A program made the position numbers and the translations under genes. 55,320 nucleotides of DNA. Source: Eubacteriaceae bacterium (GTDB lineage: Bacteria > Bacillota > Clostridia > Eubacteriales > Eubacteriaceae). Shown here in pieces: positions 1-55,320 of the stretch. The notes under the pieces are model-generated. The model saw only the letters and a program-made list of their open reading frames with translations. It ran no database searches and was not told where the DNA came from. Position 1 is the stretch's first letter. Each line of letters starts with the position of its first letter. The stretch covers positions 1-55,320 of the forward strand of contig JAENWK010000006.1 of NCBI GenBank assembly GCA_016650045.1, written 5' to 3'.

Positions 1-27
1 AGGTCTTCCTACCTTTTTCGTTCTTTT

Positions 28-297
28 TTAAAAAAACTTCCAGTAAATGAAGGTACCTATCCCAATTTGGAGCACGAGAATACACGGCAGCCCAATATAA
101 AACTTGGGATGTTTGGTTTTGTGATGAAAATTCCGCATCCCGAAAATCCCTCCAAGACTTCCGCCAATGGCACTGAAGCCTAATAAGGTTTTTTCAGAAA
201 TACGCTGACCTGGTTTTTTCGACCTTTTCTTGTCATTCCAAAACAAAAAGAAGGTAATACAATTAATAACGACCAGGTACCCCATTAAATAAATCAT
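28..297 (-). CDS. DUF1294 family small membrane protein
   Basis: An 89-residue protein with an N-terminal hydrophobic segment (about residues 1-20), a basic stretch rich in Lys and Arg, a small glycine-rich segment (GGSLGGIFGM) and a C-terminal hydrophobic helix. This pattern, including the KKPGQRISE stretch and a histidine-rich FHHKTKHPKF stretch, is that of the DUF1294 family of integral membrane proteins, whose function is unknown. The gene begins one base after the glyA stop codon, so it is probably translated from the glyA transcript. The ribosome site is weak. Family assignment is by eye; the role is not known. Confidence 0.75.
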   Translation of the reverse strand: MIYLMGYLVVINCITFFLFWNDKKRSKKPGQRISEKTLLGFSAIGGSLGGIFGMRNFHHKTKHPKFYIGLPCILVLQIGIGTFIYWKFF

Positions 298-298
298 G

Positions 299-1540
299 TT
301 ATCCCATTAAACCTGGATAAAGCGGATATTTATCCGTTAGGTAGGCAACTTTTGCAAGCGCCAGCACCGGGTCTTTTTTAATCAGAGCCGCTTCAATGGC
401 ATCAGCAACAATTTCCATATCTTCCTCTACCATACCACGGGTGGTAATGGCTGGAGTCCCTACACGGATCCCACTGGTTACAAATGGGCTTTCCTTATCA
501 TAGGGAATGGCATTTTTATTCGCAGTGATGTTGACCTTCCCTAAAGTGTCGTCTGCTTCTTTTCCGGTTAATCCCACTTTACTGACATCCAGAAGCATCA
601 GATGGTTATCTGTACCGCCGGAAACAATCCGAAATCCTCGATTTTCCAGGGCTTTACATAACACCTTGGCATTTTTGACTACCTGTTCCTGATATTTTTT
701 AAATTCCGGAGTTGCCGCTTCTTTAAATGCCACTGCCTTGGCTGCGATCATATGTTCTAAAGGGCCACCCTGGGTGCCAGGAAAAACACCCTTATCAATG
801 AGTTTTGCATATTTCGCTTTGCATAGAATGATACCACCGCGTGGACCTCTCAGGGTTTTATGCGTGGTGGTGGTAACAAAGTCGGCATAGGGTACAGGGC
901 TTTGGTGTTGTCCTGCCGCTACAAGCCCGGCGATATGTGCCATATCAACCATCAGATAACATCCCTCAGCTTCTGTCATTTTAGCGATGCGTTTAAAGTC
1001 AATGGCTCGGGGATAAGAACTTGCCCCGACGACGACCATCTTTGGATGATGCTTGGCAATGAGTTCTTCAATTTCATCATAATTAATGGTTTCAGTTATC
1101 TGATCAACCCCATAGGAAATAAAATTATAAAATTTCCCGGAAAGGTTGGCCGGACTGCCATGGGTTAAGTGACCACCCTGGTCTAAACGCATCCCTAAAA
1201 CAGTATCCCCAGGTTCTAATATTCCCATATAAACAGCCGAGTTCGCCTGGGCTCCTGAATGGGGTTGCACGTTAGCATATTCAGCACCAAAAAGAGCCTT
1301 GGCCCGATCAATGGCTATTTGTTCAATGACGTCTACATGGACACATCCCCCATAAAAGCGATGTCCGGGAGTGCCTTCAGCATATTTATTGGTTAAATGG
1401 CTTCCCATGGCACTAAGCACTGCTTCAGAAACAAAGTTTTCAGAGGCAATGAGCTCTAAATGATTCTGTTGTCGACGCAGTTCTTTTTCCATGAGTTCAT
1501 AAATTTCGGGATCTGCTTCCCTTACTTCTTCAAAAAACAT
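299..1540 (-). CDS. glyA: Serine hydroxymethyltransferase
   Basis: 413 residues, the usual length for the bacterial enzyme. It interconverts serine plus tetrahydrofolate with glycine plus 5,10-methylene-tetrahydrofolate, a PLP-dependent cytosolic reaction that feeds one-carbon metabolism. Visible hallmarks are the N-terminal [10 protein letters not shown] segment, the [15 protein letters not shown] segment, and [14 protein letters not shown], which carries the PLP-binding lysine. A clear ribosome site (GGAGGAATGTT) precedes the ATG. It lies 24 bases after a small membrane-protein gene and one base before a DUF1294 gene, so the three are probably one transcript. In an acetogen this enzyme would draw on the methyl branch of the Wood-Ljungdahl pathway; that link is inferred. 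Confidence 0.98.
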
Positions 1541-1564
1541 AACATTCCTCCATCAAACTCTTTC

Positions 1565-1753
1565 TTAATTGTCGTCACGCTGGTTTGAAATTCTCTCCAG
1601 GGATGCGGCAATACTTTTTAAATAGATTGTTAATTCTTCTGCTTTCTTTTTAAAATAGAACACAAACATGATGCCTGCCATTAGAAAAAGAAGTAGCAAA
1701 TATGGGATGAAGTTCCAAGCCACACCCATCATACTATTTATAAATTCATTCAT
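1565..1753 (-). CDS. Small single-pass membrane protein
   Basis: A 62-residue protein. The ATG at 1753 was chosen because it follows a strong AGGAGGACAAT ribosome site; a longer reading from an upstream ATG would bury that site inside the coding region. Residues about 14-38 form one hydrophobic helix (FIPYLLLLFLMAGIMFVFYF), followed by a basic and amphipathic tail (KKKAEELTIYLKSIAASLERI) that could be a short coiled coil. No family is recognised. It is the first gene of the probable glyA transcript. Confidence 0.6.
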   Translation of the reverse strand: MNEFINSMMGVAWNFIPYLLLLFLMAGIMFVFYFKKKAEELTIYLKSIAASLERISNQRDDN

Positions 1754-1797
1754 ATTGTCCTCCTGCAAGCGACACTTGTACGACATTAACATTTATT

Positions 1798-1825
1798 ATT
1801 GTAACACTTTATTTAAACTTTGCAA
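1798..1825 (-). promoter_or_regulatory. Candidate promoter for the glyA transcript
   Basis: On the minus strand TTGCAA (1825-1820) and TACAAT (1803-1798) are separated by 16 bases, close to the vegetative sigma-A consensus. It lies 45 bases upstream of the small membrane protein that precedes glyA. It overlaps the last codons of the putative short lipoprotein gene at 1813-1929. Confidence 0.5.
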
Positions 1826-1929
1826 GATAAAAGGAATATTTTTATATTTGTGCCGCTGCAACCACCCAGCAGTCCAGCCCCTAAAATGAAACAAAGTCCC
1901 AAGAGCAGACTCTTTTTAAAAAGAGTCAT
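1813..1929 (-). CDS. Putative 38-residue lipoprotein (very short gene)
   Basis: Between the MOSC gene and the glyA cluster an ATG at 1929 opens a 38-codon frame ending in TAA at 1813. The product starts MTLFKKSLLLGLCFILGAG and continues LLGGCSGTN, a textbook lipoprotein signal: two lysines, a hydrophobic core and an LLGGC lipobox with the cysteine at residue 24. AGAGG lies 12 bases before the start, a slightly long spacing. The first codons sit in a perfect 20-base palindrome (1908-1927). The mature part would be only 15 residues, so this may be a small lipoprotein of unknown role or the remnant of a longer gene. It could also be chance; the signal sequence is the only evidence. Confidence 0.35.
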   Translation of the reverse strand: MTLFKKSLLLGLCFILGAGLLGGCSGTNIKIFLLSCKV

Positions 1930-1946
1930 TTTCTCAGAACACCTCT

Positions 1947-2384
1947 TTATTCAACTATTTCAATACTATCTCCCGCTTTAATGGTGCCACCTTCTAAAAT
2001 AATGGTAAAGATGCCTTCTCGGGGCATAATACAGTCGCCTACTTTTTTGGCAATTTCACAACCGGAATGGCATTCCTTCCCAATTTGAGTCACTTCCTGA
2101 AGGGTTTCTCCAACTCTCATTTTGGTGCCCACCGGCAGTTCATAAAGGCAAATGCCTTCAGTCGTAAGATTTTCAGCAAAATTACCCGCACATAAACCTT
2201 TAATACCCTTTTCAATCATTTTATCAATGCTTTCCTGGCCTAAAAGACTGACCTGTCGATGCCAATCACCGGCGTGAGCATCTCCTTCCAAGCCAAATTT
2301 TACGATGAACTTTCCACTTTCAATGGGGTTTTTCATTTCACCTTTTTTTTCGCTGATATTCACTGCGGTAACTTTTGCACTCAT
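1947..2384 (-). CDS. MOSC-domain protein
   Basis: A 145-residue protein matching a stand-alone MOSC domain, the sulfur-carrier fold related to the C-terminal domain of Moco sulfurase. Features seen are [29 protein letters not shown] and [10 protein letters not shown] with cysteines that could carry sulfur. Such proteins are thought to handle sulfur or metal-sulfur groups in molybdenum cofactor maturation. Its ATG overlaps the moaC stop by four bases (ATGA), so translation is coupled to moaC, and it is the last gene of the molybdopterin operon. The ribosome site is TTGGAGGAAC. Confidence 0.88.
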
Positions 2385-2890
2385 TTTTGTTCCTCCAATT
2401 TTTCATTTCTTATAAAGGTTCCGGATTTTCCGCCAGATTTTTTCATTAAACAAATCTCGCTAATGACCATTTCTCGGTCAACAGCCTTGCACATATCATA
2501 AATGGTAAGTGCTGCTACTGACACTGCCATTAACGCTTCCATTTCCACCCCGGTTTTACCGGTATTTTTTACGGTCGCCTCGATATTGATTATTGCATTG
2601 GCTTCATCAATTTCAAAGGCAATGTCGCTTCCTGATATAAAAATGTTATGGCACATGGGAATAAGGTCTGATGTTCGCTTCACTCCCATAATTCCAGCGA
2701 TTTGGGCAACCCCTAAAACATCTCCCTTTTTCATTTGGCCTTCCATGATTTTTTTCAAGGTTTCAGGTTTCATTGAAATAGAGCCTTTGGCAACAGCAAC
2801 CCGTTCGGTCATATTTTTTTCAGACACATCAACCATTCGGCTTCTGCCCGCTTCATTAAAATGGGTAAATTCGGTATTTTCTTTTTCCAT
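2381..2890 (-). CDS. moaC: Cyclic pyranopterin monophosphate synthase MoaC
   Basis: 169 residues. It works with MoaA to convert GTP into cyclic pyranopterin monophosphate, the first step of molybdopterin synthesis. Typical MoaC segments are seen: MVDVSEK near the N terminus, [36 protein letters not shown] and KSGGKSG. The ATG at 2890 is favoured over a TTG two codons earlier because GGAGG then lies six bases upstream. The gene starts two bases after the moaA stop and overlaps the MOSC gene by four bases. Confidence 0.96.
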
Positions 2891-2892
2891 GG

Positions 2893-3852
2893 TCAACCTC
2901 CAATCTCATTCATATTTCTTAACAATTGTTTTTCATTTTCATTAATGTGATGTTTTTCAGGTTTTTCTTCAATGGCCTTTAATAAAATTTCTTCATAGGT
3001 CATTCCTTCTTTTCGAAGGGCAAGAACATCTATTTCCTGGTTCGAATGAAGACAGGGTTTAATTTTACCATCTGTGGTCACACGAATACGATTGCATTCT
3101 TTACAAAAATGCTTACTAATGGGGTTGATAAGCCCTATCCTACCCTTAGCCCCTGGTAATCGATAATATTCTGCGGGACTGGATTTTTCCCTTTGGACAA
3201 TGGGTTTCAGCTCTGGCATACGCTTTAAAACTTCATCGTTTGAAATGTACTTGTTCTCAGCAAAGCCAGGAGACTGACCTAATGGCATGAGCTCAATGAA
3301 TCGAACATCCACTTTATTTTCCCGGGTGTAATTAACAAAGGTCTCAATTTCATCATCATTAAAACCATTAATTAAAACAACATTGATTTTTATGGGTTTA
3401 AGCCCAGCTTCCTCGGCAGCTTCGATTCCCGCAAAAACATCATCAACATTTCCCCACCGGGTTATTTTATGATATTTTTCCGGAGCAAAGGTATCCAGAC
3501 TAATATTTACCCTATTCAAACCGGCTGCTTTTAAATCTTTGGCATACTTCGCCAGTAAAATACCGTTTGTGGTCATGGTTAAATCTTTTATTCCTTTGAT
3601 TTGAGCAATTTCTTTGACTAACTCAACAATCCCATTGCGAACTAATGGTTCTCCACCAGTGAGTCGTATCTTATCAATGCCCAAACCAACCCCGGCATTG
3701 ACAAGGCCAATCATTTCTTCAAAAGAAAGATTTTTTTTATGGGGACGTTTTTCAACACCCTCTTCAGGCATACAATAGACACATCGCAAATTGCATAAAT
3801 CTGTTATGGAGAGACGCATGTAATTTATTTTTCGTCCATAATGATCCTTCAT
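2893..3852 (-). CDS. moaA: GTP 3',8-cyclase MoaA
   Basis: 319 residues, a radical SAM enzyme that rearranges GTP in the first step of molybdopterin synthesis. The radical SAM cluster ligands are C20, C24 and C27 in [10 protein letters not shown]. The second, substrate-side cluster is formed by FCKECNRIR and a later cysteine in [18 protein letters not shown] is the SAM-binding GGE motif. The usual C-terminal double glycine is present (NEIGG). It lies third in the operon, after two moeA-type genes and directly ahead of moaC. Confidence 0.97.
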
Positions 3853-3881
3853 TAACTTCCTGCTTTCTCCCCTTAATATAT

Positions 3882-5822
3882 TTAGGGATTAACCACTTCT
3901 CCCGGGTTATTAAACGCATACCCACCTAATTGGGTCAATGCATCCTTAAATTCCTGTGACTGCAGAACACTGATAAATGTTTGTACCCGCGGGTCTTCAA
4001 GATTTTTTCTAAGCATGGCAAAATCATATTCTTCGTCGCCAATGGCAATAAAATCCAAACCCATCATATTTGAAGCAGATAGAACACCCACCCCCACATC
4101 ACCTGAACCTGACTTCACTGCTGAAGCAACCATCATGTGAGTATTCATCTCTCGAGTATACCCTAAAATGTCTTTGACAGCAATGCCATTATTTTTCAAA
4201 AGATAGTCAAGTAGCACTCGTGTCCCAGATCCTCGTTGACGATTCACAAGGTTGACATCTTTACGCAAAAGATCCTTAATACCTTTAATTTTTTTAGGAT
4301 TTCCTTTTGGGATCATAAATCCCTGGGTCCGTTTTACCCCTTTGATTAAGACCATATCCTCATCCTTAAGGAATCGATTTAAATAAGGAAGGTTGTAAAT
4401 ACCTGTTTCTTCATCGAGTAAATGGATGGGTGCAATATGACATTCACCCTTTTTAATGGCCATGATCCCGCCTAAACTTCCAACATGGGCTGAGGAAAGA
4501 TTCACCATTCCTCGATTTTTATGAATAATATTGGATAACACATCCATGAGGACATCATGGCTGCCAATGGATACTAGGGTATTCTCAATTTCCTCCTGAG
4601 GCCGCATAAGTGTTAACTCAACGATTTCCCCGGCTTCATAACCTTCAATATTTTTGGGAATCTTTAAAATGCCGTCGGCGTTCACCAATGACATGGTGAC
4701 CCCGGCTCCTCGATCCAAAGGCGTTGCCACAAAAATATCATTCACCTGACCGCACTTCATTCGAACAAACTCCAGATATTTAAGAGTCGACATGAGTCTT
4801 TTTGAAAGAACTGCTTGAATGGTCATGCCTTCAACATTAACTTGATGATTGTAGGCGAAAATGACGGGTTTGACAAAACTTTCAAAAACAAAATAAGCTG
4901 AAACCGGATACCCGGGAATTCCAATCACCGGCTTCCCTTTAATCATTCCCAGGACAACAGGTTTGCCTGGTTTAATGGCGACCCCATGGATGACGACCTC
5001 TCCCAGTTCTTCGATGAGCCGCCGGGTATAGTCTTCCGTCCCTGCTGATGAGCCTGCTGAAATAAGCACTATATCATTGTCATCAATGGCCTTGATAATG
5101 GCATTTTTTATTAAATGATACTCATCACTGACGGGTGGATATCGATTTGGTAATCCACCATATTCTTTCACCAGGCCAGCAAACATATGGGTATTTGAGT
5201 CAACGATCTTTCCAATGGCCATGGCATCTCCGGCTTCCACCAGTTCAGTGCCGGTAGGAATAATCCCAACTTTTGGCTTTTCCATCACTTCAATTTCAGT
5301 GATACCACCTGCCAGTAAAGCTCCGATATCAATGGGTCTTACTTTATGATAGGCAGGAATGATCAGTTCTCCCGCCACTATGTCCTCCCCAATGGGGCGT
5401 ACATGCTGCCACAAAGCCACAGAATTGTTAATGCTTACCTGTTCATCATCCTTGATGTTCACATCTTCAATCATGACCACAGCATTATATGGGTCTTTGA
5501 TTACATCTCCGGTATCAACAAAATTAAAATCGCGACCTTTTACCAGGGTTTTTGGATGTCGCTCATCAACTCCCATCATGGTTCCTGCATCCACACAGAT
5601 ACCATCCATGGCTGAGGCGTTATAATAGGGTGAGGATATTTTTGCAAACACTGGTTCAACCGTCACCCATCCCTGGGCTTTTGTGACTGATAGCAGATGA
5701 CTTTCCTGATGGGTTTCTTTAAAAGATATCAGGGTCAGATATTTATTAACCGCTACATCCAGATCCTCATTTTTCAAGTATAGGTTACGCTCGTCTTTTT
5801 TTCCTTTATTTTTTGTATTCAT
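3882..5822 (-). CDS. MoeA-type molybdotransferase fused to a binding-protein domain
   Basis: About 646 residues, compared with about 400 for ordinary MoeA. Residues 1-400 are MoeA-like: SSPYYNASAMDGICVD, GIIPTGTELVEAGD, LISAGSSAGTEDYT and KPGKPVVLG are the usual segments. Residues from about 415 to the end form a periplasmic-binding-protein-like domain (DVLMDVLSNII, NRQRGSGTRVLLDYLL, SGSGDVGVGV), also found in ModE/LysR-type molybdate sensing proteins. There is no signal peptide, so the binding domain is intracellular and may sense molybdate, tungstate or an intermediate. The ATG at 5822 was preferred because GGAG lies six bases upstream; an ATG at 5834 is possible. It sits just after a normal moeA. 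Confidence 0.92.
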   Translation of the reverse strand: MNTKNKGKKDERNLYLKNEDLDVAVNKYLTLISFKETHQESHLLSVTKAQGWVTVEPVFAKISSPYYNASAMDGICVDAGTMMGVDERHPKTLVKGRDFNFVDTGDVIKDPYNAVVMIEDVNIKDDEQVSINNSVALWQHVRPIGEDIVAGELIIPAYHKVRPIDIGALLAGGITEIEVMEKPKVGIIPTGTELVEAGDAMAIGKIVDSNTHMFAGLVKEYGGLPNRYPPVSDEYHLIKNAIIKAIDDNDIVLISAGSSAGTEDYTRRLIEELGEVVIHGVAIKPGKPVVLGMIKGKPVIGIPGYPVSAYFVFESFVKPVIFAYNHQVNVEGMTIQAVLSKRLMSTLKYLEFVRMKCGQVNDIFVATPLDRGAGVTMSLVNADGILKIPKNIEGYEAGEIVELTLMRPQEEIENTLVSIGSHDVLMDVLSNIIHKNRGMVNLSSAHVGSLGGIMAIKKGECHIAPIHLLDEETGIYNLPYLNRFLKDEDMVLIKGVKRTQGFMIPKGNPKKIKGIKDLLRKDVNLVNRQRGSGTRVLLDYLLKNNGIAVKDILGYTREMNTHMMVASAVKSGSGDVGVGVLSASNMMGLDFIAIGDEEYDFAMLRKNLEDPRVQTFISVLQSQEFKDALTQLGGYAFNNPGEVVNP

Positions 5823-5870
5823 GATTTGCTCCATTTCTACTGGGTCGATTGATTAAGAATGGTTCATTCT

Positions 5871-7094
5871 CTAAAATAGTGTGACCTGAACTGAATCCCC
5901 GGCGTTTTTTCCTTCTTCATTTTCAGTCATTTCTATGTATCCGTCTGAATAGGATAATAGGGTAATCATCCCGGATTTTCCATAGGTTGGTCTGACTTCA
6001 ATCAACCCATTGACTTCTTTTATAGCCACGGTTTGGAAGGTTCTTCTCCCTGGTGCAGCGTGGATGTTTTCCATTAATTTACCTTGGATCGTTTGGTATT
6101 TAAAGTGATCCTGCCCATAAAAGATCGTCATAAACTCTCTGAGAATAATCATATAAACCATTATGGCTGAAGCCGGTTGTCCCGGAAGTCCCACCACCGG
6201 TTTTCCATCCACAATCCCCAGGATGGTTGGCTTTCCAGGCTTTACCGATAATCCGTGAATGAGAACTTCTCCCAGGTTATCAATCACCTTAGAAGTGTAG
6301 TCCTTTTCGCCCATGGAGCTGCCACCGGATAAAACCACCATATCACTTTTTTCGATGGCATTTTTCACTGCCAGTTGAATAGTATCACAATCATCCCTGG
6401 CATAACCCATGAAAACCACCCGGGCACCGAGACGTTGGGTCACTGCCCCTAAAGCCGGGGTATTAATGTCAATGACTTCTCCTGGCTTGGGCACTTCCCC
6501 TGGTCGAATAATTTCGTCACCGGTCGAAATAATGGTCACCCGTGGCAATTTGAAAACATCCACTTCAAGATAACCCAGAGCTGAAAGCACGCCAATATCC
6601 TGGGGTCTTAATAAATGTCCTTTTTGAAAAACACAGTCCCCAATCTTAATATCGTCTCCGATCAGCATGATGTTTTCATTGGAACCGGCATTTTTATAAA
6701 TGGCCAGATCCTGATCCCCCAGCTTTTCACAATATTCAATCATAACCATGGCTTCTGTTCCCTGTGGTAACATACCACCGGTTGGAACATAAATCGTTTC
6801 TCCCTGATTAAGCACCAGGTGGGTTTCTTTTCCCATTAAAACTTCACCGGCTATTCTGAGAAAACCAGGAATAGCAGTGGAAGCGCCTTGGACATCCGTA
6901 AGTTTTACGGCAAAACCATCCACCACCGAGCGATTAAAATGGGGGACGTTCATGGTGGATACCATTTCATTTTCCAGAACCCGCCCAAGACTTTCATTGA
7001 TAGAAATCTTTTCAGTTTCTAATTTTAGATGAACGAATGTATCTCGAATGATTTTTTTCATTTCATCAACTGTTTTCACTTTTAATAGTTCCAA
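5871..7094 (-). CDS. moeA: Molybdopterin molybdotransferase MoeA
   Basis: 407 residues, the standard MoeA length. MoeA inserts molybdate (or tungstate) into adenylylated molybdopterin. Segments seen are FNRSVVDGFAV, the PQGTEAMVMIEYCE stretch, IISTGDEIIRPGE, VVLSGGSSMGEKDYTSKVI and VVGLPGQPASAIMVY. The ribosome site AGGAGGAAG precedes the ATG. It lies 48 bases ahead of the second, binding-domain-fused MoeA, so the two paralogues are co-transcribed. One possibility is that they serve different metals (Mo and W); this is inference. Confidence 0.95.
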   Translation of the reverse strand: MELLKVKTVDEMKKIIRDTFVHLKLETEKISINESLGRVLENEMVSTMNVPHFNRSVVDGFAVKLTDVQGASTAIPGFLRIAGEVLMGKETHLVLNQGETIYVPTGGMLPQGTEAMVMIEYCEKLGDQDLAIYKNAGSNENIMLIGDDIKIGDCVFQKGHLLRPQDIGVLSALGYLEVDVFKLPRVTIISTGDEIIRPGEVPKPGEVIDINTPALGAVTQRLGARVVFMGYARDDCDTIQLAVKNAIEKSDMVVLSGGSSMGEKDYTSKVIDNLGEVLIHGLSVKPGKPTILGIVDGKPVVGLPGQPASAIMVYMIILREFMTIFYGQDHFKYQTIQGKLMENIHAAPGRRTFQTVAIKEVNGLIEVRPTYGKSGMITLLSYSDGYIEMTENEEGKNAGDSVQVTLF

Positions 7095-7112
7095 TTTCTT
7101 CCTCCTATTTTT

Positions 7113-7313
7113 CTATTTTCGTTTATTCCGTCGCCATTGAAGAAGAAACATGAGTACTGCTGTAATGAATAAAAAGGTGCCCAGTTTACCGATAAAGCTA
7201 TCATCCGGCGCTTCGGTACCTACTGCCGCCAGAACCTTGCCAAAAAGAGAACCACAAAAAATAAGGATGGTTGCCAAAACCAAAATGCCTGTTAACCTGT
7301 ATTTTCGTTTCAT
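7113..7313 (-). CDS. Small two-helix membrane protein at the head of the molybdopterin operon
   Basis: 66 residues from the ATG at 7313, which has GTGAGG six bases upstream; a GTG at 7325 would add four residues. The protein has two hydrophobic stretches, LTGILVLATILIFCGSLFG and FIGKLGTFLFITAVLMFLLQ, joined by a short acidic segment (GTEAPDD) and ended by a basic tail (RRNKRK). No family is recognised. As the first gene after the promoter it is co-transcribed with moeA, moaA and moaC. Whether it has a role in metal cofactor work is not known. Confidence 0.6.
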   Translation of the reverse strand: MKRKYRLTGILVLATILIFCGSLFGKVLAAVGTEAPDDSFIGKLGTFLFITAVLMFLLQWRRNKRK

Positions 7314-7341
7314 TTTTTTCCTCACTTTTTCTCATACTTCT

Positions 7342-7370
7342 ATTCTAACGATTTTTGCAATAAAAAACAA
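7342..7370 (-). promoter_or_regulatory. Candidate promoter of the molybdopterin operon
   Basis: On the minus strand TTGTTT (7370-7365) and TAGAAT (7347-7342) are spaced by 17 bases. Transcription would start about 20 bases before the small membrane-protein gene, leaving no room for a molybdenum-cofactor riboswitch. Confidence 0.5.
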
Positions 7371-7384
7371 TATGAATTACAAGC

Positions 7385-7413
7385 TTTAATTATTCATTAA
7401 AAATTGTTATACT
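7385..7413 (+). promoter_or_regulatory. Candidate promoter of thiF-like/mogA
   Basis: TATACT (7408-7413) is a good -10 hexamer with a weak TTTAAT -35 (7385-7390) 17 bases upstream. It drives the plus-strand pair and lies back to back with the minus-strand molybdopterin promoter. Confidence 0.4.
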
Positions 7414-7434
7414 ATGTAAAAGGAGGCGATTAAT

Positions 7435-8109
7435 ATGTTGCGTTATCAACGTAACTTCCCAGCTTTTTCAGCCAAAGACTTTGAACGCATCCAAAATGTA
7501 TCGGTTTGCGTGGTAGGTTGCGGTGGTTTGGGTGGCTATATCATTGAAATGCTTGCTCGGGTCGGGATTGGTTCACTAACCCTCATCGATGGGGATGTTT
7601 TTGAAGAATCCAATCTAAATCGACAACTCTTTTCCACTGAAAAAAATTTAGGAGCTCAAAAATCCAAAGTGGCTGCAGCACGGGTAAAAGCTATCAATAA
7701 GAACGTTAAAGCCCATTATTATCATGCTTTCATCCAGGAAGAAAATGGTCTTTCCCTGATTGGTGATTGTGATATTGTAGTGGATGCTCTGGATAATATC
7801 CCTTCCCGTTTAACGCTTCAAAAACTGTGTAAGGAAAAAAAGATTCCTCTGATTCACGGTGCCATTGGTGGTTGGTTTGCACAGATTACCACGGTTTACC
7901 CTGAAGATGATACCCTCTCCCGATTGTATTTCAACGAAATGGACTACGATTCAAAATCCCAGGGAAATCCGGCTTTTACTCCGGCTTTGGCGGCTTCTCT
8001 CCAAGTGTCAGAATGCCTCAAGGTCATTACCGGAAAAGAAGATATTTTGCGAAACAAACTTTTGTATATAGATTTACTGTCCAACAATTTTTTTACGTTT
8101 AACGTATAA
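7435..8109 (+). CDS. ThiF/MoeB/HesA-family adenylyltransferase
   Basis: 224 residues with the E1-like fold that adenylates the C-terminal glycine of small sulfur-carrier proteins such as ThiS or MoaD. Seen are the nucleotide-binding VCVVGCGGLGGYIIEML, the DGDVFEESNLNRQLF segment with the catalytic R and Q, and VVDALDNIPSRL. The zinc-binding CxxC pairs of full-length MoeB are absent, so it is a short, HesA-like form. It is followed 10 bases later by mogA and is divergent from the molybdopterin operon. MoaD activation is therefore the likely job, though no moaD or moaE is seen in the window. Confidence 0.88.
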   Translation: MLRYQRNFPAFSAKDFERIQNVSVCVVGCGGLGGYIIEMLARVGIGSLTLIDGDVFEESNLNRQLFSTEKNLGAQKSKVAAARVKAINKNVKAHYYHAFIQEENGLSLIGDCDIVVDALDNIPSRLTLQKLCKEKKIPLIHGAIGGWFAQITTVYPEDDTLSRLYFNEMDYDSKSQGNPAFTPALAASLQVSECLKVITGKEDILRNKLLYIDLLSNNFFTFNV

Positions 8110-8119
8110 GGAGAAAAAA

Positions 8120-8623
8120 ATGTATCGAACTGGAATTATTACCTTAAGTGACAAGGGTTCTCAAGGCCTTCGTGAAGATAAAAGCGGTCCATTGATTCAA
8201 ACCATGCTTGAAACAGTGCCCGGGTTTGAGGTTGTGAAAACCATCATTCTTCCCGATGATATGGACACCATTAAAGCCAAACTCATCGCCTGGGCCGATG
8301 AAGACAAATTGGATCTCATCTTAACCACAGGGGGGACCGGCTTTTCAGAGCGTGACTGGACCCCGGAAGCTACCATCGCTGTGTGTGATCGACTAACCCC
8401 GGGAATTCCTGAGGCCATGCGCTATTACAGCCTTCAAATCACCCCTAAAGCCATGCTGAGCCGGAGTGCTGCCGGAATCCGAGGGAAAACCCTGATTGTC
8501 AATCTTCCCGGAAGTCCCAAAGCGGTTAAAGAAAACCTGGAGGCCATTTTACCGGCCCTGGATCATGGCATGAAAATGCTCCTAAGCGCTGGTTCAGCCG
8601 AATGTGCCGAGCCGCTAAAATAA
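8120..8623 (+). CDS. mogA: Molybdopterin adenylyltransferase, MogA/MoaB family
   Basis: 167 residues. The protein adenylates molybdopterin so that MoeA can insert the metal. Family segments are ITLSDKGSQGLREDKSGPL near the N terminus, LILTTGGTGFSERDWTPEAT (the molybdopterin-binding GGTG loop), PGIPEAMRYYSLQIT and NLPGSPKAVKENL. The ribosome site is AAGGAG. It is the second gene of the plus-strand pair with the thiF-like gene and ends at a strong bidirectional terminator. MogA and MoaB cannot be told apart reliably by eye. Confidence 0.94.
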   Translation: MYRTGIITLSDKGSQGLREDKSGPLIQTMLETVPGFEVVKTIILPDDMDTIKAKLIAWADEDKLDLILTTGGTGFSERDWTPEATIAVCDRLTPGIPEAMRYYSLQITPKAMLSRSAAGIRGKTLIVNLPGSPKAVKENLEAILPALDHGMKMLLSAGSAECAEPLK

Positions 8624-8636
8624 TTTTTATTATCCT

Positions 8637-8676
8637 GAAAAAAGCGTCGCTCACTTTATTGTGAGCGACGCTTTTT
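8637..8676. terminator. Bidirectional terminator between mogA and ydbC-like gene
   Basis: GCGTCGCTCAC (8644-8654), a six-base loop and GTGAGCGACGC (8661-8671) form a perfect 11-bp stem. T-runs follow it on both strands, so it can end mogA and the convergent glutaredoxin transcript. Confidence 0.93.
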
Positions 8677-8696
8677 ATACAATGACCTTTTTCTTT

Positions 8697-8918
8697 TTAA
8701 AGCTCCATACCGTTAAGAATATCCCGTAACTGAGCCATTTCATCTACAGTGAGGGTGATACCCTTGCGCATTTTTTCGTGATCTGCGTTCCAATCTCTTA
8801 AATCGTACTTAGGCTCTCTTTCATTCCAGCTCACCAGATTAATTTCTTTTTGCCAACCGCTGGGCAGTTCACTGAGAACCCCAACCTCTTTTACAATTTT
8901 AAAACTAATTGCCGCCAT
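8697..8918 (-). CDS. YdbC/PC4-like single-stranded-DNA-binding protein
   Basis: 73 residues. The sequence resembles the bacterial YdbC family, small homologues of the eukaryotic coactivator PC4 that bind single-stranded nucleic acid as dimers. Supporting pieces are GWQKEINLVSWNEREPKYD, LRDWNADHEKMRKGITLT and the C-terminal helix MAQLRDILNGMEL. It has a strong ribosome site (AAAGGAGTT) and lies 16 bases after a glutaredoxin gene, so the two are one operon. Its cellular role, perhaps in DNA repair or transcription, is not established. Confidence 0.8.
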   Translation of the reverse strand: MAAISFKIVKEVGVLSELPSGWQKEINLVSWNEREPKYDLRDWNADHEKMRKGITLTVDEMAQLRDILNGMEL

Positions 8919-8934
8919 ATTAACTCCTTTTTCT

Positions 8935-9189
8935 TTATTGTAACAATTCTTTCAGTTTACCGCTAAAGTCAAGTTCTTTTAGTTCCGAAAATCCTCCAAT
9001 AAATGTGTCCCCAATAAAAATGAAGGGAACCGTGTAATGGTTGGTTTGTTCCTGCAACTTTCGGCGTAATTCATTATTACTATAAATATCAATGTCGGTG
9101 TATTGCAAACCTTTTTCATCCAGAAATCTTTTTGCTCCATTACAATAAGGGCAATGCGCCCAAGTATATAATTTAATTTCTTTTTTCAT
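8935..9189 (-). CDS. Glutaredoxin
   Basis: 84 residues, the usual size of a monomeric glutaredoxin. The redox-active CPYC pair is C13 and C16 in WAHCPYCNGAKRFL. The cis-proline motif TVPFIFIG and the GGFSELKEL segment that bind glutathione in GrxC-type proteins are both present. In clostridia lacking glutathione the partner may be another thiol; this cannot be judged here. It is the first gene of a two-gene unit with the YdbC-like protein, with GGAAGGTGA as ribosome site. Confidence 0.92.
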   Translation of the reverse strand: MKKEIKLYTWAHCPYCNGAKRFLDEKGLQYTDIDIYSNNELRRKLQEQTNHYTVPFIFIGDTFIGGFSELKELDFSGKLKELLQ

Positions 9190-9239
9190 CGGTCACCTTC
9201 CTTACTTCGATTTTCATTAATATAAATTGGTATTACTTC

Positions 9240-9267
9240 ATTTTAACTCTTATTTTTGAACTGTCAA
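9240..9267 (-). promoter_or_regulatory. Candidate promoter of the glutaredoxin operon
   Basis: On the minus strand a consensus TTGACA (9267-9262) and TAAAAT (9245-9240) are spaced by 16 bases, about 50 bases ahead of the glutaredoxin start. Confidence 0.5.
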
Positions 9268-9349
9268 CAAATTATTCTTAAAAAATTGTAGAAATATCTC
9301 ACCAGTTATCGTATTATTAAACTAAGAACAATTAAAAAGGAGATTATAC

Positions 9350-9979
9350 ATGCAAAATGTAACTGTTGTGGATCACCCCCTGGTGACCCACAAATTAACC
9401 CACCTCAGAAAAACGGAAACGTCCTCAAGAGAATTCCGAGAATTAGTCAAAGAATTATCAAGCCTAATGGCTTGGGAAGTTACCAAACATTTTCCATTAA
9501 AAGAGATTGACATTGAAACCCCTATTTGCAAAACCACCCAAAAGGTTTTGGCTGAAAAGGATGTGGTGATTGTTCCCATACTAAGAGCAGGTTTAGGCAT
9601 GGTTGAAGGCTTCACCAATATTATTCCCAAAGCCAAAATTGGACATGTGGGACTTTACCGTGACCCCGTAACCCTCAAAGCAGTGGAGTATTATAAAAAG
9701 TTTCCGACCGATATTATGGAACGGGAAGCCATTGTTGTTGATCCCATGCTGGCAACAGGTGTTTCAGTGATTTATACCATCAAACTGCTAAAAGAAGCTG
9801 GCTGTCAAAACATTAAGGTTGTTCATATTCTTGCTTGTCCCGAGGGGCTTAAAGCAGTGACAACCGCCTATCCGGAAATCCCTATTTTCTGTGCCGCCAT
9901 TGATGACCGCCTTAATGAACATTCTTATATTGTCCCTGGTTTAGGTGATGCCGGTGACCGACTTTTCGGAACGAAATAA
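9350..9979 (+). CDS. upp: Uracil phosphoribosyltransferase
   Basis: 209 residues, the normal length. It makes UMP from uracil and PRPP in pyrimidine salvage. Seen are the substrate region VVIVPILRAGLGMVEGF, the PRPP loop IVVDPMLATGVSVIYTI and the uracil-binding YIVPGLGDAGDRLFGTK end. AAAGGAG precedes the ATG. An amino-acid permease follows 27 bases later and may be co-transcribed. Confidence 0.97.
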   Translation: MQNVTVVDHPLVTHKLTHLRKTETSSREFRELVKELSSLMAWEVTKHFPLKEIDIETPICKTTQKVLAEKDVVIVPILRAGLGMVEGFTNIIPKAKIGHVGLYRDPVTLKAVEYYKKFPTDIMEREAIVVDPMLATGVSVIYTIKLLKEAGCQNIKVVHILACPEGLKAVTTAYPEIPIFCAAIDDRLNEHSYIVPGLGDAGDRLFGTK

Positions 9980-10006
9980 TTTTCAACACTAACCTGGAGG
10001 TTAAAT

Positions 10007-11338
10007 ATGGAACAGCCAAAATACGGTTTATTCACTGCCATTGCTTTAATTATTGGAGTCGTTGTTGGCTCAGGTATTTTTTTCCGAAGCGATAATATCC
10101 TTGTTGCCACCAACGGCAACGTATTTCTGGGTGTCATTATTTTCACTGTGGCTGCCATTAGTATTATTTTTGGCTGTCTTACCATTGCCGAACTTGCTGC
10201 CAGAACCGACAACCCCGGTGGTATCCTCACCTATGCCAAAGAATTCATCAGTCCAACCATAGGATGTGCCTATGGTTGGTTTCAAACGTTTATATACATG
10301 CCCAGCATTACTGCTATTTTAACCTGGGTATCCGGGATTTATTTTTGTATTTTATTTAATATAGAACAAACTTTGGAGACCCAAATTCTCGTAGGTATGG
10401 GCTGTCTATTGGTTCTTTCCGTTACCAATGTCCTTTCTGCACGTCTGGGAGGCTATTTCCAAAATGGGGCCATGATTATTAAATTGATTCCCCTGGTCAT
10501 CATTGGTATTGCAGGGTTATTATATGGCGGAACCGAGACTTATTTTACGAGCACCGCAATTTCTCAAATAACCTCCACTGCCTGGATTGGTGCCATTGCT
10601 CCCATTGCCTTTTCCTTTGATGGTTGGATTATTTCCACCTCTTTGGCCTACGAAATCAAAAACAGTAAGCGAAATCTACCCTTGGCACTGACGATTAGCC
10701 CCCTTATCATATTGATTCTTTACATCATCTATTTTGTTGGTATCTCCAACCTTGTCGGACCCACTAAAATCATGGCAATGGGTGATGCCCATTTGGATTA
10801 TGCGGCAAATATGATTTTTGGTCCAGGTGGTGCAAAAATCATTATGCTTTTTGTATTCATTTCTGTTCTGGGCACTTTAAATGGTTTAATCATGGGGATG
10901 ATTCGTATGCCCTTTGCCCTTGGCCTGGATCATATGCTTCCCGGATCTGAAAAGTTGGCCAGGATTTCAGAAAAATCCAACTTCCCAGTGAACTCCGCAC
11001 TTTTTGCACTCACCGTTGTGGCATTTTGGTTGGTTATTCATTATTTTACCCAAAAATTCCTCTTATTACCAAATTCAGATGTTTCTGAAATAGCCATTGT
11101 CGCAAGCTACCTTTTATACCTGGCTCTCTACTATAAAGTTTTCGTTTTATGGAAAAACAAGGAAATTAAAAGTCTTTTCCGAGGACTCATTTGCCCAATT
11201 TTTGCATCCATTGGTTCCCTGATTATTTTTTCGGGAGGTTTTCAAAGTCCGCTTTTCCTCTTATATATGGGGATCTGCTTTAGTGCATTCGGTGCTGGAT
11301 TTGTTTATTATCGATTCGGTGTTTTGAAAAGAGTATAA
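10007..11338 (+). CDS. Amino-acid permease, APC superfamily
   Basis: 443 residues with about twelve hydrophobic segments. The first helix carries the APC substrate motif VVGSGIFFRSDN. FSFDGWIISTSLAYEIKN is the helix-6 region typical of the LAT/APC group of amino-acid exchangers. It is a cytoplasmic-membrane transporter or antiporter of amino acids; the substrate cannot be inferred. It has a GGAGG ribosome site and lies 27 bases after upp. A long hairpin follows its stop codon. Confidence 0.88.
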   Translation: MEQPKYGLFTAIALIIGVVVGSGIFFRSDNILVATNGNVFLGVIIFTVAAISIIFGCLTIAELAARTDNPGGILTYAKEFISPTIGCAYGWFQTFIYMPSITAILTWVSGIYFCILFNIEQTLETQILVGMGCLLVLSVTNVLSARLGGYFQNGAMIIKLIPLVIIGIAGLLYGGTETYFTSTAISQITSTAWIGAIAPIAFSFDGWIISTSLAYEIKNSKRNLPLALTISPLIILILYIIYFVGISNLVGPTKIMAMGDAHLDYAANMIFGPGGAKIIMLFVFISVLGTLNGLIMGMIRMPFALGLDHMLPGSEKLARISEKSNFPVNSALFALTVVAFWLVIHYFTQKFLLLPNSDVSEIAIVASYLLYLALYYKVFVLWKNKEIKSLFRGLICPIFASIGSLIIFSGGFQSPLFLLYMGICFSAFGAGFVYYRFGVLKRV

Positions 11339-11428
11339 ACATCTGATTTATTTTCAATTTAGCGTTAGTTGTTAAATATACTGGGTATATAAGAATCATA
11401 TCCTTTCTCTCCTCAGGGAATATAATTA

Positions 11429-11469
11429 AGAAAGAGGCCTGCCCTTACAACCGGGGCAGGTCTCTTTCT
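11429..11469. terminator. Long hairpin between convergent genes, probable terminator
   Basis: AGAAAGAGGCCTGCCC (11429-11444) pairs with GGGCAGGTCTCTTTCT (11454-11469), 16 bp with one G-T wobble. It lies between the permease and the convergent SpoIIE-type gene. There is no clear T-run on either side, so termination is likely but not certain. Confidence 0.6.
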
Positions 11470-11501
11470 CTGACTATAACTGTTTTCAGTGAACGCTCAA
11501 T

Positions 11502-12665
11502 CTAGATATAAACGATGTTCACATCCTTATTAAAATAGCGCAGCAAATCAATGAGCTTTTGGGTAACCTTCCATTTAATGCTCAATTCTTCGGGAAAATC
11601 AGGGTTTTGATGGTCAGGGTTAATGGAGTTACCCATGATAATATCGATGTTCGTGCATTCATTGATTAGGTAATTGGCCAACATCGATGCACCATTACGT
11701 TCTTCGAAAATTTCACGGCCGCAACGGTTATGAAGATAGTCTTCCAACAACCGCAGCGTTTCTCTTATGGTCAGCACCCCTTCGGTGACCAGGTCCACAC
11801 TTTTCATACGTCCGATGGGTGGAACCTTTTCCGACATGGTGGACATATCAATTTCAATTTCCTCACCATATTCTCTGGCCACAATATTCCCTGCGGTTCC
11901 GCCGCAGACAATTTTAATCCCGCGGGCTTTATCCAATATATTTTTAATTTGTGCATCCTTACTCTTATCAAGGGGTGGTCCGGAGAACAGCGTCAGATAC
12001 TTCCGTTCTTCAGCTTTCATGACGACAACCGTAGTATCATCCCCTGGTTCTTCACCGTAAAGATTATAGCAGATATCGATCAGGGCCATGGAAATATCCT
12101 TGGCTCGTTTATCTTCATAGGAACGAGCCAATAAATAATTGGCGGCTTCCTCCCATTGCCATCCAAAGTTCAAACAATTTCCAATACCTGCATGAATCAC
12201 CCCATCACTGAAGAAAGCCATAATATCGTCCTTCTCAATTTTCATGGTTGTTTCATAAACCGATTTTCCCTGGAATTCTATGGCAGTACGATTGAGCTCA
12301 ATAATCTCGCCATTACGAATAAAAACTAAGGGTGGATTATCGTATTCCAAAATATAAGCCATTCGATTTCGAAAGACCTGAACAATGGTAAAGGTTGAAT
12401 AAGCCAGATTTCGCACCTGGCATTTTGGCAGGGTCGCCTCAAGAGTTTCGAGTACATCCATAATCCCTAATTTTTCTTCAAGCATGGTGGCGGCGATGGT
12501 GGAAGTCAATGTCGCTAAAATATTAGCTTTAACACCGCTTCCCAGGCCGTCGGCCAAAATGGCTATGACACTTTCATCATTAACGCGAATTTCAACATTA
12601 TCTCCGCAAAGTTCTTCATGAACTTTATTGACACTATCATTGGCAATATCCATAAATAAGGGCAT
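11502..12665 (-). CDS. SpoIIE-type PP2C serine phosphatase with an extra C-terminal domain
   Basis: 387 residues. Residues 1-220 are a PP2C/SpoIIE phosphatase domain with its metal-binding aspartates in ILADGLGSG (D39), FFSDGV (D154) and PGDDTTVVV (D209-D210). These enzymes dephosphorylate anti-sigma-factor antagonists or other phosphoserine proteins. Residues about 221-387 form a separate domain with VCGGTAGNIVAREYG and IGRMKSVDLVTEGVLTI, which I do not recognise. It starts inside the TAATG junction with the hydrogenase-like PAS gene, so translation is coupled. It probably passes on the redox or H2 signal read by that protein. No kinase or sigma factor is adjacent. Confidence 0.85.
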   Translation of the reverse strand: MPLFMDIANDSVNKVHEELCGDNVEIRVNDESVIAILADGLGSGVKANILATLTSTIAATMLEEKLGIMDVLETLEATLPKCQVRNLAYSTFTIVQVFRNRMAYILEYDNPPLVFIRNGEIIELNRTAIEFQGKSVYETTMKIEKDDIMAFFSDGVIHAGIGNCLNFGWQWEEAANYLLARSYEDKRAKDISMALIDICYNLYGEEPGDDTTVVVMKAEERKYLTLFSGPPLDKSKDAQIKNILDKARGIKIVCGGTAGNIVAREYGEEIEIDMSTMSEKVPPIGRMKSVDLVTEGVLTIRETLRLLEDYLHNRCGREIFEERNGASMLANYLINECTNIDIIMGNSINPDHQNPDFPEELSIKWKVTQKLIDLLRYFNKDVNIVYI

Positions 12666-14368
12666 TAGATTTCATCCCCTCGATTTTCTATGACTTTTTT
12701 CAGTTTTGTTAAGGTAACTTTTGTTTCGGCCGTGGTTTCCCCTAACAATCCCGCAATTTCGTGGGCCACACGCATTTGTTTATCAATAACCCGCTGGGCC
12801 ATACTCAACGTTTCTTCCTGTATTTTAAGGAAAACCGCTTCTTGTTTTTCCTGCTCTGAAATATCAATAAAAATGCCCATATAAAGTTCCTGATCTGAAA
12901 TATAGGTTAGAATTTCCATAAAAACGCGATTTTCTTTTTCAAAGAACCCTTTCCCGGTATAAATACATTCGTTATTGGTATTAAGTTTTTTAAAAGGATT
13001 GTAATGGAAAACATCCATGAAATTATAGTGAAATACATCCTCTTTTTTCACATTAAAAAGACGTTCTGCTGATTCATTAAATTCTATGATTCGATATTTT
13101 TTGTCCAGTACAGCAATGGCATTTGGGGTTGTTGTAATAATGAGATTGGAAATCGCCTCATTTTTACTGGAGATCAGTGGCAGACACATTTCTATTTCTG
13201 CCATATTCCAATAAACAGCTCGTGCTTTGTCCCGGCAGGTATCATAGCCGCAAACACCACAGTTAAGTTCATCTTTTTTAGTGAATTTAGACATTTGCAA
13301 TAAGATTTTTTTGAGTTCCTTTTCAGGTACCTCACCCAGATGATGAACCGGTCGTGCTTCAAATTGTCGACTAGTTTTAACTTCCGGTACAACTCCCACA
13401 GGATTTTTTTTGTTATTAATATCAATATAGGTTTGAACCATTTCAACTTTTTCGTATTTTGACAATTGACTGTGGGTATTTCCCGGACCGTTAATACAGC
13501 CTTCTTCACAGGCACTCATTTCAATCCAGTATTTTTTATCTAAATGGCACATTTCATCCAAAAAAAGCATACTGTCTTTGATGCCGTTAATGCGCAAAAT
13601 TTTTCGGCTGCCATCCAAGTTGGCAACACTGCTTTTTGCAAGACCACCCATTAATGGATAATTTCGCCCGATACTCGTTCCGATAGCGTCAAACTCTTCC
13701 ACATCCATTTTGCTCGGATCAATTTTTTCTTCTTTTAGCCAATCGTTAATCTCATCAAAGGTCAATACACCATCAATGATACCCTTGACTTCTTTTTCCT
13801 TCACTTCCATTTTCTTTGAAAAACAACCCCCGGCATAAATAATCTTCGCATCCGGATACTTTTCCTTTAGAATCTTTCCGTGGGCAATCATTGGCGAGAC
13901 TTCATTACTCAAAGATTCCAGGTATTGGGGATAATATATTTCGATGAGATTTTTGATGGATGCGCAGGATGAATCAATCACAAAATTTCGATCGCTGTAA
14001 TAATCCCTGGCATTGGCCGTAGCCACTGCTTCCGCACCAATAGAAGTTTCTTCAATAATGGTGAAGCCCAACTTTCTTAGCGCGCCAATATATTGCCGTG
14101 GATTATCCATGTAATAGGTTGATGGAAAAACCCCGGATAAACTGAGGACAACTTTTTCTGTTTTTAGCCAATTTTTTATGGTATTGACATCACTTTGAAT
14201 CTCTTTAGCATTATGAGGACAAATCTTAATACAATTTCCGCAGCCAATGCACATTTCCTCAATAATCTGCGCATGCTTATCCTTAAGTTTAATGGCCTTA
14301 ATCGGGCAATTTCGAATGCATTTATAGCAATTACGACATTTATCCTTTGAAAAATTAATAATACCCAA
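12665..14368 (-). CDS. Putative sensory [FeFe]-hydrogenase-like protein with PAS domain (HydS-like)
   Basis: 567 residues starting at TTG, with AGGGG about eight bases upstream. Two [4Fe-4S] motifs occupy C11-C21 and C40-C50. The H-cluster region has all four ligand cysteines: C135 (SSCAS in place of the TSCCP of catalytic enzymes), C182 with K185 and E188, and C287/C291 in EMSACEEGC. The second L1 cysteine, which relays protons in catalytic hydrogenases, is missing. A further FeS domain uses C370, C373, C378 and C395. A PAS domain spans about 405-505, then a helical tail. This order is known for sensory group C/D [FeFe]-hydrogenases. The partner is the phosphatase encoded next, overlapping by one base. 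Confidence 0.85.
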   Translation of the reverse strand: MGIINFSKDKCRNCYKCIRNCPIKAIKLKDKHAQIIEEMCIGCGNCIKICPHNAKEIQSDVNTIKNWLKTEKVVLSLSGVFPSTYYMDNPRQYIGALRKLGFTIIEETSIGAEAVATANARDYYSDRNFVIDSSCASIKNLIEIYYPQYLESLSNEVSPMIAHGKILKEKYPDAKIIYAGGCFSKKMEVKEKEVKGIIDGVLTFDEINDWLKEEKIDPSKMDVEEFDAIGTSIGRNYPLMGGLAKSSVANLDGSRKILRINGIKDSMLFLDEMCHLDKKYWIEMSACEEGCINGPGNTHSQLSKYEKVEMVQTYIDINNKKNPVGVVPEVKTSRQFEARPVHHLGEVPEKELKKILLQMSKFTKKDELNCGVCGYDTCRDKARAVYWNMAEIEMCLPLISSKNEAISNLIITTTPNAIAVLDKKYRIIEFNESAERLFNVKKEDVFHYNFMDVFHYNPFKKLNTNNECIYTGKGFFEKENRVFMEILTYISDQELYMGIFIDISEQEKQEAVFLKIQEETLSMAQRVIDKQMRVAHEIAGLLGETTAETKVTLTKLKKVIENRGDEI

Positions 14369-14608
14369 TTAGTTTCCCCTTAATATTTTTTCAAAAATTT
14401 CTTCAACATTATCCACTGAAACCGAATAAATAACGTCATCACATTTTACCGCCACACCTTCATTGCATTTTCCCATGCAAAACGATCCCACCAATTCAAT
14501 CTCATCTTTAAGACCCTGCGCAGTAATCATTTCATTTAATGCCTTGACCACATGATAAGATCCCTTAACTTGACAGGCGCTGCCAATACATATACTCATC
14601 GTTTTCAT
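14369..14608 (-). CDS. Thioredoxin-like [2Fe-2S] ferredoxin, NuoE/HydC C-terminal type
   Basis: 79 residues from the ATG at 14608, which has GAGG eight bases upstream; a TTG six codons earlier is unlikely. The four cysteines that would bind a [2Fe-2S] cluster are in ICIGSACQVKG and GSFCMGKCNEG. The fold is that of the small ferredoxin domain of NuoE-like subunits. It begins the operon and its stop directly abuts the TTG start of the hydrogenase-like gene. It is probably the electron partner of that protein. Confidence 0.87.
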   Translation of the reverse strand: MKTMSICIGSACQVKGSYHVVKALNEMITAQGLKDEIELVGSFCMGKCNEGVAVKCDDVIYSVSVDNVEEIFEKILRGN

Positions 14609-14643
14609 CAAATATTCCTCTTCCAAAATGATCTATTGGATTT

Positions 14644-14672
14644 ATGGTATCATCCGGCTATTTTACTGTCAA
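14644..14672 (-). promoter_or_regulatory. Promoter of the hydrogenase-like sensor operon
   Basis: On the minus strand consensus TTGACA (14672-14667) and TACCAT (14649-14644) are separated by exactly 17 bases, about 35 bases ahead of the [2Fe-2S] gene. Confidence 0.6.
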
Positions 14673-15004
14673 CTGATCTACAAAAATATCGTGGTGAAAA
14701 GCGGCATCTCCGGCATTTATCAGAATCCGGATAAAAAATCGTTCTGCTTTTCTTTGTTAGCGATTAAGGAATGCAAAATTCAATGGTTTTAATTTCTCTT
14801 TCTCAATGATCTGCCCTTGACGACACAATCCAATTCTGGTAAAATGATCTCAATTAATTTAATAACGTTTTCATAATGAAAAACAATCCGAATTGACTAA
14901 CCTAAGGTTTTCTATGGTTTTTCAATCGATAGAGTATGGTTGGAAACGACCATGCTTTCCAATGTGTAAAGGATGGTTGACTTCATAATATTACTGACTT
15001 TTTT
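14673..15004. other. Intergenic region between the sensor operon and tupA
   Basis: The gap between the two divergent operons (14609-15098) contains no convincing gene. It holds the two promoters described separately. It also has a near-perfect palindrome TTTTCAT-A-ATGAAAA at 14868-14882 and an 8-bp hairpin, AGTATGGT...ACCATGCT, at 14933-14956. Either could be an operator for a metal-responsive repressor of tupA. No Moco-riboswitch-like fold was recognised by eye. Confidence 0.4.
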
Positions 15005-15034
15005 TTGTAGACTGTTAGTTTGTTTATTTATACT
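15005..15034 (+). promoter_or_regulatory. Candidate tupABC promoter
   Basis: TTGTAG (15005-15010) and TATACT (15029-15034) lie 18 bases apart, 65 bases before the tupA start. Confidence 0.45.
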
Positions 15035-15098
15035 ATCTTCCTTTATCAAGTCATCACAGGGGTTTTCCCTTTTGATAAATATTCTGAGGAGGAATTAA

Positions 15099-15950
15099 AT
15101 GAAAAAGAAACTAACTGTTTTTTTGATTGTTGTTCTTGTTTGCACATTAGCATTAAGCTTTGCAGGGTGTACCACCACAAAAAAGGCCTTGGAGCCCGGT
15201 TCTAATGGAACCATTATTCTGGCCACTACCACCAGTACCCAGGATAGCGGGCTTTTAGATGTCCTTGTCCCTGTTTTTGAAGGCGACACAGGCATTGCTG
15301 TAAAAGTCGTGGCTGTGGGCACAGGAAAAGCCATTGCAATGGGTACAAATGGCGAAGCCGATGTATTACTGGTTCATGCCAGATCACAGGAAGATGCATT
15401 TATGGCCGCTGGCTCCGGGACGGAACGTTTCGACGTTATGTACAACGACTTTGTAGTTCTGGGACCTAAAGCTGATCCTGCCCAGGTAAAAACTAATGCT
15501 GCCAGCGACGCTACTAAAGCCTTCCCCGCCATTGCTGCCGTTCCTTCAGCCTTTGTATCAAGAGATGATAAGTCCGGCACCAACACCAAAGAATTGGAAA
15601 TTTGGAAAGCTGCCAACATTACCCCTGAAGGCGACTGGTATATAAGAACCGGTTCCGGCATGGGCGATACCCTCACCGTCACCAATGAAAAACTGGGCTA
15701 TACTCTGGCCGATCGCGCTACCTATGCCAATATGAAAGACACCATGACAAATCTGGAAATTGTTTGCGAAGGTGATCCTATGCTGCTCAATCCTTACGGC
15801 GTCATAACCGTTAACCCAGCCATTAACGCTCAAATTAATGCTGACGGTGCAAAGGCTTTTGCTGACTGGATCGTTTCACCTGAAGGCCAGAAAGTCATTG
15901 GTGATTATAAAGTCAACGGCGATCAACTCTTCACACCAAGTGCAAAATAA
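15099..15950 (+). CDS. tupA: Tungstate-binding lipoprotein TupA
   Basis: 283 residues. An N-terminal lipoprotein signal ends in LSFAGC, with the lipidated cysteine at residue 24. The mature start TIILATTTSTQDSGLLD carries the TTTS motif that binds the oxyanion in TupA. SFVSRDDKSGTNTKE and YTLADRATY are further family segments. It captures tungstate outside the membrane for TupBC. The ribosome site is GAGGAGGA. Tungstate supply fits the neighbouring pterin-cofactor genes and the tungsten- or molybdenum-dependent formate dehydrogenase of acetogens, the latter not in this window. Confidence 0.95.
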   Translation: MKKKLTVFLIVVLVCTLALSFAGCTTTKKALEPGSNGTIILATTTSTQDSGLLDVLVPVFEGDTGIAVKVVAVGTGKAIAMGTNGEADVLLVHARSQEDAFMAAGSGTERFDVMYNDFVVLGPKADPAQVKTNAASDATKAFPAIAAVPSAFVSRDDKSGTNTKELEIWKAANITPEGDWYIRTGSGMGDTLTVTNEKLGYTLADRATYANMKDTMTNLEIVCEGDPMLLNPYGVITVNPAINAQINADGAKAFADWIVSPEGQKVIGDYKVNGDQLFTPSAK

Positions 15951-16022
15951 CAATTGAAGCTAAATCAATTATTGATGTCCTGGGAGATGAAAATCTTCCA
16001 GGATTTAAAAATGGAGTGAACC

Positions 16023-16730
16023 ATGGAATATATCATTACCGGATTTGTCGAAGCCTTCCGTCTCATCTTTTCCTTTGATCCTGAAATAATGGGGATTGTT
16101 TTTTTATCCCTTTATGTTTCCTTTTCATCAACATTATACGCTACCATTATTGGGGTCCCTTTGGGGATTCTGCTTGGCATTACAAACTTTAGAGGAAAGC
16201 GAATCGTGTCACGTTTTCTGTATACCTTTATGTCCTTTCCGCCTGTTGTTATTGGTTTATTTACAGCACTTTTTCTTGCACGATCAGGCCCTTTCGGACA
16301 ATTTCAGCTCATGTATACTCCCTCCGCCATGATTATCGCTCAAACCATTTTGGTAACCCCGGTGGTCATGGGTATTGTTTTTAATCAAGCCAGTACCAGT
16401 GGTTATAATGTTGTCCAAACCGGTAAAACTTTGGGGGCGGGTAAAGGCCACACCCTTCTTTTATTAATCGCTGAACTTAAAGGCACCATTATGATTGCCC
16501 TGGTCACTGGTTTTGGACGAGCCATTTCCGAAGTTGGCGCTGTCATGATTGTCGGTGGAAATATCAGGGGGTTTACCCGAGTCATGACCACCTTCATTGC
16601 CATGAACAATAATATGGGTCAGTACAGCACCGCCATTGCCATGGGGATTATTTTGATGACCATCTCTTTTATTACAAATTCCATTTTATATAAATATATC
16701 ATAGGGGATATCAATGAATATCGAGACTAA
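16023..16730 (+). CDS. tupB: Tungstate ABC transporter permease TupB
   Basis: 235 residues with about five or six membrane helices. The cytoplasmic coupling segment GKTLGAGKGHTLLLLIAELKG and the following FGRAISEVGAVMIVGGN form the EAA-type loop that contacts the ATPase. VIGLFTALFLARSGPFG and the overall pattern match TupB/ModB-type permeases. Its last 17 bases overlap tupC, as expected for a coupled transporter operon. Confidence 0.94.
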   Translation: MEYIITGFVEAFRLIFSFDPEIMGIVFLSLYVSFSSTLYATIIGVPLGILLGITNFRGKRIVSRFLYTFMSFPPVVIGLFTALFLARSGPFGQFQLMYTPSAMIIAQTILVTPVVMGIVFNQASTSGYNVVQTGKTLGAGKGHTLLLLIAELKGTIMIALVTGFGRAISEVGAVMIVGGNIRGFTRVMTTFIAMNNNMGQYSTAIAMGIILMTISFITNSILYKYIIGDINEYRD

Positions 16731-17457
16731 AAATCTAACTAAAACTTATAAGGATACCCGTGTTCTTAATCTGACCCAAGAGTGCAATGCCCTTTTTTTT
16801 GAATCCGGAAAAATTCATGGCATTATCGGACCTAACGGCTCTGGAAAAACAACCCTGATGAAAATTATGGCGGGACTCATTTCCCCATCCGACGGAGACG
16901 TTTTATATGATGGCCGCCCGGGAATAAATGATGTCCCAAAAGACATCACTTATTCCAGCCACCGCCCCACTCTTTTTTCCCGGACGGTTTTTGAAAACAT
17001 TGCCTATCCTTTAAAGATTCGCAAACGATCCAAAGCTGAAATTCACACCATCGTCAGCGAACTCTTGGATGAGTTTAAAATTTCAGCCATTCAAACCCAT
17101 AACGCAAAAAAACTTTCCGGCGGTGAATCTCAAAAAACAGCGATGGCCAGAGCGCTTTCCTTTTCTCCCAAAGTTCTTTTTTTAGATGAACCGACTGCCA
17201 ACATTGACCCCAAAAGCGTTAAGCTTATGGAAGCAGCTCTTCTTAAGCGAAAAAAATCTCAGGGCCTGACCATTATTATCATAACCCATAATTTAAGCCA
17301 GGCCTTTCGCATCTGTGACACGCTCACTTTTTTAAACCAGGGAACCTGCCTTTATTCTGGACCTTCCCATGGATTAATTGAATCTGTGGATCCGATTATT
17401 CATGACTTTATTTCATTTAATCTACTAAAGAAATCTGATTTCCCCATAAAGTCTTAA
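16714..17457 (+). CDS. tupC: Tungstate ABC transporter ATPase TupC
   Basis: 247 residues. Walker A is GPNGSGKTT, the signature is LSGGESQKTAMARALSF and Walker B is VLFLDEPTANIDP, followed by the H-loop IIIITHNL. The ATG lies inside the end of tupB with AGGGGA upstream. It powers tungstate uptake with TupAB. No TOBE metal-sensing extension of ModC is evident, consistent with TupC. Confidence 0.94.
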   Translation: MNIETKNLTKTYKDTRVLNLTQECNALFFESGKIHGIIGPNGSGKTTLMKIMAGLISPSDGDVLYDGRPGINDVPKDITYSSHRPTLFSRTVFENIAYPLKIRKRSKAEIHTIVSELLDEFKISAIQTHNAKKLSGGESQKTAMARALSFSPKVLFLDEPTANIDPKSVKLMEAALLKRKKSQGLTIIIITHNLSQAFRICDTLTFLNQGTCLYSGPSHGLIESVDPIIHDFISFNLLKKSDFPIKS

Positions 17458-17571
17458 ATTAACGTTAAAATCAAAGTATGGCTATTGTCATATTAAAAGA
17501 AGCTAACAATAACGCCGAATCAAAGCCGGAAAATAATCCTAATTGGATTTGTCAATCGTCTGATTTTTAAG

Positions 17572-19233
17572 CTATTCGTAATAAATTTCGTCAATGGCGC
17601 ATCCTGCCGGAACAATGGGATAAACCCCTTCCTCATTGGAGATCTTGACGTGAACCAGCAACGGTCCTTTTTCGTCTTTGATTTTTTCCAGGGTTTCTGT
17701 TAATTCTTCCAAAGTCGTTACCTTATAACCTGGAATGCCACTGGCTGCTGCTAATTTCAGATAATCGGTGCATTGGACAATATCGGTTTCGGCGTAACGC
17801 TTTTCGCTGAAAAGCTTTTGCCATTGTCTGACCATGCCGAGTGCTTCATTATCAAAAAGAAAGATTTTTAATGGTATATTGTATTTGCTGACGGTGATCA
17901 GCTCCTGACAATTCATTCGAAAGCTGCCGTCTCCGGCAATTAAGATAACGTCACTGTCGGGATTTGCCAGTTTCACTCCCATGGCAGCCCCCAGGCCATA
18001 GCCCATGGTGCCTAACCCACCGGAAGTGATAAACTGCGCCGGCCGCTTGATATTCCAGAATTGTCCGACCCACATTTGATGCTGCCCAACTTCGGTGACC
18101 ACAAAGGCTTCAGGATAAGCGGCATTAATGGTGTTAAGAATATTCCTAGGTGTATATTCACCAACGGGTCGATCCGGAACTTTCCAGCTTTGAATTTTTT
18201 CATACCATTCAGGATATGCTTTTTCTTCAATGCCTTTGGTAAGCAAAGGCAGTACATCTTTAATATTACCCTGAATTTGAATTTCGCAGGGGATATTTTT
18301 TGCAAACTCTGTGGGATCCACATCAATATGAATGATTTTTTTATTTCTTGCAAATGCTGCGCCATTGCCGGTTACACGGTCGCTGAACCGAGCCCCTATC
18401 CCAATCAGCAAATCTGCATTAATGACTGCGAAATTGGTTTCCTGGGAGCCATGCATGCCAACCATGCCTTTGGACAGCTTGTGGTCTCTGGGAATACCGC
18501 CTAAACCCATCAAAGAGTTGGCAACAGGGATTCCAGATTTTTCAGCAAAGGCCAAAAGTTCTTCATGAGCTTTTGATTTTATGACACCGCCACCGGCATA
18601 AATCATGGGATTTTTTGCAGCATTAATGGCTTTAATGGCAACCTCAATGGTTTCCATGTTAATATCGGGATACTCGATTTTAAGTTTTGGAATATCCTGC
18701 CATTGGTATTCAGTTTTTGCCATGAAAATATCTTTTGGAATATCAATAACCACCGGTCCCGGGCGTCCGGATTGTGCCAAAACAAAAGCTTCACGAATCG
18801 TATCAGCCAACGCTTCAACCCGGGTTACCAAATAATTATGTTTGGTGATCTGCATGGTAACGCTGGTGATATCAATTTCCTGGAAGGAATCCTTTCCGAG
18901 AAGTGGTGTGGCAACTTGTCCGGTAATCACAACCATGGGTACAGAGTCTAAATAGGCATTGGCAATCCCGGTAATGGCATTGGTGGCACCAGGACCTGAG
19001 GTGGTAATGGCCACTCCTACGGTATCACTGGTTCTGGCATAGCCATCCGCTGCATGAACACCGTTTTGTTCATGACAGGGACCAATTTGGGTAATGTTAT
19101 GATCCAATCGGTAGAAAGCATCAAACAATGGAATAACCACACCTCCCGGGAAACAAAAAACATGCTTTATTCCCTGTTCTTCCAAACACCGGACCGTAAT
19201 TTCTGATCCCATTAATATTTTTTCATTTTCCAT
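17572..19233 (-). CDS. ilvB: Acetolactate synthase, catalytic subunit
   Basis: 553 residues. A TPP enzyme that makes acetolactate from two pyruvates, or acetohydroxybutyrate from pyruvate and 2-oxobutyrate, at the start of valine, leucine and isoleucine synthesis. FCFPGGVVIPLFD and the catalytic E in GPCHEQNGVHAADGYAR are present. The TPP/Mg motif is LIAGDGSFRMNCQELITVSK. The regulatory small subunit gene (ilvN/ilvH) is not adjacent. It is the last gene of the leu-ilv cluster. Confidence 0.96.
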   Translation of the reverse strand: MENEKILMGSEITVRCLEEQGIKHVFCFPGGVVIPLFDAFYRLDHNITQIGPCHEQNGVHAADGYARTSDTVGVAITTSGPGATNAITGIANAYLDSVPMVVITGQVATPLLGKDSFQEIDITSVTMQITKHNYLVTRVEALADTIREAFVLAQSGRPGPVVIDIPKDIFMAKTEYQWQDIPKLKIEYPDINMETIEVAIKAINAAKNPMIYAGGGVIKSKAHEELLAFAEKSGIPVANSLMGLGGIPRDHKLSKGMVGMHGSQETNFAVINADLLIGIGARFSDRVTGNGAAFARNKKIIHIDVDPTEFAKNIPCEIQIQGNIKDVLPLLTKGIEEKAYPEWYEKIQSWKVPDRPVGEYTPRNILNTINAAYPEAFVVTEVGQHQMWVGQFWNIKRPAQFITSGGLGTMGYGLGAAMGVKLANPDSDVILIAGDGSFRMNCQELITVSKYNIPLKIFLFDNEALGMVRQWQKLFSEKRYAETDIVQCTDYLKLAAASGIPGYKVTTLEELTETLEKIKDEKGPLLVHVKISNEEGVYPIVPAGCAIDEIYYE

Positions 19234-19262
19234 ATTTTCACTTCCTTCCAGAAAAAATTTAT

Positions 19263-20927
19263 TTATTTTTCAAAAACAGCACCGGTAGATGCGGATGTTA
19301 CCAGTTTACTGTAACGTCCCAAATAGCCCGTTTTTATCTTAGGTTCCAGTGGTATCCAGGCCGCTTTTCGTTCTTTTAAAATAACATCGTCAACCATTAA
19401 CATAATGGAACGGTTGGGGATGTCAATGGCAATCATATCACCTTCTTCAACAAGACCAATGACTCCGCCAGAAGCTGCTTCCGGTGAAATATGGCCAATG
19501 GCAGCACCACGGGTTGCACCGCTGAATCGGCCATCCGTAATCAAAGCAACGTCCTTATCTAATCCCATCCCGGCAATGGCTGAAGTTGGAAATAACATTT
19601 CCCGCATTCCCGGACCACCTTTGGGGCCTTCGTAACGAATGACAACAACATCACCTGCCACAATTTTTCCCCCATTAATCGCACTGGTGGCGTCTTCTTC
19701 AGAATTAAATACCCTTGCCGGGCCCTGATGTGTTAGCATTTCAGGAGCAACGGCAGCCTGTTTGACCACGCACCCATCCGGGGATAAATTTCCGAATAAA
19801 ATAGCAAGGCCACCGGTGGGACTATAGGGATTATCCAAAGGATGAATGACTTCTGGATTTTTATTGGTGACTCCCTGTAAATTTTCGGCAATGGTTTTTC
19901 CGGTAACCGTCATGAGCGAATCATCAATGAGCTTAGCATCTGCCAAAGTTTTCATTAATGCCGGAATGCCCCCAGCATAGTATAAATCTTCAAGATGATG
20001 ATGTCCAGCCGGTGCAAGCTTACATAAATGCGGCGTTTTTGCTGAAATCTCATTGACCTCTTCCAGATTAATTATAACCCCAGCTTCGTTTGCAATGGCT
20101 GGTAAATGAAGGATACTGTTGGTTGAACATCCCAATGCCATATCACAGGCCAGGGCATTCTTAAAGTTCGCCTCGTTCATAATATCTCTTGGTTTAATAT
20201 CACGTTTGAGCATTTCCATAACCTGGATTCCCGCTTTTTTAGCCAGCCGGATACGTTCTGCAAAAACAGCCGGAACCGTACCGTTTCCAGGAAGACCCAT
20301 TCCCAAAACTTCAGTCAGACAGTTCATACTGTTTGCTGTAAACATCCCTGAACAGGAACCGCAGCCTGGACAAACCGAGTCTTCAAAGCTTTTAAGCTCA
20401 TCTTCGTCAATTTTTCCGGCATTAAATGCCCCTACCGCTTCAAAGGCAGTATTTAAATCAGTATCTTTTTGTCCAACTGATTTTCCGGTCAACATCGGTC
20501 CGCCACTCACCACAACCGCCGGAATATTAAGACGCGCTGCAGCCATAAGCATTCCCGGAACCACCTTGTCACAGTTAGGAATAAGAACCAGGGCATCAAA
20601 GGCATGGGCGGTGGCCATAATTTCAATGGAATCCGCAATGAGTTCTCGTGATGCCAGAGAATATTTCATTCCCACATGGCCCATGGCAATGCCGTCACAT
20701 ACAGCAATGGAAGGAAACTCAATGGGTGTTCCTCCTGCCATACGAACTCCTTCTTTAACCGCTTTGGTGATGGTATTTAAATGGATATGTCCTGGCACAA
20801 TTTCATTAAAGGAATTAACTACCCCGATTAAAGGGCGATCCAATTCTTCATCAATATAGCCCATGGCTTTAAATAGAGAACGTTGTGGGGTTGTTCCAAC
20901 CCCTTTTTTTACAACATCACTTTTCAT
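19263..20927 (-). CDS. ilvD: Dihydroxy-acid dehydratase
   Basis: 554 residues, the standard length. It dehydrates the dihydroxy acids made by IlvC to the 2-oxo acids of valine and isoleucine. Cluster ligands are seen in [15 protein letters not shown] and [39 protein letters not shown] is the C-terminal hallmark. It is in the order leuB, ilvD, ilvB, all minus strand with short gaps and AAAGGA ribosome sites. Confidence 0.97.
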
Positions 20928-21010
20928 ATTTCTTTCCTTTCAAATCAGACTGAGGCAAGCAGCAAGGGGTCATGATAGATAATGACCCTGCTATTGAATT
21001 TTTATCAAAC

Positions 21011-22072
21011 CTAGAGGTTTTCCATGACCCGTTGTCCCATTTCAATGGTTCCAATCAGGGTTTTTCCTTCAGTATAAATATCCCCGGTACGATAGCCCTG
21101 GGCAAGTGTTTTATTAACGGCCGCTTCAATGGCATCGGCTTCCTCGATTAAATCCAGGGAATAACGCAACATCATGGCGACGGATACAATGGTAGCAATG
21201 GGATTGGCTTTATCCTGGCCGGCAATGTCAGGTGCTGAACCATGGATCGGTTCGAACATACCGAATTTTCCGTCTGCCATACTGGCTGAAGGAAGCATTC
21301 CGATGGAACCTGTAATCGTACTGGCTTCATCCGATAAAATATCCCCGAAAAGGTTGCTGGTGAGGATGACATCAAATTGTTTAGGGTTAATCACCAGTTG
21401 CATAGCGGCATTATCCACATACAAATGGTTGAGTTCCACTTCTGGAAAATCCTTGGCAACTTCTATTACAATGCTTCTCCAAAAACGAGAAACTTCTAAA
21501 ACATTGGCTTTATCAACATTGGTGACTTTTTTATTACGTGTCATTGCAATGGTGAATGCTTTTTTAGCAATGCGAAGCACTTCAGGTCTGGTATATTTCA
21601 TAATATCCCAGGCAGCAAAATCGCCGTCTCGACCTTTTTCACCAAAATAAATACCGCCGGTAAGCTCACGAACCACCATAATATCAAGTGCATCCCCAAT
21701 GATTTCAGGTTTTAAGGGACAAGCATCTTTTAATTCTTCATAAAGAATGGCAGGTCTCAGGTTGGCATAAAGGCCAAGACTTTTTCTGATTCCCAATAAT
21801 CCTGCTTCAGGACGTTTGTCGCCAGGAAGATTGTCCCATTTAGGTCCGCCAAGAGCTCCTAAAAGAACGGCATCACTAGCTAAACAAATATCGACGGTTT
21901 CCTGGGGCAGTGGGTTATCACAGGCATCAATGGCGACGCCTCCGGCAAGAACCTTGGTATAATCAAAGGTATGATCAAATTTTTCTCCTATTTTATCAAG
22001 AACCTTTGTGCTGGCTTCAACAATTTCGGGACCAATACCATCTCCTGGAATAACGGCTATTTTATAATTCAT
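21011..22072 (-). CDS. leuB: 3-Isopropylmalate dehydrogenase
   Basis: 353 residues. It oxidises and decarboxylates 3-isopropylmalate with NAD. Seen are [41 protein letters not shown] and [21 protein letters not shown], and [16 protein letters not shown], which contacts NAD. With cimA nearby it would also act on methylmalate in the citramalate route. It is separated from leuD by a 262-base gap holding a repeat element. Confidence 0.97.
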
Positions 22073-22128
22073 AGGCTAACTTCTCCTTCTTAATTTTAAT
22101 GATTTGGGCAACTGCTAAAGTACCGTGA

Positions 22129-22260
22129 GCTTCACTGGCTGTTTACATTAAACAATTTTTCCACTATACGTCGGACAGTCTAACGACTGTTCGCCTATAC
22201 GTTACAAAATTGTTTATGAAAACTGCCATCAAAGCAATTTACGATTGTGTTTATGAATTT
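22129..22260 (+). repeat. Palindromic repeat element, short copy
   Basis: The gap between leuD and leuB holds an imperfect 66-base palindrome (22150-22215). Both ends read AAACAATTTT / AAAATTGTTT, and an inner GGACAGT/ACTGTTC closes over the loop CTAACG. Flanking it are GCTTCACTGGCTGTTTACAT on the left and a GAAAACTGCCATCAAAGCAA segment on the right. The whole 132-base unit recurs in opposite orientation at 27328-27553, with loop bases changed but pairing kept. No coding sequence is seen. Confidence 0.85.
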
Positions 22261-22334
22261 CGGCATTGCCTATATTTTTATTACCTCGTGCATACAATGA
22301 TGAATAATCATTGTTGGAAAATAGCACCACTGTT

Positions 22335-22823
22335 TTATAAATCTTTGTTAATACTGTTGACCAAGCCGCCGGCGGCAATGAGTTTCTGCATGAATTCCGG
22401 GAAAGCCTGGCCCTGATAGGTTTCGTTTTTGGTAATATTGATAATGAGGCCGGTGTCAAAGTCCACTTCAACTTCATCTCCGGCTTCAATATTTGCAGCC
22501 GCTTCAGGACATTCTAAGATTGGCAAGCCAATATTAATGGAATTCCGGTAAAAAATACGAGCAAAGTCTGCGGCAATGACACAGGAAATCCCTGCGGTTT
22601 TAATGGCAATGGGAGCATGTTCACGAGAGGATCCGCAACCAAAATTTTTACTGGCAACGATAATATCCCCATCCTGGACATTTGTAATAAAATCAGCATC
22701 AATATCTTCCATACAATGTTTGGCCAGTTCCTGGTGGTTACTGGTATTAAGATAGCGTGCCGGTATAATAACGTCGGTATCGACGTTGTTTCCATATTTA
22801 AATACTTTTCCTTTTGCTTTCAT
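22335..22823 (-). CDS. leuD: 3-Isopropylmalate dehydratase, small subunit
   Basis: 162 residues. With LeuC it isomerises 2- to 3-isopropylmalate, and here also citramalate to methylmalate. [32 protein letters not shown] and the short archaeal/clostridial length identify the type. It lies 15 bases after leuC with GAGGAGAAG as ribosome site. Confidence 0.97.
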
Positions 22824-22838
22824 AACTTCTCCTCTATC

Positions 22839-24107
22839 CTATAATTCGGTTGGATCCGCAATACGACCTAAAATAGCGGAAGCGGCTGCCACTTCAGGGT
22901 TTGCCAGATATACTTCTGAATCCACATGACCCATCCGTCCTACAAAATTTCGGTTAGTCGTTGCCACACACCGTTCACCACTGGCAAGGATACCCATATG
23001 GCCGCCTAAACAGGGACCACAGGTTGGTGCACTGACAGTCGCTCCAGCTTCAACAAAGGTTTTTAAATATCCCAGTTCCATACATTGAAGATAAATCTTT
23101 TGAGTGGCAGGAATAATCAAAGTTCGGATGCCTTTGGCAACCTTGCGTCCTTCAAATATCTTGGCCGCTTTTGCAAAATCAGATAATCGGCCGTTGGTGC
23201 AGGAGCCAATAACTACCTGATCAATAATCACCGGTTCGGTAATTTCGTCTGTTGTTTTCGTGTTTTCAGGTAAATGCGGAAAAGCAACGGTTGGTTTAAT
23301 GGAGCCTAAATCGATGTCGATGGTTCTTTCATATTCGGCATCGGCATCAGCTGTGTAGACGGTATATTCCTTTGTGGAATGGCCTTTAATATAATCAATG
23401 GTTTGATCATCAACGATAAAGATGCCATTTTTCGCGCCGGCTTCAATGACCATATTGGCAATGGTAAAGCGGTCATCCATGGTGAGGTTGGCAATGCCTT
23501 CTCCGACAAATTCCATGGATTGGTATAAAGCGCCATCCACACCGATCATTCCAATAATATGGAGAATGACGTCTTTCCCTGAAACGTACTTGTTCATTTT
23601 TCCTTTCAGCACAAATTTTATGGCGGAAGGTACTTTAAACCAGGCTTTTCCGGTGGCCATGCCGGCTGCCATATCCGTACTGCCGACTCCAGTGGAGAAT
23701 GCTCCCAAAGCGCCATAGGTACAGGTATGAGAATCTGCACCAATGACTAGATCTCCGGCAACCACCAAACCTTTTTCGGGAAGAAGGGCATGCTCAACAC
23801 CCATTTGACCAATTTCAAAATAGTTTGTAATGTCCTGTTCCATCGCAAAGCCACGCATCATTTTACATTGTTCTGCTGCCTGAATATCCTTATTTGGGGC
23901 GAAATGATCCGGAACCAATGCCACTTTATCCTTATCAAACACGGTTTTGGCATGAATGCCTTTAAACACATTGATGGCCACCGGTGCGGTAATATCATTT
24001 CCCAACACGAGATCTAAATCCGCCATGATTAAATCTCCTGGTTTTACCTCACTTAACCCTGCATGGGACGCTAAAATTTTCTGAGTCATTGTCATTCCCA
24101 ATGTCAC
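22839..24107 (-). CDS. leuC: 3-Isopropylmalate dehydratase, large subunit
   Basis: 422 residues, the short clostridial/archaeal form rather than the 465-residue proteobacterial form. The three [4Fe-4S] ligand cysteines are in [12 protein letters not shown] and [33 protein letters not shown] is the substrate region. The likely start is the GTG at 24107, with AGGAG four to five bases upstream; the next ATG lies too far from that site. It pairs with LeuD. Confidence 0.96.
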
Positions 24108-24133
24108 TCATCTCCTTTCGAATCTTACAATTT

Positions 24134-25735
24134 TCACTGTATCGGCAGCGATTCTTTCGACTGCCGCTCCATATCATTCAATAGTTTATATTCAATGGAA
24201 TCGATAAGAGCAATCAAACTCGCTGCAATAATATCCGTAGATACGCCCACATTTGACCAGATATCCAACCCATCAGAGCTTTCAATGAGAACTCTTACCT
24301 TGGAGGCTGTGGCTGATTTCGAATCAATAACCCGAACCTTAAAATCGGTCAAACGCACTTCTCGAATGCTGGGATAAAAGACTTCCAAAGCCTTGCGTAA
24401 AGCTTTATCCAGGGCGTTTACCGGTCCATCGCCTTCGGCTGCATTAATTTCTGATTGTCCATCCACATTAATCTTGACCACAGCCGAAGAACTCAGGGCC
24501 TCTTTATAATGGGGCTGTTCTCCAATGGTTTTGAAATCTTCCAGTGTGAAAAACGGCTTGTATTTTCCAAGCTCCTTGCGAATCAGAAGTTTTACACTGC
24601 TTTCAGCGCCTTCAAATTGATAGCCCTGGTATTCCAATTCTTTAATCCGATCCATTACTCGTGTGGTTTCATCGGATTTTTTTGTCAGACTGGGATCCAA
24701 TTCATTAATGAGTTGAATAATGGTGCTTCGTCCTGAAACTTCTGACATCAGAATTCGCCGTTCATTCCCGACTGATTCCGGTTTGATATGTTCAAAGGAT
24801 TCCGGGTTTTTCATAACGGCATCAATGTGCATTCCACCCTTATGAGCAAAGGCTGATTTGCCTACAAAAGGTTCCCTGCCACTGAGCGTATAATTGGAAA
24901 TTTCGGCAATCCGAATGGCTGAAGAGGTTAGCTTTAACAATTCATCAGTTGCCAAACAGTCATACCCCATTTTCAGCTGCAGATTTGGAACAATCGATGT
25001 CAGATTGGCGTTGCCGCAACGCTCACCATAGCCAAGGAATGTTCCCTGGACCTGGCGTACCCCGGCCTGAACCGCCATAACGCTATTGGCCACTGCCATG
25101 CCGCTGTCATTGTGACAGTGGATTCCCAAAGGAATCGCCAGCTTTGTTCGAACATCCGTTACGATTTTCTGAATCTCAAAGGGAAGTGTTCCGCCGTTAG
25201 TATCGCAGAGTGCCAGGCAATCAGCGCCACCTGCCTGGGCTGCCAGTAAGGCTTCAATGGCATAAACCGGATCTGCTTTATAGCCATCAAAAAAATGCTC
25301 TGCATCAAAGGTAACTTCCTTGCCCATGGCTTTGAGATATGCCATGGTATCCTCAATCATGCGAAGGTTTTCCGCCAGAGTTGTTTTGATAATATCGGTA
25401 ATATGAAAGGTCCAGCTTTTTCCAAAAATTGCCACTGCCGGGGTTTGGGTTTCGAGCATGGCTTTGAGGTTGGCATCCTCTTCCACCAAAATCCCACCAC
25501 GGCGGGTACTTCCAAAGGCCACAAGCTTTGCATTCTTAAGTTGTAAACCTTTAATGCGATTAAAAAATTCAATATCCTTGGGATTAGAACCTGGGTTTCC
25601 CGCTTCAATATAATCCACACCGATTTTATCTAAGGTTTCCATAACGCGCATCTTATCTTCCACTGAAAAGGAAATCCCCTCTGCTTGAGCACCATCCCTC
25701 AGGGTTGAATCAAAGATTAATATTTTTTCAGACAT
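24134..25735 (-). CDS. cimA: (R)-Citramalate synthase
   Basis: 533 residues. It condenses pyruvate with acetyl-CoA to citramalate, giving 2-oxobutyrate for isoleucine without threonine. The catalytic barrel starts FDSTLRDGAQAEGISFS and continues YIEAGNPGSNPKD, CDTNGG and IHCHNDSGMAV, the last with metal-binding histidines. The AEGISFS and NPGSNPKD variants are typical of citramalate synthase rather than LeuA. The C-terminal about 120 residues are the allosteric LeuA-type domain. It lies between leuA and leuC, which fits a shared leucine/isoleucine route. Confidence 0.95.
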   Translation of the reverse strand: MSEKILIFDSTLRDGAQAEGISFSVEDKMRVMETLDKIGVDYIEAGNPGSNPKDIEFFNRIKGLQLKNAKLVAFGSTRRGGILVEEDANLKAMLETQTPAVAIFGKSWTFHITDIIKTTLAENLRMIEDTMAYLKAMGKEVTFDAEHFFDGYKADPVYAIEALLAAQAGGADCLALCDTNGGTLPFEIQKIVTDVRTKLAIPLGIHCHNDSGMAVANSVMAVQAGVRQVQGTFLGYGERCGNANLTSIVPNLQLKMGYDCLATDELLKLTSSAIRIAEISNYTLSGREPFVGKSAFAHKGGMHIDAVMKNPESFEHIKPESVGNERRILMSEVSGRSTIIQLINELDPSLTKKSDETTRVMDRIKELEYQGYQFEGAESSVKLLIRKELGKYKPFFTLEDFKTIGEQPHYKEALSSSAVVKINVDGQSEINAAEGDGPVNALDKALRKALEVFYPSIREVRLTDFKVRVIDSKSATASKVRVLIESSDGLDIWSNVGVSTDIIAASLIALIDSIEYKLLNDMERQSKESLPIQ

Positions 25736-25758
25736 TGCAATCCTCCCAAATTAAGTTT

Positions 25759-27288
25759 CTAAGCTTTAAGCTCCTGAGTTTCTCTAATATAAAGCATCTG
25801 ATTCACTGCATCCACATAGGCTTTAAGACTGGCATCTATAATATCGGTACTGAGGCCACGTCCGTGATAGAAGTGTGTTCCATCGGAAATTTTTACATGG
25901 GCTTCTCCCTGGGCATCTGTGCCATCGGTCACTGCTTCAACCCCGTAATCAATTAAGGTTAGATTGCAGTTGACTAAAACCCCAATGGCTTTAAACCCGG
26001 CACTGATAGGGCCATCTGCCAGGGATACCCCTTCAATGAGCTCTCCGTATTTCTTTAAACGAATGGTCGCAGCAGTTGAAATAGTATTTCCGGTACTGAT
26101 AATAAAGCGATCCAGGGTGTATACTTCTGGAATTGCCAATTGTTTTTGTTCGACAAGTGCCAAAACATCTTTATCAGAAATATCTTTTTTCTTATCCGCT
26201 AAGACTTTAAATTGATCAAATAGTTCCACAATTTCTTCAGGGGTGAGTTGATAACCCAATGACGCCAGTTTATCAACAAAGGCATGCTTGCCGGAGTGTT
26301 TTCCCAGAACCATTTTATTTTGTTTTAATCCAATAGACTCCGGTGTCATAATTTCATAGGTTTCTTTATTGGCCATCATTCCATGCTGATGAATTCCCGA
26401 TTCATGGGCAAACGCATTTTCTCCCACAATGGATTTATTCGGCTGAACTTTAACTCCAATTAACTTGGATAACAATCGACTGGAACGATAAATTTCGGTG
26501 GTCACAATATTAGTGTCTGCCTGGTATATATCATGCCGGGTTTTTAAAGCCATGACAATTTCTTCCAGGGCAGCATTTCCAGCGCGTTCGCCAATACCAT
26601 TGACCGTACATTCCACCTGACCCGCGCCTGCCTGAATGGCGGCTAAGCTATTGGCAACCGCTAATCCCAGATCATCATGAACATGAACGGAAATAGTGGC
26701 CTTGTCAATGTTGGGAACATTATGTCTGATGCCTTCAATGAATTTATAATGTTCTCCCGGTGTTGTATATCCCACGGTATCTGGAACATTAACGATGGTA
26801 ACACCCTCATTAATCACCCCTTCTAACACACGGTATAAGAATTCTGGCCGTGTACGGGAGGCGTCTTCTGCTGAGAATTCCACCTCACCGCAAAGATTTC
26901 TGGCAAAGCGTGCCATTTTCACTGCTCTTTCCAATACTTCCTCTGGGGTCATTCGCAGCTTGTATTCCATGTGAATATCAGATGTCGCCAGGAAAAAATG
27001 AATCCGTGGATTGACCGCATCCTTTAAAGCTTCATAGGCAGTGGTAATGTCTTTCTCAAGACATCGGGCCAGGCTGGCAACCGTTGCGTTTTTTATCTCG
27101 TTGGCAACCAGTCTTACTGATTCAAAATCTCCGGGAGATGCAATAGCAAACCCTGCTTCAATGACATCAATGTTAAGGCGTTCGAGCTGTTTTGCCATCT
27201 CTAATTTTTCTTTTAAGTTCATACTGCAGCCGGGTGATTGCTCGCCATCCCGAAGGGTGGTATCAAATATTTTAATAATTCTGCTCAT
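25759..27288 (-). CDS. leuA: 2-Isopropylmalate synthase
   Basis: 509 residues. It condenses 2-oxoisovalerate with acetyl-CoA, the first committed step to leucine. The barrel starts FDTTLRDGEQSPGCSM and includes SVHVHDDLGLAVANSLA and NGIGERAGNAALEEIVMAL. The C-terminal regulatory domain (about 390-509) would bind leucine. The ribosome site AGGAGGAGA follows closely on the long repeat copy. It is the first gene of leuA-cimA-leuC-leuD. Confidence 0.97.
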   Translation of the reverse strand: MSRIIKIFDTTLRDGEQSPGCSMNLKEKLEMAKQLERLNIDVIEAGFAIASPGDFESVRLVANEIKNATVASLARCLEKDITTAYEALKDAVNPRIHFFLATSDIHMEYKLRMTPEEVLERAVKMARFARNLCGEVEFSAEDASRTRPEFLYRVLEGVINEGVTIVNVPDTVGYTTPGEHYKFIEGIRHNVPNIDKATISVHVHDDLGLAVANSLAAIQAGAGQVECTVNGIGERAGNAALEEIVMALKTRHDIYQADTNIVTTEIYRSSRLLSKLIGVKVQPNKSIVGENAFAHESGIHQHGMMANKETYEIMTPESIGLKQNKMVLGKHSGKHAFVDKLASLGYQLTPEEIVELFDQFKVLADKKKDISDKDVLALVEQKQLAIPEVYTLDRFIISTGNTISTAATIRLKKYGELIEGVSLADGPISAGFKAIGVLVNCNLTLIDYGVEAVTDGTDAQGEAHVKISDGTHFYHGRGLSTDIIDASLKAYVDAVNQMLYIRETQELKA

Positions 27289-27327
27289 TGCATCTCCTCC
27301 TATTTATTTATAATTTGTAGGTCCTTC

Positions 27328-27553
27328 AAAATTCACAAACACAACCGTAATTGCTTTGATGTCAGTTTTCAAAACCATAAGAAATCGCTTTGCGAATTTC
27401 TTATGGTTCGCGGGCAGTCGCCAAAACTACAAGCGAGCTTGTGATTGGCTCATTGCCTTCGCGAAAACAATTTTATAACGTATAGGCGAACTAGTTCGAA
27501 GAACTGTCCGACGTATAGTGGAAAAATTGTTTCATGTAAACAGACAGCGAAGC
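27328..27553 (-). repeat. Palindromic repeat element, long copy with two extra hairpins
   Basis: This is the inverted counterpart of the 22129-22260 repeat. Its core palindrome lies at 27464-27533. A 93-base block (27371-27463), absent from the short copy, consists of two hairpins back to back. One is 27373-27408 (AACCATAAGAAAT pairing with ATTTCTTATGGTT). The other is 27409-27463, a nested hairpin that begins and ends in CGCG. The remaining sequence to 27328 matches the other copy again. The 396-base gap between leuA and ilvC holds this element and the ilvC terminator, and no gene. Confidence 0.85.
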
Positions 27554-27615
27554 CCACAATACTTTTGTAATTATCTAAATTGTAATTTATGCACCTTTTC
27601 AGGTATTTTTTTTAC

Positions 27616-27642
27616 AAAAAAGGGCAGAAGGTCTTCTGCCCT
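27616..27642 (-). terminator. ilvC terminator
   Basis: AGGGCAGAAG (27621-27630) and CTTCTGCCCT (27633-27642) form a strong stem. On the minus strand it is followed by a T-run at 27620-27616 and further Ts. It lies 43 bases past the ilvC stop. Confidence 0.88.
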
Positions 27643-27684
27643 GAATTTGTTGCTGAAATTTGTTGTAAAAATTAATTTTTGGAA

Positions 27685-28680
<996 letters not shown>

Positions 28681-28754
28681 TTAATTTCCTCCTTGGAATG
28701 TTTTAAAACTTGGTTAATTATATAAAGTCCACTCACTGAGTGACTATTATATAC

Positions 28755-29071
28755 ACAAAAAATCCGCCTCTGTAAAAACAGAGGCGGATAAGTTATCCAC
28801 GGTACCACTCTAATATGAAATAACCTCACAGCCATTTCCTTATCTGGTCTGGATGCACATAGTACACCTAACCATAGTCATTTAACGTCGACAGTCCTCA
28901 AAGGATCACGGCCTTCCCTACTGGTTTGGTAAACTTTCAGGTCAGCAGCTCGCAAGCGAGTATTACATACCACCGAATTATTGGAATCACACCACTTTCC
29001 AACTCTCTTAAATTCAGTTTTTGGCATCTTTCTCTTGGTCATCGCTGTTATCATATTTCTTATTGTATTAT
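28755..29071 (-). promoter_or_regulatory. T-box leader of ilvC
   Basis: The leader RNA contains the conserved antiterminator sequence AGTGGTACCGTGG (28809-28797). It is followed by a strong terminator, ATCCGCCTCTG...CAGAGGCGGAT plus T-run (28789-28757). Upstream is AGAGAGTTGG...GTGGTGTGATTCC, the usual stem I distal elements (about 29010-28985). Uncharged tRNA would pair with the specifier and with the TGGT bulge to allow ilvC transcription. Candidate specifier codons such as CTC (Leu) or GTA (Val) near 28955-28970 could not be settled by eye. The remainder of the 610-base gap (29108-29287) shows nothing recognisable. Confidence 0.9.
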
Positions 29072-29078
29072 TTTGGTC

Positions 29079-29107
29079 ATTATATCTATTTACTTTGCCT
29101 TTGTCAA
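29079..29107 (-). promoter_or_regulatory. Consensus sigma-A promoter of ilvC
   Basis: TTGACA (29107-29102), a 17-base spacer and TATAAT (29084-29079) match the consensus exactly. A strong constitutive promoter fits control by T-box attenuation. Confidence 0.8.
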
Positions 29108-29287
29108 TGATAAAATCAGAAAGAAGCGATGATATCGGTTGCTGTTTTTACACTTGAAATTTCAAACCTTCGGCATTAAACTGTGCTTAAGCATTGTGAT
29201 TCTTAGTATTGCAAATAAATATTTTTGATTGCTCAGTCATGATAATGTCCTGCCAGTTTTCAGTGGTTCCATTATAAATAGAACTAG

Positions 29288-29779
29288 CTATCGTTTCTTT
29301 TCAAAAAATATTTTCATCAGATCTTCACAGACCGCCTCACAGATCCCACTGTAAATTTCCATCTGTCTGGGGAGCATGGGATGTTTTCCCAAACAGGCTG
29401 TGGATTCGACGCCGCCAAATCTTTTTTCTGCCGCTCCATAGACAAGTTTCGGAATTCTGGCTTGAATGATAGCACCCATGCACATGACACAGGGCTCCGC
29501 GGTTACAAAGAGGCTGCAATCATCAAGGCGCCAGCGCCCCAGCTTTTGTGCCCCCTGACGTATCACCAGCATTTCCGCATGGGCTGTGGGATCTGCCAGA
29601 GATTCTTTTTGATTGTGTGCTTTTGCAATGATCTCACCCTTGCAAACAAGGATGGCTCCAATGGGTACTTCTCCATTGGCCGCCCCTTCCCTGGCAATTT
29701 CAATAGCCAGGGCCATATAATCCTGGAAACTTTTTGGTGAAGATTTTTTCAAACTCTCACTTTTATTGTTTTCCTTCAT
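29288..29779 (-). CDS. tadA: tRNA-specific adenosine deaminase TadA
   Basis: 163 residues. It converts A34 to inosine in tRNA-Arg(ACG). The zinc and catalytic motif is TAHAEMLVI, and the second zinc motif is TAEPCVMCMGAI. GEVPIGAILV is also typical. An N-terminal extension of about 20 residues precedes the deaminase core. The ribosome site is weak, so an internal start is possible. Confidence 0.95.
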   Translation of the reverse strand: MKENNKSESLKKSSPKSFQDYMALAIEIAREGAANGEVPIGAILVCKGEIIAKAHNQKESLADPTAHAEMLVIRQGAQKLGRWRLDDCSLFVTAEPCVMCMGAIIQARIPKLVYGAAEKRFGGVESTACLGKHPMLPRQMEIYSGICEAVCEDLMKIFFEKKR

Positions 29780-29816
29780 AAGTTTTCGCCGATCATTATA
29801 AATTAATAGAAATTCT

Positions 29817-30446
29817 CTATTTTAATACGGTTCTTGATGTATATTTCATCAGTGCTTTACAAATGGCCGCGGTTAAAATCCCTGCCACAATGGCTTCGGG
29901 AATTCCATTAATGGCGATAACCGACAAAATCACACCATAAAGACTCGTTAACGAAACATTCTTGACTTGAGCATAGCTACTTCCGAAAAACAGATAAATA
30001 AAATTCATTACTAAAAGAGTGTTGGTCAGTGAACCGCCAACCCCTGCGACTGCTAGTCCCAACGCATCATTTTTATTAATTTTTTTCATTCCCTTATAAA
30101 TATAGTAAGGGGTAATGCCGACCAGGATTCTGGGTACAAAAACGATCACCAGGCTCCAAAAATTTCCGGAATAACTTCCGATTGAATAAAAGGGCGTGAA
30201 CACAAAAGATGTTACTGTGGGATTAAATGTATTGTTGACCAAACTGGTCAGTCCGAAAACAAAACCGAGGAACCCACCATACCGTGGTCCCAGAAGAATA
30301 CTGGCGATAATAACGGGAACGTGAATAATCGTCGCCCGTGTAAAACCAAGGGGAATATAACCTAAAAAGGGTGTTGCCGCCATCAAAACGATAATGGCCA
30401 CAAAAAGAGAGACTTTAACCAAATCACTGGTTTGTGTGCTTTTCAT
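29817..30446 (-). CDS. ECF transporter S component, probable pantothenate transporter
   Basis: 209 residues with about five or six membrane helices. The segments GFTRATIIHVPVIIASILLG, PRYGGFLGFVFGLTSLVNNT and the late PEAIVAGILTAAICKAL are those of ECF substrate-binding components, most like PanT. The divergent neighbour coaBC acts on phosphopantothenate, which supports pantothenate as substrate. The energising EcfA/EcfT genes are not in the window and would be shared. The ribosome site is AGGAGG. Confidence 0.8.
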   Translation of the reverse strand: MKSTQTSDLVKVSLFVAIIVLMAATPFLGYIPLGFTRATIIHVPVIIASILLGPRYGGFLGFVFGLTSLVNNTFNPTVTSFVFTPFYSIGSYSGNFWSLVIVFVPRILVGITPYYIYKGMKKINKNDALGLAVAGVGGSLTNTLLVMNFIYLFFGSSYAQVKNVSLTSLYGVILSVIAINGIPEAIVAGILTAAICKALMKYTSRTVLK

Positions 30447-30494
30447 TTTAACCTCCTGCTATCGTTCCAGTCTCGCCGGATACAATGCAACTTT

Positions 30495-30523
30495 ATTATA
30501 ACCGTATTTTAATTATAATTCAA
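30495..30523 (-). promoter_or_regulatory. Candidate promoter of the ECF S-component gene
   Basis: On the minus strand TTGAAT (30523-30518) and TATAAT (30500-30495) are spaced 17 bases. On the plus strand a TATAAT at 30559-30564 may serve coaBC. Confidence 0.5.
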
Positions 30524-30616
30524 GAAAAACTTATGTTTCTCTTAACCCTTTCCTTTGGTATAATGAATAAGACCCTTAGTGGCTTAATCAGAATAAACAT
30601 ATGCAAAGGAACTTTT

Positions 30617-31819
30617 ATGAAAAATTTATTAACCAATAAAACCGTTGTCCTTGGAATTTCAGGAAGCATTGCCGCCTATAAAATGGCCAATGTTGTCAAC
30701 AGTCTGACTAAATTAGGCTGTGATATTCAAGTGATTATGACAAAAAACGCCCAGGAATTTATTTCCCCTTTGGTCTTTGAGACCCTTACCGGCAATAAAA
30801 CAATTGTGGATACTTTTGACCCTAACGTTAATTACAGCGTGACGCATGTGGCTCTGGCCAAAAAAGCGGATCTCTTCATGGTCGCACCTGCTTCTGCAAA
30901 CATCATCGGAAAAATTACCGGGGGTATTGCTGATGATATGCTCACCACCACCATTATGGCCTGTCGATGCCCAAAATTCATTGCTCCCGCCATGAACACA
31001 GCCATGTATGAAAACCCCATTGTCCAGGATAATCTAAAAAAGCTCAAAGACTATGGATATCAAATCATCGATCCCGCCACTGGCATGTTAGCCTGTAAAG
31101 ATATCGGCGCTGGAAAGCTTCCAGATGAAACGGTTCTGGTGAATCACATCATTCGTGAACTTGCCTATCCAAAGGATCTCACCGGGAAAAAAATTCTTGT
31201 GACTGCCGGTCCAACTTGTGAGGCCATTGATCCCATTCGTTACATCACCAACCATTCCAGCGGAAAAATGGGCTATGCCCTGGCCAACGCCGCCATGCTT
31301 AGAGGAGGAGATGTTACTTTAGTTACCGGTAAAACAGCCATTAAAGCACCTGCGTTTGTTAAGGTAGTCCCTGTTTTTTCCGCAAGTGAAATGTGTGCGG
31401 CTGTCATGGATTATTTTGGAAGCACTGATATTGTCATAAAAGCCGCTGCGGTTGCAGATTTCAAACCTTCAACTGTTTCCAAAGAAAAAATAAAAAAAAT
31501 AAATGGCCATCCGGAAATACGCTTGTCTCCCACCATTGATATTTTAAAAACATTAGGTGAGAAAAAAAGGCCGGATCAATTTCTATGCGGTTTTTCCATG
31601 GAAACCCAAAACATGATTGAAAACACCCTGAGCAAACTCAAAAGTAAAAATGTCAATATGATGGTTGCCAATAATTTAAAGGAAAAAGGGGCTGGCTTTA
31701 ATACCTCCACCAATCGGGTGACCATTATCACCACAGATAAAACTGAAGCACTCCCTTTGTTATCCAAGGATGCTGTTGCCCATCGAGTCATTGATGCAAT
31801 TTTGGACGAACTGAAATGA
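30617..31819 (+). CDS. coaBC: Bifunctional phosphopantothenoylcysteine synthetase/decarboxylase
   Basis: 400 residues from the ATG at 30617 (AAAGGA upstream). Upstream in-frame codons, which would add 44 residues, have no homology and carry the promoter. CoaC (1-180) shows GISGSIAAYKMANVV, APAMNTAMYENP and the catalytic cysteine in GMLACKDIGAGKLP. CoaB (190-400) shows VTAGPTCEAIDPIRYITNH, SSGKMGYALANAA and the conserved KIKK segment. It makes 4'-phosphopantetheine for coenzyme A. Its stop overlaps the next gene by four bases. Confidence 0.96.
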   Translation: MKNLLTNKTVVLGISGSIAAYKMANVVNSLTKLGCDIQVIMTKNAQEFISPLVFETLTGNKTIVDTFDPNVNYSVTHVALAKKADLFMVAPASANIIGKITGGIADDMLTTTIMACRCPKFIAPAMNTAMYENPIVQDNLKKLKDYGYQIIDPATGMLACKDIGAGKLPDETVLVNHIIRELAYPKDLTGKKILVTAGPTCEAIDPIRYITNHSSGKMGYALANAAMLRGGDVTLVTGKTAIKAPAFVKVVPVFSASEMCAAVMDYFGSTDIVIKAAAVADFKPSTVSKEKIKKINGHPEIRLSPTIDILKTLGEKKRPDQFLCGFSMETQNMIENTLSKLKSKNVNMMVANNLKEKGAGFNTSTNRVTIITTDKTEALPLLSKDAVAHRVIDAILDELK

Positions 31820-32580
31820 CAGGTTCTCAACTCAGTCATATTGCCATGGAAATCGGGGTTACCCTTCTTTCTAACGGTGCTGAAACCTACCGGGTTGAGG
31901 AATCCATGCATCGTATCTGCATGGCCATGGGAGCCCTAAGCGCTGAAATATTTGTTGTTCCCACCACCATTATTATGGGAATGACCTTTGCAAATGGTGA
32001 CCATATGACCCGAACACACCGAATTCATACGCGTGGCATCAACCTAATGAAAGTAGAATTTATTAATAGTCTTTCCCGTAAGGTTTGCTATGAAGAAATG
32101 TCCTATGAAGAGGTCCTTACTGAGCTTCACCGCATAAACAGCACACCGCCTTATCCCTATTTCCTTCAAGTTTTAGCCCTTGGTTTTGTGGCACAAATGT
32201 TCACCTTATTTTTCGGCGGTAATTTTCAAGCCAGTTGTATTGGCTTTGTGATTGGGGTTGGAATTAAAGTGCAAACGGATGTTATGGCACGTTTTGAAAC
32301 GAATATTTTTTTCATCAATATTGTCGGCGGATTTATTGCGGCTACCGTTGCTTTAGCAGCTTCCGGGCTGGGATTAACCAGCCAAATGGACGCCATTATC
32401 ATCGGTTCAATTATGACACTGGTTCCAGGTCTTGCCATTACAAATTCCATTCGGGATATTATTGCCGGTGATTATCTTTCTGGGCTGACAAAAGGTATTG
32501 AAGCCCTGTTAATTGGTACCGGCATTGCGACCGGTGTTGGTATTCCACTCAGTCTTTTAAGTGCTTTTGTGAGGGTCTGA
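31816..32580 (+). CDS. Threonine/serine exporter family protein, ThrE N-terminal part
   Basis: 254 residues. The N-terminal soluble half begins AMEIGVTLLSNGAETYRVEE with the family motif SAEIFVVPTTIIMG. The rest has about four or five membrane helices. This is the ThrE_1 part (PF06738-type) of two-gene threonine/serine exporters. The ATG overlaps the coaBC stop (ATGA). The partner with the second membrane part follows four bases downstream. Confidence 0.88.
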   Translation: MTGSQLSHIAMEIGVTLLSNGAETYRVEESMHRICMAMGALSAEIFVVPTTIIMGMTFANGDHMTRTHRIHTRGINLMKVEFINSLSRKVCYEEMSYEEVLTELHRINSTPPYPYFLQVLALGFVAQMFTLFFGGNFQASCIGFVIGVGIKVQTDVMARFETNIFFINIVGGFIAATVALAASGLGLTSQMDAIIIGSIMTLVPGLAITNSIRDIIAGDYLSGLTKGIEALLIGTGIATGVGIPLSLLSAFVRV

Positions 32581-32584
32581 GGTT

Positions 32585-33061
32585 ATGACATTAATAACGA
32601 GCTGTCTTTACGCCTTTGGAGGCTCCTTTGCCTTTGCCTTTGTGTTTAATATTCCTAAAAACAAACTAGTCCTATCTGCCATTGGCGGACTTTTGGGCCA
32701 GCTAACCTATATTATATTTCAAACAATCATTTCAAATGATGTTGCTCTGTATTTTTTAGCAACCATAGCCATTTCTCTCTATGCTGAAATTTTGGCCCGG
32801 GTCACCAAATCTCCCACCACTTTATTTCTGGCAGTGGCTTTGATTCCTTTGGTGCCAGGAGGCGGTGTTTATTACACCATGGTCTATTTACTTCAAGAGA
32901 ACATTGAGCTCGGCGTGACAACCGGTCTCCATACCCTTGGTATTTCCGGTGCTCTGGCAATGGGTATTATTTTGGTTTCCTCTTCGTTTAACCTTATTCG
33001 AAAGGTCATGATTCACAATAAAAGAAAGAAGAAAGCAGTAGCCATTTCGTATAAAGAATAA
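32585..33061 (+). CDS. Threonine/serine exporter family protein, ThrE_2 part
   Basis: 158 residues, almost entirely four or five membrane helices (SCLYAFGGSFAFAFVFNIP, AIGGLLGQLTYIIFQT). It has the family motif VALIPLVPGGGVYYTM and a basic tail (KRKKKA). It matches the ThrE_2 half of split threonine/serine exporters and lies four bases after the other half. The substrate assignment is by family only. Confidence 0.87.
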   Translation: MTLITSCLYAFGGSFAFAFVFNIPKNKLVLSAIGGLLGQLTYIIFQTIISNDVALYFLATIAISLYAEILARVTKSPTTLFLAVALIPLVPGGGVYYTMVYLLQENIELGVTTGLHTLGISGALAMGIILVSSSFNLIRKVMIHNKRKKKAVAISYKE

Positions 33062-33107
33062 TTTTTTCAAAAAAATGAAAGCCTATTTTATGGAGAAGAA
33101 AACAAGA

Positions 33108-33136
33108 TTGCAATTCATTTCATAATTGATTATAAT
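33108..33136 (+). promoter_or_regulatory. Promoter of the CoA-disulfide reductase operon
   Basis: TTGCAA (33108-33113), 17-base spacer and TATAAT (33131-33136). Related ATTGCAATT and AATGCAAATT blocks on either side of the -10 could be the ArsR operator. Confidence 0.6.
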
Positions 33137-33204
33137 GTATTCGTAATGCAAATTAATATTTTATTAGGTTAATTAAGAAAAATTAATGAATAAAGGAGCT
33201 AACT

Positions 33205-34845
33205 ATGAAAATCATTATCATTGGTGCTGTTGCTGCTGGTACCTCCGCTGCTGCAAAGGCTCGTAGAAATAATGATTATGCGGATATCGTTATTTACGAA
33301 AAGGATCAGGATATTTCTTATTCCGGCTGTGGACTTCCTTATTATATTGGCGGAAAAGTATCCAGCATTGAAACCCTTGTTCCCCGGGATCCTGCTTTTT
33401 TTAAATCAAAATATAATATCGATATTTTTACCCAACATGAGGTTTTGAAAATTGATATTGCTCACAAAACCCTTAAGGTGAAAAATTTGATCACTGGCGC
33501 CACCTTCAAAGATATTTATGATAAGCTCATCATCAGCACTGGTGCAAGTGCATATGTGCCACGCATAAAAGGCGTTGATAAAGACAATGTGTTTTTTCTT
33601 AGAAATGTTCAAAATGCCATTGCCATTAAAACTTTTATGGAAAACCACCACCCTAAAACAGCCGTAATTGTTGGCTCAGGCTTTATTGGTTTTGAGCTTC
33701 TGGAAAATTTTATCCAAGCTGGGATCAAAGTCACCATTGTTGAACGCGCCCCTAAAATCACGCCTAATCTTGATGACGATATGGCCAGATACCTGGAACG
33801 CCTTCTTACAGAAAAAAACATTCCCATTATTAAGAATGCTCTTGTAACGGAAACCACAAGCTCCGGTGTTCTTTTGGATAACGGAACCCATATTTCTGGA
33901 GAAATGATTATTATCGCTGCCGGTGTAAAACCCAATGTTGCTCTGTCAGAAAATGCCGGAATACTTCTGGGAACCACCGGTGCCATAAAAGTGGATGAAC
34001 GCATGATGACCATTGACACCGATATTTATGCCTGTGGCGATTGTATCGAAACCTGGTCAACCATTACCAAAACACCTCACTATCGTCCCCTTGGGTCCAC
34101 TGCAAATAAAACCGGACGAATTTGCGGTGACAACATTACCGGGGGCAACATGATTTATACCGGGAATCTCAGCACTGGCATCTTCAAAATTTTCGATATT
34201 AGTGTTGGAAGCACTGGCTTATCCGAAGCTGAAGCAATAAAAGCGAGATACGATGTGGTGGTCTGTCATAACATTAAACCCAATAAGCCAACTTATCTTG
34301 GCGGCAGAGAAATGACCATAAAAGCCATTGCTGACAAAAATACTCAAAAGATCCTGGGTGTTCAGATTATTGGTTATGAAGGTGTTGACAAACGCCTGGA
34401 TATTTTTGTCACGCTTATTACCTACGGTGCCACCGTGGATGAACTCTTTAATCTTGATCTTTGTTATGCCCCACCTTTTTCCACCACCAAAGATCCGGTT
34501 CATTACACCGGCATGATTTTAGATAATGCTTTAAATAACGGCCGAGAACTTCTGACGGTTGATTCTCTAAAAAAAAAATTAGATGAAGGTCAAGACTACC
34601 AGATTATAGATACCCGAGTCGAATTCCAATATGAAGACGGCCACATTAACGACGCCGTGAATATTCCCCACAGCGAGCTCCGACATCACCTGACAAAATT
34701 AGATAAGGATATTCCTGTGGTCACCTATTGTAATAAAGGTGTGACAGGCAATGCCACTCAAAATATCCTGCTTGGTCATGATTTTAAAAAGGTAGTTAAT
34801 CTTTCTGGAGGGTATGAGTTTTTTGATGCAACTAAAGAAGAATAG
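33205..34845 (+). CDS. FAD-dependent CoA-disulfide/persulfide reductase with rhodanese domain
   Basis: 546 residues. The N-terminal FAD motif is IIGAVAAGTSAAAKARR. The active-site cysteine is C42 in YSGCGLPYYIGG, and the NAD motif is VIVGSGFIGFELLENF. The C-terminal rhodanese domain spans about 450-546, with its cysteine at C509 in TYCNKGVTGN. This CoADR-Rhd architecture reduces CoA persulfide or disulfide and handles sulfane sulfur. It is followed 15 bases later by an ArsR regulator. Simple NADH oxidase activity is possible but less likely given the rhodanese domain. Confidence 0.88.
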   Translation: MKIIIIGAVAAGTSAAAKARRNNDYADIVIYEKDQDISYSGCGLPYYIGGKVSSIETLVPRDPAFFKSKYNIDIFTQHEVLKIDIAHKTLKVKNLITGATFKDIYDKLIISTGASAYVPRIKGVDKDNVFFLRNVQNAIAIKTFMENHHPKTAVIVGSGFIGFELLENFIQAGIKVTIVERAPKITPNLDDDMARYLERLLTEKNIPIIKNALVTETTSSGVLLDNGTHISGEMIIIAAGVKPNVALSENAGILLGTTGAIKVDERMMTIDTDIYACGDCIETWSTITKTPHYRPLGSTANKTGRICGDNITGGNMIYTGNLSTGIFKIFDISVGSTGLSEAEAIKARYDVVVCHNIKPNKPTYLGGREMTIKAIADKNTQKILGVQIIGYEGVDKRLDIFVTLITYGATVDELFNLDLCYAPPFSTTKDPVHYTGMILDNALNNGRELLTVDSLKKKLDEGQDYQIIDTRVEFQYEDGHINDAVNIPHSELRHHLTKLDKDIPVVTYCNKGVTGNATQNILLGHDFKKVVNLSGGYEFFDATKEE

Positions 34846-34860
34846 AAAAGAGGTCTTCAG

Positions 34861-35157
34861 ATGAATTCTGATGATGTATCTGTTAAAATATTCAAAGCTC
34901 TGGGACATCCGATTCGGTTGCAGATTGTGAAATTTCTTCTTGATGAACCTTTGTGTGTCTGTGTGCTTCATCAGTCCTTTGATTTTAGTCAAGCCAATCT
35001 TTCCCAACATCTAAAAATTCTTCGGGAAGCAGGCATTTTAAAAAGAGAAAAAATCGGTGTTGAAATGCATTATTCTGTACAATTAAAAGGTATTGAAACC
35101 CTGCTCAACGCCATGGATATGACCACAGCTGAGTATTTCAATACCTTGGAATTTTAA
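34861..35157 (+). CDS. ArsR-family transcriptional regulator
   Basis: 98 residues, a single winged-helix domain. FKALGHPIRLQIVKFL is the usual ArsR start and DFSQANLSQHLKILREAGIL the recognition helix. C32 and C34 in PLCVCVLHQ sit where ArsR/SmtB sensors place metal- or sulfur-reactive cysteines. It probably represses its own operon and responds to a thiophilic metal, metalloid or persulfide. Co-transcription with a persulfide reductase favours sulfide or persulfide; this is inference. Confidence 0.9.
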   Translation: MNSDDVSVKIFKALGHPIRLQIVKFLLDEPLCVCVLHQSFDFSQANLSQHLKILREAGILKREKIGVEMHYSVQLKGIETLLNAMDMTTAEYFNTLEF

Positions 35158-35170
35158 TTTTTAAATTTTT

Positions 35171-36154
35171 TTAATAGCCCTGGGGATGCCCTTGATGCCA
35201 TTTCCAGGCTGTTTTTATAATATGGTCCAGATCTGATTTTTTTGGCGCCCAGCCCAACTGGTTTTGGGCTTTCTGGGATGAAGCGACGAGTACCCCTGGA
35301 TCCCCCGGTCGACGGTCCGCCATTTCAACCAAAATTTTCTTCCCGGTGATGGCTTTCGCATGCTCAATGACTTCCTTTACTGAAAATCCGTTACCATTTC
35401 CAAGATTGAAAACATCACTTTCTCCGCCATCCATGAGCTTTTCCATTCCCAAAATATGAGCCGATGCAATATCCATGACATGAATATAGTCTCTGATACA
35501 GCTGCCATCCAATGTCTCATAGTCTTCCCCAAAAACATAAATTTTTTCCCTGACACCCTGGGCTGTTTTTAATACCAGAGGAAGTAAATGGCTTTCCGGT
35601 TTATGATCCTCACCGATTTCCCCGGATTCATGAGCTCCTGATGCATTAAAATAGCGGAAAATCATATACTTTATGCCATGGGCTTTTTCTATCCATGGCA
35701 ACATTTTTTCCACCGCCAATTTGGTTTCCCCATAGGTATTGGTGGGACTTTTTGCTGTGTCCTCGGTTATTGGAAGTTCTTCCGGTTCGCCGTACACCGC
35801 CGCTGTGGAAGAAAAAACAAATTTTTTCACATCATATTCGACCATGGCTTTTAAAAGGCACTGGGTGCCATAGACATTATTATCGTAGTACATCATGGGC
35901 TTTTCCATGGATTCTCCAACCAGTGAATGGGCGCAAAAATGCATGACACAATCAATATCATGGTTGTTAAAGACATTTTCAAGAAATTGCTTATCCCTGA
36001 TATCACCCTGTTCCAAAACCACACTTTTGGGAACTGCTTCTCGGTGACCGGTAGAAAGGTTATCCAGAACCACGACATCGTAGTGTTTATCTAAAAGTGC
36101 TCTGACCACATGGGAACCGATATAGCCAGCACCTCCGCATACTAATATTTTCAT
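35171..36154 (-). CDS. galE: UDP-glucose 4-epimerase
   Basis: 327 residues. It interconverts UDP-glucose and UDP-galactose. The NAD-binding start is VCGGAGYIGSHVVRAL, the catalytic serine lies in VFSSTAAVYG, and the YxxxK pair is in TNTYGETKLAVEKML. DGSCIRDYIHV and RRPGDPGVLVASS are GalE hallmarks. It is a single gene with its own promoter and a GGAGACGT ribosome site, convergent with the ArsR gene. Confidence 0.95.
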   Translation of the reverse strand: MKILVCGGAGYIGSHVVRALLDKHYDVVVLDNLSTGHREAVPKSVVLEQGDIRDKQFLENVFNNHDIDCVMHFCAHSLVGESMEKPMMYYDNNVYGTQCLLKAMVEYDVKKFVFSSTAAVYGEPEELPITEDTAKSPTNTYGETKLAVEKMLPWIEKAHGIKYMIFRYFNASGAHESGEIGEDHKPESHLLPLVLKTAQGVREKIYVFGEDYETLDGSCIRDYIHVMDIASAHILGMEKLMDGGESDVFNLGNGNGFSVKEVIEHAKAITGKKILVEMADRRPGDPGVLVASSQKAQNQLGWAPKKSDLDHIIKTAWKWHQGHPQGY

Positions 36155-36192
36155 ACGTCTCCTCTATTTTTCCACTTTATTTACTTGAGTTC

Positions 36193-36213
36193 ATTATATC
36201 AGAACATTCTGAT
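36193..36213 (-). promoter_or_regulatory. galE promoter -10 with overlapping palindrome
   Basis: TATAAT (36198-36193) is preceded by a perfect 16-base palindrome ATCAGAACATTCTGAT (36198-36213) filling the promoter spacer. This is a likely operator. The -35 is weak (TGTCTT). Confidence 0.5.
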
Positions 36214-36250
36214 AAAGACACCTTTGTTAAGATTTTAAAGAATGCTTAAC

Positions 36251-36276
36251 AAAAAAGAAACCCCGAAGGGTTTCTT
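36251..36276 (-). terminator. Terminator of the pyruvate:ferredoxin oxidoreductase gene
   Basis: AAGAAACCC (36255-36263), loop CGAA, GGGTTTCTT (36268-36276). A T-run follows on the minus strand. It lies just past the stop codon at 36295. Confidence 0.9.
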
Positions 36277-36294
36277 AGATTTTTTAATTCATTT

Positions 36295-39200
36295 CTAGAC
36301 TTCAGACATGCGTTTGTAACCATTGTAACGTTCCAGTGCTTCTTCCTGAGCTTTTACATAAAGCTCTTTAGATATTTCTGGGAAGGTTAATTTTAATGAC
36401 GTATAACGAACTTCTGAATCCAGGAATTCAGTAAATTTATCCATATCCGGTTTTTTAGAATCCAAGATGAATGGGTTTTTACCTTCTTCTTTTAAGCTTG
36501 GATTGAAACGATACAAATGCCAATAGCCAGATTCCACTGCAAAAGCTTCATGCGTTTGAGTTCGGCTCATGCCGCCTTTGATGCCATGATTGATACATGG
36601 TGCGTAAGCAATGATTAGTGAAGGACCATCATAGGCTTCAGCTTCCTGGATCACTTTCATTAACTGGTTCTTATCTGCGCCCATGGCAACCTGTGCGACA
36701 TATACATAACCATAAGTTGCCGCCATCATGCCAAGGTCTTTCTTCTTAATTCGTTCCCCGGCTGACGCAAATTGTGCAACAGCGGCAGTTGGTGTGGCTT
36801 TGGAAGCCTGACCACCGGTATTGGAATAAATTTCAGTATCCAGTACCAAAACATTAATGTTTTTACGTGATGCTAAAACATGATCCAATCCGCCATAGCC
36901 AATATCATAGGCCCAGCCGTCGCCGCCAAAAACCCAAATGGATTTTTTAATCAGGTAAGCTGTATTGTCTTTAACAAATTTAACCTGCTCTGCTATAGCA
37001 CCGGTTGGATTATAGCTTTCCAATGCTTCCACTAATTGAGCCGATGCGATTTTAGAGGCATCTGCATTTTTTCGATTATCGATCCATGCCTGCCCAGCAG
37101 TTTTTACTGATTCAGGAACGTCAGCGGCTATAATTTCTTTTAGATAATTTGCAATGGTATCGCTCATTTTTTCGGTTGCGGTCATCATACCAAAACCATA
37201 CTCAGCGTTATCTTCAAATAATGAATTGGCCCAGGCGGGTCCTTTGCCTTCGGCATTTTTGCAGTAAGGTGTGGATGGTGAGGATGCCCCCCAAATAGAA
37301 GAACAACCAGTAGCATTGGCTACCATCATGCGATCTCCAAATAATTGGGTAATGGTCTTAACATAAGGTGTTTCTCCACAACCGGCACAAGCTCCGGAGA
37401 ACTCAAGCAGTGGCTGACAGAACTGGCTGCCTTTAACAGTCGCTTTGTTCATCAGGTTATCTTTCACTTTAAGGGTTGTTGCATAATTCCAATTTGGAAT
37501 TTGATCAACCTGAGTTTCAATCGGTTCCATTACCAATGCTTTTGTTTTTGCCGGACATACATCCTGGCAGTTCCCACAACCGGTACAATCCAAAGGACTG
37601 ATCTGAATCCGGTATTCTAATCCCTTCAATTGTTTTCCATTGGCTTCAATGGTTTCAAAGCCTGCTGGTGCTGCATCTTTTTCGCCTTTATCCAATAGGT
37701 TTGGACGAATAACAGCGTGAGGACAAACAAATGAACATTGATTACACTGGATACAGTTTTCAGGAATCCATTTTGGAACGTTTACTGCAATGCCACGTTT
37801 TTCATAGGCCGCAGATCCTGCCATGAAGGTACCATCTTCGGCCCCGGTAAAGGCGGAAACTGGAATATCATCCCCGGAAAGTCGGCTAATTGGGCGTAAA
37901 ATATTTGTGATAAATTTTGGCACATTTTCTTCAGCAGCTGATTCTGGAACAAGATTTTTCCAGGCAGCCGGAATTTCTATTTTTACTAAAGCATTAATTC
38001 CCTGATCAACGGCTTCATTGTTCAAATCAACAATCTTTTGACCCTTTTTGCCATATGATTTTTGGATACCGGCCTTTGAATAAGTAACCGCATCTTCAAT
38101 GGGAATAATATCCGCCAGTTTGAAGAAGGCTGATTGCATAATCATGTTGGTACGTCGTCCAAGACCAATTTCCTCGGCAATTTTTGTGGCATTGATAATA
38201 TAGAAATTAATATCATTATCTGCGATCTGTTTTTTCATCGATGCAGGAATTTTTTCTTCTATTTCTTCGACACTCCAAACTGTGTTAAGAAGGAATGTTC
38301 CGCCTTTTTTCAGACCCTTTAGAAGGTCATACTGATTGACATATGCCTGGGTTGAGCAGGATACAAAATCAGAATTGACAATAAGGTAGGTTGATTTGAT
38401 CGGTTGTTTACCAAATCTCAGATGAGAAACGGTAACCCCACCGGATTTTTTACTATCATAGGAAAAATAACCCTGGGCATACAAATCGGTGTGATCACCA
38501 ATAATTTTAATAGCGGATTTATTGGCCCCAACGGTACCATCAGAACCCAGTCCCCAGAATTTACATCCTTTTGTTCCTTCTGGAACCGTATGGAGGCTTT
38601 CACCTAATTTAAGGTTTGTAAAGGTAACATCATCAATAATACCAATGGTGAATTTATCTTTAGGCTGATCTAATTTCAAATTGTCATAAACAGCTTTTAT
38701 TTGTTCAGGTGTTGTATCCTTGGAACTTAATCCATAACGACCGCCGACTACCAATGGTTGTACAGCTTTTCCGTAAAACACGGTACAAATATCCTGATAT
38801 AATGGCTCGCCCAGTGAACCTGGTTCTTTGGTACGATCCAAAACAGCAATTTTCTTAACGGTTTTCGGCAATACTTTGAAGAGATATTCAGGTGCGAAAG
38901 GTCTGAATAGTCGTACTTTGATTAAACCTACTTTTTCGCCTTGGGCTAATAAATAATCAATGGTTTCTTCAATGGTATCCGTAACGGAGCCCATGGCCAC
39001 AATAATATTTTCAGCATCAGGAGCACCATAGTAATCAAATAAATGATAGTCTCTGCCAGTTTCAGCAGAAATTTTTTCCATATAATCTGCAACAACACCA
39101 GGAACTTTATCATAGAAAGGATTACAAGCTTCACGTGCCTGGAAGTAAATATCAGGATTTTGAGCGGTTCCGCGAGTCACTGGATGTTCAGGATTTAAAG

Positions 39201-39819
39201 CATTATCTCTGAATTTTTGAATGGCATCGAAATCCGCTAATTTTTTGAAGACATCATAGTCAATGACTTCAATTTTTTGAATTTCATGGGAAGTTCTAAA
39301 TCCATCAAAGAAATGCATAAATGGTACACGGGTTTTAATGGCTGCTAAATGAGCGATTCCAGCTAAATCCATGACTTCCTGCACACCACCGGATGCCAGT
39401 AATGCAAAACCAGTTTGGCGACAGGCCATAACATCACCGTGATCTCCAAAAATAGAAAGTGCCTGTGCCGCTAAAGTACGGGCAGTCACATGGAAAACGC
39501 AGGGTAATAATTCACCGGCGATTTTATACATATTTGGAATCATTAATAATAATCCCTGGGAAGCAGTAAAGGTTGTGGTTAAAGCACCGGCGGCCAGTGA
39601 ACCATGAACGGCACCAGCGGCACCACCCTCAGATTGCATTTCAGAAACTTTTACAATTTCACCAAAAATATTTTTTCGACCTTGGGATGCCCACACATCA
39701 GCATATTCCGCCATGGGGGATGAAGGCGTGATTGGGAAAATAGCTGTAACCTCAGTAAAAGCATAAGCCACATGTGCGGCGGCGGCATTTCCATCCATTG
39801 TCATCATTTTTTTAGGCAT
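36295..39819 (-). CDS. nifJ: Pyruvate:ferredoxin (flavodoxin) oxidoreductase, single chain
   Basis: 1174 residues, the full homodimeric length. It oxidises pyruvate and CoA to acetyl-CoA and CO2, reducing ferredoxin; in acetogens it can run in reverse. The order is an N-terminal domain (DGNAAAAHVAYAFTEV, ITPSSPMAEYAD), the central domain, and two [4Fe-4S] motifs near 690-760 (CIQCNQCSFVCP and CTGCGNCQDVCP). The C-terminal TPP domain follows, with CAGCGETPYVKTITQLFGD and GGDGWAYDIGYGGLDH. The ribosome site is AAGGAGG, and it is flanked by its own promoter and terminator. Confidence 0.98.
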   Translation of the reverse strand: MPKKMMTMDGNAAAAHVAYAFTEVTAIFPITPSSPMAEYADVWASQGRKNIFGEIVKVSEMQSEGGAAGAVHGSLAAGALTTTFTASQGLLLMIPNMYKIAGELLPCVFHVTARTLAAQALSIFGDHGDVMACRQTGFALLASGGVQEVMDLAGIAHLAAIKTRVPFMHFFDGFRTSHEIQKIEVIDYDVFKKLADFDAIQKFRDNALNPEHPVTRGTAQNPDIYFQAREACNPFYDKVPGVVADYMEKISAETGRDYHLFDYYGAPDAENIIVAMGSVTDTIEETIDYLLAQGEKVGLIKVRLFRPFAPEYLFKVLPKTVKKIAVLDRTKEPGSLGEPLYQDICTVFYGKAVQPLVVGGRYGLSSKDTTPEQIKAVYDNLKLDQPKDKFTIGIIDDVTFTNLKLGESLHTVPEGTKGCKFWGLGSDGTVGANKSAIKIIGDHTDLYAQGYFSYDSKKSGGVTVSHLRFGKQPIKSTYLIVNSDFVSCSTQAYVNQYDLLKGLKKGGTFLLNTVWSVEEIEEKIPASMKKQIADNDINFYIINATKIAEEIGLGRRTNMIMQSAFFKLADIIPIEDAVTYSKAGIQKSYGKKGQKIVDLNNEAVDQGINALVKIEIPAAWKNLVPESAAEENVPKFITNILRPISRLSGDDIPVSAFTGAEDGTFMAGSAAYEKRGIAVNVPKWIPENCIQCNQCSFVCPHAVIRPNLLDKGEKDAAPAGFETIEANGKQLKGLEYRIQISPLDCTGCGNCQDVCPAKTKALVMEPIETQVDQIPNWNYATTLKVKDNLMNKATVKGSQFCQPLLEFSGACAGCGETPYVKTITQLFGDRMMVANATGCSSIWGASSPSTPYCKNAEGKGPAWANSLFEDNAEYGFGMMTATEKMSDTIANYLKEIIAADVPESVKTAGQAWIDNRKNADASKIASAQLVEALESYNPTGAIAEQVKFVKDNTAYLIKKSIWVFGGDGWAYDIGYGGLDHVLASRKNINVLVLDTEIYSNTGGQASKATPTAAVAQFASAGERIKKKDLGMMAATYGYVYVAQVAMGADKNQLMKVIQEAEAYDGPSLIIAYAPCINHGIKGGMSRTQTHEAFAVESGYWHLYRFNPSLKEEGKNPFILDSKKPDMDKFTEFLDSEVRYTSLKLTFPEISKELYVKAQEEALERYNGYKRMSEV

Positions 39820-39900
39820 AAATTTTCCTCCTTAAGAATAAAACAGTTTATTTTTCATCATTTTTCTTATTGTGTAAATAGCAAAATTTTATCATTAAAA

Positions 39901-39929
39901 ATTATATCACATTAGTTTTTAGGTGTACA
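39901..39929 (-). promoter_or_regulatory. Candidate promoter of the pyruvate:ferredoxin oxidoreductase gene
   Basis: On the minus strand TGTACA (39929-39924) and consensus TATAAT (39906-39901) with 17 bases between. A leader of about 75 bases would precede the start codon. Confidence 0.5.
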
Positions 39930-40007
39930 TACATTATTATAGGTAATTTTTGGCTTATTCGCACTAAAATTTTCCCTAATGAATCCTGTTTAAATGTGCA
40001 CGATTAC

Positions 40008-41510
40008 TTATTCTTTATTCTTTGTTTTTTTTATTTCACTTAACTTGCTTTCGATTGCGGCAATCACTTCTTTAAGAACCTTAATCCGGGCGTATTCTTT
40101 GTTTTGCGCTTCAACGATAATCCATGGGGCATTGGAAGTTGATGTTTTTAAAAGCATGGTGTTCACCGCGACTTTGTAAGTTCCCCATTTATCACGATTC
40201 CGCCAATCTTCTTCGGTAATTTTCCATTGCTTGTCCGGATCGTTCTGACGCTCCGAAAAACGTTTTAATTGCTCTTTTTCATCAATCTGCAACCAAAACT
40301 TCATGACAATTGCGCCCCAATCACTGAGTTGCTTTTCAAACTCATTGATCTCTTGAAAACTTCTTGAGTACTCCTCTTGTGTGCAAAGACCCTCAATGGG
40401 TTCAACCATGACTCGGCCATACCAGGAACGATCCCAAATGGCAATGTGTCCATTCTTCGGCACATCCCGCCAAAAGCGCCAAAGATAATGATGTTTCTTC
40501 TCAATATCGTTGGGTGAACCGGTGGGATAAACCGTGTACCCTCGTGGGTCAAGATTACTGGAAAGGCGTTTGATACAGCCGCCTTTCCCGGCAGCATCCC
40601 ACCCTTCAAAGGCAATGACTAATGGAATTCGATGGAAATACATCTCATTCTCCAGTAAATAAATCTTCTTTTGGCAGTCATTGAGTTCTTTTTGATATTC
40701 CTTACTGATCATGACCTGATCCAATAAAACATGATCGAGAATTTCTGTATCAAACTGGGCGTCATCATCATGAATCAACGATTTTAATTCTAATTTCGGG
40801 GCATCTTCAACTTCTTTAATGACTTTTTCCAGTCGCGTCACTAAGGTACTTAATACTTTAAGAGTCGCATAATCCTTTTGATGACCTTCAATAATGGTCC
40901 AGTTGGCGTAGTTCTTATTGGTCAGTTCCAACTCCTGATTGACTTTTTCTAAGAGTTTTTCATAATGTTTATTTTCATTTTCATCTCTGGGTGTCACCCG
41001 CCAGGCGGTGGCATCTTTTTTTTGGAGTTTATTAAAGCGTTTCTTTTGTTCTTCTTTGCTGATATGAATAAAAAATTTAAAAATAATCATGCCATCATTA
41101 CTCATGGTCCGTTCAAACTCATTGACCTGATTCATCAGTCCCGGTAATTCAACACCATCCAGGGATTTCCGGTATTTCAAATCGCTGTAATAACTTCGGT
41201 TAAAAATGGTTATTTGTCCTTGTTCCGGAGTTTTCAACCAATACCGCCATAAAAAAGGGCGATTGGATTCTTCATAATTTTCATTTTTGAAGTTATGAAC
41301 CCGAAAATTTCTGGGATCCAAAGGCATGAGCACCTCATTAATCAATGTTCCTTTTCCCGCCGCATCCCAGCCCTCAAAAATAATGAGTACCGGAATTCCC
41401 AGAGAATAAATCTTCCGCTGAAGTGCTCCAAGCTTATTGGTAAGCACTTCTTTGGCTGGACGGTAGGTCGCCTTATCAACGGTCACATTTAAATCAATTT
41501 TCTCCAGCAT
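40008..41510 (-). CDS. pap: Polyphosphate:AMP phosphotransferase, double PPK2 domain
   Basis: 500 residues made of two PPK2 domains. Each has the Walker A GWDAAGKG, at 47-54 and 303-310. The C-terminal domain keeps the Walker B segment IWDRSWYGRV (359-366). The N-terminal domain has IFNRSYYSD, with Asn replacing the Asp, so it is probably not catalytic, as in known two-domain Pap enzymes. It makes ADP from AMP and polyphosphate, recycling nucleotides in low-energy cells. The ribosome site is AGGAGGAAA. It follows the icd-like gene after a terminator. Confidence 0.9.
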   Translation of the reverse strand: MLEKIDLNVTVDKATYRPAKEVLTNKLGALQRKIYSLGIPVLIIFEGWDAAGKGTLINEVLMPLDPRNFRVHNFKNENYEESNRPFLWRYWLKTPEQGQITIFNRSYYSDLKYRKSLDGVELPGLMNQVNEFERTMSNDGMIIFKFFIHISKEEQKKRFNKLQKKDATAWRVTPRDENENKHYEKLLEKVNQELELTNKNYANWTIIEGHQKDYATLKVLSTLVTRLEKVIKEVEDAPKLELKSLIHDDDAQFDTEILDHVLLDQVMISKEYQKELNDCQKKIYLLENEMYFHRIPLVIAFEGWDAAGKGGCIKRLSSNLDPRGYTVYPTGSPNDIEKKHHYLWRFWRDVPKNGHIAIWDRSWYGRVMVEPIEGLCTQEEYSRSFQEINEFEKQLSDWGAIVMKFWLQIDEKEQLKRFSERQNDPDKQWKITEEDWRNRDKWGTYKVAVNTMLLKTSTSNAPWIIVEAQNKEYARIKVLKEVIAAIESKLSEIKKTKNKE

Positions 41511-41540
41511 TTTTTTCCTCCTGCATCTTTATGGATATTT

Positions 41541-41566
41541 AAAAAGGGGTGTCTAAGTGACACCCC
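41541..41566 (-). terminator. Terminator after the icd-like gene
   Basis: GGGGTGTC (41546-41553), loop TAAGT, GACACCCC (41559-41566), followed on the minus strand by TTTTT (41545-41541). Confidence 0.9.
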
Positions 41567-41608
41567 CAGTTTCATAGACAAAGTCAAAAGAATAACCGCT
41601 TTTTTGAT

Positions 41609-42802
41609 TTATTGATAGCTTGCGTAAACCGCATCCAAATCAACTCTGGACAGGGTTTCCATGACATAATTCGCATATTCAGCGCCAGTTGCGCCCGTAT
41701 CGCGACCGGTAAGCAGTAATTTCTTTTCATATAGTCCACAGATATCCAGAGCTTTTTTAAGTTGTTCTGCCTTTTTCTGATATCCAATATGTTCTAACAG
41801 CATTCCTACTGCCCGGATAATACTGCACGGATCCGCATACTGTCCGCGGCCTTCATCCACCATTCGTGGTGCCGAACCATGAACAGCTTCAAACATGGCA
41901 TAGCGTTTTCCAATATTCGCAGAACCGGCAGTGCCGACACCGCCCTGGAATTCCGCAGCTTCATCGGTCAGAATATCCCCATAAAGGTTAGGCAGTACCA
42001 TAACCTTGAATTGGCTCCGACGTTTCTCATCAATGAGCTTCGCCGTCATAATGTCAATATACCAGTCATCCATTTCTACGGTAGGATAATTTTTTGAAAT
42101 GGCTTTGGCCGCATCTAAAAACTTGCCATCGGTGGTTTTAATAATGTTGGCTTTTGTCACTACTGTAACTTTGTTTTTTCCCGATTTTTGTGCATAGTCA
42201 AAGGCCGCCTTGATGATTCGATCACAACCCTCCTGGGTTGCAACTGTGAAGTCAATGGCTAAATCATCATTAATATTGATACCCTTGCTTCCCAGAGTAT
42301 ATGCCCCTTCGGTGTTTTCTCGATAGAATACCCAGTCAATGTTTTTTTCAGGAACGCTGACCGGACGAACATTTGCGAATAAATCCAGTTCACGTCGCAT
42401 GGCCACGTTGGCACTTTCAATGTTTGGCCATTGATCACCTTCACGTGGTGTGGTCGTGGGTCCTTTTAAGATAACATCACAGGTTTTTAATTCTTCCAGA
42501 ACATCATCGGGAATGGCTTTTCCGCAGGCGGCACGTTTTTCAATGGTTAAACCATCAATGACTTTTATGGCAATACGACCAGATTTTACATCATCCGCCA
42601 ATAAAAATTCTAAAATTCTCTGAGCTTCAGCGGTAATAAATGGACCAATGCCGTCCCCGCCAGCAACTCCTATCATAATTTCTTTTTTTGTTTCAAAATC
42701 CGTAAAGTCACTTTGGATCTTCATTCTTTCGATGCGTTCCAATTGTTCCTTGATCAGTACTCCAAAATGCTCTTTTGCTCTTTCAATTTGTTGATTTACC
42801 AA
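41609..42802 (-). CDS. icd: Isocitrate dehydrogenase-like decarboxylating dehydrogenase
   Basis: 397 residues. It belongs to the isocitrate/isopropylmalate dehydrogenase family: GVAGGDGIGPFITAEAQRI, LKGPTTTPREGDQWPNIES, NVAMRRELDLFANVRPV and LYGDILTDEAAEFQGGVG. The N-terminal 38 residues are an extension. It is distinct from the leuB protein in this window, and the RRELDLFANVRPV segment fits isocitrate dehydrogenase. The start is TTG at 42802, with GGAGG seven bases upstream. Cofactor choice (NAD or NADP) was not decided. It provides 2-oxoglutarate for glutamate in organisms with an incomplete citric-acid cycle. Confidence 0.85.
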   Translation of the reverse strand: MVNQQIERAKEHFGVLIKEQLERIERMKIQSDFTDFETKKEIMIGVAGGDGIGPFITAEAQRILEFLLADDVKSGRIAIKVIDGLTIEKRAACGKAIPDDVLEELKTCDVILKGPTTTPREGDQWPNIESANVAMRRELDLFANVRPVSVPEKNIDWVFYRENTEGAYTLGSKGININDDLAIDFTVATQEGCDRIIKAAFDYAQKSGKNKVTVVTKANIIKTTDGKFLDAAKAISKNYPTVEMDDWYIDIMTAKLIDEKRRSQFKVMVLPNLYGDILTDEAAEFQGGVGTAGSANIGKRYAMFEAVHGSAPRMVDEGRGQYADPCSIIRAVGMLLEHIGYQKKAEQLKKALDICGLYEKKLLLTGRDTGATGAEYANYVMETLSRVDLDAVYASYQ

Positions 42803-42861
42803 ATCATATCCTCCGTCATTTTTTACTTTTATTTTTCATCAAATTTCAACACCTAATTTAA

Positions 42862-43368
42862 TTATGCCTTTAAGAGAATTCCTTTAAGCGCTTCTATTGG
42901 GTGACTTTTTTCGAAAATCATTTCTCTGGCTGCCACAAATTTATCCACGGCCGTTACAATCCAACTGCCAAGATGCATGGGTGGTACGGGTGTTAAGGGA
43001 AACATATGCTTTATAATCATATCCGCTTGAAGTTCGTCAATATCAAAATATTTTTGGGCATTGACGAGGGCTGTTTTCGGGTGGGAAAAACCGTGCATAT
43101 CTTTGATCCGCTGGATCCCTTTAGAATTTTTTTTCTTTCCCCGCCATGACTCCACAAAAAAATCATGGAGCAGAGCACCGCGTGCGACTGAAACGTAATC
43201 TAATCCAAGAACCCTTGCCACTCGGTAGGAATGATACCCCACTGCAACTGAATGTTCATAAAGACCGTTGCCATGATGTTCAATTAATTTTAACTTCTGA
43301 AATTCACTATGTGTTAATATATCCCCAACAATTGTTTCGAATTCCTGGTTATGCTTTCTTTTTACCAT
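42862..43368 (-). CDS. HD-domain hydrolase
   Basis: 168 residues with the metal-dependent HD phosphohydrolase pattern: an upstream histidine in NGLYEHSVAVGYHSYRVA, the HD pair in GALLHDFFVESW, then HGFSHPKTALVNA and a late aspartate in TAVDKFVAARE. Such domains hydrolyse nucleotides or phosphate esters; the substrate is unknown. It ends 59 bases before the icd-like start and may be co-transcribed with it. Confidence 0.85.
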   Translation of the reverse strand: MVKRKHNQEFETIVGDILTHSEFQKLKLIEHHGNGLYEHSVAVGYHSYRVARVLGLDYVSVARGALLHDFFVESWRGKKKNSKGIQRIKDMHGFSHPKTALVNAQKYFDIDELQADMIIKHMFPLTPVPPMHLGSWIVTAVDKFVAAREMIFEKSHPIEALKGILLKA

Positions 43369-43512
43369 TAAGACCTTTCATAATCGCTTTACTTTGCTCG
43401 AATCAGCTTTTATCCTTTTTTATTATAACATATTATCTTAATTTTAGTTGATGCTTTTTCGATTGTATAAAAAAAACATGTATAAATGATAGCTTTTTAA
43501 GAAAAAACGGAC

Positions 43513-44382
43513 TTATTTTTTAAGCACATCATTTCTTTTCAATGCGTTAATATGCTTTTTATGAGCGTCCACCAGTTTATTAACCACCGCGATTTTTTCG
43601 ATAATGATGGTGATAATTTTATCCAATTCACTGCCTTCTGTATAATCAGCTTCGACAATAAAATCCACCCGGCCATCAATGAGCAGCTCCGCCACTTTTT
43701 TCTTTTTTCTGCACTCATAAACGGCAATGGACTGCCCTCCATTGGATTTAACCAATTGCATACAGGGAACATCCGTTAACCCATCCCCTATATAAATCAT
43801 ATTTCTGAAGGGTATTCTGCGATCATCTTTGTGGAGATATTTATTTAAGCCCTCATCATCCGAGACTTCCAGAATCCCTTTGTTAATTCGAAAAAGGAAT
43901 TGGGTTTTTGTGGTATAATTAATTACCATTTTTGGCCAGTCGGCAAGGCCATTTTGATCATAGTGAAATTCACAGGCATAAATCTTTTTAAACTCTTTGC
44001 TAATCGTTGAACCTTCAATGATTTCTTTTAAACCCGAAGAAATCACATAATGTTCAATGGTCACCCCTAAATGATGTCCAAGATCATTGATTCGCTTAAA
44101 CCACTCGGTGACTCCCTCAAAATACTCGATACCCGCACCAAGTTCAACAAATTTTTGCCGATGGATTGGAATCTTTTTTTCATTGGATTTTTCAATCATC
44201 ATATACATAGCGGCGAGGATCCGATCCATTCCTTCCTGGGTAGCCAATCGATTGGTTTCATTCCAGAATTCATCGGGTCTTAGTCCCAAACTGGGAATAA
44301 ATTCATATTCCTGCATATCCTTCGTGCAAAGGGTCTTATCAAAATCATACATAATGGCAATCACAGGATTCTTTTTTAACAT
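43513..44382 (-). CDS. HAD-superfamily phosphatase coupled to the helicase operon
   Basis: 289 residues. HAD motif I is MYDFDKTLC (D13, D15), motif II the serine in HYVISSGLKEII, and motif IV IGDGLTDVPCMQLV. A cap region of about 80 residues follows motif I, as in phosphoserine-phosphatase-like HAD enzymes. The substrate is unknown. Its ATG has GGAGGTGG upstream and lies seven bases inside the 3' end of the helicase gene, so translation is probably coupled. It is the last gene of the TerB-N/ATPase/helicase operon and may belong to that system. Confidence 0.88.
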   Translation of the reverse strand: MLKKNPVIAIMYDFDKTLCTKDMQEYEFIPSLGLRPDEFWNETNRLATQEGMDRILAAMYMMIEKSNEKKIPIHRQKFVELGAGIEYFEGVTEWFKRINDLGHHLGVTIEHYVISSGLKEIIEGSTISKEFKKIYACEFHYDQNGLADWPKMVINYTTKTQFLFRINKGILEVSDDEGLNKYLHKDDRRIPFRNMIYIGDGLTDVPCMQLVKSNGGQSIAVYECRKKKKVAELLIDGRVDFIVEADYTEGSELDKIITIIIEKIAVVNKLVDAHKKHINALKRNDVLKK

Positions 44383-46550
44383 TTTCCACCTCCGAGTCCT
44401 TTTTTTAAAGCTTTAACATCTAGAAAGTCTTCAATATATTGTTTTTTTAATAATTCCTTTGGTATGAACTCATTGAATTTACCCTTAATCTGAACCTCGT
44501 CCGAAAATGTAAATTGGTTGGCATCCAATGGTTCTATTTTAATTTTTAATAGTATTTCTTCAATTGAAGGCTTTGAATGATCCTTTATAAAAATACAAAG
44601 CGGCATTCCTTTATCATAGTAACATTGATTTTTAAAACCGAAAGCGTCCAGTGCATAGGACAGGGTGACGAATTCTTTGGTTCCCAGAAACGGAAATATT
44701 CCAAAAAGTTCGTCGTTTATCTGGACAACCATTTCATTGGTTATATTGGCATTTCCTGCTACCCGTCTAATTTCTGCTAACCGCGCCATGGCTGATTCAC
44801 TGAGATATTTATAAGCCGTATCGCTTTTTAGAAGTTCTTTGATCTTTTGAGTAATTTTTGTATAAACTGTATACTTCCCATCGCTGCTCCAATTGTTTGT
44901 TGAAATCCCTTTGATTTCTTTAACAAAAATAATGCCAGCCTCTTTATCGATATCCATAGTTTCCCATGTCCTGCCAGCTAAAGCAAATCGTTCTCCAATG
45001 GGGAAAGCTTCCTGAACAGTTCCAATTTCTTCAGAATGAAATTTAACGCTATACTCTTTCGGGGTTTCAAAAACAGTATAAAATTCAAAATGATTGACTT
45101 CATTTTCACCTTTTTCACCAATGAGCAGCCCATTATTTTCAGTAATTTCCAATTGTTCAATTTTCACTAAATACCTTAGCATCTTTTTGTAATCTTCCTG
45201 GGAGATTTCTTTAAATAAACTCAGTGATAACATGGTTTGGGCCAAACGCGCCGGTGAAATTTCTCCTGCTGATACCATGGTGCTCATGGTTTGGTGGTAA
45301 AGGATGCCATAGGGCAGTTTGTTTTGCAAAATCGGTTCGATCCATTTTTCTTCCAAATAAAGCTGAATCATAGCAATGCACATGAGAAAGCTCCAATTAA
45401 TGGCTTTGTAAAATTCTTCGTGGACTTTTCCAGTATCTTCTCTAAAAACAAACCACATTTCCGATGGATTCCCCCGTCGGCCGGTTCGTCCCAGACGCTG
45501 AACGAAACTGGACACAGAAAGAGGGCAACCGGTTTGGACAATCCGTTCCAATTCTCCCAAATCAATTCCCAGTTCCAGGGTTAAGGTTGCGCCGGTGACA
45601 ATGGGCAGCGTTGATTGTTTCATTTTTTTCTCGGCGTATTCTCGAAAGCTTGCGGAAATATTCCCATGATGCACCAGGTAAACATTGTCTGTTTTATTTT
45701 TCATGGCAATTTTTTTGACGTTGGCAATACTTTCTTCCACTTCCGCTTTTGAGTTTGAAAATAAAATACATTTTTTCCCAAAAGTACTGGCGTATAAATA
45801 TTGGTAGTACTGCTTCATTAATTCTTTATCGTCTTTTTTCTCGCTGTTGTATTTGACAAAAAAATGTTGGAGGGATAATCTGAGGCTGCGTTTTTCATTT
45901 CCAAACACCGGTGTTTGACAATGTCGATTCGTCCCGGAATTCAGCCATTTTTCAGCCAGGCTGTAATCCCCCAAGGTGGCGGATAAACCGATTCTGATGG
46001 GCACATTATTGGTCAGTTTTTGTATTCGTTCCAATATGCAGATAAGCTGAGCCCCTCGTTCCTCACTCATAAAATAATGAACTTCATCAATAATTATGTA
46101 TTTAAGATCCGAAAATAATTTAATGGCTTCGGTTTTTCGATGCATCAGCATCGCTTCCAGTGATTCGGGGGTGGTCTGCATAATCCCCTGGGGATTTTTC
46201 AGAAGTTTGTTTTTATCGGCTCTGCTGGCATCTCCGTGCCATTTTGTTACCGGAATCCGGCTTTCTTCCAACAATCCCTCAAGACGGTCAAACTGATCAT
46301 TGATCAGGGCTTTAAGGGGACTGATATATAGAACACCCAGGGATTTTGATGGTTCTTCGTATAATTTAGTCAATACCGGAAGAAACGCCGCCTCTGTTTT
46401 TCCACTGGCGGTGCCAGATGACAAGAGCAGGTTATCATCTGTATTTAAAATCACATCAATGGCACCCACTTGAATATCCCGAAGATCATCCCAGCGTTCT
46501 CGGTAAATATAATCTTGTATAAAAGGGGCTAATTTATGGAAGGTATCCAT
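44376..46550 (-). CDS. Lhr-like DEVH-box superfamily 2 helicase
   Basis: 724 residues. Helicase motifs are SGTASGKT (45-52), DEVH (155-158), LSATLGD (189-194) and QRLGRTGRRG (351-360). TGATLTLELGIDLG is the motif V region of Lhr-type enzymes. The C-terminal half (about 400-724) resembles the extra regions of Lhr/BrxHI helicases but has no motif I name. The start ATG overlaps the ATPase stop (TAATG), so the two are coupled. It probably unwinds or translocates on DNA or RNA within a complex with the upstream ATPase. Confidence 0.9.
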   Translation of the reverse strand: MDTFHKLAPFIQDYIYRERWDDLRDIQVGAIDVILNTDDNLLLSSGTASGKTEAAFLPVLTKLYEEPSKSLGVLYISPLKALINDQFDRLEGLLEESRIPVTKWHGDASRADKNKLLKNPQGIMQTTPESLEAMLMHRKTEAIKLFSDLKYIIIDEVHYFMSEERGAQLICILERIQKLTNNVPIRIGLSATLGDYSLAEKWLNSGTNRHCQTPVFGNEKRSLRLSLQHFFVKYNSEKKDDKELMKQYYQYLYASTFGKKCILFSNSKAEVEESIANVKKIAMKNKTDNVYLVHHGNISASFREYAEKKMKQSTLPIVTGATLTLELGIDLGELERIVQTGCPLSVSSFVQRLGRTGRRGNPSEMWFVFREDTGKVHEEFYKAINWSFLMCIAMIQLYLEEKWIEPILQNKLPYGILYHQTMSTMVSAGEISPARLAQTMLSLSLFKEISQEDYKKMLRYLVKIEQLEITENNGLLIGEKGENEVNHFEFYTVFETPKEYSVKFHSEEIGTVQEAFPIGERFALAGRTWETMDIDKEAGIIFVKEIKGISTNNWSSDGKYTVYTKITQKIKELLKSDTAYKYLSESAMARLAEIRRVAGNANITNEMVVQINDELFGIFPFLGTKEFVTLSYALDAFGFKNQCYYDKGMPLCIFIKDHSKPSIEEILLKIKIEPLDANQFTFSDEVQIKGKFNEFIPKELLKKQYIEDFLDVKALKKGLGGGKC

Positions 46551-47869
46551 TAAATTTCAAATTCCTCAAATTCTTTCTCAAGAGCTTCCTCATTTAATTC
46601 TGTCTTTGCAAACTCAAAGGTTTCAATTTGCATAATATCAGAAATATTTTTGCTGGGGTTCTGATAAATGATATTCAACAGCTCAATAAAATCACGAATG
46701 ATTTCACGGGGGGTAATGTTGGTGCTTGCCCCTACCCGTGAATATTCAATTTTTATGAAATTAATCATATCCTCTTCGGCAATGTTGGATTCATAATCAA
46801 AAAGGCCGGCATGGATATCCGCTAATTTTTCGATGAGAATGTACATTTCTTCCGGCGAAAGAGGTGCCAATCGGATGATTGGAGCCAGCATATCCCGAGT
46901 GTCTTCGGTTGCGAAGCGACCTTCTGCCAGCCGTGATTTCAGGGCTTCATAACTAAATACCCCGCGGCGGGTGTCTTCAATACACTGGGGGGTTCCTCCC
47001 ATAATAATGCCGATATGCTTTGCTTTTCCCTGGAGGGTATCATTATACATCATCAGTATTTTTTCGTAATTGTATTGTCTGGTAATGGCATTGGGAACCT
47101 TGTAAATGTTCACCAATTCATCAATAAGAATGAGCATTCCACTGTAACCTGCTTTGACTAAAAACAATGCAAAGATCTTAATATATTCATACCAATCATC
47201 GTCTTTGATAATAATACTTACCCCTAAATCCCGCTTTGCCTCTGTTTTAGTGGCGTATTCTCCTCGAAACCACTTTAATACTTTCCCTTTTGTTTCATCA
47301 TCACCCTGAGTATAGGCATTAAAATACATGGAAATCATTTTCGCAAAATCAAATCCATGAACTAAGCCTTCAATCTCATTCATGACATCATAAATTTTAG
47401 TTTCCACCAGTTGATTAAAGTTTTCATCCTCAGAGGAGATCCTGTTTTCGGTAATGACTTGGGTTTTTACGCCACTGATCCATTTTTCCAAAATCAGGGG
47501 CAAGGCTCCGCCATCAGGTCTGGTCTTCGTTGACATATTTTTCATGAGTTCCTTGTAGGTGGCGATTCCCTGGCCTTTTGTTCCAACCAATCGTCGTTCA
47601 GGAGACAGATCCGCATCCACCACCACGAAATTTTTGTCCATTACATAGGAGCGCATTGTTTGAAGCAAAAAACTTTTACCACTGCCATACTTCCCAACAA
47701 TAAATCGAAATGATGCACCGCCGTCTTCGATGATATCAATGTCATGCAGCAATGCCTTTATTTCTATTTCTCTGCCAACAGCAATGTAAGGCAGGCCAAT
47801 TCTCGGCACAACCCCACCCTTTAAAGCATTCATAATTGTTGTGGCAATTCTTTTAGGAACCATAGCCAT
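46550..47869 (-). CDS. DUF2791/BrxD-type P-loop ATPase
   Basis: 439 residues. Walker A is GKYGSGKSF (59-67) and Walker B is MLILIDEL (D250, E251). Other segments typical of the DUF2791 (BrxC/BrxD) family are PYIAVGREIEIKALLHDID near the start, MGGTPQCIEDTRRGVFSYEAL and SRLAEGRFA. It has an AGGAGG ribosome site, starts just inside the gap after the TerB-N gene stop and is coupled to the helicase. Related ATPases in BREX and similar systems are thought to load or drive the helicase. Confidence 0.9.
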   Translation of the reverse strand: MAMVPKRIATTIMNALKGGVVPRIGLPYIAVGREIEIKALLHDIDIIEDGGASFRFIVGKYGSGKSFLLQTMRSYVMDKNFVVVDADLSPERRLVGTKGQGIATYKELMKNMSTKTRPDGGALPLILEKWISGVKTQVITENRISSEDENFNQLVETKIYDVMNEIEGLVHGFDFAKMISMYFNAYTQGDDETKGKVLKWFRGEYATKTEAKRDLGVSIIIKDDDWYEYIKIFALFLVKAGYSGMLILIDELVNIYKVPNAITRQYNYEKILMMYNDTLQGKAKHIGIIMGGTPQCIEDTRRGVFSYEALKSRLAEGRFATEDTRDMLAPIIRLAPLSPEEMYILIEKLADIHAGLFDYESNIAEEDMINFIKIEYSRVGASTNITPREIIRDFIELLNIIYQNPSKNISDIMQIETFEFAKTELNEEALEKEFEEFEI

Positions 47870-47871
47870 AT

Positions 47872-49497
47872 TTATATAACCTCCTGTAATTCAACTTTAT
47901 ATTCGTCGTAGATCCATGGATTTTCGTCATTTATTTCAATCAGGTTGTCATCGATATGCTCTAACGCTTTTTCATTAATGGCCTCAATGAGAACCGAGAT
48001 CATCCGGTCTTTCTTCTTGGCTATATCACCAATTTTTTTCCACTGGTGACTGAGCAAAAGCTTGATTATTTCTTTTTCATCAGGGGTTAAATGATTTGAA
48101 AAACACTGCATCCCACTTATTTTTTCTGTCGGAATGATTCGTGGTTTTTTAATGATGATCTTTTCTTGCTCTGTAACGATCGGTTCAATGATTAAAGTAT
48201 TCTGGGTGTTTTGGGCAATTCTTCGTATTTCATCAAATTTAGTAGTATCGATTTTAATAATCACTGGCTCTATTTTTTCAGGAATCACCATTTCTCTGGT
48301 CTTTTCCTTTTCTTTTTTGTTTTTTTGCTGTTCTTTCAGTCTTGGATATAAATCCATTTTATGTTGTTCTTCGCAATATTTTCTAACGGTTTTTTCAATC
48401 AGACTGGTTAATACTTTAGAAGAGCCCCTAAACGTAATTTTGTATGAATAATTATATAGTTCCCTTAGATAGAACTCCGTGGTTCTTAGCATTTCTCCGA
48501 TGAAACGTTTATCACTGTAGTATTCGGAATAAGAATACTTGAGCCATTCTCCATTTTCACAGACATACCGTTCGAAATCATTGACAATAGATTTCCGATC
48601 CAAATTTTTTGTGTTCTCATAAAATATACCGCTACGAAATGGAACCCAGCTATCACATGATTCTTTTCCAAACATTTTCTCAAAAAGAGTTGTTTTTCTG
48701 TTTTTATCGTAAAAATCTTCTATTTCCATATAAACCATAGTTAAGGCTTCAATGTAATCATTTTTAAATTCTTTTAAGAATTTACTTTTAAGAATTTTAT
48801 AATTTGAAAAGTCATTAATTAATTCCATAAATCGAAGAAAATTCTTCTCGCTGATCGCAGCCTGGATATCCCCCAGGGCAAAAAGATAAGGATTTTTTTT
48901 TCTGGGAATGTCCTTGATTCGGCTAACATCCATTTCATAATAAATAACATAGTCTTTTAACCAGTCTTTTAAATAGCGATCAATTTTATTATCATAATCT
49001 CTGTATTCATTCCAGATAAACAGTAATTTTTCAAATCCATTTTGAGGTGAGGTCACACCGATGCCATTAATTAATTCATAGATATAAACAAAAACAAAAG
49101 AACTGCTTGTTTTTTCAACAATCCCTTTTCTGACCTTTGTTCGCCAGGTAAAATATCCTCGCAGCTCTGGAAATGACATATCCGTATATTGGGGTAAGTA
49201 TCTTAACACCTCGCCATAATAAGCATAATCATCTTCAAAGTTTTCCATAAACTTGGCCTGTAAATAAAATCGAGCGTTGATATACTCACTTTGCCAATAA
49301 AAGGTATCATTCTTTGGCACTATTCTTAGCATTTCTTTGTATTTTTTAGGGGCAGGCACGGCAAGTTCCGAGGCTTTTTTTATAATTGCCTCTGGTCGAT
49401 AGGATGATTTATTTTTATCGTCATCATTCATATTGACCTTCATAATCTTTGCTTTTGCCAATGCTTCATTGATTAATTTCAAAATATTCGATTCCAT
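47872..49497 (-). CDS. TerB-N domain protein, first gene of the ATPase/helicase operon
   Basis: 541 residues from the ATG at 49497, which has AGGAAAG about nine bases upstream; an ATG at 49554 would add 19 residues. The TerB-N signature is YFTWRTKVRKG (115-125) followed by FVFVYIYELINGIG. Middle residues are helical. A lysine/glutamate-rich linker near 365-395 leads to a TerB-C-like region (KIDTTKFDEIRRIAQNTQ) and a C-terminal domain. TerB-N proteins accompany DUF2791 ATPases and Lhr helicases in a set linked to tellurium-resistance-like stress and DNA processing. No enzymatic motif is seen, so it is likely a scaffold or sensor. Confidence 0.85.
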   Translation of the reverse strand: MESNILKLINEALAKAKIMKVNMNDDDKNKSSYRPEAIIKKASELAVPAPKKYKEMLRIVPKNDTFYWQSEYINARFYLQAKFMENFEDDYAYYGEVLRYLPQYTDMSFPELRGYFTWRTKVRKGIVEKTSSSFVFVYIYELINGIGVTSPQNGFEKLLFIWNEYRDYDNKIDRYLKDWLKDYVIYYEMDVSRIKDIPRKKNPYLFALGDIQAAISEKNFLRFMELINDFSNYKILKSKFLKEFKNDYIEALTMVYMEIEDFYDKNRKTTLFEKMFGKESCDSWVPFRSGIFYENTKNLDRKSIVNDFERYVCENGEWLKYSYSEYYSDKRFIGEMLRTTEFYLRELYNYSYKITFRGSSKVLTSLIEKTVRKYCEEQHKMDLYPRLKEQQKNKKEKEKTREMVIPEKIEPVIIKIDTTKFDEIRRIAQNTQNTLIIEPIVTEQEKIIIKKPRIIPTEKISGMQCFSNHLTPDEKEIIKLLLSHQWKKIGDIAKKKDRMISVLIEAINEKALEHIDDNLIEINDENPWIYDEYKVELQEVI

Positions 49498-49661
49498 TGA
49501 GTTCTTTCCTTTTTGTTGATAAACATTCTGGGATTTTTGATGGGAACCAATCATTATTGATGTGTTCTTCCTTAATCTCTTATTATACTATAGTTACAAT
49601 TGAAATGAGTGCTATTTTTTTTACTTTTGCATAAAAGTTGAGTTTTCTTAATAATAACCAC

Positions 49662-49688
49662 AAAAAATAGCGACCTTGCCGATCGCTG
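49662..49688 (-). terminator. Terminator after rodA-pgi
   Basis: On the minus strand AGCGAT (49687-49682) pairs with GTCGCT (49674-49669), 6 bp with a terminal T-G, then TATTTTTTG. It lies 160 bases past pgi. The rest of the gap 49498-49849 shows no gene. Confidence 0.6.
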
Positions 49689-49849
49689 TTGACTGTTGAT
49701 AACCCTCCTATTTCAATGCCTTATAAATGATTGGTTGCATACGAATCAAACAGATTGATCCTGTTTAGCCTGATACCCCAGACAATAAAATATTATATTA
49801 AAAATACAGTCATGACTAACCTGAATGGTGTTCTCTCATTGTGCTCTGT

Positions 49850-51187
49850 TTATAATCGCTTTTCCAATTCTGCTGTAAGGGCTTCATAGCCAGGCTTATG
49901 GAGAAGTGCGAACATATTTTTCTTGTAGGCTTCAACCCCAGGCTGATCAAAAGGATTCACCCCTAGAAGATATCCATTAATGCCGCAGGCTTTTTCAAAG
50001 AAATAAATAAGCATGCCAATGTTAAAAGCATCCAGTTTGTCAAGATGAATAATCCCATTAGGAATGCCACCATCCACATGTGCCAAAAGGGCTCCCATGT
50101 AGGCTTTTTCATTAACTCCATCAATATTGCGCCCCGCCAGGTAATTCAGACCTTCCAGATCCGTTTTATTGTAAGGAACCTCAAATGACGACTGTTCGTC
50201 GTCAATCACAACCACGGTTTCAAAATGATTCTTAGGGCCATCCTGGATCATTTGTCCCATGGAATGAAGATCTGTGGAAAAATGGACGGCGGCAGGAAAT
50301 AATCCTTTACCGTCTTTTCCGTCACTTTCCCCATAAAGCTGTTTCCACCATTCCCCGATGTATTCCATACCGGGATCATAATCCACTAAAATTTCAATGC
50401 TTTTCCCCCGGTTATAGAGTACATTTCGATATAATGCATATTGGAAGCATGGATTTTCATAAAAATTCGGATTTTGGTATTCCTCGTATCCCGCTTTTCC
50501 ACCGGCCATGAAGGCATCAATGTCAATACCCGCAGCGGCAATGGGCAGTAATCCCACCGCGGTATAAACCGAATATCGCCCACCGATATCATCGGGAATA
50601 ACAAAGCATTCATAGCCTTCTTCATTGGCCATAAATTTCAAGGCCCCTCGGGATCGATCGGTTGTTACAAAAATTCGATCCTTCGCACCCACCTTGCCAT
50701 ACTTTTTTTCAATAAAGTCTTTGAAAAAGCGAAAGGCGATGGCTGACTCAGTAGTGGTTCCAGATTTGGAAATAACATTAACGCAAACTTCCTGGTCTTT
50801 TAAAAGCTCCAGAAGATTTTCTAAATATTTTCCACTGATATTCTGTCCGGCAAAATAAACTTTTGGCGCTTTTCTTTTCGAACGTGGCTCTTCATTAAAA
50901 AATGGGCTGGTTAATGCTGAGATAATGGCTTTCGATCCAAGATAGGACCCACCGATGCCGATGACCACCAGGGCATCGCAGCTCTCCTGAATTTTTTTTG
51001 CCGCTTTTTTAATCCGGGCGTATTCCTCCTGGTCATAATTAACCGGATAATCCACCCAACCAAGAAAATCTTTTCCAACCCCGGTTTTCGCCATTAATGC
51101 CTTGTTGGCCAAGGCCAATTGTCCAAAACGATTTTCAAATTCACTGGTGTTTATATTTGCATAAGAGAGATCAAACTGAATACTCAT
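49850..51187 (-). CDS. pgi: Glucose-6-phosphate isomerase
   Basis: 445 residues, the short Gram-positive form. It interconverts glucose 6-phosphate and fructose 6-phosphate. Seen are LVVIGIGGSYLGSKAIISAL, VISKSGTTTESAIAFR (phosphate-binding SKSGTT) and DDIGGRYSVYTAVGLLP. The C-terminal GVNPFDQPGVEAYKKNMFAL is the other hallmark. It lies 41 bases after rodA, probably in one transcript. Confidence 0.97.
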   Translation of the reverse strand: MSIQFDLSYANINTSEFENRFGQLALANKALMAKTGVGKDFLGWVDYPVNYDQEEYARIKKAAKKIQESCDALVVIGIGGSYLGSKAIISALTSPFFNEEPRSKRKAPKVYFAGQNISGKYLENLLELLKDQEVCVNVISKSGTTTESAIAFRFFKDFIEKKYGKVGAKDRIFVTTDRSRGALKFMANEEGYECFVIPDDIGGRYSVYTAVGLLPIAAAGIDIDAFMAGGKAGYEEYQNPNFYENPCFQYALYRNVLYNRGKSIEILVDYDPGMEYIGEWWKQLYGESDGKDGKGLFPAAVHFSTDLHSMGQMIQDGPKNHFETVVVIDDEQSSFEVPYNKTDLEGLNYLAGRNIDGVNEKAYMGALLAHVDGGIPNGIIHLDKLDAFNIGMLIYFFEKACGINGYLLGVNPFDQPGVEAYKKNMFALLHKPGYEALTAELEKRL

Positions 51188-51228
51188 AAACCTACCTAGC
51201 CTTTCATTATAAATTTAATTTAATCTGA

Positions 51229-52347
51229 TTAAAACCGGACAGTTAAACGTCGTCTATAAATGTTCAAAACAAATCCCACCGCCACCATATTAATGATCAG
51301 CGAACTCCCGCCATAGCTGATAAACGGCAGGGTGATTCCCGTGATGGGCAATAAACCAATGGTCATGCCAATATTTTCAGTAATCTGGAATAAAAACATG
51401 AAAAATATTCCGAAGATCACCAGGGTTCCGTACATATCCTGGGCCGCCTTGGCACTTCTTAATAACCGCAGCATAAAAAATAAAAACAACAGGATGACCA
51501 GCACCGCTCCAATAAATCCAACTGTTTCACTGATCACTGAAAAGATAAAGTCCGTCCATTGAGCCGGCAGAAAATCAAGTTTTGTCATTGTCCCCTGGGT
51601 AAAAAGGCCTCTTCCGAAAAGCTCCCCCGAACCAATGGTAATTTTAGACTGAATGGCATGATACCCGGTTCCCAGAGGGTCTAACTCCGGATTTAAAAAG
51701 GAAAGAATTCTTGATTTTTGATAATCCAGAGCAAAAAACCATGCCGTTGGTATTGCGATAAATGAAAAAAGAAAGAGTCCATAAAAATAGCGTATATTAA
51801 ACCCCGCGACAAATAACATTCCCAAAGCAATAATCAATATAACCAATGCCTGACCAAAATCAGGCTGGAGGATCATTAACACTACCGGCGGCAAAATAAA
51901 TGCCACGGGTACGATTAAATCCTCTGCACAATCCAGGCGATCATAGCGAAGTTCCAAAATTTTTGCAAAGGACAAAATAAAACCTATTTTGGCAACTTCC
52001 GAAGTTTGAACCTCAAAGAAGCCAAGATTAATCCATCCCGTGGTTCCCATATTAGTGGTTCCAACCCCGGGAATAAAAACAATAAACAGCACAACAAGTG
52101 AAATACCATAAATCCATTTCCAGTGATCGGCAAAAAAATCATAATCACTTTTTAGCAGGAAGAATATAAAAACACATCCGATAATAAAGGAAATACTCTG
52201 TTTTATGATATATATTTCAGAACCGGTATCGGTGAGACCCTCCACATTGGTGGCGGTAAAAATAGAAACCATGCCGATTGTGAAAAGCATCAAAACCGCG
52301 ATGATCAAGCCATAATCCAAATTTTTATAGTCGTTTTTTAATCGCAT
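51229..52347 (-). CDS. rodA: RodA/FtsW-family peptidoglycan glycosyltransferase
   Basis: 372 residues with about ten membrane helices. It is a SEDS peptidoglycan polymerase of the elongation machinery. Family segments are NMGTTGWINLGFFEVQTSE, LQPDFGQALVILIIALGM and LPITGITLPFISYGGSSLIINM. Length and the absence of a long tail favour RodA over FtsW. The ribosome site GGAGG lies six bases before the ATG. pgi follows in the same direction. Confidence 0.93.
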   Translation of the reverse strand: MRLKNDYKNLDYGLIIAVLMLFTIGMVSIFTATNVEGLTDTGSEIYIIKQSISFIIGCVFIFFLLKSDYDFFADHWKWIYGISLVVLFIVFIPGVGTTNMGTTGWINLGFFEVQTSEVAKIGFILSFAKILELRYDRLDCAEDLIVPVAFILPPVVLMILQPDFGQALVILIIALGMLFVAGFNIRYFYGLFLFSFIAIPTAWFFALDYQKSRILSFLNPELDPLGTGYHAIQSKITIGSGELFGRGLFTQGTMTKLDFLPAQWTDFIFSVISETVGFIGAVLVILLFLFFMLRLLRSAKAAQDMYGTLVIFGIFFMFLFQITENIGMTIGLLPITGITLPFISYGGSSLIINMVAVGFVLNIYRRRLTVRF

Positions 52348-52432
52348 TCATATCCTCCAAATGCACTCTTAATAGTTATATTATAACATAGCCAGCAAAG
52401 ATTCTCTATTGACAAGTTTAATAAAAGAAACA

Positions 52433-52629
52433 CTGATTTTTCTCAAATCACAGTTTAGTGGTGACAAACCTCTTTGCGGACATTTGTTTATCGTTGTGTG
52501 CTGCAAGATCGTATAGGCTGCGCCTGTTCGCCATGATGCACACAACATGATGAAATAAAAATCCGCAAAAAGGTTTGTCAAATTACTTTGTCTATATTTT
52601 CCGCTGATTTTTCTTAAATCAGGGTTTAG
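52433..52629. repeat. Complex intergenic inverted-repeat element
   Basis: The 393-base gap between the divergent rodA and aldo/keto reductase genes holds a long imperfect palindrome. Left arm 52463-52501 starts GACAAACCT and ends GTTGTGTGC; right arm 52538-52579 starts GCACACAAC and ends AGGTTTGTC; the loop is 52502-52537. Flanking it are two direct copies of a 26-base unit starting CTGATTTTTCT, at 52433-52458 and 52604-52629 (23 of 26 identical), each itself able to form a small hairpin. No gene is seen. The promoter for the downstream aldo/keto reductase must lie to its right. Confidence 0.8.
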
Positions 52630-52740
52630 GAGTCATTATTTTTGCAAAACCTTGTTGTTGCTTAATGATCCCATTTTTGATGACTTTTCTGTGGCAATGT
52701 GTTAAAATAAGCAATAAGTTGTAAAATAAAGAGGTGCAAA

Positions 52741-53772
52741 ATGAAAAAACGAACACTCGGAAAAACCGGTTTAGAAGTTTCTCTCATTGGGTTTGGTGGG
52801 ATTCCCATCCAACGATGTAACCAATGGGATGTTGATGAAATTATCGAGAATCTTATTGAAGAGGGCGTGAACTTCATTGATACTGCCAGAGCCTATACGA
52901 ACAGTGAAGAAATGATTGGTGAAGCCTTGAAAAAATGGGGTCGGGAAAATTTTTATCTAGCAACCAAAACCCCGAAACTCACCTATGACGATGTTATGGC
53001 CGATGTGAAAATCAGCCTTGAAGAATTACAGACAAGCTGTATCGACCTTTATCAATTCCACAACTGCAAAACCAATGAATCCTATGAAATCATTATGGGA
53101 CCTCATGGCGGGTATGCCGCACTGATTGACGCTCAGAAAAAAGGGCTTATCAAACATATTGGGATTACCTCTCACAGCTATGAAGTTCTTGATCGGGTCT
53201 TGGATGAAGGACATTTTGAAACCATCCAATTTCCTTATAATATTGTTGAAAATCGGGGAACCACCCTTTTTGAAAAAGCCAACGCAAAAAACGTCGGGGT
53301 GATTGTTATGAAACCCCTGGCTGGCGGAGCCTTTATCCATTCCAATTATGCCCTGCGATGGGTAGCTGAAAACGCAAATATTTCAACTTTGATTCCCGGA
53401 ATGGATTCGGTAAAACAGGTTCTTGCCAACACCCTTGTTGGCAATGACTTCACTCCATTAAATGTCGAAGAGCGCAAAATCCTTGAAGCCGATGCCAAGG
53501 CTCTGGGAAAAACATTTTGCCGCCGTTGTGGTTACTGCAGTCCCTGTCCCCAGGGCATTGACATCCCCATGCAATTTATTGTGGAAGGTTATTACCGCCG
53601 TTACAACCTTGAGGAATGGGCTCTGGATCGCTATAACAGCTTTGCTTCCAATGCATCGGATTGCATTGAATGTGGGGAATGCGAGCCTAGATGCCCCTAT
53701 AATCTCCCAATTCGTGAAATGCTGAAAAAAACAAGCGCACTTTTTGATCCATTGGTTGAACGTCAAAAATAG
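52741..53772 (+). CDS. Aldo/keto reductase with C-terminal ferredoxin-type domain
   Basis: 343 residues. The reductase barrel has TLGKTGLEVSLIGFGG, FIDTARAYTNSEEMIGEAL and IKHIGITSHS. The C-terminal part carries two [4Fe-4S] motifs, CRRCGYCSPCP and CIECGECEPRCP. Such fused oxidoreductases occur in anaerobes and may exchange electrons with ferredoxin rather than NADPH alone; the substrate is unknown. The ribosome site is GAGGTG. A bidirectional terminator follows. Confidence 0.93.
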   Translation: MKKRTLGKTGLEVSLIGFGGIPIQRCNQWDVDEIIENLIEEGVNFIDTARAYTNSEEMIGEALKKWGRENFYLATKTPKLTYDDVMADVKISLEELQTSCIDLYQFHNCKTNESYEIIMGPHGGYAALIDAQKKGLIKHIGITSHSYEVLDRVLDEGHFETIQFPYNIVENRGTTLFEKANAKNVGVIVMKPLAGGAFIHSNYALRWVAENANISTLIPGMDSVKQVLANTLVGNDFTPLNVEERKILEADAKALGKTFCRRCGYCSPCPQGIDIPMQFIVEGYYRRYNLEEWALDRYNSFASNASDCIECGECEPRCPYNLPIREMLKKTSALFDPLVERQK

Positions 53773-53774
53773 TC

Positions 53775-53810
53775 AAAAAAAATCGAGCCTTTATGGCCCG
53801 ATTTTTTTTG
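53775..53810. terminator. Bidirectional terminator between aldo/keto reductase and gldA
   Basis: AATCGAGCC, loop TTTAT, GGCCCGATT (53781-53803) with A- and T-runs on both sides. The one mismatch becomes a G-T wobble on the minus strand. Confidence 0.88.
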
Positions 53811-53822
53811 CTTTAAATAATT

Positions 53823-54920
53823 TTATAATCCTAAATATAAGCGTCCCAGAGCATCTGCCGCCATAATAGCGGCGTAAACTGTATCAGCGTCAACATCAAA
53901 AGGCATATTGTGAATGGTTTCTCCTGGATCAGCTGCCGCTACGGCAACAGCCATGATCTTTTCAGGTGTCACTTCCACACATCCCAATTCCCCAAGGGTA
54001 ATTGGTAATCCAACGGAAAGACAGAAATCAATGACTTCTTCAATATCTTCCATGGATCTATTTTCCATCACTAATTGTACCAGGGTTCCAAAGGCAACTT
54101 TTTCACCGTGATACATATGATGACATTCGGATAATACGGTTAGTCCATTATGAATGGCATGACCTGCGGCCAGGCCGCCGCTTTCAAAACCCACACCGCT
54201 GAGGTATGTGTTTGCTTCAATAACATTTTCAACGGCGGGAGTACAGGTCCCAACTTCCACGGCCAGTTTTGCTTTCAATCCATCTTCGATGAGGATATCA
54301 TAGCATAATCGTGCCAATGCCAAAGCTGATCTGGTAGGATGAGCCCCTGACATGGTGGTTCCGTTAGAATCAACGGTGGCCTGAGCTTCAAAATAGGTTG
54401 CCAGTGCATCGCCCATTCCAGAAACAAAAAGTCTTACCGGTGCTGTTTTTATAATATCGGTATCCATTATAACGATTTCAGGATTTTTAGGAAGAACCAA
54501 ATATTGATCGAAAATGCCATCTTCTTTATATATAACGGCAAGTGCTGAACATGGTGCATCGGTGGATGCAATGGATGGTGCGATAACCACTGGTAATTTT
54601 TCATAATGAGCTGTCGCTTTTGCAGTATCAAGGGTTTTACCTCCGCCAATACCGACAACTACATCACAACCGTTCGCTTTTACTATTTTTTGAAGTCGTG
54701 CGACTTCAACCATTGAGCATTCACCACCAAATTTTTCAGGGAAAAATTTGATTCCTGCAGCTTGAAAGCTTTCTTTTAATTCATCGGATTTTGTACGCAT
54801 CATGGTTCCGCTCATTAATACGAGAGCCGATGTTCCAAATTTGCCTACATGTTCTGGTAATTTTTTAACTTCACCTGCGCCCTGTACGTAACGGCTAGGA
54901 GACATAATAATCTTTTGCAT
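53823..54920 (-). CDS. gldA: Glycerol dehydrogenase
   Basis: 365 residues, standard length. It oxidises glycerol to dihydroxyacetone with NAD using one Zn. Seen are SPSRYVQGAGEVKKLPEHVG, VVGIGGGKTLDTAKATAHY, PSIASTDAPCSALAVIY, and the metal histidines in GLAAGHAIHNGL and HHMYHGEKVAFG. The ribosome site is CGGAGGT. Upstream on the minus strand a TATAAT near 54960 may be its -10, with a weak -35. Confidence 0.96.
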   Translation of the reverse strand: MQKIIMSPSRYVQGAGEVKKLPEHVGKFGTSALVLMSGTMMRTKSDELKESFQAAGIKFFPEKFGGECSMVEVARLQKIVKANGCDVVVGIGGGKTLDTAKATAHYEKLPVVIAPSIASTDAPCSALAVIYKEDGIFDQYLVLPKNPEIVIMDTDIIKTAPVRLFVSGMGDALATYFEAQATVDSNGTTMSGAHPTRSALALARLCYDILIEDGLKAKLAVEVGTCTPAVENVIEANTYLSGVGFESGGLAAGHAIHNGLTVLSECHHMYHGEKVAFGTLVQLVMENRSMEDIEEVIDFCLSVGLPITLGELGCVEVTPEKIMAVAVAAADPGETIHNMPFDVDADTVYAAIMAADALGRLYLGL

Positions 54921-55116
54921 TTTTCTTACCTCCGAAAATATATTTTTCCTTTAAACATTATATCAAATTAAACACAAAATAAATGGTTAAACAGCTAAAA
55001 AAAATGGTTGGAAACAGATCATAATTTACTATGATGTTTAACGTTTTCAAAATAATAAGCAAAATCTTGTTGGCTATGTATAAAATTTCATATTGTAAAT
55101 TTTATCTTTTCTTTTG

Positions 55117-55142
55117 AAAAAAGACTGCGCAAAAGAGCAGCC
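55117..55142 (-). terminator. Terminator after the Clp-type gene
   Basis: On the minus strand GGCTGC, an eight-base loop and GCAGTC are followed by TTTTTT (55122-55117). The plus-strand version has an A-C mismatch, so it works for minus-strand transcripts. A second inverted repeat, AAATCTGTTT-ATA-AAACAGATTT, lies at 55157-55179. The gap 54921-55205 has no gene. Confidence 0.7.
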
Positions 55143-55205
55143 CTTTTTCAGTAGAGAAATCTGTTTATAAAACAGATTTTAAATGAGAGTTAAATGGTCA
55201 AAATT

Positions 55206-55320
55206 TTATTTTTTTTCCTCATCAATGAAAAAATCACCATTGGGTCGAACATCAATAAAGATGGTTTGTCCTTCATGAACATTTCCGCGAATGATTTCTT
55301 TACCCACCATGGTTTCAATG
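55206..55320 (-). CDS. 3' end of a Clp-type AAA+ ATPase gene (partial)
   Basis: The last 37 codons of a gene that runs off the window, ending in TAA at 55206. The product tail reads MVGKEIIRGNVHEGQTIFID followed by VRPNGDFFIDEEKK. This resembles the C-terminal domain of ClpB/ClpC-type chaperone ATPases, where a conserved K-I-I-x-G-x-x-x-E/K-G-x-x-I pattern closes the protein. It is short evidence, so other Clp paralogues are possible. Confidence 0.6.
   Translation of the reverse strand, partial: IETMVGKEIIRGNVHEGQTIFIDVRPNGDFFIDEEKK

What the first reader, a model, noticed from the sequence alone, without database searches (positions are those of the whole stretch)
43513..49554. Coupled TerB-N / DUF2791 ATPase / Lhr-like helicase / HAD operon: candidate DNA-processing or defence system
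Four genes are read as one unit. TerB-N and ATPase are two bases apart, ATPase and helicase share TAATG, and helicase and HAD overlap by seven bases. The ATPase and helicase look like BrxD and BrxHI, but no PglX, PglZ, BrxA, BrxB or BrxL is in the window. From memory, TerB-N/DUF2791/Lhr associations were noted in comparative work on Ter systems, but a function has not been shown to my knowledge. It sits between housekeeping genes (icd-like/HD and rodA-pgi), like a small acquired island.
Basis: partly seen in the sequence, partly recalled or inferred. Interest (0 to 1): 0.85.

Follow-up and report, generated by a model that had tools for sequence, protein, structure and literature searches.

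The report
Shango anti-phage operon plus phosphatase gene
The four-gene cluster is a Shango anti-phage defence system, a kind already shown to hinder phages in other bacteria, with an extra phosphatase gene at its end; it is a good new example rather than a new kind of system.

Summary
In detail: four minus-strand genes at 43513-49554, spaced as described; the first probably starts at 49497. Profiles identify genes 1-3 as SngA, SngB and SngC, the complete Shango anti-phage system (E 4e-74, 4e-191, 4e-233). Shango restricts phages in Pseudomonas aeruginosa and, as cited there, E. coli (PMC10250203, passages), so 'function not shown' is wrong. The locus is accessory: SngA in 6 of 19 genus genomes; Shango at the pgi-HD site in 2 of 16 readable sites. 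The closest sampled relative shares the insertion, with the HAD gene cut after 62 codons. The HAD phosphatase is no general Shango partner: SngA/B/C lie in the flanks of 0 of 93 other HAD loci, though it also follows an Azaca operon in one genome. SngA is the least conserved subunit in 253 of 253 pairs, and shows no TerB domain in 22 of 22 SngAs from the window's phylum and Paenibacillus (7 of 8 others have it), so SngA is the likely sensor. Mechanism is inferred. New member of a known kind.

The parts
47872..49554 (-). SngA: TerB_N + TerB_C protein, no detectable central TerB domain; likely start 49497 (541 aa)
   Evidence: PADLOC SngA 4.4e-74 over 64-526 of 528; Pfam TerB_N 4.2e-30, TerB_C 1.6e-12; start from comparison with the closest relative and AAGGAAAG upstream
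46550..47869 (-). SngB: BrxC/BrxD-family AAA+ ATPase
   Evidence: PADLOC SngB 3.7e-191; PF10923 2.4e-168; K65-S66 (Walker A) and D250-E251 (Walker B) invariant in 15 SngBs (motif names recalled)
44376..46550 (-). SngC: superfamily 2 helicase with Lhr-type winged helix
   Evidence: PADLOC SngC 4.4e-233; DEAD 9.1e-32, Helicase_C 4.5e-16, WH_Lhr 1.9e-6; GKT, DExH, SAT and QRxGRxGR residues invariant in 15 SngCs
43513..44382 (-). HAD-type phosphatase (PADLOC PDC-S34), lineage-specific fourth gene overlapping sngC by 7 bases
   Evidence: PDC-S34 2.1e-126; HAD PF12710 6.8e-8; model pLDDT 93.8; D13, D15, S115, K159, D200, D204 invariant in 37 sequences
49555..49849 (-). Gap between pgi and the sngA ORF; weak terminator-like hairpin at 49687-49669, no convincing promoter
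   Evidence: whole scan 43300-49900: terminator-like 4 found against 5.2 in shuffles; promoter-like 27 against 22.8, sd 4.3; neither exceeds chance

Best explanation
The locus is a complete, apparently intact Shango anti-phage system (sngA-sngB-sngC) in a variable chromosomal site between pgi and an HD-domain gene, with a HAD phosphatase gene as a fourth, overlapping cistron. Shown here: identity by profile, gene order, conserved catalytic residues, presence/absence in the genus, and one insertion shared with the closest sampled relative. Reported in the literature for other Shango systems: restriction of phage growth. Inferred mechanism: SngB, a BrxD-like AAA+ ATPase, loads or activates the Lhr-like helicase SngC on invading DNA; SngA, the fast-evolving TerB_N/TerB_C subunit, recognises the phage-specific state and licenses the pair. 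No nuclease domain was recognised in the three proteins, though parts of SngA and the C-terminal end of SngC carry no Pfam domain; so the outcome is more likely disruption of phage DNA replication, or exposure of phage DNA to host nucleases, than direct cutting. The HAD protein is a phosphatase with a fold like phosphoserine phosphatase and cytosolic 5'-nucleotidase; it probably acts as an optional accessory.
For: SngA/B/C are the best PADLOC hits and exceed BREX models (SngC 774 bits against BrxHI 427; SngB 634 against BrxD 155); the BrxD equivalog cut-off is missed (154.5 of 350 bits). Same order and tight spacing in 23 complete triads and in 10 of 14 plasmid loci fetched (the other four had no complete annotated triad). 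Catalytic residues invariant. SngA in 6 of 19 genus genomes. pgi-HD interval read in 16 genomes: 2 with Shango, 14 without. Window and G001 align through pgi, sngABC and the first 60 HAD codons (one 5.46-kb stretch at 77.6%). SngA is least conserved in 253 of 253 pairs, means 27/55/46% for A/B/C; dN window-G001 0.203/0.050/0.097 against 0.063-0.108 for three flanking genes (rodA, pgi, HD). No PADLOC hit in 10 flanking proteins. Activity of PA14 Shango: PMC10250203, passages.
Against: Anti-phage activity of this copy is untested, and PA14 Shango did not affect all phages tried. dS is saturated (1.2-3.6) and the second method failed for 3 of 6 genes, so dN/dS is unreliable; fast SngA change may be relaxed constraint rather than an arms race, and the 253 pairs are not independent. 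The single-sequence SngA model failed (pLDDT 33.5), so its role rests on profiles and divergence alone. The tree joining window and G001 has support of only 60. HAD has no proven link to Shango: 2 of 398 genomes carry both HAD and SngA, about 0.9 being expected by chance, and in one of the two they lie about 256 kb apart; it is broken in G001.
Confidence: 0.88

Rival explanations
1. A remnant or minimal BREX type 2 system: BrxD and BrxHI left over after loss of PglX, PglZ, PglW and BrxC.
For: SngB is in Pfam BrxC_BrxD and SngC matches BrxHI at 3e-128; PMC12839542 (passages) describes BrxD-BrxHI as a tightly linked dyad.
Against: SngB and SngC models score far higher than BrxD/BrxHI, BrxD equivalog cut-off not met, no defence hit among 10 flanking proteins, and the same three-gene set recurs in 23 triads.
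Confidence: 0.04
2. A four-gene defence system in which the HAD phosphatase is an obligate effector, for example removing a nucleotide or phospho-intermediate needed by the phage.
For: Seven-base overlap with a ribosome-binding-like GGAGGTGG upstream; the same HAD family is a PADLOC candidate model and stands directly after ZacABC (Azaca) in genome G414; fold near cytosolic 5'-nucleotidase III and phosphoserine phosphatase.
Against: HAD follows Shango only in the window and, truncated, in G001: 2 of 30 loci; in four of the other 28 (L021, L221, L225, L230) the contig ends at or just past the genes, but those genomes have no HAD match at all. 0 of 93 HAD loci elsewhere have SngA/B/C in their flanks. 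G001 keeps SngABC intact without a whole HAD.
Confidence: 0.12
3. A DNA repair or stress module with a housekeeping role, not defence.
For: SngC has an Lhr-type winged helix and a sub-cut-off match to the ligase-associated DEXH helicase (210.8 of 850 bits); TerB_N/TerB_C proteins belong to the wider Ter group (recalled).
Against: Patchy distribution (6 of 19 in genus; 23 of 398 in phylum sample); triads on plasmids of several phyla; neighbours such as HsdM in a relative and ZorA on one plasmid.
Confidence: 0.07

Closest known systems
Shango (SngABC) of Pseudomonas aeruginosa PA14 and E. coli
   Same: Three genes: TerB-type protein, ATPase, DEAD/DEAH helicase (PMC10250203 passages); all three PADLOC Sng profiles met.
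   Different: SngA here has TerB_N and TerB_C but no PF05099 TerB match, while PMC10952713 lists PF05099 for Shango (passage); a HAD gene follows as fourth cistron. The PA14 and E. coli proteins themselves were not fetched or compared.
BREX type 2 BrxD-BrxHI pair
   Same: Homologous ATPase plus helicase dyad. PMC12278908 (passages) places SngC, BrxHI, DruE and DpdJ in a potentially distinct helicase clade.
   Different: No BREX core gene among 10 flanking proteins; BrxD equivalog cut-off missed.
Azaca (ZacABC) followed by the same HAD family, genome G414
   Same: PDC-S34 HAD gene directly after the last gene of a three-gene defence operon.
   Different: Different core genes; a single example.
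HAD phosphatases SerB, MtnX and cytosolic 5'-nucleotidase III
   Same: Fold: Z 17.4, rmsd 3.2, 204 aligned to SerB 3m1y_C; MtnX 2fea_B Z 16.0; best Foldseek hit 2jga, E 4.4e-10.
   Different: Sequence identity about 15%; no solved relative by sequence at the thresholds used; substrate unknown.

Membership tests
Shango | SngA: TerB-type protein matching the SngA profile | tested here: met
   4.4e-74, 64-526 of 528 positions; TerB_N and TerB_C over curated cut-offs
Shango | SngB ATPase | tested here: met
   3.7e-191; Walker residues invariant
Shango | SngC DEAD/DEAH helicase | tested here: met
   4.4e-233; helicase residues invariant
Shango | Three genes contiguous in the order A-B-C | tested here: met
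   23 triads
Shango | Reduces phage propagation | not testable with these tools
   Reported for PA14 Shango in PMC10250203 (passages), not for this copy
Shango sub-architecture with central PF05099 TerB domain | PF05099 between TerB_N and TerB_C | tested here: not met
   No hit at E <= 0.1. 0 of 22 SngAs scanned from the window's phylum (20) and Paenibacillus (2); 7 of 8 others have it, 5 of them over the curated cut-off. It is not needed to match the SngA profile, so it does not exclude Shango; a diverged domain may be missed
BREX | PglX/BrxX, PglZ and BrxC core | tested here: not met
   None among 10 flanking proteins; the remaining ORFs of the window were not scanned with PADLOC
BREX BrxD | NCBIfam BrxD equivalog cut-off (350 bits) | tested here: not met
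   154.5 bits
HAD superfamily phosphatase | DxDxT motif, conserved Ser, Lys and GDxxxD | tested here: met
   invariant in 37 sequences; PF12710 over cut-off; fold. The motif list is recalled

The most novel reading that the evidence does not exclude
PDC-S34 HAD phosphatases are portable add-on modules that some clostridia attach behind helicase-bearing defence operons (Shango here, Azaca in G414), where they change the outcome, for instance by hydrolysing a nucleotide-type or phospho-signal raised during infection; and the Shango of this phylum senses phage through a TerB-less SngA, so that the TerB domain that gave the system its description is dispensable.
Probability: 0.15. Interest if true: 0.5.

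Novelty: new member of a known kind. Interest (0 to 1): 0.3.

Why it matters
Shango is known to hinder phages, but I saw no mechanism in the passages and listings I looked at (a 2026 review lists it as unknown). A form without a detectable TerB domain, and a pair of related genomes in which one kept and one lost the phosphatase gene, give natural comparisons for finding which parts are needed. The consistent divergence of SngA relative to SngB and SngC makes a sensor role directly testable by swapping SngA alone.

Tried and rejected
BREX remnant: rejected by profile scores and cut-offs. Obligate four-gene system: not the main reading, because HAD is absent from 28 of 30 SngA/Shango loci read and SngABC from the flanks of 93 of 93 HAD loci. 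HAD beside defence genes in general was not measured: I scanned hand-picked neighbours at 6 HAD loci (L118, L119, L120, L122, L125, L131). One clear case, ZacABC in L122. A divergent HAD beside a NERD-helicase gene (L125) and a HAD fragment beside a PDC-S20 gene (L131) are weaker; L119 and L120 gave no hit and L118 one marginal hit. L133 has a ZacC-like piece about 6.5 kb away with ordinary-looking genes between.

SngA structure: single-sequence model useless, so no fold search was made with it. No solved relative of SngA except one chance-level row at E 0.42, and none of SngB up to E 0.1. Viral contigs: pattern hits but no SngA or SngB relative; phage records: no SngA. These are negative at those sensitivities only. 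Promoter/terminator scan not above shuffles.

Rows dropped: of the 30 loci, the 23 used for identities exclude L016 (orphan SngA), L223 and L225 (split or cut genes), L226 and L228 (SngA not caught by my phmmer query, although the SngA profile found it), L230 and L231 (two contigs of one genome). For the TerB count, plasmid loci L233, L238, L243 and L245 were not scanned, as no complete annotated SngA was shown. Two rows of the 7 of 8 are near-identical haloarchaeal copies below the Pfam cut-off. G336 (HAD fragment) and G411 (E 6e-4) count in the 16 of 398 but not in the 93 loci. Many HAD flanks are shorter than 8 kb because contigs end. Three of the 19 genus genomes (G007, G008, G011) had no readable pgi-HD interval; G011 carries a Shango elsewhere. 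The SngC-like plasmid count (972 records) may include BrxHI and was not used as a Shango count.

Papers: passages only of PMC10250203, PMC12839542, PMC11096173, PMC12278908, PMC10952713, PMC12926258; all others as search listings. Millman 2022 and the 2012 Ter comparative paper are recalled or seen only as citations (one search found papers citing the latter, not the paper). A HAD-Shango link in print was sought and not seen; the library lacks most subscription papers and preprints from bioRxiv.
Full report
What is there. Four minus-strand genes occupy 49554-43513. The first gene probably starts at 49497: the closest orthologue begins at the residue matching Met20, and AAGGAAAG precedes that ATG.

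What the genes are. PADLOC profiles name genes 1-3 SngA (4.4e-74), SngB (3.7e-191) and SngC (4.4e-233), the complete Shango system, and gene 4 PDC-S34 (2.1e-126), a label that, as I recall it, means single-gene phage-defence candidate. Pfam gives TerB_N and TerB_C for SngA, BrxC_BrxD for SngB, DEAD, Helicase_C and WH_Lhr for SngC, and HAD for gene 4. NCBI's BrxD equivalog cut-off is missed (154.5 of 350 bits). The catalytic residues of SngB and SngC are invariant across 15 homologues each, and those of the HAD protein across 37, so nothing looks decayed.

What is known of the system. PMC10250203 (passages) describes Shango as TerB-like protein, ATPase and helicase, expressed it from PA14 in PAO1, and reports a modest 10- to 100-fold effect on plating of many, but not all, phages tried; it cites a 10-fold effect on two phages in E. 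coli. PMC12278908 (passages) puts SngC with BrxHI, DruE and DpdJ in a potentially distinct defence-helicase clade. PMC12839542 (passages) suggests that BrxD may load or activate BrxHI; its main text holds neither 'Shango' nor 'TerB'.

Distribution. SngA occurs in 6 of 19 genomes of the genus and in 23 of 398 sampled from the phylum. The pgi and HD genes are neighbours across the genus, and the interval could be read in 16 of 19 genomes. Two carry Shango there (the window and G001). Fourteen do not: three have only a gene of 152-175 aa, ten also have a gene of about 500 aa, and G012 has a different 484-aa gene with a 153-aa one. The 509-aa gene of G005 and the 505-aa gene of G001 are GGDEF-EAL proteins; the others were judged by size and N-terminus only. 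The four other Shangos of the genus belong to another clade (SngB 48-49% identical to the window) and lie elsewhere, one right after an HsdM methyltransferase gene.

One shared insertion. Window and G001 align through pgi (81% DNA identity), then for 5.46 kb at 77.6% through sngABC and the start of the HAD gene, and again at HD; the HAD gene of G001 matches for 60 codons and stops after 62 (profile hit with a stop). Shango proteins there are 68/92/85% identical against 85% for pgi. A pgi+HD tree pairs the two genomes, with weak support of 60. So Shango with HAD was probably present in their common ancestor, and G001 lost HAD but kept sngABC.

The HAD gene. Of the 19 genus genomes it is intact only in the window's. 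In the phylum sample HAD occurs in 16 of 398 genomes and SngA in 23; both occur in 2, the window's and G217, where they lie about 256 kb apart. About 0.9 joint genomes would be expected by chance. In the 30 SngA/Shango loci, HAD follows in 2; in four of the other 28 the contig ends at or just past the genes, but those genomes have no HAD match at all. No SngA, SngB or SngC was found in the flanks of any of 93 HAD loci, 13 from the phylum sample and 80 from genome contigs. The immediate neighbours there mostly look like ordinary chromosomal genes by eye. In G414 the same family directly follows ZacA-ZacB-ZacC. The HAD model is confident (pLDDT 93.8), with a fold like SerB (Z 17.4, rmsd 3.2, 204 residues) and cytosolic 5'-nucleotidase III (E 4.4e-10). 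Fold does not give the substrate.

SngA. Across 23 triads SngA is the least conserved protein in 253 of 253 pairs (means 27, 55 and 46% for A, B, C). The pairs are not independent, but the window-G001 pair shows the same (dN 0.203, 0.050, 0.097; flanking rodA, pgi and HD 0.063, 0.083 and 0.108; dS saturated throughout). SngA also has the lowest G+C of the four, 32.8% against 37.8-40.1%. PF05099 TerB, listed for Shango in PMC10952713, is undetectable at E 0.1 in 22 of 22 SngAs: 20 from the window's phylum, the orphan of the own genome included, and two from Paenibacillus plasmids. It is present in 7 of 8 from Proteobacteria and haloarchaea; five of the seven are over the curated cut-off, and the two below it are near-identical haloarchaeal copies. 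The exception is Komagataeibacter. TerB_N and TerB_C are present in all 30. So the TerB domain is not a constant part of SngA. A diverged domain that Pfam misses remains possible, since the SngA model failed.

How it most likely works. By homology with BrxD and BrxHI, SngB probably loads or activates SngC on DNA. SngA, the variable partner, is the best candidate for recognition. None of the three Shango proteins shows a recognised nuclease domain, although the C-terminal end of SngC and the middle of SngA carry no Pfam domain; so blocking phage replication, or exposing phage DNA to host enzymes, fits better than cutting. These steps are inferred. The HAD phosphatase is best seen as an optional, lineage-specific accessory.

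Verdict. The finding is real and correctly sensed as defence, but the system is a known one. Its points of interest are the apparently TerB-less SngA of this phylum, the consistent divergence of SngA, and the appended HAD gene with its Azaca parallel.

Noticed in passing
L016:5760-8054 (own genome, contig C206:37759-40053): Orphan SngA-like protein (764 aa, hydrophobic N-terminus by eye) without SngB or SngC in the 19 kb read, close to a phage-type integrase gene and with a resolvase gene a few kb away; perhaps cargo of a mobile element.
   Followed up: partly
L122:1808-9143 (genome G414): Azaca genes ZacA-ZacB-ZacC directly followed, 20 bases on, by the same HAD family as in the window.
   Followed up: partly
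L241:1151-8373 (Phaeobacter inhibens plasmid pP88_c): Shango triad followed by an overlapping DUF4297 anti-phage-associated gene: another fourth gene behind the helicase.
   Followed up: partly
L235 and L240 (haloarchaeal plasmids): Shango triads followed by metallophosphoesterase, SMC-type and NurA genes.
   Followed up: no
L214:6096-10391, L217:7764-11456, L236:189-3347: Very long SngA proteins (1431, 1230 and 1052 aa) with large extra N-terminal regions before the SngA core.
   Followed up: no
L227:8909-10882, L229:9024-11003, L235:2140-4629, L240:1140-3629: SngA proteins that begin with a TM2 membrane domain, while the window SngA has none; SngA localisation may differ between lineages.
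   Followed up: no
L018, L019, L020, L021: SngA of the other genus clade gives two separate matches to the end of the SngA profile, as if the TerB_C domain were duplicated.
   Followed up: no
L058-L072, pgi-HD intervals of the genus: The pgi-HD site is variable: GGDEF-EAL gene, transporter-like gene (by eye), sulfatase, Shango, or nearly empty. The window lacks the GGDEF-EAL gene and the 150-aa gene that most relatives have there.
   Followed up: partly
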